Below the pieces are notes generated by a model. It saw only the letters and a list, made by a program, of their open reading frames with translations, had not been told where the DNA came from and searched no databases. From Pirellulaceae bacterium (lineage in GTDB: Bacteria; Planctomycetota; Planctomycetia; Pirellulales; Pirellulaceae), in NCBI GenBank assembly GCA_022446825.1, contig JAKVBY010000027.1, positions 141,318-188,150 of the forward strand: 46,833 bases of DNA. The letters are read 5' to 3'. This document shows, in pieces, positions 1 to 46,833 of this stretch. Each line of letters begins with the position of its first letter. Positions within the stretch are counted from its first letter, which is position 1. Both the position numbers and the translations under genes were made by a program.

Positions 1-16
1 CCATCGCAAAGTCGGC

Positions 17-2857
17 TTGGGTGTGTGGCGACTCTCTTGCATTATTTTGTTGTTCCTCTCAAGTGTTTGTGACGAGTTGCATGCGGCCGAAAGTGACGCT
101 CCGACTTCAGGACAGATCGAATTTTTTGAGAAACAGGTGCGCCCGATTTTCATCGAGCACTGCGTTGGATGTCATGGGATAAGGAAGCAGGAGAGTGGCC
201 TACGTTTAGACTCGCGTGAAGGTTTTTTGCGGGGTGGTGAAACATTTGGTGCTCTGATTTCTTCGCAGGACCTGTCGAAAAGCCCACTTCTGGATGTTCT
301 GTCTTATCAGTCCGAGATCCAAATGCCTCCTGACAAGATGCTCTCAGAAGACACGATTGCCGTGCTTGCCAAGTGGTTAAACCTAGGGGCACCTTGGCCC
401 ACCGAGATAATGCCGACGGAACCGACATTCGACATCCGAGAGGCCTGGGCAGAGCATTGGGCCACGCAGCCGATTCGTACTCCCGTAGTGCCCCAGGACG
501 ATGATCTCAACCTGGTCAGAAGTCCAGTTGATGCTTTTGTACGGAGACGTATGAAAGCCGATGGTTTATATCCATCTGAGGTTGCGGATCCGAGAACGTT
601 GATTCGACGAGCGTCCTACGACCTTATTGGTTTACCGCCGACCTATACAGAGGTTCAAGAATTTGAACAAGAGTTAAAGCTCAATCCTCAAAGTGCCTTT
701 CGAAACTTGATCGAGCGTTTACTCGACTCGCCACATTATGGTGAACGTTGGGCTCGGCATTGGCTGGACGTTGCGCGTTATGCTGATACGAAGGGCTATG
801 TGCGTTTGCAAGAGCAACCGAATTACTACTATGCCTATATTTATCGTGATTATGTTGTGCGCGCGTTCAACGAGGATCTTCCTTTTGATCAATTTGTACT
901 TGAACAATTAGCGGCTGATAAAATACAGGTTGGACCGGATAATCGTCGCCTTGCGGCGTTGGGGTTTTTAACCCTGGGGCGACGCTTTACGAGCAATAAA
1001 CACGACATCATTGACGATCGAATCGATGTGGTCTCACGGGGACTACTTGGTTTAACGGTCACATGTGCGAGATGCCACGACCATAAATATGACCCGATTC
1101 CGACGGAGGACTATTATTCTTTTTATGGAGTTTTTGCCAGCACACGGGAACCATCGGAACCGATTCTCCTGCACTCAGGAGGGGACGCACCCGTCTATCA
1201 CGGCGAGATGTCGGAATATCTCGAAAAACGAAAACCGCTTGACGAGTTAATTTCCAAGGAACACCCGAAGTTGCTGGATATGTTACGAGCGGATTCTGTC
1301 CGTTACTTGCAAGCGGCCGTTGGAGGACGTAAGCCGTTTCTTGTACCCTTGCCGGCAGCCCAAGGAGAATTGCGCCAGACGTTCGTCGAGCGGTGGATTG
1401 AGTATATTGAAGGGACATCGGGAGGACATCATCGCGTGTTCGGCCCTTGGCATGCTCTGGCAAACTTGGAAACAGAAAACTTTACTGTCGACGCGCGTCG
1501 CGTGTTGGACCAATTATTTGCTGAAGAGGATCCAGGACAATCGAATCGTCGCATCTTGAATGCACTGAGCGCACAAGACTTGGCGTCGATGGAAGCAGTT
1601 GCAGTTGTGTACGGTAAAACGTTCTGCAGGATTCACGATCTCTGGAAGGTAAAGATTACGGAGACTCCGACACGGACTGTTTTCCGCGATCCGGGCGACG
1701 AGGAGTTGAGGCAAGTCTTATATGGCGTAGATTCGCCGTTTCAAATGACGCCGCGCGATGCGATTGACGACTATTTGTATGATTTCGATATCAACAAGGA
1801 GATCGCACAGGCGTACCTTGATTTTGATGCCTGGTTGATCAGTACAGAACATGCTCCTCAGCGGGCCCATGTTTTGTTGGATGCCAGCAGGCCGACGGAA
1901 CCACGAATTTTTGTTCGTGGCAATCCCGAACGGCCTGGCGCATTAGTCCGTCGACATTTCCTGAGCGCATTGGATGAGCATCAAGCACCGGCGTCATTTC
2001 TTAATGGTAGTGGTCGCTTAGAACTGGCTCAAGCGATCATTAGTCCAGATAACCCGTTGACAGCCCGAGTCATCGTAAATCGTGTTTGGTTGCATCATTT
2101 CGGAGTGGGTTTAGTAGCGACGCCGAGTAACTTTGGTCTGCGTGCCGAGCCGCCTTCCCATCCAGAATTGCTTGATTATCTTGCGCGAGAATTTATCGAT
2201 AGTGGTTGGTCGATTAAAAGGCTACACCGGACGATCATGAATTCCGCAACCTATCAACAGTCATCTCGCATCAAGCGATCCGCGGGACGCCATGAAAAAG
2301 TTGGAGCTGTGGGTGACGCTCCAATTGAGGAAGTGAATCGCGTAGCGAAAGACCCGGCTAATCGGTGGTTGTGGCGAATGAATCGGCGCCGCTTGGATTT
2401 CGAGTCGCTGCGTGATTCAATGCTATTGGTCGCCGGGCGGCTCGATCTGTCTGTGGGGGGAAGGTCGATTGACTTTGAAGATCCCAAAAATGTTCGACGA
2501 ACATTGTACGGGACTATTAAACGGTCGAGTATGCCGGAAATTTTTGAGGTCTTTGATTTCCCGAGTCCTGACACACACAATGCCGCGCGGTCTCAGACAA
2601 CGGTTCCTCAGCAGGCATTGTATTTGATGAATAATCCCTTTGTGCTTGAGCAGGCGGACCATCTTGCAGCGGTAGTTCGCGACCAAGAAATGGTTAGTAC
2701 AGAATCACGCGTGAAACATCTTTACAAATTGGTTTTGGCGAGAGAACCGCGTGAAAAGGAAATCGAGCGAACTATGAGATATGTCGCGAACAAAGGATCT
2801 TGGAGTCAATTGGCTCAGATGCTCATGGTGTCGAATGAATTTCTATTTGTTGACTAG
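17..2857 (+). CDS. PSCyt1-DUF1549-DUF1553 cytochrome-like exported protein
   Basis: This 946-residue protein has a hydrophobic N-terminal leader ending near LHA-AES, so it is exported. A PSCyt1-type c-heme motif (C49-V-G-C52-H53) follows, then a DUF1549 region (about residues 165-370) containing a second CxxCH (C350-A-R-C353-H354) in the family block CARCHDHKYDP, then DUF1553 (about 660-930) with the DNPLTARVIVNRVW block. It is probably a periplasmic, possibly diheme protein working with the DUF1501 product encoded 5 nt downstream. The family's function is not established. No ATG precedes the leader: TTG at 17 and GTG at 23 are in frame, and the true start may lie left of the window. It is the only one of the four such genes here on the + strand. 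Confidence 0.85.
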   Translation: MGVWRLSCIILLFLSSVCDELHAAESDAPTSGQIEFFEKQVRPIFIEHCVGCHGIRKQESGLRLDSREGFLRGGETFGALISSQDLSKSPLLDVLSYQSEIQMPPDKMLSEDTIAVLAKWLNLGAPWPTEIMPTEPTFDIREAWAEHWATQPIRTPVVPQDDDLNLVRSPVDAFVRRRMKADGLYPSEVADPRTLIRRASYDLIGLPPTYTEVQEFEQELKLNPQSAFRNLIERLLDSPHYGERWARHWLDVARYADTKGYVRLQEQPNYYYAYIYRDYVVRAFNEDLPFDQFVLEQLAADKIQVGPDNRRLAALGFLTLGRRFTSNKHDIIDDRIDVVSRGLLGLTVTCARCHDHKYDPIPTEDYYSFYGVFASTREPSEPILLHSGGDAPVYHGEMSEYLEKRKPLDELISKEHPKLLDMLRADSVRYLQAAVGGRKPFLVPLPAAQGELRQTFVERWIEYIEGTSGGHHRVFGPWHALANLETENFTVDARRVLDQLFAEEDPGQSNRRILNALSAQDLASMEAVAVVYGKTFCRIHDLWKVKITETPTRTVFRDPGDEELRQVLYGVDSPFQMTPRDAIDDYLYDFDINKEIAQAYLDFDAWLISTEHAPQRAHVLLDASRPTEPRIFVRGNPERPGALVRRHFLSALDEHQAPASFLNGSGRLELAQAIISPDNPLTARVIVNRVWLHHFGVGLVATPSNFGLRAEPPSHPELLDYLAREFIDSGWSIKRLHRTIMNSATYQQSSRIKRSAGRHEKVGAVGDAPIEEVNRVAKDPANRWLWRMNRRRLDFESLRDSMLLVAGRLDLSVGGRSIDFEDPKNVRRTLYGTIKRSSMPEIFEVFDFPSPDTHNAARSQTTVPQQALYLMNNPFVLEQADHLAAVVRDQEMVSTESRVKHLYKLVLAREPREKEIERTMRYVANKGSWSQLAQMLMVSNEFLFVD

Positions 2858-2862
2858 CAACC

Positions 2863-4293
2863 ATGGACACCGAAATGATTCAATTTTCGCGACGAGACCT
2901 TTTGCAACGTTGTGGTATGGGTTTAGGATCGTTGGCGTTGTTGCCAATACTCGGTGATGCCGGACAAGCAATTCCCGCAGACCCTCTCAAAGGCAATGCA
3001 CCACTAGCGCCCAAGGAGCCGCACTTTCCTGGGCGGGCGAAGCATGTGATTCACCTTTTTATGAATGGGGGACCCTCACATGTTGATACCTTTGATCCAA
3101 AACCGGCTTTACAGAAATATGCTGGCAAAGAGTTGCCGTTTCATTTACCTACCGAGCGCGCGACAGGTTCAGCGTATCCATCGCCGTTCAAATTCAAAAA
3201 CTATGGAAAGAGTGGGATTGCGGTGAGCGATCTCTTCTCCAAAACCGCTGAGCACATTGATGAGATTGCGGTGATTCGATCGATGTATGCGGACATTCCA
3301 AATCATGAGCCATCCTTTTTGCTAATGAATTGTGGCGAGGCGAGGTTGCCTCGCCCGAGCATGGGATCGTGGTTGCTATACGGGCTTGGTACCGAGAATC
3401 AAAATTTGCCAGGTTTCGTTTCTCTATGTCCAAGAGGATTGCCAACTCAAGGAAGCGAGAATTGGCGATCTGCGTTTTTGCCAGGTGTTTATCAAGGCAC
3501 GTATATCGACACACAGCATGAGGCGATCGAGAAGTTGATCGATAATATTCGCAATCCCCGCGTATCTTTTGAAGAGCAGCGCCGGCAGCTTGATTTATTG
3601 AAAACTGCAAACGAAGAGCATTTGGCGGAACGGGGGCAGGATTCCGAGTTGGAGGCGAGCATTGCATCTTTTGAGTTAGCCTATCGTATGCAAGGCGAGG
3701 CAGTTGAGGCATTCGACGTAAGCAGTGAACCACAGCATGTTCTTGATATGTATGGACCTGGAACTCAGGCAAGGCAGATTTTAATTGCTCGTCGCTTGGT
3801 GGAACGCGGTGTGCGCATGGTGCAGGTCTGGCATGGTGCCGGACAGCCTTGGGACAACCACGATAATATCAATATTCACGGTACTCTCGCCGCTCAATGT
3901 GATCAAGGAATCGCGGCCTTGATTAAAGACCTCAAGCAACGTGGTCTACTCGACGAGACGCTCATCATTTGGGGCGGCGAATTTGGGAGAACGCCGACGG
4001 TTGAGTTACCTCGTCCTTTGCTTAATACGTCGACTTATTTAGGACGCGACCATAACCATTGGGGATATACGACTTGGCTGGCCGGAGGAGGTGTGAAGGG
4101 GGGCTATGTTCATGGCGCAACCGACGAATTTGGCTGGAAAGCAGTGGAAGATCGCGTGCATGTGCATGATCTTCAAGCAACCATTTTGCACTTACTTGGT
4201 TTTGACCACGAACGCTTTACCTATCGATACGCGGGACGCGATTTTCGTCTAACGGACGTGCATGGCAAGGTAGTAAAGGGCCTGATTGCGTAA
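2863..4293 (+). CDS. DUF1501 family Tat-exported protein (partner of the preceding cytochrome-like gene)
   Basis: 476 residues. The N-terminus contains a twin-arginine motif (FSRRDLLQ, residues 8-15) followed by a hydrophobic stretch, indicating Tat export. DUF1501 hallmarks are the GGPSHVDTFDPKP block (D75), the WGGEFGRTP block and GRDHNHWG near the C-terminus. From family knowledge, DUF1501 is related to the alkaline phosphatase/sulfatase fold, so these acidic and histidine residues are likely metal ligands, but no substrate is known. The start is 5 nt after the preceding stop, so the two are co-transcribed. ATG 2875 (MIQFSRRD) is an alternative start that keeps the Tat signal. Confidence 0.88.
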   Translation: MDTEMIQFSRRDLLQRCGMGLGSLALLPILGDAGQAIPADPLKGNAPLAPKEPHFPGRAKHVIHLFMNGGPSHVDTFDPKPALQKYAGKELPFHLPTERATGSAYPSPFKFKNYGKSGIAVSDLFSKTAEHIDEIAVIRSMYADIPNHEPSFLLMNCGEARLPRPSMGSWLLYGLGTENQNLPGFVSLCPRGLPTQGSENWRSAFLPGVYQGTYIDTQHEAIEKLIDNIRNPRVSFEEQRRQLDLLKTANEEHLAERGQDSELEASIASFELAYRMQGEAVEAFDVSSEPQHVLDMYGPGTQARQILIARRLVERGVRMVQVWHGAGQPWDNHDNINIHGTLAAQCDQGIAALIKDLKQRGLLDETLIIWGGEFGRTPTVELPRPLLNTSTYLGRDHNHWGYTTWLAGGGVKGGYVHGATDEFGWKAVEDRVHVHDLQATILHLLGFDHERFTYRYAGRDFRLTDVHGKVVKGLIA

Positions 4294-4295
4294 AA

Positions 4296-4357
4296 GCCCA
4301 GGATGTTTGTTGGTTGCACGCGAACGAATATTTTCCAGAGGTCCTGGGCCTTGTTTT
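4296..4357. terminator. Possible bidirectional terminator between convergent genes
   Basis: GCCCAGGA (4296-4303) pairs with TCCTGGGC (4342-4349) across a loop of about 38 nt. The stem is flanked by AAAA on the left and by CTTGTTTT on the right, so U-rich tails exist in both directions. It sits just after the + strand DUF1501 stop and ahead of the end of the minus-strand SGNH gene. The long loop makes it weaker than a classical terminator. Confidence 0.45.
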
Positions 4358-4483
4358 AATGCTTAGGATGCGATGTGACCAAGTTGTTGTGATCCGAAGT
4401 TGCCGTGCTTCGCATGGTGGATTCAAGTTATATGCTGTCCAGATTCTTGTGGAATCATGGGTGACTTAGGCAGGCTCGTAGAG

Positions 4484-5665
4484 TTATTGTGCCGGAGGTG
4501 GTTTGCAAAAATCTGGGTAGTGCGCTATCAGAAAGGTTGTCAAAGCTTCGGCGACCAATTGAGCAAGCACGGTTGCTCCTTCATTGGTGAAATGATGATA
4601 GTCGTAAAAGAGACGCGAGTTTTTGGGTATTCCGTGGGCCGCATCGATCAACAAGGTGTTTGTATTCAAAGCGATATCTCGAGTCACGTTGTTATACAAC
4701 TCAAGCAATTCCCAACGTAGAGATCCAGGAATGCCAGCATACGTCACTTTTGCTAGATCCACGCCGGTTTCTGGGTCTGTGGCAGGTCCGTAGAGCGCCG
4801 GCTGGGTCATCAGAATCGGTTCAATGTTAAACCCGCGGGTTTCGTCGAGCATAGCTCGCACGCGTTCCGCGAATCCGGGTAGATATTTTGTCCGATGTTC
4901 CACCAGCAAAGCTTCTTTTTCTGAAGTGGGCATTTCCCGATAATTTCCAACGTCAAGTTTGAGCTGACTGTGGTTCACATTGCCGTGTGTCACGCCCGCT
5001 GCAGTGGCATTTCGAGTACGGCGCAGGGTGTCGAGTAATGAAATTGTGGCGGAGTGTTGGATGGACCAAAGGTAAGCATTTTTCACCAAACCCTCATGAG
5101 CGGCGGTTTTGCGTTCCAGGGCATTGTCAAAGTCACGTGGCACGTCGCGCCCGAAATCGTTGATGCCGATAAAAAAAATCGCCAGTTTGGGTTTTAACGC
5201 GGACAAATACTGTTGAACCAATTGGCGATGGCCAAAGGTAGAATGACCATCTAATCCAGCGTTATTGACCCAAATGTGATTGAAATCATCCTTCAGGCGA
5301 ACCCGCATTTGTTCAGGCCAAGTCTTATTATCAGAGAGATAATAACACTCTGTTGTACTTCCACCGACTGTCACAATGGTGAGATGATCAGGGAAGTCAG
5401 GCGGTGGATTGTCGCCACGAAAGCCGATGGCATTTCGCGAGTGAATGATCTCCGGATCAATTTTAAAGATGCGATCGTTTTTGATTACAGTCTGAGTATT
5501 CATGGGCAGCGCGATACGGCCACCACGTACGCGAAGTTCGAGCGGAGGGTAAAATCGTATCAATAATTCGAAAACAGCAAATGCCAAAAAGCAGCCGAAG
5601 ATACTGGCGAAGACGCGTTGACGTTTTGACAATTTGCGCTTGGGAGCGTTGGTTTTAGAACTCAT
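4484..5665 (-). CDS. Membrane-anchored SGNH/GDSL-like hydrolase
   Basis: 393 residues with a basic N-terminus and one membrane segment (about residues 18-38), which should place the rest outside the cytoplasmic membrane. SGNH landmarks are GGST with nucleophile candidate S103, the glycine block NNAGLDGHSTFG (134-144), GIND (167-170) and D355-Y-H-H358 near the C-terminus (DxxH). This fits a lipase/esterase or carbohydrate esterase such as a deacetylase, but the substrate cannot be told. It is the last gene of the minus-strand run from 12065, 27 nt after the aspartoacylase-like gene. No clear Shine-Dalgarno precedes the ATG. Confidence 0.8.
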   Translation of the reverse strand: MSSKTNAPKRKLSKRQRVFASIFGCFLAFAVFELLIRFYPPLELRVRGGRIALPMNTQTVIKNDRIFKIDPEIIHSRNAIGFRGDNPPPDFPDHLTIVTVGGSTTECYYLSDNKTWPEQMRVRLKDDFNHIWVNNAGLDGHSTFGHRQLVQQYLSALKPKLAIFFIGINDFGRDVPRDFDNALERKTAAHEGLVKNAYLWSIQHSATISLLDTLRRTRNATAAGVTHGNVNHSQLKLDVGNYREMPTSEKEALLVEHRTKYLPGFAERVRAMLDETRGFNIEPILMTQPALYGPATDPETGVDLAKVTYAGIPGSLRWELLELYNNVTRDIALNTNTLLIDAAHGIPKNSRLFYDYHHFTNEGATVLAQLVAEALTTFLIAHYPDFCKPPPAQ

Positions 5666-5692
5666 GATGGCAGATGTTCGATTCCGGCAGCG

Positions 5693-6619
5693 TTACTCGG
5701 TGTTATGGCGTAGTATCGCGCCAGTGCTTTCGCCTTTTTTAACGCGTGGAAAAGATCGCAGGACTAATACAATTCCCGTTTCATCCGCTGGAACTGTGGC
5801 GGTCTGGGTCCCCAAAGCGTCTGTAACGGTACCTAATGCCTGGCCTCGTTCGATGCGTTGGCCTAACTCAACAAAGGGTTGAAAGTACCCAGTGATTGGG
5901 GACGGGTTGCAGACTTGTAGATGTCCTGACTGGGGGCGGTCATCTTCAACAACGTATTTTACTCTTGATGGTGGTATTGGCCGTTGCAGCATTCCCAAAC
6001 TAGCCATCACATTCAAGCAACCATCCACATAGGCTTGACCACCTGCGGGATCACATCGGCCACCACCAAAATATTCAGTATAGATTGCTGGCACACCTGC
6101 ATCGCGGGCGATAGACAATGACCGCCCTTCGTGTTCTGGCGATGTCCCCCAAACAATTGGTAAGTTGAATGCTCGAGCCATTTTTTGTTGTAATGCGAGA
6201 ATGTCTTTGTTGGGATGGAGGCAGTAACCAGATAGTGGTGCGACCATCATCTCGGTTCCTCCCGTGTGCAAATCGATGTAATAATCTGCAGCGCGAATCA
6301 GCTCACTGAGTGCATGCGCGACCTGTTCGGTGGGACGGCCATCGGGTGCGCCGGGGCAAACCCGGGCGAGATCAAGACCATCTTCAGCGGTGCGATGGCC
6401 ACGCAGAAAGGCGGACTCGTTGACGATGGGGACGAACGTAACAGCGCCTTGGAGTTGTTGCTGCCACGCAGGGTGGCTCTCAAAGTTGGCAATCAATCGC
6501 CGAATGGCGACCATGGGTTCAAATTCGTCTCCATGGACTCCACCCGTGATCAGCAGGCGCGGTCCACTAACAGAGCCTATGATTTCGCGTGACTGCAAGC
6601 AAAAACTTCCTGGCATCAT
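5693..6619 (-). CDS. Succinylglutamate desuccinylase/aspartoacylase-family zinc hydrolase
   Basis: 308 residues from ATG 6619. The start is chosen because this ATG overlaps the upstream TGA as ATGA and is preceded by GGAG at suitable spacing; an in-frame 5' extension to 6730 is less likely. Zinc-binding residues of the M14 AstE/AspA family are visible: H29-G-D-E32 and the DLHTG block (H118). E182 in TEYFGGG is the likely catalytic acid. These enzymes cleave N-acyl amide bonds. No signal peptide is seen, so it is probably cytoplasmic. Substrate is unknown. Translational coupling to the propeller protein upstream suggests joint expression. Confidence 0.83.
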   Translation of the reverse strand: MMPGSFCLQSREIIGSVSGPRLLITGGVHGDEFEPMVAIRRLIANFESHPAWQQQLQGAVTFVPIVNESAFLRGHRTAEDGLDLARVCPGAPDGRPTEQVAHALSELIRAADYYIDLHTGGTEMMVAPLSGYCLHPNKDILALQQKMARAFNLPIVWGTSPEHEGRSLSIARDAGVPAIYTEYFGGGRCDPAGGQAYVDGCLNVMASLGMLQRPIPPSRVKYVVEDDRPQSGHLQVCNPSPITGYFQPFVELGQRIERGQALGTVTDALGTQTATVPADETGIVLVLRSFPRVKKGESTGAILRHNTE

Positions 6620-7878
6620 TTGGCTCCGTCGGGCTGTGTCGCAGGAGCGGAGGGATTGCCAATCGAAATCAGGCTTGAAAAAGTTCTGAGATACATGACG
6701 CCGGATGAGATTGCGGGGGTTGCATGGCAACCGTCAGGGAGTTGATTGCGGGCGAGGATGTTAAAGTTTCTGGTGGCTTTCAAGACGATGACTTGGTTGC
6801 CAGTGGACGCACAGTAAATCTTGCCATCCACGCAAACAGGAGAGGCATAGAATTTGTCTTTGAGACGCTCTTGCCAATGAACCTCTCCACTGGATAAATC
6901 CGCACAAACAGCAATCCCTTCGTCGCTGATGGTGAAAAGCATGCCGTCATACGCCAAAGGCGTGGGAACGAAAGGGGTGGAGTTTTCTAGTCGATAGACT
7001 TCTTGAGGGATGCGGTCCCCTTGATGGAAACCTACGGTGACGACCTCTTCTGGAACTCCCACTCCGCCGCTGACACCGACCACAAAATCGCTGGTTACAA
7101 TTGGCGATGCCACGGCCACGTGGGATTGAAACACGGGTAATTCCCAAAAAACTTTTCCGCTAGCGGCGTCAATCGAAGTGAGTCCTTGATCACGGCTGGT
7201 AAAAATTACCGCCAAATCGTGCTCAGCCGACTCGAGAAAACAGGGAGTGGAATAGTTCGCTGTTGTGTTGCGTCCAATTGCCCATTTTTCCGTTCCGGTT
7301 TTCGCATCGAGAGCCATGACGCTACTTTGCTTGTCTTGATCGTTAGCGACGAAGAGCAAATTGTCGCGAACGATCGGCGATGCGGCGATCCCATGAAGTG
7401 CTTGATAAGGGCCGAGCTGTTTGGTCCATACTTCGTGGCCGTCATGGGTCAGGGCTTGAGCGACTAAGCTGTCGTTGGTGCTCCAGCAAACATAAACATG
7501 ATGTGCATCAACCGTTGGGGTTGCTGACGCACGACTATTGAGTTGATGTTTCGTGTAGTCTGCAGAAAGGACATCGTAGGTCCAGAGAGTTTTTCCATCA
7601 CGTGTGTCAATACATCTCAGCGTGCGCTCGCCAGTGTCATCATTGGATGACGTCAAAAAAAGACGGTCGCCCCAAATAACAGGAGATGAATGCCCCGAAC
7701 CGGGAACCCCGACTTGCCAATTGAAGTCGCCGTCCGTCCAACGAGTGGGAATTGTTGGTGAGGTGCTGATACCCGAACCGTTGGGTCCACGAAATCGCGT
7801 CCAGTCTTGTGCCGAACTCGAGTTATAACTGAGAATCCAAAAAAACGTTACCAAGCAGATTCGAATAACCAGGTTCAT
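6616..7878 (-). CDS. Exported PQQ-binding-like beta-propeller protein
   Basis: 420 residues from ATG 7878, chosen because AAGGA lies upstream and the product then begins with a clean signal peptide ending near SSSA-QDW. A longer in-frame extension to 7989 would bury the leader and overlap the upstream gene. The mature start (DWTRFRGPNGSGIS) is typical of planctomycete PQQ-like WD propeller proteins. Repeated blocks such as DGKTLWTYD, TGTEKWAIG, SGKVFWELP and SGEVHWQER mark about seven blades. Such proteins may be PQQ-independent scaffolds (BamB-like), and enzymatic activity cannot be asserted. It sits between a DUF1501 gene (76 nt upstream) and the aspartoacylase-like gene. Confidence 0.85.
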   Translation of the reverse strand: MNLVIRICLVTFFWILSYNSSSAQDWTRFRGPNGSGISTSPTIPTRWTDGDFNWQVGVPGSGHSSPVIWGDRLFLTSSNDDTGERTLRCIDTRDGKTLWTYDVLSADYTKHQLNSRASATPTVDAHHVYVCWSTNDSLVAQALTHDGHEVWTKQLGPYQALHGIAASPIVRDNLLFVANDQDKQSSVMALDAKTGTEKWAIGRNTTANYSTPCFLESAEHDLAVIFTSRDQGLTSIDAASGKVFWELPVFQSHVAVASPIVTSDFVVGVSGGVGVPEEVVTVGFHQGDRIPQEVYRLENSTPFVPTPLAYDGMLFTISDEGIAVCADLSSGEVHWQERLKDKFYASPVCVDGKIYCASTGNQVIVLKATRNFNILARNQLPDGCHATPAISSGVMYLRTFSSLISIGNPSAPATQPDGAK

Positions 7879-7954
7879 TTTTGTAGTCCTTGCCAGAGCC
7901 AAGAGGGTAGTCAACGTTCGTTGTGGGGTACGTTGCTTGAACGTGGTCACTGTA

Positions 7955-9391
7955 TCAGGCCTCCAATAAGGCATGCTGGACGGCCGCATCCGTTACCGGA
8001 GAATCGGTTAACGTTTCTTCGCGGCCGTGGTGATTGTATGTCAACTGATCATGATCCAGTCCCAATTGATGAAGGACCGTTGCAAAGAGGTCGGGTACGC
8101 TGACGGGGTCCTCAATGGCGCGGTAGCCAACTTCGTTGGTCGCGCCGTGGATGTGACCAGCTTTGAAACCACCGCCTGACATCAAGGCTGTAAAGGCATT
8201 TCGATTGTGATCGCGGCCTTTACCATTTTGCGAAACCGGTAAGCGACCGAACTCACCTGTCCACATGACAATGGTTTCATCGAGGAGTCCGCGTTGCTTC
8301 AAGTCTTTAATCAGTGCTGCCGTTGACTGATCAGTTACTGGCGCAATCTTACGAATTTCGTCATTGACGTTTGCATGGCTGTCCCAGGGCGCACCGTTGA
8401 GAAAGACTTGGACAAATCGCACGCCGGCTTCGACAAGTCGCCGAGCCATCAACATGCGTGCGGCATAGGTAGAAGTATCCTGGCTATCGACACCATACAA
8501 ATCCAAAGTGTCTTGTGTTTCCGTCGTGAGGTCGAGCACGTCTTCTGCTTCGAGTTGAATGCGGGCCGCGAGTTCATAGTTCTGAATTCGCGCTTCGAGC
8601 AGTGGTTCGTCAGGATAAGTACTCAAGTGACGACGGTTTAGCTGTGCTAGGAAATCCCGATCGGTCTGGCGTGACCCTGAAGGCAGCGATTGTGCCGGTC
8701 GTAAGTTTAAAAGTGGGGGACCGGTCGTGCGTAATTCGGTCCCGCGATGCATTGCAGGGAGCCAGCCGTTTTGCCACAGCGTGGAGCCGGTGCTGGGGTA
8801 TCCCTTGGGGTCCCGAAGGACAACGTAGGCTGGAAGGTTTTGATTTTCAGATCCAAGACCGTAGCTTACCCAAGAACCAAGCGTCGGCCGCCCGGGAAAA
8901 ATCTTTGCGCTGGTGATCATGACCAATGCTTCGGTGTGATTGTTGTGTTCCGATTGCATCGAGCGGATCATGCAGAGGTCGTCAGCAACCTCAGCTGTGT
9001 ATGGCAGGGCGTTTGAAAAATCCATGCCAGATTCACCATACTTGTCGAATTTCCAGGGAGAAGCCAGAAGTAAATTGTTTTCACTGCCGGGCTGAAACAT
9101 CTCGACTTTTTCGGCGTGCACGGCTCCATCCAATTTCGACAATGCCGGTTTCGGGTCAAATAAATCCATTTGACTCGGACCACCATTCTGAACCAGCATG
9201 ATGACGGATTTGGCTTTTGGGCTGAAATGAGGAGGTTGGGGGCCAAAGGCCGATGGTTCGAGGGCCGTCGCGGGTTTCTCACCATGAAGCATCCAGCGTA
9301 ACGCACACGCCCCGAACCCCATCCCAGCCGTTTGTAGCCATTGCCGCCGAGGAAGACTGGTTTGGTCGAGATTGATTAGCGGAGAAGCCAT
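7955..9391 (-). CDS. DUF1501 family Tat-exported protein
   Basis: 478 residues. The twin-arginine block is LPRRQWLQTAGMGFGA (residues 14-29). DUF1501 blocks present are NGGPSQMDLFDPKP, WTGEFGRLP and GRDHNRNAF. Compared with the 2863-4293 copy, the His before the Asp in the first block is Gln (SQMD instead of SHVD). It starts 28 nt after the stop of the cytochrome-like partner (9420-12065), the standard pairing. A periplasmic, metal-binding, alkaline-phosphatase-fold protein is likely; the activity is unknown. Confidence 0.88.
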   Translation of the reverse strand: MASPLINLDQTSLPRRQWLQTAGMGFGACALRWMLHGEKPATALEPSAFGPQPPHFSPKAKSVIMLVQNGGPSQMDLFDPKPALSKLDGAVHAEKVEMFQPGSENNLLLASPWKFDKYGESGMDFSNALPYTAEVADDLCMIRSMQSEHNNHTEALVMITSAKIFPGRPTLGSWVSYGLGSENQNLPAYVVLRDPKGYPSTGSTLWQNGWLPAMHRGTELRTTGPPLLNLRPAQSLPSGSRQTDRDFLAQLNRRHLSTYPDEPLLEARIQNYELAARIQLEAEDVLDLTTETQDTLDLYGVDSQDTSTYAARMLMARRLVEAGVRFVQVFLNGAPWDSHANVNDEIRKIAPVTDQSTAALIKDLKQRGLLDETIVMWTGEFGRLPVSQNGKGRDHNRNAFTALMSGGGFKAGHIHGATNEVGYRAIEDPVSVPDLFATVLHQLGLDHDQLTYNHHGREETLTDSPVTDAAVQHALLEA

Positions 9392-9419
9392 AGGAAACTC
9401 TTAATGCGGTACTGTTAAG

Positions 9420-12065
9420 TTAAGGCACATAAATAAATTCATTGGCACAAAGGAGCATGTGGCAAAGATGTCGCAAAGCTTCTTTATGATGGGGGCCAGC
9501 CTCCCCTTGCGATTCCTGATACCGAAGCCGTTGCTGTTCTAGCAGGGTGGTCGACCAAAGGAGTTCTTCATCGGTTGGCAAGCGGCAGAAGGCGATTTCA
9601 AAACTGCGCGAGATTGTCGTGGCCATGTCCGAGCCGTCGGTTTCCGACAACACACGTTCGGCAAAGTAACGCGAGCAATCAAAGAGAAATGTGTCATTGA
9701 GTAGTGTGAGTGATTGACTGACAATTGCGGAGGGCGCCCGCTGAGTACAATTGGTTGTCAGTTCTGGTTGCCCAAAAGCCTCCAAAAGCGACTCGTGATA
9801 GCGACGACGTTGCAGTAAATACATACTGCGTCGCCAAGACGCGTCCGGTGTGTGTGACTGGATGACCACAAAGCCATCTACTCGGGGTGTGGTCATGACC
9901 GGTGGTCCCCCGACCGCGAGATCCAATTTTCCAGAGACCGACAAGATCGAATCTCGTACCGCTTCCGATTCAAGTTGTCTCAACGGCATTTTCCACAACA
10001 AGAAATTACCCGGATCGACAGATTGAGGTTGGGAATCGCGATCCTTTGGAGGCGGTTTGGAAACGAACGAATCCTGTTGATAGACACTTGACGAAACAAT
10101 TTGTCGTATGAGCGCTTTATAGTTCCAGCCACTCTTGATGAAATCTGCCGCGAGCCAATCGAGTAGTTCCGGGTGTGATGGGTAACTACCTGCAAAGCCG
10201 AAATTGTCAGACGATTCAACAATGCCACGACCGAACAAATATTGCCATACACGGTTGACGATGACCCTAGCCAGCAGTCCGGCAGCAGGGCTGTCTGGAT
10301 GGGTCATCCATTTGGCCAAGCCGAGGCGTCTGCCACTGGAGTGTGGCAAGTCAATTTCCGAGAAATGGGTGTTCGCCGTGCCCCCGTCGAGAACGCTGAG
10401 GACTCCGGCGGGAACTTCGTAGAGTGGCGTGGCGTAATCTCCGCGCTCTAGCAGGTAGGTGGCGGGAGGTTTGTCGATATCGTAAATGGCTTGGATCGTT
10501 CCCCAAGATTTCTTTTTGGTATTCTCGGTGGCAATCTCAGCGCGGAACTCCTTGACGGTGTTTTCCTGTTGCTCACTGAGGCCCTTAATAATTTCAGCTT
10601 CTGTGACGTTCACTAACCCAGCTAGTTTTTCCACGAGGTATTTTTGCACGCTGCCGCGCTTAATGGGTTCTGCCGCGATTGCTTTTTGAAGGTCGTCGTG
10701 AATTTGTTCTGGGAGTAGGCGATACTTTTCCATCTGTAATCGTGCACGGACAGGTTTTTGAATTTCACCAATGCGCTGATTGAGCTCGCCGATGTAGGCC
10801 TCAATCTGTTGGTTGTGGCTATCAACGGTCTCTTTTGTTTTGGGTGAAATGTCAGGTAATTCTCGATCGGCCGGTTGCAGCCACGCTTGTGGGTTTAAGG
10901 AAGGTGTAAAGCACGCCAGCAGTCGATAATAATCATCATGGGAAATGGGATCGTATTTGTGCGTATGGCACCGAGCGCACTTCATCGTCAATCCGAGGAG
11001 ATTGTTGATGGTCACCTCCATCGTGCGTTGCAGTACTTCGTGGCGCATGTCTGCTGTGTTTAGTTCGTTCTGCAATGTTTCATCGGCCGCACTGCGTAAG
11101 AACGTCGTCGCAATCATCTTTGTGACTTGTTCTGGATTAAAGGCTTCGGCACTGCGCCAATCGAACAACTCGTCACCAGCGAGTTGCTCAGTGATGAATT
11201 GATCAAATGGTTTGTTTGTATTTAACGAGGTGATCACGTAGTCGCGGTAACGCCATTTGTCTTGAGCAACTTTTGCGATGGGCTGATCCGTATCATCTCC
11301 AATAGTGTCAACATATCCAGCGGCATCCAGCCAATGACGTCCCCAACGTTCGCCAAATTGTGGTGACTCCAATAAATGACCAACAAGCTCGTCGTAGGCC
11401 TTGTCCTCATCGCTGCTACAGGCCTGTTCGAATTTCAGTGCGTCTTCTGGAGTTGGCGGCAGGCCAAGAAGGTCAAGATAAATGCGACGGACAAACGTGC
11501 GCGGATTTGCCTTCTTTGTAAAATGTAGGGCTTGTGCTTCGAGTTTGTCTAAAACAAAGCGATCAATCGGTGTTTGAACAAGTTCTTGATGTTTGACTGT
11601 GGGGGGGAGTGGCGACTCTTCCTGCCGGAAGGCCCAGTGATTGCGGTCATCTTGACTGATGTCGAGTGTTTCCGGTTGTGGGTCAAGGTCTTCCGAAGTG
11701 ATTGCGCCTTCATTCAGCCATTGTCCAATGGTTGCAATCGCCGCTGGGGTGAGAGGCAATTGTCCCTCTGGAGGCATCGAACCAGTCGAAATTTTTTGAT
11801 AGAGCAAGCTGTCAGCGGCGGAGCCTCGTACAATGGCGGCACCCCGATTGCCGCCCTGCAGCATCAGTTTGAACGTCCGCAAGTCAAGATTGCCTTGATA
11901 GTCCTCGAAACCGTGACAAGAGACGCAATGGGCGGTAATTAGTGGTTGAACGTCTTTTTCAAACGAGGTCTTTTCCACTGCCAAACTAGCTTCTGTGATC
12001 ACAGTAGCCAGCAGTAACGTGTGAGAAAGAATACGCAATGTGGGGAATGTAAAGTCGTGAAACAT
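9420..12065 (-). CDS. PSCyt1-DUF1549-DUF1553 cytochrome-like exported protein
   Basis: 881 residues with an N-terminal hydrophobic leader (about residues 8-29). The PSCyt1 heme motif is C47-V-S-C50-H51. DUF1549 runs from about residue 160 to 380 and contains C363-A-R-C366-H367 in the block CARCHTHKYDP. DUF1553 follows with the DSPAAGLLARVIVNRVWQYLFG block. A charged stretch around residues 400-510 between the domains is probably helical. It heads the minus-strand run that includes the DUF1501, PQQ-like, aspartoacylase-like and SGNH genes. An inverted repeat lies 27-50 nt upstream of its ATG (12092-12115). Confidence 0.86.
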   Translation of the reverse strand: MFHDFTFPTLRILSHTLLLATVITEASLAVEKTSFEKDVQPLITAHCVSCHGFEDYQGNLDLRTFKLMLQGGNRGAAIVRGSAADSLLYQKISTGSMPPEGQLPLTPAAIATIGQWLNEGAITSEDLDPQPETLDISQDDRNHWAFRQEESPLPPTVKHQELVQTPIDRFVLDKLEAQALHFTKKANPRTFVRRIYLDLLGLPPTPEDALKFEQACSSDEDKAYDELVGHLLESPQFGERWGRHWLDAAGYVDTIGDDTDQPIAKVAQDKWRYRDYVITSLNTNKPFDQFITEQLAGDELFDWRSAEAFNPEQVTKMIATTFLRSAADETLQNELNTADMRHEVLQRTMEVTINNLLGLTMKCARCHTHKYDPISHDDYYRLLACFTPSLNPQAWLQPADRELPDISPKTKETVDSHNQQIEAYIGELNQRIGEIQKPVRARLQMEKYRLLPEQIHDDLQKAIAAEPIKRGSVQKYLVEKLAGLVNVTEAEIIKGLSEQQENTVKEFRAEIATENTKKKSWGTIQAIYDIDKPPATYLLERGDYATPLYEVPAGVLSVLDGGTANTHFSEIDLPHSSGRRLGLAKWMTHPDSPAAGLLARVIVNRVWQYLFGRGIVESSDNFGFAGSYPSHPELLDWLAADFIKSGWNYKALIRQIVSSSVYQQDSFVSKPPPKDRDSQPQSVDPGNFLLWKMPLRQLESEAVRDSILSVSGKLDLAVGGPPVMTTPRVDGFVVIQSHTPDASWRRSMYLLQRRRYHESLLEAFGQPELTTNCTQRAPSAIVSQSLTLLNDTFLFDCSRYFAERVLSETDGSDMATTISRSFEIAFCRLPTDEELLWSTTLLEQQRLRYQESQGEAGPHHKEALRHLCHMLLCANEFIYVP

Positions 12066-12091
12066 GAGCGAATATCGACAGCATCGAACGA

Positions 12092-12115
12092 GTTAGAATA
12101 TCTCGTTATTCTAAC
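12092..12115. repeat. Perfect 9-bp inverted repeat upstream of the cytochrome-like operon
   Basis: GTTAGAATA (12092-12100) and TATTCTAAC (12107-12115) are perfect reverse complements with a 6-nt spacer. The element sits 27 nt upstream of the ATG at 12065, where it could be an operator or a 5'-UTR hairpin. The minus-strand arm also contains TAGAAT, a possible -10-like hexamer. No regulator is assigned. Confidence 0.6.
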
Positions 12116-12331
12116 ATCTCTGGGGCCCTTTTGTGTCCGATCGTTAGGATTGCTGCTGGAAAAGCCACGCTATTTTCAGTAGCTAAATCACGAGTGCGTT
12201 TCTTTCTGGAAGGATGGAAACGACTCGCCTTTGGATCGCCAGAGCGGGGCCGAAATCGAGACAGTTTGGATGGTCCTCAACGGACGACCCTCAGCGACGC
12301 TTCCTTGCACGGGTTGGTCGCCCTGAGACAT

Positions 12332-13840
12332 TTAGGCGATCAGATCGTGAATGACACGGGCTTCGCGAACGCCAGTCAATTTGTGTTTGAGACCACCGTA
12401 GAAGTACGTGAGTTTCTCGTGGTCCAGTCCCATCAGATGTAAGATCGTTGCATGCAGGTCGCGAATATGGTGGCGGTTCACAGTTGCTTCATGACCGAGC
12501 GGGTCGGTTTCCCCGTGACTGTGTCCACCTTTAACACCACCACCCGCCATCCAATAGAGAAACCCGAGCGGATTGTGGTCACGACCCTTACCGCCATTTT
12601 GAGCAACCGATTGTCGGCCGAATTCGCCACCCCAAACGATGAGGGTCTCTTCAAGCAAACCGCGTTGTTTGAGATCCTTGATTAAACCTGCAATCGGTTT
12701 GTCGATTTCCGGAGCGTGGATCCGCAAGTTCTTTTCGATGTCACCGTGAGCATCCCAATTCTGGTCGCCATGGCCACCACCCGAATAGATTTGCACATAT
12801 CGTACACCACGTTCGACTAGACGGCGCGCGATCAAGCATTGACGTCCAAAGGGTTCCGGGCCGACACAACCTGTTTCCTCGGGCGCCGGATCAAGAATAC
12901 CATACATGTTGAGAGTCGCTTGGGTTTCGGTCGCAAGATCCATGACTTCGGGAGCCGACATTTGCAGTTGGAAGGCTAATTCATAGCTGGCGATGCGTGC
13001 TGGTAATTCGGAGTATCCTGGTCGCGTTTTACGATGTTGTTCGTTCAGCATTGCTAAAGTATCAACCAAGTCGCGCTGCATCGAACGGGTGATACCTGAT
13101 TTTGGTTTCAGGTCGAGAATCGGTTCGCCTTTATTTCGGAGGTGCGTCCCTTGATAGGCAGCGGGCATGAAGCCGCTGGACCAATTTGCCGCACCTGCAA
13201 TCGGACCGCCCCGGGGATCGACCATGACGACGTATCCGGGAAGATTCTCATTTTCACTTCCCAGACCGTAGCCGAGCCACGAGCCAATCGTGGGATGTCC
13301 CTGGATAATGCGGCCGCTATTCATTTGGATCATGGCGGACCCATGCGCGAATGTGTCCGCATACAAACTTTTCACCAAGCAGATTTCATCCAGTTGCTGG
13401 TTGATGTGTGGAAAGCAGTCTGCGCCCCAGAGGCCCGACTCCCCGTATCGTTCGAAATGTCGTTGAGATCCTAAGATTGTTTGGGTTTTCTTTTTGCGTC
13501 GGCGCGTTTGAATTTCAACCGTTTTTCCGTGGTGTTCTTGAAGTTCCGGTTTGTAATCCCAGGAATCCATCTGGGAAGGGCCGCCGTACATAAAGAGAAA
13601 AATGACGCGTTTGGCTTTGGGGCGAAAGTCGGGAGCACGCGTCATCAGGGGATGCTCTGTGACGTTTGTTGCAGCTTCTGCACGCGGGGGAAAATAACCG
13701 TCCCGATCAAGTATGTCGGTTAAAGCCAGACCACCGAATCCAGCTCCTAATTGCCAGAGAAACTCTCGCCGACTTCCGGCACAATGCGGATGATTGGGAG
13801 TGCCTTGCCTTGCCAGTGGGGAAAGCAGCTTTTCAAGCAT
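12332..13840 (-). CDS. DUF1501 family Tat-exported protein
   Basis: 502 residues, the longest DUF1501 copy here. The twin-arginine motif GSRREFLWQLGAGFGG sits after about 22 residues of a polar n-region. Family blocks are YGGPSQMDSWDYKPELQ, WGGEFGRQS and GRDHNPLGFLYWMAGGG. It has a Lys/Arg-rich insertion (QTRRRKKKTQT) shortly after the first metal-ligand block that the other copies lack. It starts 62 nt after the stop of its partner (13903-16392). Predicted periplasmic protein of unknown activity. Confidence 0.88.
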   Translation of the reverse strand: MLEKLLSPLARQGTPNHPHCAGSRREFLWQLGAGFGGLALTDILDRDGYFPPRAEAATNVTEHPLMTRAPDFRPKAKRVIFLFMYGGPSQMDSWDYKPELQEHHGKTVEIQTRRRKKKTQTILGSQRHFERYGESGLWGADCFPHINQQLDEICLVKSLYADTFAHGSAMIQMNSGRIIQGHPTIGSWLGYGLGSENENLPGYVVMVDPRGGPIAGAANWSSGFMPAAYQGTHLRNKGEPILDLKPKSGITRSMQRDLVDTLAMLNEQHRKTRPGYSELPARIASYELAFQLQMSAPEVMDLATETQATLNMYGILDPAPEETGCVGPEPFGRQCLIARRLVERGVRYVQIYSGGGHGDQNWDAHGDIEKNLRIHAPEIDKPIAGLIKDLKQRGLLEETLIVWGGEFGRQSVAQNGGKGRDHNPLGFLYWMAGGGVKGGHSHGETDPLGHEATVNRHHIRDLHATILHLMGLDHEKLTYFYGGLKHKLTGVREARVIHDLIA

Positions 13841-13902
13841 GATGGTTCACCCTAGAGCTTCGAAAACTTGGAAAGGTATTCATGAAAACAGTGACGAAAG
13901 AT

Positions 13903-16392
13903 TTAGTCGATATAGATAAACTCATTCATGTTGAACAGGATTCGACAAAATTCAATGAATGCTCGGTCACCTACTTCGTCTTTGTTGAGTGATTCAAGGC
14001 TGGCCCATTGTGACTCTTGTCGCTTAATGAACTCGCTAGAAATGGCAGTTTCTTGTTCTGTTGGATAACGCCCAAAAGCTAAGCGATAAGCGCGTGAAAG
14101 ACGGTTCGAGAAGTCTCCGCCCGCCTCGGCAGCAATGCGTTTGGCAAAAGCTTCTGTTTGCCAGTCCATAAATTCACTGTTGAGCAAAATTAAAGCTTGG
14201 GGAGCGATCGTGGTCGTTTGGCGGCTAGGTTCTGGCTTGTCAGGTGTAGGCGCGTCGAGACTTTCCATCAGAGGCACACCGAGTGTCCTTTTGGAGAAAA
14301 TGTAAACGCTCCGCCGCGCGCGCTGTATTTCGCTTTGGTCTTGTAGCCAGCCGTTGCCGGGACGAGATTGGGAAGCGAGAACTCCAGTGGAAAGTTTCGG
14401 AAATATACCACGTCCCCCCATTTCAGGATTCAGTTTCCCACTTACGCTTAGAATCGCATCACGAATGGATTCCGCGTCGAGGCGGCGCAGATGTTGTCGC
14501 CACAATAACGTGTTGCCTGGATCTTTCGTTTGGGAATGATGATCATCGAGGTTCTGCCGGGAAGATTGACGGTATGTATTGGATTGGAGAATTAAACGAT
14601 GAATATGTTTGATGCTCCAATCGTGGTCGATGAGTTCGCTGGCCAGCCAATCGAGTAATTCGGGATGGCTCGGCGGTTGTCCGGTGCGGCCAAAATCGCT
14701 TGGTGTAGCAACGATGCCGTGTCCGAAATGGAAGTGCCAGATTCGATTGACCAGCACACGTGCCGTCATGGGATTGTCGGGGCTGGCAATCCATTGCGCG
14801 AGTGCCAAGCGGCGACCACTGGTCGGCTGTACCCCTTGGTTACGTAATAAGTCTCTGTAGTCACCTCCGGATGAGATCGGTTGAATGTTTGCCTTTTCTG
14901 AGCCGAGTACGGATAAAAATTGAGGTTCAACTTGTTTGCCCTTGGTAAGGTGATTACCTCGCACCAGGATGAAGGTGTCTTCAACATGAGGACCTTTTTC
15001 GCGCACCGACAACGCTTGAGGATAGGACGGTGATTTGAGTTTTGTCTCGATCTCAGTGATTTGTTCATCAAGTCGTTTTTTTGCTTCCTCGTCGGCGTTT
15101 TCCTGGCGAGCCTGTAATTGCGCTAACTGGCTTTGCAGTTCGCCTTGGGTTACTTCCCATTGCGTGATGACTTGCTGGTCGATCAAGGGTGTGTAGATGG
15201 CTGCTGGATTGGTTTTCCAATGGGTTTCGGACTGATCGGTGCCAACTGGGGTGATATTTTTGAAGAACGCTTGTAGGCGGTAATAGTCAGCCTGAGGGAG
15301 TGGATCGAATTTATGATCATGGCAGCGTGCGCACCCGATGGTAAGTCCCAGGAAGGCCTCACTTGTAGTCCGAATAATATCGTCCAAGTTGTCGTAGATG
15401 GCGGCTGCTTTAACGTCTGGTTCATCGTCCCACACACCGATGCGATAAAAACCGGTAGCGATGATCGAGTCGAAGGTAACCTCGGGGAGTTCGTCACCCG
15501 CCAGTTGTTCTAGAATAAATTGGTCGTAGGGCTTGTCTGCATTAAACGCTTGAATAACGTAGTCGCGATATCTCCAGGAAAATTCTTTTTCGCCATCCCG
15601 CTCATATCCGTCGGTTTGAGCGAAACGGACGACGTCCAGCCAATGGCGGCCCCAACGTTCACCGTAATGCTGTGAGGCCAGAAGCGTTTCGATGAGTTCT
15701 CCCAAGGAAGAAAGCGGATTGCGGATAAATGCCTCTTCAAATTGAGTGACTTCGTCTGGCGTTGGAGGCAGCCCTAGGAGATTGAAGTACGTGCGGCGAA
15801 TGAGTTCCCGAGGTGTTGCTTGGGGTGACGGGTTCAAGCCTTCACTCAACAGGCGACGATAGATGAAACCATCGATGGCCTGGTCGTCCCAAGTTACGTC
15901 TGGAACATTCGGTACGGGATGTCGAGCAATAGGGCGAAAAGCCCAAAAGTTGCGATCCTCGTCAGTAATTTCCAAGCCATGTTGGCGAGGGACTAAAGCC
16001 ACTTCTGAACTGCCAGGCCACGGTGCGCCGCTTTGAACCCATTCGGTGAGTATTTGAATTTGACCCGAGGAAAGTTTTTGGTCGGGAGGCATTTCCAAGG
16101 ACTCATAATGAATGGCTTCAATCAACAGGCTTTCCGCCGGATCGTGTGGGATGATCGCCGGGCCCGCCTCACCACCGGCAAGCATTGCTGCACGGGAATC
16201 CAAACGGAGTCCACCGTTCTGTTTTTTTGTGCCGTGGCATTGGAAGCAGTGCTCGGCGAGGAGAGGTCGAACTTTTGCTTCAAAAAACTGCAAAGTCTGC
16301 TTATCGTCAGGGACAGGATCGCTTCCGCAAACCGTGGTGACGAGGCTGAACAAAAATAGCAGGTAGCTAAAATGGACGGAGTAAAAACTCAT
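13903..16392 (-). CDS. PSCyt1-DUF1549-DUF1553 cytochrome-like exported protein
   Basis: 829 residues with a signal peptide (about residues 1-23). The PSCyt1 heme site is C49-F-Q-C52-H53; DUF1549 carries C354-A-R-C357-H358 in CARCHDHKFDP. A coiled-coil-like stretch rich in Gln, Glu and Lys (about residues 405-450) separates DUF1549 from DUF1553, whose DNPMTARVLVNRIWHFHFG block is intact. Because a probable terminator lies upstream at 16711-16756, this gene and the DUF1501 gene after it are likely a transcription unit separate from the pair at 16758-20362. Confidence 0.86.
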   Translation of the reverse strand: MSFYSVHFSYLLFLFSLVTTVCGSDPVPDDKQTLQFFEAKVRPLLAEHCFQCHGTKKQNGGLRLDSRAAMLAGGEAGPAIIPHDPAESLLIEAIHYESLEMPPDQKLSSGQIQILTEWVQSGAPWPGSSEVALVPRQHGLEITDEDRNFWAFRPIARHPVPNVPDVTWDDQAIDGFIYRRLLSEGLNPSPQATPRELIRRTYFNLLGLPPTPDEVTQFEEAFIRNPLSSLGELIETLLASQHYGERWGRHWLDVVRFAQTDGYERDGEKEFSWRYRDYVIQAFNADKPYDQFILEQLAGDELPEVTFDSIIATGFYRIGVWDDEPDVKAAAIYDNLDDIIRTTSEAFLGLTIGCARCHDHKFDPLPQADYYRLQAFFKNITPVGTDQSETHWKTNPAAIYTPLIDQQVITQWEVTQGELQSQLAQLQARQENADEEAKKRLDEQITEIETKLKSPSYPQALSVREKGPHVEDTFILVRGNHLTKGKQVEPQFLSVLGSEKANIQPISSGGDYRDLLRNQGVQPTSGRRLALAQWIASPDNPMTARVLVNRIWHFHFGHGIVATPSDFGRTGQPPSHPELLDWLASELIDHDWSIKHIHRLILQSNTYRQSSRQNLDDHHSQTKDPGNTLLWRQHLRRLDAESIRDAILSVSGKLNPEMGGRGIFPKLSTGVLASQSRPGNGWLQDQSEIQRARRSVYIFSKRTLGVPLMESLDAPTPDKPEPSRQTTTIAPQALILLNSEFMDWQTEAFAKRIAAEAGGDFSNRLSRAYRLAFGRYPTEQETAISSEFIKRQESQWASLESLNKDEVGDRAFIEFCRILFNMNEFIYID

Positions 16393-16757
16393 GGTGAGAT
16401 ATTGCGAAAGGAAAACTTGGAACTAAATTGTCAGTCAGAGTCAAAAATCTGGCTTGGTGGGAACGAGGGCAAAAACGTCTCAAACGATTATCTTTTATTA
16501 TAACCGTTGTGGCGATAGGAGTTATCCTCAAGAAGGTCGCCTTTTTGTTTTTGGTTTCCTGAAAACTCGCCTGTTTGTGGCGATTGATACATCCCTGCGA
16601 GGAACTGCGAAGCTCCATTGAAGTGCTCGGTGCCCGCGAGAAGTTTTGGCGTTGCTGGAGCGTAAGTCGTCGCCACGAGTGACCCTGCTTCAAAACAAGG
16701 CCAGGTCTGACAAAAGGTGTGTTGAAACGGCTGAGGCGACTCTCTACAAAACACCTC
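16393..16757 (-). promoter_or_regulatory. 365-nt intergenic region with possible minus-strand promoter
   Basis: No gene is seen. On the minus strand a perfect TATAAT hexamer (16502-16497) lies about 105 nt upstream of the ATG at 16392, but I see no good TTGACA-like partner at normal spacing. The right end holds the terminator candidate described separately. The assignment as a promoter region rests mainly on position. Confidence 0.3.
16711..16756 (-). terminator. Rho-independent terminator candidate after the DUF1501 gene
   Basis: Directly after the TAA at 16760-16758, the minus-strand transcript can pair AGGTGTTTTG (16756-16747) with CAACACACCT (16724-16715), nine of ten pairs, with a loop of 22 nt followed by TTTTG. 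The position right after the stop supports termination of the 20362-16758 unit. Confidence 0.5.
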
Positions 16758-18188
16758 TTAGCTGAGCAGTCGTTGGGCCAAGTCGTTACTGCCACCGACA
16801 TCTGTCAAGCGTCGCTCACGTCCTTCGAAAAGATATGTAAGTTTTTCGTGCTCGAGGCCAAGAAGAGAGAGCATGGTGGCATGGAGGTCGTTGGCGTGAA
16901 CGCGGTCTTCGACAGCATGAAAGCCAAATTCATCAGTGGCACCGATAACTTTTCCACCACGGATCCCACCACCTGCCATCCAGCAACTGAACCCATAAGG
17001 GTGATGGTCACGACCACGCTTACCTTGCATGATCGGCGTGCGTCCGAATTCACCCGCCCAGACAACGAGCGTTTCTTCGAGTAAACCGCGTTGTTTCAGA
17101 TCGGTCAACAGCCCTGCAATGGGTTGATCGATTTTCTTAGCATTCTCTAAGTGGTTTTTACGACATTCGCCATGGGCGTCCCAACCACTACTCGCCAGGT
17201 GGATGTACCGTACTCCACGTTCTGCCATCCGTCGCGCCAGGAGACACATACCACCGAATTGTTTTGTCTCTTCCCCATCGAGTCCATAAAGGTTGCGTGT
17301 TGTCTGGCTCTCGGAACCAAGGTCAATTAAATCGGGAGCTGCCGTTTGCATTCGAAAAGCTAGTTCGTAGTTGGCAATTCTTGCATCAAGCCGACTATCG
17401 TGGGGACGAGCGTCACGGTGACGGGTGTTCCATTGATTAATTTGGTTGAGCAACTGACGTTGGCGATCTTGCCCCAATTCTTTCAAGGGGGTGAGGTTCA
17501 TGATCGGCGCGCCGGTCGTGCGCAAATGGGTGCCTTGATAGATGGCCGGTAGAAAACCCGAAGAAATACAAGCGACCCCGTTTGTGAAAGCAGCATCGGT
17601 CATGGCTACATAGGCTGGCAGTCGATCACTTTCGCTTCCCAAGCCATAGGTGACCCATGCACCCACGGTGGGATGGCCGAGCAAGATTGTTCCGGAAGAC
17701 ATGATCGTGACGGCCGCGCCGTGAATAAACGATTCGTGGTAACAGGATCGAATGACGGCCATTTCATCGGCATGCTGGCCGATGCGGGGAAATAAAGTCG
17801 AAATTTCAAGTCCCGATTCTCCATGGCGATGGTAGGGAAAGAGAGGTCCCAACAGACGGCCATCGGCGGTGTTGGTTTGAGCTAGGTCGAATTCGCGAAA
17901 GCTCTCTGGAAGCAACTCTCCGTCCCATTTTTGTAGGGCCGGTTTGGGGTCGAACGTTTCAATGTGGCTTGGACCACCCTGCAGAAAGATGAAAATGACG
18001 CGTTTTGCCTTGGCGGCAAAATCGGGAGTTTGAGGAGCCAGCGGATTGAACTCGGTGGCGGCTGCAAGCTGACCATCTTGGGCCAGTAAGTCGGCTGCGG
18101 CAATGGCGCCAAAACCAAACCCGGACTTGCAGAGCATTTCCCGGCGATTCATTGCCTGGTGTTGACGTGGGCAGTTGTTTGAATTCAT
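16758..18188 (-). CDS. DUF1501 family Tat-exported protein
   Basis: 476 residues. The Tat motif is MNRREMLCKSGFGFGA (from residue 13). The family blocks are GGPSHIETFDPKP, WAGEFGRTP and GRDHHPYGFSCW. The first block has Glu (E77) where the three other DUF1501 proteins in this window have Asp, and the last has HH instead of HN. If these are metal ligands, the site could differ. It begins 35 nt after the stop of the cytochrome-like partner at 18224-20362. Predicted periplasmic protein of unknown activity. Confidence 0.88.
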   Translation of the reverse strand: MNSNNCPRQHQAMNRREMLCKSGFGFGAIAAADLLAQDGQLAAATEFNPLAPQTPDFAAKAKRVIFIFLQGGPSHIETFDPKPALQKWDGELLPESFREFDLAQTNTADGRLLGPLFPYHRHGESGLEISTLFPRIGQHADEMAVIRSCYHESFIHGAAVTIMSSGTILLGHPTVGAWVTYGLGSESDRLPAYVAMTDAAFTNGVACISSGFLPAIYQGTHLRTTGAPIMNLTPLKELGQDRQRQLLNQINQWNTRHRDARPHDSRLDARIANYELAFRMQTAAPDLIDLGSESQTTRNLYGLDGEETKQFGGMCLLARRMAERGVRYIHLASSGWDAHGECRKNHLENAKKIDQPIAGLLTDLKQRGLLEETLVVWAGEFGRTPIMQGKRGRDHHPYGFSCWMAGGGIRGGKVIGATDEFGFHAVEDRVHANDLHATMLSLLGLEHEKLTYLFEGRERRLTDVGGSNDLAQRLLS

Positions 18189-18223
18189 AAGGCGATCATT
18201 TAAGTGTATGAATCAGTGTCGAA

Positions 18224-20362
18224 TTAATCAGTGAAGGCAAATTCATTTAAGTTAAACAGGCTCAGGCAAAGTTGGGCTAAGGCATCGACCGGAGCTGCTG
18301 TGTCGGTTTGCGAGAGTGTATCCATCAGGCTGAGCGCCTCCCGCGTTTCTCGGTCGGTGGGATGCCGTGCGAAAGCGATCATCCAGGCTCGGTCGATCCA
18401 GTCGTGCGCTTCGGTTCCTGCCTCCTTGCGCACGCGCGAGGCAAAGGCTTGTGCTTGACTAAAAACCGAGCGATTGTTCAAACTCCATAATGCTTGTGGT
18501 GCGACTGTCGTCACGTCGCGGGTGGGACAACTCACCGAAGAAACAGGTGCGTCGAAGACCGAAAACATTGGGAAACGGAAGTTGCGCAGCACCAGGATGT
18601 ACAGACCTCGTCGCGTGTGTTCCTGAGGGTCGGCAGAAACAGGCCAACGAAAGGTGTCACGAAGCGAAGCAATTTCGTCTTCGGCGAGAGGTGGAACGAC
18701 CGGACGCCCCCCCATTTTCAGGTTGATGGTACCGGCCGCCGTATGGACGGCATCCCACAAGGCTTCGGCTTCAAGGCGTCGCCGCGGCATTCTCCAGAGC
18801 AAGTAGTTCTCCGGATCGGCTTGGACCGCTTTTTCAGAGATATGCTGACTCGACATTTGATAACTGCTGGAGGTCATGATGAGGCGGTGCATGTCTTTGA
18901 TGCTCCAGCCTCGTTCGATAAATTCTGTGGCCAGCCAGTCGAGCAACTCAGGATGCGTGGGTTCTTGTCCCATGGCACCAAAGTCGTTGGGAGTAGCGAC
19001 CAAGCCGCGGCCAAAATGCCATTGCCAGATTCGATTCACCATAACACGTGACGTCAGCGGATGATCCGGCTCGGTCAACCACAAGGCAAGCGCTTTGCGA
19101 CTTCCATAGGGTTTTGGCAAGTCGACTTCGCTGTCGGTGGCTTGGGCTAAAGCGCCAGGAAGTGCGGCTTGAATTTGTTCTTTCATCCCATAAAGCTCAC
19201 CGCGTTCTAAGCGATGCACGGTTTTTAATAAAGCAGGTTGCTCATGACCAAGCACGCTCACCGTGGGGATCTCCATTAGGCCATCGTATCGCGTGCCAGG
19301 AACCGACGCCGCGCCTGCGGGTAAGGCCAACACTTTTTGGGCAATGTCAATCAACAATTTTTCTTTGTGCGTTTGCTCTTCGGAGCTGAGTGTTTTTCCA
19401 GCTGTCTGTTGCTCGTAAAGGCGATAACGTTTTCGGGCTTCGTCAATAGCCACGATCTTTGGATAGGCTTGGCGCGTATCGCCAATCTCCATAGCAGTCA
19501 TCAAGGGGATTTCGACTTCTTTGCTGCTCGCAAAGATTGCTTGCATGGCAAAATAGTCGGTTTGGGTGAGTGGGTCGAACTTGTGGTCATGGCATCGAGC
19601 GCAACCAAAACTCAAACCAAGAAATACCGATCCAGTGGTGTCTGCCCAGTCCGTGAGGGTTTCGTAATGCAAACGGCGCGCGTCAAGCCGCGATTCATGA
19701 ATAAGTGGGCCCAAGGTGTAAAGCCCTGTCCCAATTCGAGCTTCCAGGTGTTTTTTCTGGTCAGCAGTAATGTGGTAAACCCGTTTAGGATCGAGGTCAA
19801 GATTGTCGGGCCAAAGTTCATCGCCTGCGATTTGTTCCTGTACGAATTGATCGTACGGCTTGTCATCATTGAACGACTTGACGACATAGTCCCGATATCG
19901 CCAAGCATTGCGCAGATAAATATCCGTTTCATATCCGCCCGAATCGGCATACCGTGCCACATCTAACCAATGGCGTCCCCAGCGTTCTCCATAGTGCTTT
20001 GAATCGAGCAATTCATTGATCAAACGGGGCCAGGCATCCGCCGAGGGATTCGTCACAAACGCTTCTACTTGCTCGGGTGAGGGCAAGAGGCCGATTAAAT
20101 CAAGGTAAGCTCGACGGACCAACGTATGTTTGTCAGCGGCAGGAGCTGGAGCGAGTCCGTGTTTCTCTAGTGCTTGAAAGAGGAACGCATCGACCGCATT
20201 AACGATGCGAGCGCCATGCTGAAGTTGGCCGGCTTCTGGAGCAGGGTGCCGCACGGGCTTTTGAAATGACCAATAGTCGTCATTGGCTGTTGCCGAACGG
20301 ATCAAATTGGCGTGTCCGAGGCCGATAACGGCCAGAAACAACACCCAAGTAATTTTCAACAT
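18224..20362 (-). CDS. DUF1549-DUF1553 exported protein lacking the PSCyt1 heme domain
   Basis: 712 residues from ATG 20362, selected because GGAGAG lies just upstream and the product then starts with a signal peptide (MLKITWVLFLAVIGLGHA). Extension to 20431 adds 23 residues without a leader. Unlike the three other paralogues in the window, there is no PSCyt1 domain: the mature protein begins directly at NDDYWSFQKPVRHPAP, which matches the linker just before DUF1549 in the others. The internal C254-A-R-C257-H258 motif is kept, so it may bind a single heme. It also carries DUF1553 with DHPLTSRVMVNRIWQWHFG. The partner DUF1501 gene follows after 35 nt. Confidence 0.85.
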   Translation of the reverse strand: MLKITWVLFLAVIGLGHANLIRSATANDDYWSFQKPVRHPAPEAGQLQHGARIVNAVDAFLFQALEKHGLAPAPAADKHTLVRRAYLDLIGLLPSPEQVEAFVTNPSADAWPRLINELLDSKHYGERWGRHWLDVARYADSGGYETDIYLRNAWRYRDYVVKSFNDDKPYDQFVQEQIAGDELWPDNLDLDPKRVYHITADQKKHLEARIGTGLYTLGPLIHESRLDARRLHYETLTDWADTTGSVFLGLSFGCARCHDHKFDPLTQTDYFAMQAIFASSKEVEIPLMTAMEIGDTRQAYPKIVAIDEARKRYRLYEQQTAGKTLSSEEQTHKEKLLIDIAQKVLALPAGAASVPGTRYDGLMEIPTVSVLGHEQPALLKTVHRLERGELYGMKEQIQAALPGALAQATDSEVDLPKPYGSRKALALWLTEPDHPLTSRVMVNRIWQWHFGRGLVATPNDFGAMGQEPTHPELLDWLATEFIERGWSIKDMHRLIMTSSSYQMSSQHISEKAVQADPENYLLWRMPRRRLEAEALWDAVHTAAGTINLKMGGRPVVPPLAEDEIASLRDTFRWPVSADPQEHTRRGLYILVLRNFRFPMFSVFDAPVSSVSCPTRDVTTVAPQALWSLNNRSVFSQAQAFASRVRKEAGTEAHDWIDRAWMIAFARHPTDRETREALSLMDTLSQTDTAAPVDALAQLCLSLFNLNEFAFTD

Positions 20363-20507
20363 GCTTCTCTCCGGAGCATTTTGTAGTGCACGTGAAACTA
20401 AAGGATAACCTAACTCCATTGAGGGAAGCAAATTAGCAACATACCAATACCACAGCTTGGGCCATTGTGCGTAAGATTCTAGTAAAGCTTAGTAACTCCT
20501 TATAATT

Positions 20508-20541
20508 AAACCTTGTATTAACGCAAACCTTGTATTAACGC
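20508..20541. repeat. Perfect 17-nt tandem duplication
   Basis: AAACCTTGTATTAACGC occurs twice back to back (20508-20524 and 20525-20541) with no mismatch. It lies about 145-180 nt upstream of the minus-strand ATG at 20362. It could be a replication slippage product or a pair of regulator sites. Confidence 0.9.
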
Positions 20542-20835
20542 GAGTAGGAAAAGAAGCCATTTAAACATTCCTACCCAGCCATGAATAACTACCGCAAATA
20601 AGGAAGAGTAGAAACACAACTTGTGGCAAATTCGAGCAACAGGTTGTGTGGCGATAAAGAGTCTCTAGTACAGGTTGATTAGTTCAGCTGGTCAAGTTCT
20701 GGTGGTTGATGAGGCCGGACTTCCCTGTTTTGCAGCTCTAAAAGTAGAGGTGTTGTGTGGACAGGAAACAGGCAGATACATCACAACGTGAGGATGATTT
20801 AAACAGGGGCTGAGACACACGATGTTATCTGGAAG

Positions 20836-20869
20836 GAAAAAGAAAAAGCCTGGCGCGAACGCCAGGCTT
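20836..20869 (-). terminator. Strong rho-independent terminator of the TlpA-like gene
   Basis: On the minus strand AAGCCTGGCG and CGCCAGGCTT form a perfect 10-bp stem closed by a TTCG tetraloop (59-56 of the 20800s), followed by TTTTTCTTTTTCC. It lies 35 nt after the stop of the gene at 20904-22022. Confidence 0.92.
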
Positions 20870-20903
20870 GGATCAATTGAGCGGGTGCAAATGTCGACGA
20901 AAG

Positions 20904-22022
20904 TTATTCTGCCAGTAAAATTTTTGCCACCGCCTCCAGCTTGCTATAGGGATTAAGGCCAACCATGGTTAAACGCACCTTGCCTTGTTTGTCAATAAAA
21001 AGCGTGGTCGGAAAACCTCGGAAATTAGGTACCTGGGCGCGTGTATCCTCATCGCCGATGACGCACGCATAATTCATCTTGTATTCTTCCATGAAGTTCT
21101 TAATGTTCTCGATATCTTTCGTTTCGTCACCGGAACGCTCGTAATTCAAGCCGAGAATTTCCAGGCCGTCTTCGCCGTAATTTTCACGTAGCTGAATGAA
21201 ATGAGGGATTTCTTTTCGGCACGGTGGACACCAAGTTCCCCAGATATCCGCAATTAATACTTTTCCTTCAAAGTCAGATTTGGAGATCGTTTCCCCGTCG
21301 ACGCTCGTGAGGCTGAAATCAAAGGGGTACGATTCGTGCTGGGCGATTTCTCCTTGGACTTCTTCGACCAAACGCTTCTCGGCTGCTGCGCGGTGCTTGG
21401 CGATGAATTTGTCAAAACCCTTTTTTTCCCGTAACGCGGCCAGTTCTTCATCGCTGTCAATTTTTTCGAAGTCGGAGAAGCCAAGTTCGAGTGCTTCGAC
21501 GAGTGCATTTTTCGCATCACGCAACTTGCCCTCCAAGGCCAGGGAACAAGCGGCGTTGTAGATTGGTTGCGCCAGAAATTCTAGAAAAGGCGGTGGCAGT
21601 TCGTCTTTTTTCACTTTTAAGAGTTCCCGCGCTACGTCGGCCGCGGCATAAAAGAATGGGCTGGCGGCTGGGCGGTCCTCAGCAGCCGTTTGCATGCCAT
21701 GTGTCTGATAAAGTCGAATCAGCACAATGACCAGTTGGTCGGCTTTGGGGTCCAGTTTGCGTGCTTGTTGAATGAGTGGAATCGCCAACTCAAATTCACC
21801 TTTGTTGGCATGCCCCATCGCTTCGTTGAATAAATCTTGGGCAGAAACCTCCTCCGCGGCATCTTCTTCAGTATCCTCTTCGGTAGCTGTTTCGGAATCC
21901 GTGTCTTTTTGCGACTTGACCTTTTCGTTGTTGTTGACCTGTTCGCCTTCTTCTTGGGCGAGTGTAGGAATGCCTGAAAGCAGGGCGGTGAGGAGTCCCC
22001 AGAGAAACAACCGAAATAGCAT
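20904..22022 (-). CDS. Exported TPR protein with C-terminal TlpA-like thioredoxin domain
   Basis: 372 residues from ATG 22022, which has GAGG at good spacing and gives a clear signal peptide (MLFRLFLWGLLTALLSG). A longer in-frame extension to 22112 is unlikely. After the leader comes an acidic Glu/Asp/Thr linker (24-60), a TPR-like helical region (about 61-215) and a thioredoxin-fold domain (about 232-372) with the W264-C265-P-P-C268 redox site and the cis-Pro block GFPTT (P338). It probably reduces disulfides or assists cytochrome c maturation in the periplasm, which would fit a genome rich in CxxCH proteins, but this link is inference. Single-gene unit with a strong terminator. Confidence 0.87.
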   Translation of the reverse strand: MLFRLFLWGLLTALLSGIPTLAQEEGEQVNNNEKVKSQKDTDSETATEEDTEEDAAEEVSAQDLFNEAMGHANKGEFELAIPLIQQARKLDPKADQLVIVLIRLYQTHGMQTAAEDRPAASPFFYAAADVARELLKVKKDELPPPFLEFLAQPIYNAACSLALEGKLRDAKNALVEALELGFSDFEKIDSDEELAALREKKGFDKFIAKHRAAAEKRLVEEVQGEIAQHESYPFDFSLTSVDGETISKSDFEGKVLIADIWGTWCPPCRKEIPHFIQLRENYGEDGLEILGLNYERSGDETKDIENIKNFMEEYKMNYACVIGDEDTRAQVPNFRGFPTTLFIDKQGKVRLTMVGLNPYSKLEAVAKILLAE

Positions 22023-22376
22023 TTGTTTGGCCTCGTTGTAAAAGGAAAAGGATCGCAGGAAAAAAATACACTGAAAATCGCACGAAGCTTTAGAGCACAC
22101 GAAATAGCACACAAAGCGTCATAGCACACAAAGCTTAATTGTAATTATGTTAGGTGCAATTGAAGGTAATTTCCAGTCATCCCGTCCGTAAATGGGCCTT
22201 GCTCACAGTCCTTGACGACAGATCAGCACGTCTTTGACGGAGGACTTTTTCTGTTTGCTTCTCAGAATCTGCGGAAGCAAGGGATTTTTTCTCAGTCGGA
22301 CTAGATTTCTCACCAAGTTGGTCCCACCATAAAGGGCCACAAACAAAAATGTCACATTTTGTCTGGAGTGGACTCT
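22023..22376. promoter_or_regulatory. Divergent promoter region with direct repeats
   Basis: This 354-nt space separates the divergent TlpA-like and esterase genes and must hold promoters for both. A 14-nt direct repeat ATAGCACACAAAGC occurs at 22104-22117 and 22121-22134 (period 17), with a third partial copy of the GAGCACAC core at 22093-22100. They lie 71-112 nt upstream of the TlpA-like start. No clear -35/-10 pair was found. Confidence 0.45.
22104..22134. repeat. 14-nt direct repeat, period 17
   Basis: ATAGCACACAAAGC is repeated exactly at 22104-22117 and 22121-22134, separated by GTC. A degenerate third copy overlaps 22091-22100. Position upstream of the 22022 start suggests possible regulator binding; a slippage product is the alternative. 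Confidence 0.85.
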
Positions 22377-23801
22377 ATGAATCCCCGTGGTTTTTTTCTG
22401 CTTACCATTGTGTCGATTGATTTTCTCTTGGTTCCTACGGCACCTGCCATTGAATTTCACCAGAATCTCGTTTTTGTGGAGCGTGATGGCGAGGCATTGA
22501 AGTTAGATCTGGCTTGCCCGCCGACCGGGAAGATGCGGCCTGCTGTCATGCTCATTCATGGCGGCGGCTGGCAAGAGGGACATCGTTCAGATCATCATGA
22601 AAACATGCGGAAGATCGCAGAGCAAGGCTATGTGACGGCATCGATCGATTATCGTTCGTCAGACAAAGCAAAGTGGCCAGCTCAAATCGAGGATGTCCAG
22701 ACCGCGCTGCGTTGGATGATTGAACACGCAGGCGAATATAAAATCGATCGCGAGCGGATCGGGGTTTTAGGAGCCTCGGCAGGTGGGCACCTGGCGCTCT
22801 TGGTCGGCTGTATTCCTGCGGAATCGAGTAACACACCGCGCCTTCGCAGCATCGCTAACCTTTATGGACCGACAGATTTGCATGCCTTGGCGGCGAACCA
22901 ACCGGTGCGCGGTCTGCTGGAAGGTCTTGTCGGTACACCGCTGGAGGAGCATGTGCGTGTTCTCCAAGAAGCCTCACCGGTGTCTTACATCGATCGAACC
23001 GATCCACCCGTGTTTACGTTGCATGGAACCGCAGACAGTTACGTACCCTTTGCTCAGGCCACCAAGTTGCATGCTCAGCTTGAGAAGTCCAAAATCCCCA
23101 ATCGGTTATTTTCCATGCAGGGAGCCGGACATGAGTTGGGAGACGATACTGAGGAGGGTCTGCAGCAGTTGCTGGCTTTTATGGACGCCCATCTGAAAGT
23201 CTCTGATTTACCACTGGTTGCCTATGAAGATTTCGAAGAGAACGCTACTCGCTGGCACTGTACGGACCGTGAGGCCTGGAAGTTGTTCTCAGAGGACGGC
23301 AGAAAGTGGTTTGGTTTGACAAAAAACAGTGCTTATCAACCCAAAGTCCGTTCTCCTTTGAATATAGCCCTCTTAAGTGATGTGGAAGTGGGCAACTTTG
23401 TTTTAGATGTGGACTTGCGTTCCACGCATGAACCGTACGGTCATCAAGATTTGTGCCTGTTTTTCGGCCACCAAGACACCGAGCATTTCTATTATGTACA
23501 CATTGGTCGGGAGGCTGATGCACACGCAAATTCCGTTTTCCTGGTGAATCATCAACCCCGTGTGAGCATTGCCGAAACACGTACACAGGGGACCGATTGG
23601 AGTAAAGGATGGCATCGAGCGAGGATTCGTCGGGACGTCGCAAGCGGACTGATTGAAGTTTATTTTGACGACATGCAAACGCCGATCATGCAAGCCACGG
23701 ATACGACGTTCACGCACGGTCGGATCGGTATTGGGAGTTTCGATGATACCGGAGACTTTGATGCGGTGCGGCTCTGGGGAGAGCGCGTGAGTCGCCCGTG
23801 A
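22377..23801 (+). CDS. Exported alpha/beta-hydrolase (BD-FAE/lipase type) with C-terminal lectin-like domain
   Basis: 474 residues from ATG 22377, supported by GGAG 9 nt upstream; a TTG at 22359 is in frame but has no ribosome-binding site. A signal peptide spans about residues 1-24. The hydrolase domain (30-285) shows the oxyanion block HGGGW (61-65), nucleophile GASAGG with S134, acid D220 (GTADSYVPF) and base H252 (GAGHEL): a complete esterase triad. The C-terminal 190 residues (ending FDDTGDFDAVRLWG) resemble a concanavalin/LamG-type beta-sandwich as found in planctomycete carbohydrate enzymes. It probably deacylates a polysaccharide or similar ester outside the cytoplasm; the substrate is unknown. 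Confidence 0.85.
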   Translation: MNPRGFFLLTIVSIDFLLVPTAPAIEFHQNLVFVERDGEALKLDLACPPTGKMRPAVMLIHGGGWQEGHRSDHHENMRKIAEQGYVTASIDYRSSDKAKWPAQIEDVQTALRWMIEHAGEYKIDRERIGVLGASAGGHLALLVGCIPAESSNTPRLRSIANLYGPTDLHALAANQPVRGLLEGLVGTPLEEHVRVLQEASPVSYIDRTDPPVFTLHGTADSYVPFAQATKLHAQLEKSKIPNRLFSMQGAGHELGDDTEEGLQQLLAFMDAHLKVSDLPLVAYEDFEENATRWHCTDREAWKLFSEDGRKWFGLTKNSAYQPKVRSPLNIALLSDVEVGNFVLDVDLRSTHEPYGHQDLCLFFGHQDTEHFYYVHIGREADAHANSVFLVNHQPRVSIAETRTQGTDWSKGWHRARIRRDVASGLIEVYFDDMQTPIMQATDTTFTHGRIGIGSFDDTGDFDAVRLWGERVSRP

Positions 23802-24276
23802 TAAGCACAAGGAAAAGACGCGGGTCGACTGTTTTTCTATGTCAGCGAGATTTGAGCGAACCTGCAGGAACGGCTCAATATCTATTGTCGATGGAGTATT
23901 CTGGTGGTACTGACCGAAATCGCTTTGTGCCTGGCCGGCGTAAGTGCTGGAAAAAACCGGTCGGACATGTCTAGAAACCTTTTGGTCGATGTGTGGATGG
24001 GGTGCGATCGTTTCTTATTCAAAGGTTGCGTGAGCATACCCTGAAAACAACGCCCGGCAGTAAGGCGACTTTGCTCCCGTGACGAAACAAGGTTTCAAGG
24101 CAAGGTTTCAAGGCAAGATCTCAAGGTAAGGACCCGCCGGAAGTTACTGGGCCTGAAAGATGGTAGAGCGCTGGGTTTTGGGGTGGTTTGTTGCACGCCC
24201 AAGAGGTTGCAAAGCGATGAAGTCGAAAAATGGGTTTAGGCGATTTTAGATGTTCTGATTGAACGAAAGGAAAGTT
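23802..24276. other. 475-nt intergenic region with 13-nt tandem repeats
   Basis: No gene is supported. It contains three 13-nt tandem units (24089-24127). A weak hairpin after the esterase gene pairs TTGAGC (23852-23857) with GCTCAA (23873-23878) but lacks a U-run. A stretch at 24162-24182 resembles a tRNA D-arm to anticodon segment but has no other tRNA parts. Confidence 0.5.
24089..24127. repeat. Three tandem 13-nt repeats
   Basis: Units AAGGTTTCAAGGC (24089-24101), an identical copy (24102-24114) and the diverged AAGATCTCAAGGT (24115-24127). They lie about 150-190 nt upstream of the SDR start, in otherwise non-coding DNA. Confidence 0.88.
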
Positions 24277-25041
24277 GTGCAAAAAAAGATTGTTATTACA
24301 GGGATGAGCGGCTTGATTGGTGGTTTGTTACGAGAGGATTTGGCGACTGATTATGATCTTGTCGCCGTGAATCGGAGGAGTCTCTCCGGAGTTAGTTGTT
24401 TCCAAGCTGATATTACCGACCTGCAATCGATTGCTCCTGCGTTTGAAGGGGCCGATGTGGTGATTCATCTGGCAGCACTGGCTGTTATTGGGGCGCCGAT
24501 GGAGGACACGGTGGCGCACAATGTGATTGGTACCTACAATGTGTTCGAGGCTGCGCGGCAAGCTGGAGTTTCACGGATCATTTTTGCCTCGAGCGGTGCG
24601 GTTGTGACCGGATATGAACTCGAATCACCGTACCGAGAACTGGCAGAGGGACCAAACTTTCCGCTTCCAGAAAACTGGGAAATGATTACGCACCTAGTGC
24701 CGCCACGCCCTCAAGGCTTATACGGTTGTAGTAAGTTGTGGGGTGAATCGTTAGGGCGAATGTATAGCGATGAGTTTGGCATGTCCGTTCTCTGTGTACG
24801 GATTGGTGCTGTACGTGACGCGGACCGTCCGACGAATGCCCGAGAGCATGCAATTTGGTGTAGCCAACGTGATATTGTGCAATTTATGCGGCTTTGCATT
24901 ACCGCACCGGACGATCTTAAATACGACATCTTTTTTGCCGGGTCAAACAACCAAAGAAACTATCGTGACATCGGGCATGCACGTGCTGTACTCGGATACG
25001 AACCACAGGATAGTTCCGATATTTTCAACGAGATCGATTAA
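24277..25041 (+). CDS. NAD-dependent epimerase/dehydratase-family protein, uronate dehydrogenase-like
   Basis: 254 residues from GTG 24277, preferred over TTG 24259 because AGGA stands 5 nt before it. This is an extended SDR: the Rossmann motif is TGMSGLIGG near the N-terminus, the active-site Ser is in FASSGAV (105-106), and the catalytic pair is Y149-GCS-K153. The layout LYGCSKLWGESLGRMYSDEFG followed by RIGA and W(C)SQRDIVQ strongly recalls bacterial uronate dehydrogenases, which oxidise glucuronate or galacturonate to aldarolactones with NAD. That specificity is inferred from remembered family patterns, not proved. It would fit with the acid-sugar dehydratase-like gene at 44020. Cytoplasmic. 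Confidence 0.8.
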   Translation: MQKKIVITGMSGLIGGLLREDLATDYDLVAVNRRSLSGVSCFQADITDLQSIAPAFEGADVVIHLAALAVIGAPMEDTVAHNVIGTYNVFEAARQAGVSRIIFASSGAVVTGYELESPYRELAEGPNFPLPENWEMITHLVPPRPQGLYGCSKLWGESLGRMYSDEFGMSVLCVRIGAVRDADRPTNAREHAIWCSQRDIVQFMRLCITAPDDLKYDIFFAGSNNQRNYRDIGHARAVLGYEPQDSSDIFNEID

Positions 25042-25203
25042 GGGCCGTTGTTGGTAGGCTGTGGTTCAAGCAAGGAAGGTTTTGCTAGAGCTTGTTTCCT
25101 CCGAAGTAGGCCGGCTGGTTGCAGCCTCAATTTGCAGGAATTGATTTTAGAGCAGACTCAAGAGCCAGGGGGCTTGTTTTGAACTTCGAAATTGTCGATT
25201 TCC

Positions 25204-27123
25204 TTATCTTAGGAAGGTGAGCCCCGCGTAGCCGGAAATGCCAGGCGTGGCGAATCCAAAAACTTCTTCGTAGTCTGTATCGGTGAGATTCTCCAGCCTT
25301 GCAAAGGCCCGCCAATGGTCATTGATGGCGTAGCTTCCAGAGACGTTTAGTGTGATGTAAGTGCTCAGATCTTCTACGGCCGCCGTACCGAAATCAGCAC
25401 GCGTGCCGACGTAGAGCAGATACAGGTTAAGGTCTGCACGGTTGTCACATGTGCGCTGCTGTAGATTCACGCTTGCTTTGTGGCGAGGGCGTCGTAGCAA
25501 CTGACTGTTCGTAATTAAATTTTCTGTATCGTTGTAGGTATAACTGGCATTGAGTGACGTGAAATCGGTCATCCGAAGCTTGGCGGTTAGTTCGATTCCA
25601 CGGGATTCTGCGAGTCCGACATTTTGCAAACTAAAAGAAGGGAAATCGAAAACAATCAAGTTTGTGAAATTGTTGCGAAAGTAAGTTGCGTCTGCGACAA
25701 GAGCACCACCCAGGAAGGTTTGTTCGACGCCGATGTCCCAGCCTTTACTGAATTCCGGCCGTAGGGATGGGTCACCCAGGAAAAAGAATGTTGAACTTTG
25801 AGCGATCGATGGAGCGCGAAATCCGCGTCCGATACTACCGTGAATTCGCGTCCCGGTTTCATCGAAACGGAACAATTGAGTTAGCCGATAGGTTTCGGCC
25901 GAACCGGCAGTACTGTGATCATCCCAACGTACGCCGATGCTGGTAAAAGATCTTTTACCCATTTGAAACCGATCTTCGATATATACGCCAGCTTGAGATC
26001 GCGGCACATTGGGAGTAGATGTCGTGGACGCTTCTTCTTGCCAGTAATCGATGCCAGTCACAAGTCGGTTTGTTTCGGTCAACAGGAGGCCTGCTTGCCA
26101 ATCGACTTGTGAGGTTTGCCCGTTAAATTCCGGGGTGCCAAAGATTCCGGGGTCCGTATCAATCCGTTGGTAGTCGGTCAGGCTGAAGCCCACCTTGTTT
26201 TCAATGATTCCGTCTAGTGCCGACGAGGCAATTTGCACACGCTGGAAAAATTGTTCCGTTTGGTTTTCTCGTATTAAATTGTCGAGAAGATAGTCGTCGA
26301 CTTCCGCATCCGCTGCAGTAAAACGAAAAACATAATCAACGTTAATGGATGCTGACGGGGTCCAGCCGAAGCGGCCCGAAACGGCGGTGCGTTGAAAGCC
26401 GTCTTTTTCCAGGCCACCAAGCCGCCGACTCACTGCAGAGAAACCATTTGTATTCAAATAGGAGGCACCGACCGAGTAATACTTGTTATGGTCGCCACCA
26501 CTAACGGAGATGCGTTCCTCGTGGGTGCCAAAACTGCCTCCAGATGCGCTGGCGAGCACGCGCTGTGCCCCATCGGCTCGCCGGGTGACGATGTTGATGA
26601 CGCCACCGATTGCGTCCGACCCATAGACCATACTTTGAGGACCGCGGACAACTTCTATTCGTTCCACGTTGTCTAGAGATAAAGTAGAAAAGTCAAAGGC
26701 TCGGGTGGGTCCACTAGGATCGTTGGCCGGAATACCGTCGATAAGTACCTTGGTGTGCTCCGAATTGGCTCCCCGCATAAAAATCGATGTTTGACGACCC
26801 GGGCCCCCCGCTTGGACCACATCCACACCAGAAATCCCACGCAAAACTTCCGACACGCTGGAATGTCGTGAGGCTTCAATCTGGTCACGGGTGATCACCG
26901 TGACGGAAGATGCGGTTGTATTGGCCAGGGATTCCCCACGGCCCGGTGTGACCAAGGTGTCTCCTGCAAGCGGATTCGTCGGAAACGGATCGGGTCTGGC
27001 CTCAACAACCGTTTCTGGCAACTGTAGTGGTGCAAGTTCATCGTCGCTTTGAGCAAACAACCATTGGCTGGAAAATCCATGGCAACCGACAGCGGCAATG
27101 ACCGCCAAACAAAAACAACGCAT
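25204..27123 (-). CDS. btuB: TonB-dependent outer-membrane receptor, BtuB-like
   Basis: 639 residues from ATG 27123, preceded by GAGGAGG and giving a proper signal peptide; the in-frame extension to 27204 would overlap the riboswitch. A TonB-box-like ETVV (37-40) follows the mature start. The plug domain (about 60-190) has the hallmarks SVSEVLRGISGVDV, IFMRGANSEHTKVLIDGIPANDP and ERIEVVRGPQSMVYGSDAIGGVINIVTRR. The 22-strand barrel runs to the C-terminal aromatic region (GYAGLTFLR). The plug resembles BtuB, and the cobalamin riboswitch upstream supports vitamin B12 or corrinoid uptake. The energising TonB system is not adjacent, although an ExbBD pair lies 10 kb away. No ABC transporter genes are adjacent. 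Confidence 0.85.
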   Translation of the reverse strand: MRCFCLAVIAAVGCHGFSSQWLFAQSDDELAPLQLPETVVEARPDPFPTNPLAGDTLVTPGRGESLANTTASSVTVITRDQIEASRHSSVSEVLRGISGVDVVQAGGPGRQTSIFMRGANSEHTKVLIDGIPANDPSGPTRAFDFSTLSLDNVERIEVVRGPQSMVYGSDAIGGVINIVTRRADGAQRVLASASGGSFGTHEERISVSGGDHNKYYSVGASYLNTNGFSAVSRRLGGLEKDGFQRTAVSGRFGWTPSASINVDYVFRFTAADAEVDDYLLDNLIRENQTEQFFQRVQIASSALDGIIENKVGFSLTDYQRIDTDPGIFGTPEFNGQTSQVDWQAGLLLTETNRLVTGIDYWQEEASTTSTPNVPRSQAGVYIEDRFQMGKRSFTSIGVRWDDHSTAGSAETYRLTQLFRFDETGTRIHGSIGRGFRAPSIAQSSTFFFLGDPSLRPEFSKGWDIGVEQTFLGGALVADATYFRNNFTNLIVFDFPSFSLQNVGLAESRGIELTAKLRMTDFTSLNASYTYNDTENLITNSQLLRRPRHKASVNLQQRTCDNRADLNLYLLYVGTRADFGTAAVEDLSTYITLNVSGSYAINDHWRAFARLENLTDTDYEEVFGFATPGISGYAGLTFLR

Positions 27124-27164
27124 CAAGTTCCCTCCTCGAAGAAATGAGATTTTTTGAGCTCTGA

Positions 27165-27345
27165 AATCGATTTTCTGGCTTGGGATTTCCCTTTGACCAA
27201 GCATTCCCCGTCTGAGACGCCTGGTGGCGACTCTCCCTGTGGCTTTGGTTGGTCTTTGTCGCCCATCGCAATCGCGGGACGGGGGAAAGATTCACACTCC
27301 ACTCTCTCTAAAATGCAGAACGTGGAATTCGATCGTGCGAAACCT
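27165..27345 (-). ncRNA. Cobalamin riboswitch upstream of the BtuB-like receptor
   Basis: On the minus strand the leader carries the ordered conserved blocks of the cobalamin aptamer: GTGTGAATC (27297-27289), GTCCCGC (27280-27274), AAAGCCAC (27246-27239), GGGGAATGC (27209-27201) and the 3' tail CAAGCCAG (27182-27175). GACCAA (27254-27249) can pair with TTGGTC (27200-27195), enclosing the P6-type arm. The aptamer ends about 45 nt before the receptor ATG, close to the GAGGAGG ribosome-binding site, so control of translation is likely. Ends are approximate. A BtuB-like gene downstream fits well. Confidence 0.75.
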
Positions 27346-27503
27346 GTTTGTCACGCGACAACGGCTGTCATTTGGTAACGGATGTTCCGAAGCCTCTACT
27401 AGTTTCGGTTGGACCGATTGCAAGGATGATCCTGGTTTTGACAGGAGCGGTGGTAGTGCTTAGATAAACTTTGCGGGTTAGCAAATCCATGACACCGCCG
27501 GGG

Positions 27504-28430
27504 CTAGAGTCTGTGGAGAATGTCGGAAATATATGCCCGCGAGCGGTTGATTTCGTCGGTGACGGCAGAGGTCGGTTCGAGAATGGGAATGCCCCGCGGC
27601 ACTGGGTGCATGAAGATTTCTGTCCAACCGTGATAGTCAATCTCGCGCAGGGCTGCAAACAACGGCTCAAAGTCAAGCTCACCACGTCCTGGCAGTTGTA
27701 GCAACTCCTGCTCCTTGGGGAGCTTTTTGTGACAACCCATGCCATGTTGCCAGGCATAGAACATTTCAATTCCATTGCCTAATTTGCGAATAAGATCACC
27801 GAGTAGTTGCTCGTCTTGCGGCAGGTGGTAGGGTGCGAACGCGATGGCCAAATGATCCGAAGAGCGTTCTTCGATCAGCCATTTCATTGAGTCTGGCGAA
27901 CTAATCAAACTATTTCCATGGTTTTCAATGGCAATGGTGACGCCGGTCTCTTCTGCAACCGCCACATGCGGCTTCATTTGTTCGACAAATTTTTTGACGG
28001 CCGATTTTAACTCACTCCCTAGTAGTTTCTCAGGTCCGACTGCGCCTGCGACGATCGTTTGGCAACCGAAACGCTGGGCAAATCTCATTTCTTCCTGTAA
28101 ACGAAGCGGTCCTAATTTGTACTGGGTAATACAGCCGAGCGAGATGTCATTTGCTGCGAGCAAGGCAGAAAAATTGTCTTCCCCCATTTCAGCCACTTGC
28201 TCGCGCTGATTGCCATGCGACTTGGGCCAGATATCGATATGGGCAGCCGCCGTCTTACCGACTTCGGGAAGGAGAGTTTCCAGAGGAGTGTAGCCGTACA
28301 TCGATGATCCGACGATGTACTTCAAGGCAAAATCTTTTTTATCCTGGGCGCAAGCTGGCAGCGCTGTGACAGTCGTTGCAGCGGCAATTGTTAAGGAGAA
28401 ATCACGACGGTTCAATAGCGAGTGTGTCAT
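27504..28430 (-). CDS. Tat-exported sugar isomerase/epimerase (xylose isomerase-like TIM barrel)
   Basis: 308 residues from ATG 28430, where the product starts with the Tat-like leader LNRRDFSLTIAAATTVTALPACA; the in-frame upstream extension overlaps the preceding gene. The mature part matches the AP-endonuclease-2/xylose-isomerase-like TIM barrel: metal and substrate residues are suggested by IAIENHGNSL, AIAFAPYHL and the C-terminal WTEIFMHPVPRG. A cysteine at the leader end (PACAQ) could make it lipid-anchored. It is the third gene of the operon 30528-27504, 20 nt after the PhyH gene. The sugar substrate is unknown. Confidence 0.8.
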   Translation of the reverse strand: MTHSLLNRRDFSLTIAAATTVTALPACAQDKKDFALKYIVGSSMYGYTPLETLLPEVGKTAAAHIDIWPKSHGNQREQVAEMGEDNFSALLAANDISLGCITQYKLGPLRLQEEMRFAQRFGCQTIVAGAVGPEKLLGSELKSAVKKFVEQMKPHVAVAEETGVTIAIENHGNSLISSPDSMKWLIEERSSDHLAIAFAPYHLPQDEQLLGDLIRKLGNGIEMFYAWQHGMGCHKKLPKEQELLQLPGRGELDFEPLFAALREIDYHGWTEIFMHPVPRGIPILEPTSAVTDEINRSRAYISDILHRL

Positions 28431-28450
28431 GGAGTGGTTACCGTTTTGAG

Positions 28451-29206
28451 TTAGCAAGATGGGTTTACCGGGTGACCGTTTTTTAAGAAGGGGACGGCGA
28501 GATGTAAGGGCTCGTTCGCATGCGGTTTGCAGATGCGTTCTGCCGAATATTGGGTCACGTAAGCGCGGCGCATTTGGTCGGTGGTGTTGGCACCGCTGCA
28601 ATGAAAGGTGAGGGAACTAAATACGACAATACTACCGGCAGGGACAATGGCAGGAATGCCAGATTGATTTCCAAAATACCCGATCTTGTCACCGCTGGTT
28701 GTTTCCTGAAGGTGTTCTACAAGAGTTCGAATGCCAATGTGTGAAAAAGGCATAATGCGCGCAGTCCCATTCTCCAAAGTCATGTCATCGACTGCAGCCC
28801 ATACCGTTACATAAGGTCGGTGGGAGAATCCCAAATAACCACCATCTTGGTGCCAAGAAAAACGAATGCCTTGTTCTGCTGATTTGACGACATATTGGTC
28901 GTAAAACAAAAATGCGTTGTCTCCGATCGTAGCCCGGCAGACCTCGGCCATTAAGTTGCCAAACACGTACTCGGAGAGACGCGGAGCTTGTTCGTATTGC
29001 TTGGCAATATGATAGCGTTTTCCTCGATGGCTAATGTGAATGTGATCGGTTCCCAGACGGTCCATTTCCTGATGCATCAAATCCATAAGGTATTCGCAGG
29101 CAGACCTCAAAATGTTGAGGTGCTCAGCAGAAATCGCATGTTCAACGATGAAGTAACCTTCGTCGTTGAATTGTTCACGGTGTTGGTCGGTAATGATCAT
29201 CGACAT
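28451..29206 (-). CDS. Phytanoyl-CoA dioxygenase (PhyH)-family Fe(II)/2-oxoglutarate oxygenase
   Basis: 251 residues. The iron triad is visible: H119-Q-D121 in SWHQDGG and H202 in LTFHCSG, with R213/R214 (MRRAY) as the likely 2-oxoglutarate binder. The N-terminal [15 protein letters not shown] is the usual family opening. No signal peptide, so cytoplasmic. The ATG overlaps the TAA of the Gfo/Idh/MocA gene (TAATG), indicating translational coupling. Bacterial PhyH proteins hydroxylate varied small substrates; in this setting a sugar-derived or amino compound is possible but unproved. Confidence 0.84.
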
Positions 29207-30528
29207 TAAACAACTTCGTATCCCGATCTCTGTGGGCGACTTTTATGGGTGTTGGCCTCCGCATCGCCTAAAAATACTTCGTTTTTAGGGTCCCATTTTA
29301 AAGGGCGTCCAAGTTTCATGGCGATATTCCCCAGATGGCAAGTCGAGACGCTGCGGTGTTGGCTCTCAATATCTGAAATGGTTGGTTTGCGAGCACGGAT
29401 ACAGTCAAAGAAATTTCCCATGTGATTGACGATTGCATCGAGTTTCCCAGCTCGCTCTGGGCGGTCCAGGTTGTCGTTGTCATAAACGGCAAAGTTTTCT
29501 CGCGACAACGGCCTTGCTGCCAGGTCTTCTACAGGCTTCCCGGAAACAATGCCGCGATTGACGAAGACGCGACCTTCGGTACCTGTGAACATGACGCCAT
29601 TGCGTCCGTAGTCGCGCACGTTCATTTCCACGCCGTTGGCATAACGATAACGAGCTGTAAAATCAATCGCGACGTCATAACCATTTTTGACGGTAGGATA
29701 ATTTGCAGTGGCTTCAATTTCGACGGGCAGTGAATTAATGCCCCACTGAGCGATGTCCAAATGGTGAGCGCCCCAGTCCGTCATTTGACCACCAGAATAG
29801 GCATACCACCAGCGAAAAGTGTAATGGCAACGTTCCTCCATGTAAGGTACGTCGGTCGTTTGACCTTGCCACATGTCCCAGTTGATATTGCCAGGTGGTT
29901 GTTTTATCTCGAAGGGGCCACCCACTTTGTTTTTCCCGAGCACCACGTCGACCCGTTGCAACTCACCAATACGCCCCTGACGCACTAGTTCGATGGCCAA
30001 TCGGAAGCGATGATCACTGCGCTGCCATGAACCGACTTGGACGACACGGCCGGTCTCTCGAACGACCTCGGTCAATAATTTTCCCTCATCGATGGTCAGC
30101 GTCAGAGGCTTCTCGCAATACACGTCTTTACCGGCCCGGCAAGCATCGATCACCATTTTTGTATGCCAATGATCAGGAGTCCCGATCAGGATGACATCGA
30201 CGTTACTTTGATTTAGTAGATCACGATAATCTTCATAGATCTTTGGCGTACTACCAAATGACGCGCGACCTTGCTCCCGTACATGCTGGTCTACATCGCA
30301 GAGGCCGACAATGTCTCCGTAAAGCTGTGCTTTGTGGGTAATCACCGAGCCTTGGTAGCGTAGGCCAATTGCGCCCACCCCAAGCCGGTCATTGACCGAA
30401 CGCGATTTATCTTGGGCAACAACGGTCGAATGGACGGACGGGGGAATCAACGCTCCGCAAAGTAGTCCACGTGTTGTGCTGTTGAGGAACTTACGGCGAC
30501 TCGATTGGTTGGCAGGAAGGCTCATCAT
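29206..30528 (-). CDS. Tat-exported Gfo/Idh/MocA-family oxidoreductase
   Basis: 440 residues from ATG 30528 (a second ATG is adjacent at 30525); extension to 30594 is not needed. The leader is [23 protein letters not shown], a twin-arginine signal, as common for planctomycete members of this family that fold with NAD(P) in the cytoplasm. The Rossmann region ([11 protein letters not shown], then GLCDVD) lacks the usual GxGxxG spacing at one Gly. The catalytic-lysine block is VYCEKPLT. The C-terminal half has the [13 protein letters not shown] block of the substrate domain. First gene of a three-gene operon. Confidence 0.86.
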
Positions 30529-30727
30529 GCAAGCTCGGCGGAAATGAATGGGTTTTGAATACTGGTCGGAGAAAAGGAGGAGAAAGAAGACCAATGCGAT
30601 GCGACAGGCCTGCGGCCCGTTAGACTCACTGATTTAACGTACTTCCCCAAAAAAGATTTCCGATTATAGCCCAATGGACTCCTGTTCGTTGAGGGGAAAG
30701 CAGATTTTCAGCCTTTGCAGTTACTGC

Positions 30728-32038
30728 TTATCGCACTTCTGTCACGGGTTGTGACTGCGGCTGTGATACCGTTGCTGTGAGGACGGCCGCAGTGATTGGC
30801 ATGATCAGAAATATGTAGAGTGCAGGAGAATAAGAGCCAAAGTAGTCAATGGAAAGGGCCAACGGAAGAGGCCCTAACGCGGCCCCAAAAATCATCATAG
30901 CGACGGCGCAGCCGCGGATCGTACCCTGATTACGGCGGCCGTAGTAAGTCATCCAGACAATCATTCCGGCACTACGCAGTACACTTCCGTGCAACCCCAG
31001 CAAAACCGCATAAAGGATGACTAAGTAGAACCAAGGCAATGCAATCACCAAAGCTACCGCCAGAGCCAAAAAGACCATTGCCACGCACAAAAGGTAGCGA
31101 CATTCCCAGCGATCCGCGAGCCAGCCGGATCCCAAGGCGGCTAAGGTAGACATCAAGGCTTGTAGGGACAGAAGTCCTAGAGCCCAGTGAACAGATACAT
31201 CATGGCTGCCTAATAAGGATACTTGGTGAAAGACGAGGCCGGTACCGACCAAGCCGCTGGTGACCGGAATGGAAAGGAGTTTCCAGAAATTAACGTCACG
31301 CAGAACATCGCGAGTTTCCCAACCTTCCAATACCGAGGAGTTCGTTGTCTCGGAGGAGGGAGCGGGCTTTGATCTGGCGGGCTGGCTATCAAACCCGTCC
31401 GGTGAAAGGCCCAGTTCTTCAGGTCGATCACGCACGAGCAAAAGACTCGGCACGGTAACGGTGACCCAGACTCCGATGCCTAAAACGGCCCAAGCCGTTT
31501 GCCAATTATAGTGAGAGATCAAATATCCATTGATCAAAGGAAAGCACATCACTGAGATACTGCCGCCTAGACCTGCGATTGCCGTGGCAAAGCCGCGGCG
31601 CTGTTCGAACCACTCCCCGACGAGCCACATTGCGGCCAGGCAAAGCGCGCCTTGACCGAGGATGCGGATGAGACTGAAACCAATGATCACCCCTTGTAAG
31701 TTTGTTGCTTGTGACATCATCAGACAGCCAGCACCCAGCAACAGGCCAACGACAGGCAATACCCGTCGAGCGCCGAAACGGTCGAGGAGACGGCCGGTAA
31801 TGGGTAACAGCAAACCACTGATCAGAGTGCCGATTCCATAGGCCAGTGAGTAATTCGTTTCCGTGATACCGAGCGACTCGCGCATCGGTTCTTTAAAAGC
31901 CGCTACCGAATGAGATTGTCCCGGTGCCGACATATAATTTGCCAAGGCAGCAATTCCGAGCATCGTCCAGCCGGGGTAGAAACGATATTTCTCAGGCCGA
32001 CGTGAGGTAGCAATCCCCGCCGGTGTAGCAGAATTCAT
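30728..32038 (-). CDS. MFS transporter
   Basis: 436 residues with about 12 hydrophobic segments in two groups of six, joined by a polar central loop (about residues 205-235, rich in Pro, Ser and Glu). The A-motif-like loop between helices 2 and 3 reads GRLLDRFGARR and the matching loop in the second half reads GWLADRWECR. Overall it looks like the oxalate/formate antiporter or monocarboxylate-type branch. Substrate unknown; an organic acid made or used by the neighbouring sugar genes is a guess. It lies alone, with 134 nt or more on either side. Confidence 0.84.
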   Translation of the reverse strand: MNSATPAGIATSRRPEKYRFYPGWTMLGIAALANYMSAPGQSHSVAAFKEPMRESLGITETNYSLAYGIGTLISGLLLPITGRLLDRFGARRVLPVVGLLLGAGCLMMSQATNLQGVIIGFSLIRILGQGALCLAAMWLVGEWFEQRRGFATAIAGLGGSISVMCFPLINGYLISHYNWQTAWAVLGIGVWVTVTVPSLLLVRDRPEELGLSPDGFDSQPARSKPAPSSETTNSSVLEGWETRDVLRDVNFWKLLSIPVTSGLVGTGLVFHQVSLLGSHDVSVHWALGLLSLQALMSTLAALGSGWLADRWECRYLLCVAMVFLALAVALVIALPWFYLVILYAVLLGLHGSVLRSAGMIVWMTYYGRRNQGTIRGCAVAMMIFGAALGPLPLALSIDYFGSYSPALYIFLIMPITAAVLTATVSQPQSQPVTEVR

Positions 32039-32439
32039 AAAGCGAAAAACTCAGTTGCAGATTCAAGGAAGCCATGGGAACGCCTAGAGACTTGGAGCAA
32101 GTGGCGTTCAGAACACAACTAGGTGAGATGGCAGGGCCCGATGCCGTTTGCGGGAAGATAGAAAATACTGTATTTGCCTAGTTTAGGTAAGGGCGGATTG
32201 GTGCAGCAGGATGTCGAGACTCCAACTCTTCCGGAGCAGAATAAAAAAGTCAACTGCTAGAACGGCCGCCTGGCGGGAAATGTGTTGGAGAGCCATGGTT
32301 CTCTTGGGATTGCTGTCGAACCATCAGCAATTCGGCTGGGTGGGGAGAGTACTCGGAGGTCTCAGATTGTCGCAGCCGCGCTTTTGCGAGTCTGTTCCAG
32401 TGCGACTGAATCGCTTTTTGCAGCTGGGGATGTGGGTGG
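32039..32439. promoter_or_regulatory. 401-nt intergenic region
   Basis: No convincing gene; a + strand reading frame at 32211-32510 overlaps the end of the next gene and has no family features. A perfect palindrome AAATAC-T-GTATTT at 32163-32175 lies about 125 nt upstream of the MFS start and could be an operator. Confidence 0.35.
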
Positions 32440-33825
32440 TTAGGCTAAAAGTTGCTCTATTCCTGCTGTCAGAAGTGCATCGACTTCGTGATGGCAGAAG
32501 GCCACGCTGACTTCATAACCCCCAGCGGGGTACTCCTCTTTAATCGGGATATACCAGGGCCCGCCGTCACCGTAGGCAGCGGCTGCCACAAACTGATCCT
32601 GCTGCATGCGCTGTGCACGCAGTTGATATTGTACGAAACACTCAGCGGGTAAATGCAGGAGCCGCACTCCGTTAATGTGTAATGAACTCAGTACGATCGG
32701 GACTTGCTGTTCTAGCCGCTGCATCCAGGCTAGCCGGTATGCACAGCGATTGCGATGGATGGAGGATTGATCTGGGTCTGCAATTTGCTGTGCCAACTGA
32801 TCGAAGACGAAGGATTCTCTCTTGGGTGGTAAAAGATTGACGGTTTTCCAGCCGCCGGAATGGATTGCTTCGGGTTGCAATCCTGCCAGTGACTTGAGGA
32901 TTCCTTGATGCAGACGTTTGGTGAGTAAAGGTCGCACTGGTTTCGAGCCGTTGTTGTACTTTCCTGCTGCGACATTTCCGGCACAGCCGGTAAAGTAAAT
33001 GTAAGTACAGGTGGGATCGGCCGCTTGTTGAAGTTTGCGCGCCAGTCCTGCAAAGTCACTACTCACGCGACCATCACCGTAATAGCTCATCGGATGGGTC
33101 GCATAGTAGTGACAAGCTGCTATTTTTTCTGCACCGTCAAAAAAAACCACTGTCTTGAGCCAAGGGTCAATGAGTCCTTCGGGTAACGCGATCAGTTCCT
33201 CATCTTGGCAACTGCTACCGCGCATCCGAAGAATCTGACCATTGCTGTCACGCGAGACGCGCCGATTGGAGGCGACTTTCTCTACTTTTCCTTGGCCTTG
33301 AGCGATATGGGTGATCCGTCGAGGTGAACGGACCGCGGCTTGAATCGTTGTACGTGCTCGATCCAAGCAGCGATGAAAGAAATCGACTTCGACAATCGGA
33401 GGGAGATCTCCCTGCTCTTCGACAATTTGTTGTGCGTCCAGGCAGGCAAAAGGTGCGTTGTGTTGATGTACACACTGTACGGCGACGCGATCCGGTGTCG
33501 TGCCCGCGGCGTCGGCCAGCACCGTCCGCCATTGCACATGCGCATCGTTGAGAATTCCAGTCCAATCGACGGCGCAAATGACAATTGGCTTTCCCAGGCC
33601 CCACAACACGATCCCGATGGCTTCCAGAGAATCGTCCACAGCTTCCACGGGTTTCGTTAACCCACCACAACAAGGATGGCCAGTTGGTGGCGTGACGTCA
33701 AAACGAAACGGGGCTAGATGTAATTCACCCAGGCTCGTAGCTTCGTCCGCCAGACCTGAAGATAGCGACCAGCCAGCCAGCGAAGTCGCGAGACCCTGTT
33801 TGAGGAAATTGCGTCGGGGGTTCAT
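32440..33825 (-). CDS. Tat-exported neutral/alkaline ceramidase-like protein
   Basis: 461 residues. The N-terminus MNPRRNFLKQGLATSLAGWSLSSGLA is a twin-arginine signal. The remainder resembles the N-terminal domain of neutral/alkaline non-lysosomal ceramidases: APFRFDVTPPTGHP, a His-rich CVHQHNAP block expected at the zinc site, and HYYATHPMSYYGDGRVSSDF. Ceramidases split the amide of N-acyl-sphingosine, but planctomycete homologues of this kind are uncharacterised, so the substrate is open. It starts 6 nt after the stop of the giant fusion gene, indicating it is the last gene of the Tol/Ton-like operon. Confidence 0.75.
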   Translation of the reverse strand: MNPRRNFLKQGLATSLAGWSLSSGLADEATSLGELHLAPFRFDVTPPTGHPCCGGLTKPVEAVDDSLEAIGIVLWGLGKPIVICAVDWTGILNDAHVQWRTVLADAAGTTPDRVAVQCVHQHNAPFACLDAQQIVEEQGDLPPIVEVDFFHRCLDRARTTIQAAVRSPRRITHIAQGQGKVEKVASNRRVSRDSNGQILRMRGSSCQDEELIALPEGLIDPWLKTVVFFDGAEKIAACHYYATHPMSYYGDGRVSSDFAGLARKLQQAADPTCTYIYFTGCAGNVAAGKYNNGSKPVRPLLTKRLHQGILKSLAGLQPEAIHSGGWKTVNLLPPKRESFVFDQLAQQIADPDQSSIHRNRCAYRLAWMQRLEQQVPIVLSSLHINGVRLLHLPAECFVQYQLRAQRMQQDQFVAAAAYGDGGPWYIPIKEEYPAGGYEVSVAFCHHEVDALLTAGIEQLLA

Positions 33826-33831
33826 CAGGGC

Positions 33832-36800
33832 CTACTCGTCGAGTTGTTCGTACAGAGGTAAGTGACGGTAATATACTTCGAGCATCAAAAGTTTGAGCGC
33901 TGTGGTGTATAGTCGGCCGCCGGAATTTTCCCAGTTGTCGCGTGGTTCCCAAGTGCCGGCCATGTGGCCATCTTTGATTTGTGTTTGTACTAAATGGTCA
34001 CGTAGTTTGGTATTCCATGCTTTCCAGTAATCCCCCTGCATGTGGTACATGACCTGCGTTCCATAGTACCAATAATAGGACGTGCGGCTTTGATTCGGCT
34101 CCGGTAAATGTTGTAGCAAATAATCTGCGCCAGCCCGCATCCGCGCCTCGTTGCGGCCCGTGTTCATAAACTGCAGACATAACAAACCCTCGGCGGTCAT
34201 GGCGGGACTGACACCTGGGGTTTGGTAGCCGAACAAGCCACCCACCGGTTTGTTGCCTTCGACAAAGGCCAACCACTTAGCGACATTGTTGATGGCTGCT
34301 GGGGGCGGTTGAATTCCTGCCATTTCGCCACTTTTTAATGCCATCATTGCCCAGCCGACCACGGATGTATCAGAGCCTTGATTGGGCAGATATCTCCATC
34401 CGCCCGTGGGTTGGTGCTGTGCTTGGACAAGAAAGTTTAACGCCCGTTCCACCATGGGCTTGAGAGCCGGATCTTTAGTCATGCCATATGCTTCACACAC
34501 TGCGATGGTTGCGATCGAGTGACTATAGATCATTTGCTGAACGCCCGGACCGAACAAACGGCCGTCTTCTTGTTGAACCTCTGTAAACCACTTAATGGCG
34601 GCGGCCATTTGCACTTGAAAGTCGCCAAACTGATGTGTGTTCCCGGCAGCCAGCAGGGGCAACATTGCCAATCCTGTCGCGGCGGAATTGGATTGCACGG
34701 TTCCAAGACGGGTGCAGTTTGGATGCTTACCCTGGCAATTAACATGAAAGTTATTGAGGCTCCAACTTCCATCTTGGTTTTGATGGTCGATTAACCACTG
34801 CAGGCCGCGATTAACAGAGACTTCCGAATCGATTGAGCCATCGAACAACTCAATGAATTGTTTGCGGATATCCCCTTGTCGTAAGGTGAACATTTCGCTC
34901 AGGCCGACGCTGTCTGCGGCATAAACAACACGCGTGGCTTTAGCACGAGGTCGATCCAAACGGCTGACAATAGGTCCAAAGGCTGGCGGCACATCGACAG
35001 CCACATCGGCTAATTCTCCAACGACGATGCGCTGCTGGGCATCACCGGGGCCCGCCATTTCCTGGGGGGTTTGAACTTCTATTTGAGGCGGTGGGTCGTC
35101 CCGTCGTGGAAGATTAATTTGAGCCGTGTTTTGTTCCAGAGAAATGGGTGGAGTTGGGGTGGGAGCTAGGGGGTCGTTTGGCTCGTCCGCAGCAACTTCG
35201 GTCGTTTCGAGTGATACGTTGTTCACACGTTTCGTAAGTTTTGGGAGGACCTCACGCATTTCTTCCTCGGTTTCCACGATCTCTAAGGGTGCCGCGTTAC
35301 GAGGTAGGCTGCGCAGTGGCTGTTCAGACTCAGTATTAAGCTGAGGGACTGAAGTTGTCGATGGGCGGCGGGCCACTTGAATTTGACTTGCTAGTGTGGC
35401 GGGTAAGCGATTTGTCGGCGCGGGAGGAATGATCGGAGCTTCGGTGGCATCGGTTATTTCGACGACCTGTTGTGCGACGGCCGCAACTTGAGGTGCCGTT
35501 ATCTCTTGTGAGAGTTCTGCTGGGGTATTCGGAAACGGGACTTCTTGAGGCAATGCTGTGGCTAAGTCGATCGGTTTGAGCTTTGCTAACGTCGGCAATT
35601 CGGTTGGTTCCAGAGGCGGAGCATCGGTCGGCTGGCTCCGCACGATTTCCACCGGTTGCGTTTCCATGGGTTCTTCTGGAGTAACGGTTGGTTCAAGTTG
35701 CGGGACGTCAATTTCATTGACTAATTCGGCAACCGCCAGGGCCGGAGCCATATCGCGTTCACTAGGCTTCTCGACCTGCGAAACTTCCGTAGGTTCAACC
35801 GGTGCTGAGTAGAGGACGCGATTGGAAGGTAGGTGCCGGGCCAAGTCGATCGAAATGGTCGGCGTAAGGTGGTCGGATTGGTCGGGAAGATTGTTGGGTT
35901 GTGTTTCGCGACGAACCAAATCGATCGCGGTATCCGTTGCTTGCAAGTCAGCGAGTTTCTCCCATGCTTCCTGTCCGTCTTCGTGTGATTCGTGTTGATT
36001 GTCGTCGAACGGTTGGGAGCTTGCTTCGGCTTCCTGAACTTTGGTGACGATGATCTCAATTACTGTGGGGAGTGACCAAAATGCCAATACAATAACCAGC
36101 AGTGCGTGAATGATGATGCTGATGGCAAGAAAGCGACTTTCGGCTAACAGGTGCGTCAGCCAACCACGTGCACGTAAAAGTGCACCTAGTAGGACCGCTA
36201 ACACTGTAAAAATTAATGCGATCGGCCACACTTGGCTCAAGACGGCTAGATGGGCGGTATCCCAAACAACCTCTTGGATAACCTCCGTAGCACGACTTGT
36301 GAAAATCTGGTCGCGACCATTGCGGTTGCTGACAAACAGCAACAAAAACCCTTCCGGAGACAAGGTGGGTTCGGCTTCATCTGCGGCTGAATTGATGTTG
36401 GGCCCGAGATTTTGCACGTGGCCAAACCCATGGCTGGTTCGTCGGGCGGTGTAGAGGTCGAGATGTCTTGGCGAACCAGGAGCCTTTTGACGATCCGACG
36501 TGAAATAGAGTCGTGTCCCGTCCGGAGAAATAAAGGGGGAGTATTCGTGTGATTCTTGGCGATTTACCTCGGACAACGGTTTGGGGCGTGACCAGTCATC
36601 AGCCGGATTGACTCGGTCGCTGTAGAAAAGATCGAAGCGGGATTGTTTTCGTTGCCGGCGACCGGCCTTTTTTTTCGTCGGATCATCTAAATGATCGATC
36701 TTTGTTTCCGTGGCCTCTGCCTCGAGGCGGCGATTCGAAGCGAACAGCAGTTGATTCCCACTTGATGTAATGGACGGCTCCTGCTCGTCGGCCACCGTAT

Positions 36801-37329
36801 TAATGGTTGGTCCCAGGTTACGTGGTTTGCTCCATTGATTGCCGTCCCATTCGCAAACGTAGAGATCAAATCCGCCAAAGCCTCCGGCGCGATTGGAACT
36901 CAGGTAAAGATATTTTCCATCCGACGAGACGACGGCTGCCAGGTCGTCGGCCTTACTGTTCAGTTCTGCAACAGGTGCCAGAGGCTGCCACCTGCCTTCC
37001 ATCCATTGGGCTCTCCAGATGTCCTGCTTGCTTTTGGGAGTGCGAACTGTGCAATACAGGACCGTGCCTTGTTTGGTTAAACGAGGCGTGAGTAGGGAGG
37101 CTTCTGTAATTGATTCGGGTAGTAAATCTGGAATTGCCGTCGCTGGTTGCCAAGCAATGGAGCGTTGCGAAAGTGCTGAGCTCGCTGCAAAGTGAACTTT
37201 GTCATCGAGGGCAACCGTACGGCTTATACGGCGTGGTGTTCCCCAAACCAACAACCCACCTAGCAAAAAAATTGCGATGATCGCCAGCAGCTTTTTCGAA
37301 ATCGGTCGAACCTCAGTTTGGTTTTCCAC
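33832..37329 (-). CDS. Fusion: PD40 (TolB-like) propeller + TonB/TolA-like TM helix + Pro-rich linker + squalene-cyclase-fold domain
   Basis: 1165 residues. An N-terminal membrane anchor (14-29) is followed by a propeller domain (60-350) with PD40 motifs such as LYLSSNRAGGFGGFDLY (141-157), LLFASNR, LYFTSDR and LLFVSNRNGRDQIF. A second membrane helix (368-386), a short basic loop and a third helix (400-420) follow. The third helix contains S404-I-I-I-H408, matching the SxxxH motif by which TonB and TolA contact ExbB/TolQ. Residues 430-800 are a Pro/Glu/Thr-rich linker. Residues 835-1165 form an alpha/alpha-toroid of the prenyltransferase/squalene oxidase type (HQNQDGSW, VQQEDGRL, GGWRYLPNQGSDT), where the cyclase DxDD is only QGSD. 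Topology puts the propeller, linker and toroid in the periplasm. ExbD lies 5 nt upstream. I infer a proton-motive-force transducer. Confidence 0.8.
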   Translation of the reverse strand: MENQTEVRPISKKLLAIIAIFLLGGLLVWGTPRRISRTVALDDKVHFAASSALSQRSIAWQPATAIPDLLPESITEASLLTPRLTKQGTVLYCTVRTPKSKQDIWRAQWMEGRWQPLAPVAELNSKADDLAAVVSSDGKYLYLSSNRAGGFGGFDLYVCEWDGNQWSKPRNLGPTINTVADEQEPSITSSGNQLLFASNRRLEAEATETKIDHLDDPTKKKAGRRQRKQSRFDLFYSDRVNPADDWSRPKPLSEVNRQESHEYSPFISPDGTRLYFTSDRQKAPGSPRHLDLYTARRTSHGFGHVQNLGPNINSAADEAEPTLSPEGFLLLFVSNRNGRDQIFTSRATEVIQEVVWDTAHLAVLSQVWPIALIFTVLAVLLGALLRARGWLTHLLAESRFLAISIIIHALLVIVLAFWSLPTVIEIIVTKVQEAEASSQPFDDNQHESHEDGQEAWEKLADLQATDTAIDLVRRETQPNNLPDQSDHLTPTISIDLARHLPSNRVLYSAPVEPTEVSQVEKPSERDMAPALAVAELVNEIDVPQLEPTVTPEEPMETQPVEIVRSQPTDAPPLEPTELPTLAKLKPIDLATALPQEVPFPNTPAELSQEITAPQVAAVAQQVVEITDATEAPIIPPAPTNRLPATLASQIQVARRPSTTSVPQLNTESEQPLRSLPRNAAPLEIVETEEEMREVLPKLTKRVNNVSLETTEVAADEPNDPLAPTPTPPISLEQNTAQINLPRRDDPPPQIEVQTPQEMAGPGDAQQRIVVGELADVAVDVPPAFGPIVSRLDRPRAKATRVVYAADSVGLSEMFTLRQGDIRKQFIELFDGSIDSEVSVNRGLQWLIDHQNQDGSWSLNNFHVNCQGKHPNCTRLGTVQSNSAATGLAMLPLLAAGNTHQFGDFQVQMAAAIKWFTEVQQEDGRLFGPGVQQMIYSHSIATIAVCEAYGMTKDPALKPMVERALNFLVQAQHQPTGGWRYLPNQGSDTSVVGWAMMALKSGEMAGIQPPPAAINNVAKWLAFVEGNKPVGGLFGYQTPGVSPAMTAEGLLCLQFMNTGRNEARMRAGADYLLQHLPEPNQSRTSYYWYYGTQVMYHMQGDYWKAWNTKLRDHLVQTQIKDGHMAGTWEPRDNWENSGGRLYTTALKLLMLEVYYRHLPLYEQLDE

Positions 37330-37334
37330 GAAAG

Positions 37335-37739
37335 TTAACGCTCCTGCAACGCGGCAATCCGATAGTCCATGTCAGCACGGTTGCACAGGCTCATGACGCG
37401 TGCCGCATACTTTAAGGCGCTTTCGCCATCACCTCGAATCAACGCAGTTTGATGAGGGTTATTTTTTTTTGCTTCGCGGATTAGTGCCTGGAGTTGGGAT
37501 TCATCGTACTCTTGACTGACGACCTTAAAGGTCCCCTCACGCGTAATATTGATGATGAGTCCTTGTGTCATGGCGATAGGTTGTGCCTGGACGACCTCGG
37601 GTAATTCGACGTCCAGTTCACGTTCTTCTTGATCAAAACGCGTGGCCACAAGAAAGAAGATTAACAGCAGAAAGACGACATCGATAACGGGTGTCAGATT
37701 GGGGCTTTCGGAATCTTCGGTAGAGGTTGGTAAACGCAT
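37335..37739 (-). CDS. exbD: ExbD/TolR-family biopolymer transport protein
   Basis: 134 residues: a short cytoplasmic N-terminus, one membrane helix (about 17-34) containing the conserved Asp D20 in LTPVIDVVFLLLIFFLVAT, and a periplasmic domain of about 95 residues. The Asp is the proton-conducting residue of ExbD/TolR. It follows the ExbB gene by 37 nt and precedes the fusion gene by 5 nt. Together the three would form a proton-driven motor complex. Whether it serves TonB receptors, a Tol-like function or only its fused neighbour cannot be settled from sequence; sharing an operon with the fusion favours the last. Confidence 0.9.
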   Translation of the reverse strand: MRLPTSTEDSESPNLTPVIDVVFLLLIFFLVATRFDQEERELDVELPEVVQAQPIAMTQGLIINITREGTFKVVSQEYDESQLQALIREAKKNNPHQTALIRGDGESALKYAARVMSLCNRADMDYRIAALQER

Positions 37740-37776
37740 GACTTGGTTTCAGTTCAGGTGAAAGGGAAGCACAGAT

Positions 37777-38718
37777 TCAAGCTTTCATCAAGGGATTGGT
37801 GCTGGGTATAGATGTGGGGTCTTGTGGGGACGCCGAAGGTGGTGAGGATTCGCCTTGTGTTGCGGGAGTCACAGCCGCTGAATCTGCCAGGAGAGGAATC
37901 AGAGCCACTAAAAACTTGTCCATCTGACGAAAGTACTTTTCGACACGCCCGGAAAAATAAGAGCCCAGCAGCAGTGCTGGAATAGCAACGGAAAGCCCAC
38001 CAGCGGTGGTTAACAAAGCCATGTAGATACCTTTAGCTAAGAGTTCCGCTTTTCCTAAACCGGCTTGGCTGGCGGTATGAAAAGCAATAATCATGCCGAC
38101 AACCGTTCCTAATAACCCCACCAAGGGCGCAACACTACCAACCGTACGTAAGGGGCGAATCTTTGCTTGGATTTCTGACATTTCTCGCACGGCCGCATCT
38201 TCCATCGATTTTTCAACATCGCTGAGTGCACAACCGGATCGCATGATGCCAGCTTGCACGATGGTGGCGACAGGACTTTGTGAACTCTGGCAAATTTCCT
38301 TGAGCGGCTCTAGCGAGGGACGAAGATTTTGCCCAACTTGCTTCAATTCCTGGATAAAGGCGGCAGGGATGATATTCTCGCGCCGCATGTTTACAGCACG
38401 TTCCAGCGCCACAGTTCCGGCAACCAGTGAGAACAAAGCGAGCACTCCCATGAATGCAATTCCGGTAATTCCACTGTCGTAAATCATCGCCAATAAAGAA
38501 TCGGAATTGCCCAAAGATTCATTTGCTGCATTCTCAGAAGAAGGCGATCCTTCTGTTGCGTCGTCGGTCTCTGCCTGGGGGTCCGCTTCCGATACGACGC
38601 CAGCCGGTTCTTCGGCTCGTTGGTCGTCTTGTCCCGCTAATTGCTCTACAAAGGGGAGCGTAAGTAGCAGCACGAAGAGTAAGGCGATCCATTGCAGGTA
38701 GGGAGATTTGTGAATCAT
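37777..38718 (-). CDS. exbB: ExbB/TolQ/MotA-family proton channel protein
   Basis: 313 residues from ATG 38718 with GGAG 7 nt upstream. There is an N-terminal leader (about 10-28), an acidic linker (31-75), then the family core with three membrane helices (about 84-104, 194-214 and 235-255). The blocks GSVAPLVGLLGTVVGMIIAFHT and LLTTAGGLSVAIPALLLGSYF are the MotA/TolQ/ExbB signature. The extra N-terminal export leader is common in ExbB proteins of planctomycetes and some other phyla. It forms the channel with the ExbD encoded downstream. A hairpin lies in the leader at 38740-38770. Confidence 0.92.
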   Translation of the reverse strand: MIHKSPYLQWIALLFVLLLTLPFVEQLAGQDDQRAEEPAGVVSEADPQAETDDATEGSPSSENAANESLGNSDSLLAMIYDSGITGIAFMGVLALFSLVAGTVALERAVNMRRENIIPAAFIQELKQVGQNLRPSLEPLKEICQSSQSPVATIVQAGIMRSGCALSDVEKSMEDAAVREMSEIQAKIRPLRTVGSVAPLVGLLGTVVGMIIAFHTASQAGLGKAELLAKGIYMALLTTAGGLSVAIPALLLGSYFSGRVEKYFRQMDKFLVALIPLLADSAAVTPATQGESSPPSASPQDPTSIPSTNPLMKA

Positions 38719-38739
38719 CTTCAGTCTCCAAAACGTTGT

Positions 38740-38770
38740 CTCAAATCGGTTGATGACCGATCGATTTGAG
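38740..38770. other. Hairpin in the TPR-ExbB intergenic region
   Basis: CTCAA plus ATCGGT (38740-38750) pairs with ACCGAT (38756-38761) and TTGAG (38766-38770) around a TGATG loop, with a 4-nt CGAT bulge. An alternative fold pairs CTCAAATCG with CGATTTGAG (38762-38770). It lies 22 nt upstream of the ExbB ATG and about 110 nt after the TPR stop. There is no U-run, so an RNA processing, stability or attenuation role is more likely than simple termination. Confidence 0.6.
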
Positions 38771-38878
38771 AAAAGTGTTCTTGTGATGTGAGTATTAGTC
38801 GTGGTAAACCGTCAGCGGGCCTATGCTTCAAGGTTCTGGAAGTACTGATTCTGAAATCTAGAATGAAACGTGGACCTG

Positions 38879-41800
38879 TCATTGGTTTAATTCAGCCAAG
38901 ATGGCTTTTGCATCAGCCACCCGTGCGTGGTTGGGAAATTCGTCGACCACCGTTTTTAACATTTCTTGCGCGGCGGCGGGTTTCATTAATTGGATATAGC
39001 AACGCCCTGCTTCAAAATAGCTGAGTGGTTGCCATTCTTCGTGCTTGAATCCAAAGGCGACCTCTGAGAAGCAATCGATTGCTTTGGCATAGTTTTTTTG
39101 TGTAAACCAACACTGTCCTATCATAAACCAACTTTTTGCTGCTGTTTCCGTTTCTGGCTCGTTGTTGATGACCTGTTGAAACACGCCTTTGGCTTCGTCG
39201 AGTTTTTGCTGATGTTGCAGGGCCATCCCGAGGCCATAACGCGCTTCACCGATAACTTCAAAATCGGGAAAGCCATTGACGAGAGCAGCATAGTGCTGCT
39301 GGCTTGCCGCCCATTGCTTCAGGAATGCGGCGCAAACACCGCTACGGTAGTACGATCGGGCGTGAAATTCCTTGGCAGTCTCTCTTGCTGATCCAATTAC
39401 CTTGGCGAAGCGTGCCAGCGCTTCCGGGTAGTTTTTTTCCCGATAAAAACTTTCGCCGAGTAAATACTGGCCGGCTTCTGCCAATTCTCCCTGACCGAAC
39501 TCGTTGACTTGTTGTTGCAGCGTTTGAATTGCGACCCCGTACTGCTCCTGTTTGTACTGAACTGCCCCTAATTTGTACTGTAGTTTTTCACGAATCGTGG
39601 ATTCGGTGTTCTGCTCGGCGGGAATTTTTAGCCCGCTTGTATAAGCGGCAATCGCGGCCGGAAATTGGTCAACCGTTTCATGGAACTCGCCAACCCGATA
39701 CCAACTTTCTGCGGCATGGGAACTTTGCGGTAATTTTTCTGCGAGTTGTCGGAAGTTATCGGCCGCTTCTTTGGTCTTCATTGCATCCAGGTAGGCGAAC
39801 CCTAGCTCGTAATAGATTTCATCGGCCCGTGCATAGTCCGGTTTCTCATTGAGGATGGATTGCAAGAGGGCGATGGCCGGGTCCAGTTGCTTCAGTCCGA
39901 TTTGACAACGCGCCAGAGCATAGCGTGCACCGAGCAAATCCGTTTGTTCGGGTGTGGTGGCAATGAACTCAGTCAAATCGGTCAACGCAGGTTGGAACTG
40001 ACTGAGGCGAAGGCGACACAAACCTCGCAAGTATTTGCCGCGCGGTGCGATTGGAGAAATCGCATGAGTGCCGATTAATTGATCGAGGTGGGGCTGAGCG
40101 CCGGCGAAATCTAATTTCTCGAATTTTGCTGCCGCCATGCCATATAAAGCTTGAGGTACAAAAGGATCCTGTGGAAGTTGTGAGATGAGACTCTGGTAAG
40201 CGGCAATGGCCTCATCGTATTTTTGGTTCTGGAAGCGAATTTCTCCGACTTGGCAAATGCCTTGACCACGAAAGAGACTTTGAGGATGGGCTGCATTTAA
40301 TTCATTGAAGGTCGCGATGGCTGGATCGGCTTGACCAGCACTGCGCATGCTCAGACCTAAGACGAAGATGACTTCATCGACGTGCTCCCAGTCCGGTTTG
40401 GCGGCCCGTGCGGATTGCAGCATTCCAATGGCCTGTTCTGCTCGTTCCGTTTCCAGAAAACAGCGACCAATTAAAAGTCGAGATTCTGCCAAAAGAATCG
40501 GATCTGTGAACAGCGGAGCAGATGTTGTTAATTGCTGGATGGCCGGTTCGTATTTCTTGGCAGCGTGTAGGCAGACACCGATTCCGAGTTGGGCTCGTGG
40601 AAGTCGATCATGTTGAGGGAATTCGCTTATTAAGCGGCGGTAAAAAGCTTCTGCCTTTCCCAGGTCGGGGGGCTCTGGTCGCAGATAGCTTTCTGCTGCC
40701 GAGAGGAGGACTTCAGGTCCCAAGGGGTGCTGCATGAACTCTGGGTTGGCAAGGTAGGTTGCAGTGTATTTTTGTGCGTTAGGATAATCTTGAAGTTGCA
40801 ACGAGCCTAATGCTGCACGATAGAGTGCTTCTGGGGCCTTTTCGTGTGCGGCATTTTGCGCGGCAAATTGAGCAAACAACGGGACGGCTTCCTTTTGTCG
40901 TGCTTCAATCGAAAAAATCGCATCGATGCGTCCGAATTGGCATAGTGGTCGGAATTCACTTTGCGGATAGGCGGCAATTGCTTGATCGAGCGTTTGGATC
41001 GCACCGTTGGGATTTTTGAGTTGCCTGAGTGTCCGAGCAAGCCAGTAGGCAGCTTCGGAGGAGGTGTCTGGTTGTTTTAAATTGACCGCAGCGGTGAAAT
41101 TGTTTTGAGCGGGGGGAAATTCCTTATTCCGGTAGCGGCATTTTCCCGCCGCCAAATATGCTGTACCAATGTATTCGCTTTCCTTGAAACGACCCGGAAG
41201 GGATTCATATTGCGCGGCTGCTTGCGGTAGTTTGTCTTGTTCGAACAACGATTGCGCATATTTCATCACGGCAAAATCGGCATTCGCAAAGTCGGCTGTC
41301 CCCGCTGCCTGCGCAAAGATCGGTTCCGCTTCTGCAAACCGTTGTTGTTTGCAAAGAGAATCTCCCAATCGCAAACGGCAGTCGTTGACTTGTGAGTCTT
41401 GGGGAAACTTCTGGAGAAACGATTGGTAGGTTGCCGTGGCTTCGGTTTCCATTTCCAAATCTTGCTGTGTTGCGCCTAAGGCGTAAAGTGCCCGAGGGGC
41501 GACCGGCGAATTTGGGTGAGCGTTCACGATATTTTGATAAACGGGCAGCGCTGTTTTAAAATCACCGGCCAAGCAGAGGCATTCAGCGCGATAAAAAAGG
41601 GATGTGGGTACGAGCGGGCTGTTCCCAAACTTGGCCGAGACCTCTCCGAACGTCGTAGCTGCTTGATTGAAATCAGCTGGTTTTTGTGATGTGAGAGCAG
41701 CGTTGTAGATCGCTAAGCCAAGATTGAAATGTGTACTATCGAGGGCGGTGAACTGAGGGAATTTGGACAGAATTGTCCGAAAGGTGTTGGCCGCTTCGGC

Positions 41801-42070
41801 ATGTTTTTGTTGCTGAATTTGACAGACCCCCAGATGGTGATAGGCCGTTGGTGTCCGTTTGTGCTGTGGATAGGTTTGAATGAACTGTTGCCAGCGGGGA
41901 GCGGCTTGGTCGAACAATTTCTTTTTTTGAAATCCCAGGGCAACGCTATATTTTCGAGTTGCCTGCGCATCGGCGACTTCGTCTTGGGCCGAGCTAAAAG
42001 GACAAAAAAAGAGCGTTGCTACACAACTAAGTGTGCAGAGAGCGGAAAGAATAGCACCTCGCCAATACAT
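38879..42070 (-). CDS. Large exported TPR-repeat protein (CpoB/YbgF-like role suggested)
   Basis: 1063 residues with a signal peptide (about 1-28, ending FSSA-QDE). Nearly the whole mature chain consists of tetratricopeptide repeats of about 34-36 residues, roughly 25 in number, with recurrent blocks such as AYHHLGVCQIQQQKHAEAANTFRTIL and EIYYELGFAYLDAMKTKEAADNFRQL. Many repeats carry the FPQS/YPQS turn seen in CpoB/YbgF and BamD-like TPRs. In Tol-Pal systems CpoB is the TPR partner; here a much larger TPR protein heads the operon with ExbB and ExbD. It starts after AAGGAG, 7 nt upstream. It probably acts as a periplasmic scaffold. Confidence 0.85.
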   Translation of the reverse strand: MYWRGAILSALCTLSCVATLFFCPFSSAQDEVADAQATRKYSVALGFQKKKLFDQAAPRWQQFIQTYPQHKRTPTAYHHLGVCQIQQQKHAEAANTFRTILSKFPQFTALDSTHFNLGLAIYNAALTSQKPADFNQAATTFGEVSAKFGNSPLVPTSLFYRAECLCLAGDFKTALPVYQNIVNAHPNSPVAPRALYALGATQQDLEMETEATATYQSFLQKFPQDSQVNDCRLRLGDSLCKQQRFAEAEPIFAQAAGTADFANADFAVMKYAQSLFEQDKLPQAAAQYESLPGRFKESEYIGTAYLAAGKCRYRNKEFPPAQNNFTAAVNLKQPDTSSEAAYWLARTLRQLKNPNGAIQTLDQAIAAYPQSEFRPLCQFGRIDAIFSIEARQKEAVPLFAQFAAQNAAHEKAPEALYRAALGSLQLQDYPNAQKYTATYLANPEFMQHPLGPEVLLSAAESYLRPEPPDLGKAEAFYRRLISEFPQHDRLPRAQLGIGVCLHAAKKYEPAIQQLTTSAPLFTDPILLAESRLLIGRCFLETERAEQAIGMLQSARAAKPDWEHVDEVIFVLGLSMRSAGQADPAIATFNELNAAHPQSLFRGQGICQVGEIRFQNQKYDEAIAAYQSLISQLPQDPFVPQALYGMAAAKFEKLDFAGAQPHLDQLIGTHAISPIAPRGKYLRGLCRLRLSQFQPALTDLTEFIATTPEQTDLLGARYALARCQIGLKQLDPAIALLQSILNEKPDYARADEIYYELGFAYLDAMKTKEAADNFRQLAEKLPQSSHAAESWYRVGEFHETVDQFPAAIAAYTSGLKIPAEQNTESTIREKLQYKLGAVQYKQEQYGVAIQTLQQQVNEFGQGELAEAGQYLLGESFYREKNYPEALARFAKVIGSARETAKEFHARSYYRSGVCAAFLKQWAASQQHYAALVNGFPDFEVIGEARYGLGMALQHQQKLDEAKGVFQQVINNEPETETAAKSWFMIGQCWFTQKNYAKAIDCFSEVAFGFKHEEWQPLSYFEAGRCYIQLMKPAAAQEMLKTVVDEFPNHARVADAKAILAELNQ

Positions 42071-42151
42071 CGACTTCTCCTTACTCGATGTCTATCTAAC
42101 GCATGTTCAAAATTCGATTCCAGCCTATGTAACGAGGCACGGAATGCACTC

Positions 42152-42179
42152 AACCTATCGAGAAAACTGCACGAGTCAA
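42152..42179 (-). promoter_or_regulatory. Probable sigma70-type promoter of the TPR-ExbBD-fusion operon
   Basis: On the minus strand TTGACT (42179-42174) and TAGGTT (42157-42152) are separated by 16 nt and lie about 80 nt before the ATG at 42070, which itself has AAGGAG. The -35 matches five of six consensus bases; the -10 is moderate. Confidence 0.55.
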
Positions 42180-42216
42180 CAATTTAATCATGTTGGATGT
42201 GGGAAGACTTCGGTTT

Positions 42217-43719
42217 TTATGGCAGGCGATTCCAGTGGGCGTTTGGATCCAGCGGGTAAATCGGGCGACGGACGTGTTGATAATCGTATGCGGAAAAATC
42301 GGGACGATGAATCCCAGGTGTGTCGGCGTCAAAAATGTGTGCGGCAAGCGGTTCAAAGTCGGCCCGAAAATGAACTGCACTTTTCAGCACGATCAGACGT
42401 CGCTGAGTTGGTTCAATCCCGGCGATGCGCAACATTTCCGCATCCAAGCATTGCCGCCTTTGAGAAGAAACAATAACCTCCACGTTGGCAATTCGCAATG
42501 TAGCTGTCGGACCGAGTTGTTCGGCGACGCCACGAAGCATGGGTCCACCATATACGAAGTTGCCGTCGCATAATGCTTGGACGGTAGCTTCGCCCAGGAC
42601 GCTTTTTCCGTGCCGGTTGTCGGTTTTTCCCCCGAGTTGTACGGGAATGGTACTGCCGACTCCGGCGGCGGTTGCCTGTGCGGCGGTTTCTGGATCGTAA
42701 AGAATGGCGACGACTCCCCCCTGGACGCCTGCGTCGATCATGGCTTGAAGTGCAATCGTTCCGTCGCACGGTGCGCCGCCACCGGGGTTGTCCGAACCGT
42801 CGGCAAAAATCGTCAGGCCCTTTGCTCTATTTTCAACAAAGTGAATCACCTCCTCAATCTTGGTCAGACGAGGCTGGAGTTCATCCCGCAAGTTCCAAAG
42901 AGAGCCGGCTAATTGGTCGGCTTTGTGGTTTGCTAAGCCCGCATCCCCGTCGCACGTCACTAATACGGAAACACCTGCATCGACAATGTCGGCAAAGGGA
43001 AATCCCATGGCAATCGTGGCGGTGAGCACGTTTGGCTCTGCCTCCATCTGATGCATTGTGGCGATCAATGATTGCATCGGCTCACGTGAGGTGCACTGCA
43101 TTGGTGGCATGGTGAGCAACGGTAGTTGGCGAAATTCCTGGATAGGTGTGATTTCGCCACGAATCGTCGACACCAGCAGCTGAACCGCTTCACGGCCGCG
43201 CTCGTTCATGTCGACGTGAGGGTACGTATCATAGCCAATGATCACAGTAGAAAGTTCAGCCATTCGCGACGTAATATTCGCGTGTAAATCCAAGGTGACC
43301 ACAAGGGGTATTTCTTTTCCGACGCGTTGGCGAACGGCCTCGAGAAATGCCCCTTCAGCATCCTCGTCGTTTGCCACGACCATGGCGCCGTGGAGATCCA
43401 ATAAAAGTCCGTCGACTGGCAGAACCTTTTCGAGTCGTTCGAGAAACCAGTCAAGCATCGTGTCGAAGCATGATTGTTCGACAATTCCAGCAGGCTGAGC
43501 CTTGGCACACAGTAACGGCAGCAGGTCAACATCAGCGATTGCCGCGCCGTCGATGTAACCACCGTGAATACAACCCGTACCGGCATAGCGATTTACAATG
43601 ACGTCGCCCCCTTCGAGGAGAGGCCCGCATTGACTGTCACGAACAAAGTCGTCGAGTGTGGTCGGAATATTTGCGAAGGTATTGGTTTCGTGTTGAATTC
43701 CGCCACTGGCAATACGCAT
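42217..43719 (-). CDS. M81-family metallopeptidase (MlrC-like)
   Basis: 500 residues from ATG 43719, which has GGAG 8 nt upstream; an extension to 43764 is not supported. The family opening MRIASGGIQHETNTF and the blocks DLHGAMV, DLHANIT and DGSDNPGGGAPCDGT belong to the DUF1485/MlrC group, founded on the enzyme that degrades linear microcystin products. Conserved Asp and His residues in these blocks are likely zinc ligands. No signal peptide, so cytoplasmic. In non-cyanotoxin degraders the natural substrate is unknown; these genes often sit beside amide or amino-acid catabolism genes. It appears to be a single-gene unit. Confidence 0.86.
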   Translation of the reverse strand: MRIASGGIQHETNTFANIPTTLDDFVRDSQCGPLLEGGDVIVNRYAGTGCIHGGYIDGAAIADVDLLPLLCAKAQPAGIVEQSCFDTMLDWFLERLEKVLPVDGLLLDLHGAMVVANDEDAEGAFLEAVRQRVGKEIPLVVTLDLHANITSRMAELSTVIIGYDTYPHVDMNERGREAVQLLVSTIRGEITPIQEFRQLPLLTMPPMQCTSREPMQSLIATMHQMEAEPNVLTATIAMGFPFADIVDAGVSVLVTCDGDAGLANHKADQLAGSLWNLRDELQPRLTKIEEVIHFVENRAKGLTIFADGSDNPGGGAPCDGTIALQAMIDAGVQGGVVAILYDPETAAQATAAGVGSTIPVQLGGKTDNRHGKSVLGEATVQALCDGNFVYGGPMLRGVAEQLGPTATLRIANVEVIVSSQRRQCLDAEMLRIAGIEPTQRRLIVLKSAVHFRADFEPLAAHIFDADTPGIHRPDFSAYDYQHVRRPIYPLDPNAHWNRLP

Positions 43720-44019
43720 CAAAGCAACTCCGTTGTAACGATTAAGATCCGCATTGTAGCCCATTTAGAACGAGATGTATGGCGGTGGGCAACTCTCTTG
43801 GGCAAGGGTTTTTGGGCAGTTGTTTGTTTCGCTGGGGGAAGACGCTGCGAACATGCATCCGGGGGAATTCACTCGGTGGATCGGAAAAATGTTCCACTCG
43901 TGATCTGCAAGACGACACGGTTATTGGCAAGATGCACCGGCTACGGTGGCTTTGGATAGGCATGTTTGCGTGTGAGGTCGGTTTGGGTGGGGTACCAGCG
44001 ACGATAGAAGTTCAGCCTT
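43720..44019. other. 300-nt intergenic region
   Basis: The space between the M81 peptidase start and the enolase-superfamily stop. I see no gene, clear promoter hexamers, terminator or repeat here. A + strand reading frame that crosses it (43779-44366) continues antisense into the next gene and is rejected. Confidence 0.4.
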
Positions 44020-45093
44020 TTAGGGCTTTGAATAAAAGGTCAATTTATCCTGATTCAATTCCATTCCATGACCGGGACGGTCAGGAGCAAGGGCAAATCC
44101 GTCTCGGAACTCCACCGGTTCTTGAGCAATTTCGTTCCAGGCCAGGTCCGAGAATTCCATATACAAACATTCGGGCAGACTTGCTCCCAGGTGGACGCCG
44201 ATTTCCAAAAAAGTATTCCCCATCGATGTGGGGATGCCGTAATCCGCTGCGAGATGGGCTGCAGCGCGCGTCACGTGAATTGCATCATGGAGGTTTAAGA
44301 CATCAACAGCTCCCCTTTCAAGCAACTGACGTTTCTCCGAAAATCCAACATATTCTCCAGTGTTGACTCGAGTAAACGTTAATTCTGTACAGAGTCGCGC
44401 ATATCCCTCGTAGTCCCCCCGGGTAATGGGATCCTCGATCCAAAAGATCTCGAAGCCGGCGTCGCGATAGCGGTTCATCCGGATGAGGGTCTCTTTCACA
44501 GACCATGCTTCATTAGCGTCAACCATTAAATCGATATCTTTGCCCATCACGTCATAGACCATGGCAAGTCGTCGCAGATCCCATTGAATGTCTGTATGGC
44601 CGACTTTTGTTTTGACGGCGCGGAAGCCGCAGTCCGAGACTCGTTGAAGTTTCTTGCGAAAATCTTCGTCGCTCAGTCGGAAGTCCAGCGTACTGCCGTA
44701 AGCACGTACCTCACGATGTTCACCACCAAAGACTCGATAGAGCGGCATCTCCAGTTGTTTGCCAACTAAATCCCAGAGGGCCGTTTCGACCGGCAGGATG
44801 AGATATCCTCCGCCGACGTTACCGCCCCGTGGGCGGGTGATGCGTTGGGCAAGATGCAGGGGCGGCTGGTCCTTCAGGGCGTTCCAGCAGGAATACTCGA
44901 ATTGCATTTTCAGATCGGCAAGGCTGCAAGTCGGTTTGCCTTGTTGCAGCCCAAAACCGACTCCGGTGGTGCCATTATCGCAGTGAAGCTCCAGAACGGT
45001 CAGCCAATGCTCATCGAAACGTACTTGCGAGTCCCCAATAGGAAGCGGTAGGGGAATGTTGAGGCGATGCAGTGTGTAACTTGTGATTTTCAT
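44020..45093 (-). CDS. Mandelate racemase/muconate lactonizing-type enolase-superfamily enzyme
   Basis: 357 residues, full length for the family. The N-terminal capping domain (1-125) is followed by the barrel with the K161-T-K163 pair, metal ligands D192 (VDANEAW), E220 (WIEDP) and E247 (NTGEYV), the D270 (NLHDAI) and H301 (LEIGVHLG) dyad and E313 (CLYMEF). All key residues of the mandelate racemase subgroup are thus present, which favours an acid-sugar dehydratase or racemase rather than a muconate cycloisomerase. Substrate cannot be named. It follows the Nramp-related gene by 34 nt, so the two are probably co-transcribed and it may act on what that transporter or other sugar genes supply. 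Confidence 0.85.
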   Translation of the reverse strand: MKITSYTLHRLNIPLPLPIGDSQVRFDEHWLTVLELHCDNGTTGVGFGLQQGKPTCSLADLKMQFEYSCWNALKDQPPLHLAQRITRPRGGNVGGGYLILPVETALWDLVGKQLEMPLYRVFGGEHREVRAYGSTLDFRLSDEDFRKKLQRVSDCGFRAVKTKVGHTDIQWDLRRLAMVYDVMGKDIDLMVDANEAWSVKETLIRMNRYRDAGFEIFWIEDPITRGDYEGYARLCTELTFTRVNTGEYVGFSEKRQLLERGAVDVLNLHDAIHVTRAAAHLAADYGIPTSMGNTFLEIGVHLGASLPECLYMEFSDLAWNEIAQEPVEFRDGFALAPDRPGHGMELNQDKLTFYSKP

Positions 45094-45127
45094 GGAAAGG
45101 TCACCATCTTTCAGGCAGCAGCTTGGA

Positions 45128-46624
45128 TTAGTCAGAAAAGTAAACTAAGAGAGTTTGGCTCCCGAGGCCCGTCATCACGACGCCCGCAATGAGAGTCGAC
45201 CACCATAAAGCAGGTCCCATACGTAGTGGTTTTGGCAAGCGTTTCGCATCGGTCCAGAGCATGGCAAAACACCATAAACCACATAAGGTGGCACCACCAA
45301 TAACCGCACCGAAGGTCATGCGGTCGACAACATTCCCGGCCAACGATTGTGGCAACCAGATCATCGTGAGGCCCCCGATATAGCAATAACCAAACATCAG
45401 TTGTCCATTGCGCCGATCATTTTTTTTCGAGGCAAAGCGGGGTGAAAAGGCACGAATGCTTTCGATGAAAGTGTATTTGTAGACTTCAAATGCTCCGTAG
45501 AGAGTACCGATAAATGCTAAGAAGACCCCGCCACGATAAATCCACTTCAGTTGTGGATGAAGAATGGTCAGAAAAGTTTCTTGTTGTGAGAGGAGTTGGC
45601 TGTTGTCGGGGACAGAATGTTGCTCATTTAAAATTTCCGCACCGAGGATTGCAAACAATAAGGTCACCAGAATGACAATTCCAAAAGAACTGGTTGCGTC
45701 GAGGAGGGGAGCTCGAGTCCACTGCCGTGCCCGCTGAAGTTGTTCCTTGGCGGCCTGATCGTTGGAGTTAACGAGCGCATTGAGTTCTTCGCGGGAGGCA
45801 GTAGTACGTCCCGCTAATCCCCACTTCTTTTCTCGCAGCATGCCGACATAGCCCACGTAATCAAAGGTGCCGCCTCCAACTGCCGTAAGGTACAGCGCAA
45901 TTTCTAGCCAAGGACTACGACGCTCAAAGGTGTCCGCATATTCCTTGAGGATCCACGCGTCATATTCGGGAACGCGAGGCCAGACGATACCGCGGCATAT
46001 TTCCCACCAATCGGGATGACAAAAGGCCACTGACACGATCACGCAGGTGAGGAGGATTCCCAGGACAAATGCTGACACACGTTCCAGAATCTTCAGACTG
46101 GAGGCAATGGCCAAGCACAAACATAGACTGAGAATAAGTGTTCCCCAGAAGTTTTCCCGGAATTCAATGTGTTGATAGGGTCCCACCTGCTGGCCGGCGA
46201 GCGGGCCGGCTAACTCGTGAATATAACCTGCCAAGGTTTCAGAGATTGCCGAAAACGCGATGGGCATGACTGCCAGCGTGGGGAGTGCAATCAATAGGGG
46301 AAACCAAAGTGGTGGACCAGGGAAGTTGCTCCAATAGGTGAGAGGATGTTCGCCGGTAAGTGTGATGTGACGTGCCGCCCCATAGACCTGCACGCATTTG
46401 AAAGCTCCAGCCAGGACAAAGCACCACAACAACTGGTTCCCGAAGACAGCACCGCTGCGCGATGCCAAGACCAATTCGCCACTACCGATGGTGACCGAAG
46501 CAATGACGATGCCCGGACCTAGAAACACAAACATGGATCGCCAAGTCGGAGAAGCGAGACTGGCCGATGGTTCGGGAAACTCGAGATTCGGTAGCTTTGG
46601 TGAAGAGGACAAGCGACTACACAT
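45128..46624 (-). CDS. Nramp-related transporter lacking the canonical metal-binding motif
   Basis: 498 residues from ATG 46624; a GTG at 46648 is in frame but overlaps a TATAAT element. About 11 membrane helices follow a 30-residue polar N-terminus. The first helix reads FLGPGIVIASVTIGSGELV, the Nramp opening, but the metal-binding DPGN is replaced by TIGSGE (45-50). The Met-Pro-His block of helix 6 is also absent. Nramp-related families without these residues transport other substrates or use other ligands, so divalent metal transport should not be assumed. It heads a two-gene unit with the enolase-superfamily gene. Confidence 0.78.
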   Translation of the reverse strand: MCSRLSSSPKLPNLEFPEPSASLASPTWRSMFVFLGPGIVIASVTIGSGELVLASRSGAVFGNQLLWCFVLAGAFKCVQVYGAARHITLTGEHPLTYWSNFPGPPLWFPLLIALPTLAVMPIAFSAISETLAGYIHELAGPLAGQQVGPYQHIEFRENFWGTLILSLCLCLAIASSLKILERVSAFVLGILLTCVIVSVAFCHPDWWEICRGIVWPRVPEYDAWILKEYADTFERRSPWLEIALYLTAVGGGTFDYVGYVGMLREKKWGLAGRTTASREELNALVNSNDQAAKEQLQRARQWTRAPLLDATSSFGIVILVTLLFAILGAEILNEQHSVPDNSQLLSQQETFLTILHPQLKWIYRGGVFLAFIGTLYGAFEVYKYTFIESIRAFSPRFASKKNDRRNGQLMFGYCYIGGLTMIWLPQSLAGNVVDRMTFGAVIGGATLCGLWCFAMLWTDAKRLPKPLRMGPALWWSTLIAGVVMTGLGSQTLLVYFSD

Positions 46625-46633
46625 ACCTGAGAG

Positions 46634-46639
46634 ATTATA
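46634..46639 (-). promoter_or_regulatory. Possible -10 box for the Nramp-related gene
   Basis: A perfect TATAAT (minus strand, 46639-46634) lies 9 nt before the ATG at 46624, which would give a leaderless or nearly leaderless mRNA. The nearest -35-like hexamer, TCGACA (46665-46660), is 20 nt upstream, longer than the usual 17, so support is modest. Confidence 0.35.
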
Positions 46640-46721
46640 AGAGAACACTTGCGGGCCCGTGTCGACCCTGGAAATTCTACTTGATTCCTGCCAGCGTGGT
46701 AGGTTGTCATTTCATCCGTTT

Positions 46722-46766
46722 CTGGGCCGTGGATGACTGGGCCGCGGATTACGGGGCTATGAATGG
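46722..46766. repeat. Three imperfect 15-nt tandem repeats
   Basis: CTGGGCCGTGGATGA (46722-46736), CTGGGCCGCGGATTA (46737-46751) and CGGGGCTATGAATGG (46752-46766) follow each other directly. The first two differ at only 3 of 15 positions. They lie upstream of the Nramp-related gene in DNA where I see no supported gene. Confidence 0.6.
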
Positions 46767-46833
46767 TTTGGCCGTTCGTCAACAAGATTGAATTCTGGGA
46801 AGCAGAGGGCGAAAACTTACCTCACGCTGGAAC

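Follow-up and report, generated by a model that had tools for sequence, protein, structure and literature searches.

A degenerate cobalamin riboswitch core ahead of a BtuB-like receptor gene in a planctomycete genome

The leader of a BtuB-like receptor gene in a Pirellulaceae genome contains a degenerate copy of a cobalamin riboswitch. The window analysed here is a stretch of 46,833 nucleotides from a genome of 6.17 Mb that is 94% complete. All positions are given in whole-window numbering, and both the receptor gene and its leader lie on the minus strand. The aptamer core, from P3 to P3', occupies 27167..27312 (-). We consider it probable, if by a modest degree, that the element was inherited vertically as a cobalamin riboswitch, has undergone partial decay in this genome's lineage and now responds weakly or not at all to B12. 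If that is so, the leader captures an intermediate state of riboswitch loss before an intact transporter gene. It is a modest finding, a glimpse of a common regulator under loss or reshaping.

A sequence-only reading of the window had proposed a recognisable, presumably working RF00174 element here and had named an RF00174 hit in the leader as the check. That check failed. A cmscan of the whole window with RF00174 and all other Rfam families returned no match at gathering thresholds (31.5 bits for RF00174). A permissive RF00174 scan of 511 bases gave 10.3 bits at 27303-27171 (-), with E=3.2 for 4227 families. Genome-wide, where 150 of 259 first-look candidates were scored, this match (E=9) comes last of three. 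The two higher matches (13.7 and 11.1 bits, same 150 candidates) were taken as chance because they lie inside or antisense to long open reading frames. None of the scored candidates (150/259) exceeded the RF00174 threshold; in the same search, under stricter filters, 52 of the 59 other genomes have a match that does.

A model built from closer relatives gives a very different result. This covariance model, R1, was made from the aptamer cores of 12 homologous btuB leaders with the window excluded, and has 131 positions and 29 pairs. Its members are locus L051 and 11 of the 12 over-threshold leaders in a first homologue set; the twelfth, L014, has a riboswitch over threshold and was kept out because it is of a different type by appearance. 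R1 finds a single match in the window, at 27312-27167 (-), with 45.2 bits and E=1.2e-10. Genome-wide the element has E=1.6e-8 and the next best match 13.9 bits (150 of 1323 candidates scored); these E-values are rough by the tool's own statement, and the margin to the next match is wide. An R1 match of this strength at the expected spot before a homologous gene means more than chance resemblance. On these scores the leader can securely be said to share descent with accepted cobalamin riboswitches, and to that extent the proposal stands. A DNA search for a second copy of the riboswitch in the genome gave only short, chance-like matches.

That this is an ordinary leader in which the conserved blocks arose by chance, with no riboswitch at all, is therefore hardly credible. 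The lack of any Rfam match over threshold speaks for it, as do the two higher RF00174 scores that fall within or antisense to coding sequence elsewhere in the genome, but the independent R1 match at the expected place refutes it to any practical standard. Thermodynamic folding is also unremarkable (z=-1.04 for the leader, -1.32 for the core), yet five intact relatives do no better (0.58, -0.49, 0.27, 0.91 and 1.03), so the folding z-score is uninformative. Base-pair probabilities were rejected as evidence for a similar reason. In the window the consensus pairs are near zero except for P7 (0.35), and values are also low in the intact leaders L006 (at most 0.18) and L009 (0).

The anatomy of the leader is that of an RF00174 cobalamin riboswitch in its order of parts (P3, P4/L4, P5/L5, P6, P7, P8, AGCCAG box), in an L5 that faces a ribosome-site hairpin, and in its position before a btuB-like gene. 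The claim that aptamer blocks stand in the right order ahead of the receptor thus holds for location and order, from 27312 to 27167 (-), but the copy is degenerate rather than clean. It differs from RF00174 in scoring 10.3 against a required 31.5 bits, in its altered invariant positions, in an insertion of about 15 nucleotides between P7 and P8, and in a bulged P8. An outer stem, P2, is possible: GUUCUG at 27316..27321 (-) could pair over 6 bp with CAGAGC at 27158..27163 (-), a pairing equalled in 3.2% of 1000 shuffles. The outer stems of the closest relatives, L068 and L069, are longer, at 9 and 10 bp. The P4/L4 block, placed at 27284..27300 (-) by alignment with these two sisters, retains its L4 loop GUGUGAAUC, and its P4 3' arm has a C>U change and a one-base insert. 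The P5/L5 kissing-loop block CGUCCCGCG at 27273..27281 (-) is the same as in both sisters. The start of P6, at 27266..27273 (-), reads GAUUGCGA where relatives have GACUGUAA, so that two invariant positions are altered.

The 5' arm of P7, GACCAA (27249..27254, -), pairs perfectly with its 3' arm UUGGUC (27195..27200, -); relative to L068, two pairs have changed on both sides. Between P7 and the GCCAC block lies a spacer of 20 nucleotides at 27229..27248 (-) where the sisters have 5, which by eye gives the insertion of about 15 nucleotides. The P8 block, GCCAC...GGGGAAUGC, occupies 27201..27228 (-), with GGGGAAUGC in place of the conserved GGGAAGGC. A G>U change within GGGAAGGC has created an AUG at 27202-27204 (-) in frame with the receptor. 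The B12 box survives as a remnant, AAGCCAGAAAAUC, at 27169..27181 (-), whose counterpart in L068 is GAGCCAGGAUACC. Downstream, the P13/L13 hairpin UUCUU-CGAGGA-GGGAA at 27128..27143 (-) holds the ribosome-binding site; it corresponds to UUCCU-CGCGGA-AGGAA in L068, and its pairs survive in the window as wobbles.

The window lacks part of the conserved core of the related leaders. Measured against all 42 riboswitch-bearing leaders, 40 from the family and two from the order, it keeps 25 of the 29 invariant columns and alters the other 4; among the 55 columns conserved at 90% it departs at 11. Against a selection of 28 relatives used in a first comparison it alters 7 of 46 invariant and 11 of 57 conserved columns. 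Relatives in that set alter at most 1 and 4, each changing none or one of the columns that all the others keep. Four of the seven altered invariant columns belong to P8; their alignment is unsure on account of the insertion, and two of the four could be recovered by eye. The clearest changes are GGGA to GAGA in P3 and ACUGU to AUUGC in P6; CCACU and GGGAAGG around P8 have also clearly changed, as has AGCCAGGA, conserved at 90%, which reads AGCCAGAA in the window.

The window is not alone in leaving the conserved core, since L099 nearly equals it. L099 alters 4 of 33 invariant and 10 of 55 90%-conserved columns in the 42-leader set. Two leaders of a different type, L014 and L087, alter 17 of the 57 columns that are 90% conserved, and apart from these three the next relative alters 4. 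L099 itself (genome G263, 313-453) is a second, milder outlier, with 39.4 bits against RF00174 and 62.4 against R1.

The relatives place the window's score in context. In the first homologue set, receptor homologues were found in 15 of the 59 other relatives; 12 of the 15 leaders exceed the RF00174 threshold, L013 and L016 have no match, and the sequence of L019 stops short of the leader. A wider family census at E<=1e-120 gave 51 loci in 50 of 241 genomes, window included. Neither search turned up a further genome of the window's genus that carries this gene. Among the other 50 btuB loci, the leaders of forty exceed the RF00174 threshold (39.4-88.0 bits) and those of nine show no match (L013, L016, L072, L076, L094, L095, L096, L098 and L101), L098 being a stretch of only 411 bases; the remaining locus, L077, ends at the gene and is unscored. 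With its 10.3 bits, the window is the sole family locus to fall between no match and a match over threshold. Three pairs of loci (L051/L070, L052/L072 and L053/L077) are 100% alike over the whole shared stretch, and each pair was counted once. One of these bears on the lineage: 4938 bases of locus L070, from family member G105, match L051 without a difference, and L051 comes from a Planctomycetota metagenome-assembled genome, which bears out the planctomycete assignment.

The closest relatives by protein are L068 (66% identity) and L069 (62%), and both have intact riboswitches (80.7 and 79.6 bits against RF00174; 128.9 and 124.5 against R1, which was built without either). A quick 36-protein tree joins the window first to these two (support 99) and then to L005 and L070 (98), and all four leaders are intact. 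These intact leaders share with the window a homologous gene, the same place before it and the same ribosome-site hairpin, and L068 and L069 share its L5 exactly. In score they are far apart from it: L068, L069, L070/L051 and L005 reach 68.6-80.7 bits against RF00174 and 124.5-130.1 against R1 (L005 and L051 were among the leaders used to build that model), whereas the window reaches 10.3 and 45.2. The next grouping out (support 99) contains L006, which is intact, and L072, which has no element.

Since its nearest relatives are intact, the degeneration is assigned to the branch that leads to the window alone. Indeed, when the topology was fixed to a 29-row protein tree, the window's aptamer branch of 0.80 changes per site was the longest of the 29 (next 0.47); those of L068 and L069 are 0.064 and 0.013, and the window's protein branch is 0.294. 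By ratio of aptamer to protein branch the window is in fifth place among the 29; four short-branched leaders of a single genus (g2) exceed it and still score as intact. Loss of the element recurs in the family, because the tree (36 rows, 35 scored leaders) requires at least five changes between intact and non-intact, one for each of the five non-intact rows. The analysis demonstrates homology, altered conserved positions and change on the window's own branch; a weak or absent ligand response is what we infer from these.

The constraint on the leader is still visible at the sequence level, and decay would be far from complete. Where both sisters agree, the window differs in 7 of 46 invariant columns, rising through 4 of 11 and 10 of 27 to 24 of 30 among the most variable. 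This pattern also fits a cobalamin riboswitch that has diverged yet still works, beyond what the general Rfam model is able to score, and whose affinity or choice of corrinoid may have shifted. We regard such a switch as a serious possibility, with somewhat less than an even chance. L4, L5, P7 and the ribosome-site hairpin are all retained, and the 6-bp outer stem is possible (p 0.032), though shorter than in L068 and L069. Moreover, L099 is nearly as altered and is over threshold, and the intact L007 likewise has CGAGGA in its loop. A hand-made table of 27 pairs contains 11 that have changed, and 8 of these can still pair where 3.5 to 6.7 would be expected. That statistic weakens once transition bias is allowed for: the chance probability runs from 0.002 to 0.28 for transition weights of 1 to 8, and the observed 22 transitions and 10 transversions correspond to a weight of about 4 and p of about 0.07, in a table whose hand alignment favours pairs and which omits P2, upper P8 and the P6 extension. 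With the same omissions, 24 of the 27 pairs are standard; in the core helices P3 to P8, 21 of 29 R1 model pairs are standard and 6 are gapped (relatives 20 to 29).

Against a working switch stand the altered invariant positions in P3, P6 and P8, the insertion of about 15 nucleotides beside P8, and an RF00174 score of 10.3 bits where the 40 family riboswitch leaders have at least 39.4. A more specific version, in which the aptamer has been remodelled under continuing selection so that the altered core changes ligand preference or affinity, a sub-threshold variant missed by standard models, seems to us rather unlikely. For a partly decayed riboswitch, which remains the reading we prefer, the changes in P3, P6, P8 and J6/3, together with the P7-P8 insertion, would weaken or abolish ligand binding, and the receptor would then be expressed more or less constitutively. 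With the platform kept and the aptamer changed, weak or absent repression is most likely. The retained L5, the P13 hairpin, the perfect P7 and the above-threshold L099 all weaken the case for decay.

The expression platform suggests how intact members of the family would work. Many relatives have a hairpin like UUCCU-CGNGGR-AGGAA adjoining the start codon, with a loop complementary to L5. L5 and this loop change together: GACCG/CGGUC in L070, GAGCG/CGCUC in L005, CCCGCG/CGCGGG in L011 and CCGCG/CGCGG in L068 and L069. Read as sequence, these versions are natural covariation for a kissing loop. A kissing-loop scan covered 15 of 30 rows, the window's row lying outside them; its shuffle values are mostly not small, intact rows included, and we therefore take only the loop sequences from it. 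Two of the rows covered, L008 and L075, yielded no such hairpin. In the window, L5 is as in the sisters and the L13 loop CGAGGA leaves one mismatch; the CGAGGA-containing loop of the intact L007 is likewise mismatched. A search of the window's leader found no terminator-like site, and this, with the L5-L13 complementarity, fits translational repression on ligand binding. In intact relatives the aptamer would bind a corrinoid, L5 would dock onto the loop of the ribosome-site hairpin and btuB translation would be turned off, a mechanism that we infer from the layout of the leader and from what is established for the class.

The receptor gene has an intact frame at 25204..27123 (-). Translation probably begins at the ATG at 27123, which has a Shine-Dalgarno sequence, GAGGAGG, 7 nucleotides upstream at 27131..27137 (-). 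The AUG at 27204 offers another reading, in which the aptamer has turned into an upstream start or into a different regulatory RNA. The frame from 27204 is indeed open past 27123 and through the whole receptor, giving 666 amino acids, but a purine run directly abuts this AUG, which leaves too little spacing for a good ribosome site, whereas the ATG at 27123 has the well-placed GAGGAGG and, by eye, a signal-peptide-like start. There is also no unusual fold to suggest a different regulatory RNA, and we consider either conversion very improbable.

The encoded protein is a BtuB-like TonB-dependent receptor with the plug and barrel of that class (Pfam PF07715 Plug, 107 bits; PF00593 TonB_dep_Rec_b-barrel, 144 bits). 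The best of 34 families is TIGR01779 (TonB-B12, BtuB), at 310.2 bits and E=2.8e-92, with residues 82-656 aligned to positions 30-604 of 614; this lies below the curated cut-off of 599.7 bits and so outside curated membership. The receptor is probably a corrinoid importer, given its best curated family and the RF00174 matches before 40 of the other 50 family loci. The proposed corrinoid substrate thus draws support from TIGR01779 and the relatives' leaders, rather than from this leader alone.

Loss of the need for B12 is not supported as the cause of decay. A 1233-amino-acid frame in the genome carries a MetH activation domain, which makes a need for B12 likely; the domain is present in all eight genomes searched, this one included. 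A PF01717 search of the genome revealed no full-length MetE, its only match being a frame of 338 amino acids. No BtuR/CobA-type adenosyltransferase (PF02572) was found in any of eight genomes (G000, G060, G061, G105, G015, G034, G007 and G008).

Our literature searches for cobalamin riboswitches in Planctomycetes with TonB-dependent receptors found no paper, which is not a claim that none is in print, and among the matches listed for degenerate, vestigial or lost riboswitches, as far as their accessible text goes, none concerned this case. The portions consulted of PMC9600662 and PMC10653944 hold nothing decisive for this leader. Atypical B12 riboswitches of Mycobacterium tuberculosis, as described in the consulted part of PMC11260477, belong to a different lineage and have demonstrated binding.

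Riboswitch by descent need not equal a usable regulatory annotation. If the leader has decayed, a family with several element-less leaders could show which parts vanish first and whether the gene turns constitutive; should the leader still function, it would reveal which nearly invariant nucleotides the class can do without.

Other loci show further variation. L014 and L087 score 85 bits against RF00174, yet 36.1 and 40.0 against R1, so decay cannot be read from a low R1 score by itself; their riboswitches were perhaps separately acquired. Genome G226 has two btuB-like genes, L087 with a riboswitch and L094 without, and some riboswitch-less btuB-like loci may accordingly be paralogues. Two further loci, L056 (2094-2271 and 2635-2889) and L057 (2416-2608 and 2701-2890), each have two cobalamin riboswitches upstream of a btuB-like gene; one is from Desulfuromonadaceae and one from Geobacteraceae.

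Follow-up and report, generated by a model that had tools for sequence, protein, structure and literature searches.

We know of no ftsZ in Planctomycetes. Planctomycetes have also been reported with a largely reduced Tol-Pal system (PMC8871954), which raises the question of how outer-membrane upkeep is powered in this phylum. The window, meaning the whole 46,833-nucleotide stretch of Pirellulaceae DNA analysed here, carries a set of motor-type genes that bears on it, and the question at this locus is what machine these genes encode. The probable answer, to which we assign roughly a three-in-four chance, is a trans-envelope force-transducer system of the TolQRA/ExbBD–TonB kind, driven by the proton-motive force and equipped with a different working end.

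All five open reading frames of the minus-strand gene set were confirmed. They encode a TPR protein, ExbB, ExbD, a 1165-residue fusion and a 461-residue exported protein (Table 1). The TPR and ExbB genes are separated by 160 nt, ExbB and ExbD by 37 nt, ExbD and the fusion by 5 nt, and the fusion and the fifth gene by 6 nt, in agreement with the tight spacing after ExbB that was described in the sequence-only reading of this DNA. A scan for promoters and terminators gave counts similar to those in shuffled sequence.

Table 1. Coordinates of the operon genes and of the segments of the fusion protein in the window.
Feature	Position	Strand	Basis
Giant exported TPR protein, 1063 aa, first of the conserved quartet	38879..42070	-	Pfam TPR_6 2.9e-68
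ExbB/TolQ-type channel protein, 313 aa, extra N-terminal hydrophobic segment	37777..38718	-	Pfam MotA_ExbB 3.7e-28
ExbD/TolR-type protein, 134 aa, channel aspartate D20	37335..37739	-	Pfam ExbD 1.5e-24
Propeller-TM-TM-linker-toroid fusion, proposed force transducer, 1165 aa, GTG start	33832..37329	-	Pfam PD40 2e-30 and SQHop_cyclase_C 2.1e-9, AlphaFold2, relatives
Fusion TM1, residues 12-29	37243..37296	-	Hydropathy, AlphaFold2 model
Fusion PD40 beta-propeller, residues 33-357, periplasmic by topology	36259..37233	-	Pfam, AlphaFold2 model, structure comparison
Fusion TM2, residues 359-386	36172..36255	-	Hydropathy, AlphaFold2 model
Fusion TM3, long helix 394-438, SHLS motif S404/H408/L415/S419, proposed ExbB-docking helix	36016..36150	-	Hydropathy, conservation
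Fusion disordered Pro-rich linker, residues 431-811	34897..36039	-	pLDDT < 50
Fusion alpha-alpha toroid, residues 817-1164	33838..34881	-	Models and structure matches
Exported 461-aa protein, 6 nt downstream of the fusion, outside the conserved unit	32440..33825	-	No homologue beside other fusions

The motor is of the TolQ/TolR type, as had been proposed: MotA_ExbB and ExbD domains are present, the solved structure in the PDB nearest to the window ExbB is TolQ, and the channel residues are kept, with ExbD residue Asp20 aligning with Asp23 of TolR. The proposed TonB/TolA-type membrane helix was also recovered in the fusion. Its TM3, SIIIHALLVIVLAFWS, matches the pattern S-3x-H-6x-L-3x-S exactly (S404-x3-H408-x6-L415-x3-S419), which PMC12905483 gives as the SHLS motif of TolA and TonB, and His408 is invariant in an alignment of nine fusions. 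Across the wider family of proteins that carry the C-terminal toroid, S-x3-H lies in the final transmembrane helix preceding the toroid in 107 of the 148 distinct proteins with a predicted transmembrane helix, compared with 20 of 517 controls, which were other proteins with one to three transmembrane helices from the same loci. The longer pattern S-x3-H-x6-L occurs in 65 of the 148 toroid proteins and two of the 517 controls. Some toroid proteins without S-x3-H carry Asn at the His position (L188 7905-12044, L189 587-4678, L212, L214, L215, L217, L218, L235 and L039); in TonB, the His-to-Asn exchange is reported, in the account given by PMC8928145, to substitute fully (Swayne and Postle 2011). 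Several other motif misses look, from their sequences, like proteins in which the sole N-terminal hydrophobic stretch is a signal peptide.

In E. coli cryo-EM structures, TonB residues Ser16 and His20 contact ExbB residues Ser34 and Trp38, and Trp38 contacts Pro190 (PMC12215075). The corresponding positions were surveyed in 40 ExbB proteins from the examined loci together with TolQ. The contact serine is present in 39 of 39 covering sequences, both channel threonines in 41 of 41 and the proline in 39. The position of TolQ Trp32/ExbB Trp38, which contacts TolA/TonB, is nearly always occupied by a small or aliphatic residue in the ExbBs of toroid loci. Judged by these alignments, the ExbB docking face looks kept but modified.

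Hydropathy indicates three membrane helices in the fusion. In a full-length AlphaFold2 model built on nine aligned fusions, the toroid extends from about residue 810 to 1155, the propeller and the toroid mostly have pLDDT values of 70–90, and the whole-fusion pLDDT is only 58.6 because of the disordered linker. The positions of these elements imply a topology with the N-terminus inside the cell, a periplasmic propeller, a short cytoplasmic TM2–TM3 hairpin, and a periplasmic linker and toroid. The PD40 propeller is TolB-like, as the sequence-only reading had it: Pfam assigns PD40, and the top Foldseek matches are TolB structures (E 3.9e-12). A second structure aligner matched GH62/GH43-type propellers with Z about 21 over residues 55–353, and the strand pattern of the model suggests five blades, against the six of TolB. 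The closest NCBIfam matches of the propeller are PorE and CHU_0125-type Bacteroidota fusions. Tol-Pal-like folds are likewise fused in PorE (PMC12204202), but that protein is described as a putative lipoprotein of the outer membrane that combines CpoB-, TolB-, carboxypeptidase- and Pal-like parts, and no motor helix is described for it. The N-terminal domain of TolB (TolB_N, PF04052) was detected in none of 20 genomes (this genome and relatives) by a search in which the positive controls were detected. Furthermore, the propeller is modular, as four loci (L051, L186, L195 and L196) hold the same operon without it.

The window unit shares with Tol-Pal (TolQ-TolR-TolA-TolB-Pal-CpoB) a TolQ/TolR-like motor, an SHLS helix, a TolB-like propeller and a TPR protein, but it lacks the TolA C-terminal domain, TolB_N and Pal, and its propeller and transducer sit on a single membrane-anchored chain. 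No Pfam or NCBIfam match to a TolA- or TonB-type C-terminal domain, including TonB_C (PF03544), was found in the fusion. The operon contains no Pal, as first noticed, and the only OmpA/Pal-type domain detected anywhere in the genome sits on the same contig at a distance of about 110 kb. Canonical Tol-Pal membership was rejected on the absence of a TolA/TonB C-terminal domain, of TolB_N and of an adjacent Pal. A strict remodelled Tol-Pal would instead combine TolQ, TolR, a fused TolA and TolB, and CpoB, acting on a Pal encoded elsewhere and stabilising the outer membrane at division. The TolB structures among the best Foldseek matches favour this arrangement, as do the absence of TolB_N from the relatives, the reduced Tol-Pal reported for Planctomycetes (PMC8871954) and the TPR protein, a 1063-residue repeat protein in which 13 stretches match tol_pal_ybgF above the cut-off (for the CpoB model, the score is 122 and the cut-off 383). 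It is nevertheless improbable, since the propeller, tethered to the inner membrane, is part of the motor's own chain, has no TolB_N and may have five blades, the operon has no Pal, and versions of the operon without a propeller exist.

Modelled separately from 32 sequences, the toroid gave a model with pLDDT 92.1 and pTM 0.92. This model superposes on squalene-hopene cyclase (2sqc) with Z 26.7 and rmsd 3.1 over 286 aligned residues, with sugar epimerases and GH76 behind. The C-terminal domain had been described as new; it is a known fold in a new place. Two features of type II terpene cyclases were compared: the alpha-alpha toroid fold is present, and the catalytic DxDD motif is absent from the window toroid and occurs anywhere in the sequence in only 11 of 161 toroids. 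The toroid was accordingly rejected as an ordinary squalene cyclase. Compared with squalene-hopene cyclase and other alpha-alpha toroids, the window toroid has the same fold but is single and small, lacks DxDD and is borne on a linker predicted to be periplasmic. Many of its aromatic and charged residues are invariant (e.g. GGWRY, DTS and YYWYY), and their conservation would suit a ligand pocket as well as an active site. The toroid might be a membrane-tethered enzyme, of a terpene-cyclase-like or glycan-processing-like kind, with ExbB/ExbD energising something else or supplying substrate; the fold, shared with cyclases, epimerases and GH76, and the invariant residues speak for this. This alternative is unlikely, as the DxDD acid is missing here and rare in the family, and it leaves the SHLS helix and the linkage to ExbB/ExbD unexplained.

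Conservation of gene order separates the core of the system from its surroundings. In total, 24 distinct propeller–toroid fusions were collected and gene order was scored by an all-ORF search, with enough upstream DNA at 21 loci. TPR, ExbB, ExbD and fusion genes are direct neighbours in that order at 18 of these 21 testable loci. The exceptions are L184, where the motor lies 4.8 kb upstream, L048, which has neither motor nor TPR gene, and L198, which has the TPR gene only. At L046 and L189, a contig edge cuts the upstream region and the remaining order is consistent; L193 is without upstream DNA and so falls outside the count. The order is also kept outside the class of the window genome, at L128 (genome G191) and L157 (G123), which are classed only as members of the same phylum, and at L211 and L244, in records labelled Phycisphaerales and Phycisphaerae. 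Conservation beyond close relatives, the check proposed for the original reading, is thus found in other planctomycete classes, and the gene order is far more widely conserved than is evident from the window sequence alone. Separately, one fusion, preceded by a TPR gene at a distance of 12 nt (L198 7086-11408), comes from a record titled Verrucomicrobiales MAG, which points to a wider distribution or else to mis-binning.

Pairwise distances among ExbB, ExbD, TPR protein and toroid correlate at r 0.86–0.92 over 27 motor–toroid loci, a level reached in 0 of 2000 permutations; shared ancestry contributes to this correlation, and the locus set mixes paralogous operons, three of them from one genome. 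The fifth gene behaves differently. It had been labelled ceramidase-like, a label that gained no confirmation from Pfam (no match) or the PDB (no useful match), and no homologue lies beside any other fusion examined; it was rejected as a component for want of conservation beside other fusions. No other specific partner emerges around the 34 loci examined, because the recurring neighbours resemble, by eye, families abundant in planctomycetes (DUF1501-like, DUF1549-like and sulfatase-like). The conserved unit is four genes, TPR-ExbB-ExbD-fusion, and not five; the view of the five genes as one unit therefore stands for these four, on order and co-inheritance, and falls for the ceramidase-like gene. 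That gene is a chance neighbour, but extending the same explanation to the whole set, as genes without functional link, has a negligible likelihood: the order kept at 18 of 21 testable loci across classes and the correlated divergence both contradict it.

The closest published system is the family of vWA force transducers, which occur in the PVC group with TPR, TolQ-like and paired TolR-like genes and whose function is unknown (PMC12204202). Like the window fusion, these proteins have an SHLS-type transmembrane helix, a disordered linker and a C-terminal globular domain unrelated to TonB/TolA, and a TPR gene adjoins the motor genes. They differ in having a vWA tip, two TolR-like genes and no propeller, whereas the window unit has a toroid, one ExbD and a propeller; neither a vWA C-terminal domain nor paired TolR-like genes were found in it. 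This genome also has an operon of the vWA type (L258, G000:C134, 622-6956), with a 343-residue vWA protein bearing an S-x3-H helix, a TPR protein, an ExbB and two ExbDs. The window unit is a sister variant of the vWA transducer system, set apart by its toroid tip, its lone ExbD and its additional propeller. In the literature covered, mainly open-licence papers, no description was found of planctomycete ExbB/ExbD systems with a toroid or squalene-cyclase domain, and PMC12204202 makes no mention of squalene cyclase or prenyltransferase folds.

The TonB-ExbB-ExbD system has the same motor, S16/H20-type helix face and Pro-rich linker, whereas the window fusion is without the TonB C-terminal domain and has a toroid tip, an extra propeller and two extra membrane helices. 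Canonical Ton membership was rejected on the absence of TonB_C from the fusion. Separate TonB_C proteins are encoded elsewhere in the genome, one of them beside its own ExbB-ExbD. These proteins and the missing domain, together with the lack of any recurrent receptor gene noticed beside the quartets, make it very improbable that the unit energises nutrient uptake through outer-membrane receptors, despite a motor type and helix motif common to TonB.

The force-transducer reading is supported by the parts themselves, the topology signals, motif conservation on both sides of the docking interface, the conserved order, co-inheritance and the vWA operon in the same genome. Against it stand the loss of the ExbB contact tryptophan, the finding that most non-fusion toroids have no motor nearby, and the lack of any recognisable part for binding the outer membrane or peptidoglycan. 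In the proposed mechanism, TM3 of the fusion would use its S-x3-H face to dock against the outer side of ExbB TM1, like TonB and TolA, and the ExbB–ExbD channel would use the proton gradient to move the docked helix. The force would travel along the disordered linker of about 380 residues to the C-terminal toroid, which may grip a partner located in the periplasm, on the peptidoglycan or on the outer membrane. The TolB-like propeller, between TM1 and TM2, would be held beside the motor on the same chain, and its ligand may be a peptide or a lipoprotein, as for TolB. The giant TPR protein, presumably periplasmic, is a likely scaffold or adaptor and, as the sole remaining constant component, also the best candidate for a partner. 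The physiological job of the system is, at a guess, outer-membrane or cell-wall upkeep.

A phylum-wide sample of 149 planctomycete genomes contained 135 with toroid proteins, and all 60 of the relatives searched had matches. The sequence-only reading is supported for the TolQ/TolR-type motor, the TonB/TolA-type helix and the TolB-like propeller, but its label of a rearranged Tol is too narrow because the toroid belongs to this phylum-wide family. Seven further toroid proteins are encoded in this genome. Two belong to additional TPR-ExbB-ExbD-toroid operons (L039 and L041), giving three such operons in total. Two others (L038 6630-8309 and L040 7738-9978) are anchored in the membrane and share the helix motif, but are orphans with no motor genes nearby and may use motors in trans. 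The remaining three (L042 7019-8113, L043 8196-9254 and L044 8184-9239) have no predicted membrane helix and no motor genes nearby and are probably exported. Similarly, 99 of 124 non-fusion toroid proteins have no ExbB/ExbD within 3 kb, and these would therefore need a motor in trans.

Toroid systems together plausibly form a new class of transducer tip. A broader proposal, held tentatively and at somewhat less than even odds, is that toroid-tipped motors are ancient in Planctomycetota, occur several times in each genome and take the role of Tol-Pal, with a TolB-like propeller in cis in one subfamily. The toroid motor set could then be a substitute for Tol-Pal that has gone unrecognised in this phylum. 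Because the motor family is conserved, multi-copy and newly tipped, it offers concrete genes and residues to target (fusion His408 and the ExbB Ser-28-equivalent). Many planctomycete proteins whose only matches are 'squalene cyclase-like' models would also be explained, as probable force transducers, and more kinds of domain would be known to be pulled by ExbB/ExbD-type motors.

Within the family, some members depart from the architecture of the window fusion. In one subfamily (L039 5448-10136, L243, L246, L227 and L253), three helices at the N-terminus are combined with a disordered linker of great length, and the proteins reach 2272 residues. In the orphan L040, the cytoplasmic N-terminus contains four Cys residues in a zinc-ribbon-like pattern. 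In L134 (7239-9602), HEAT repeats follow the toroid, and several other distant members also extend past it.
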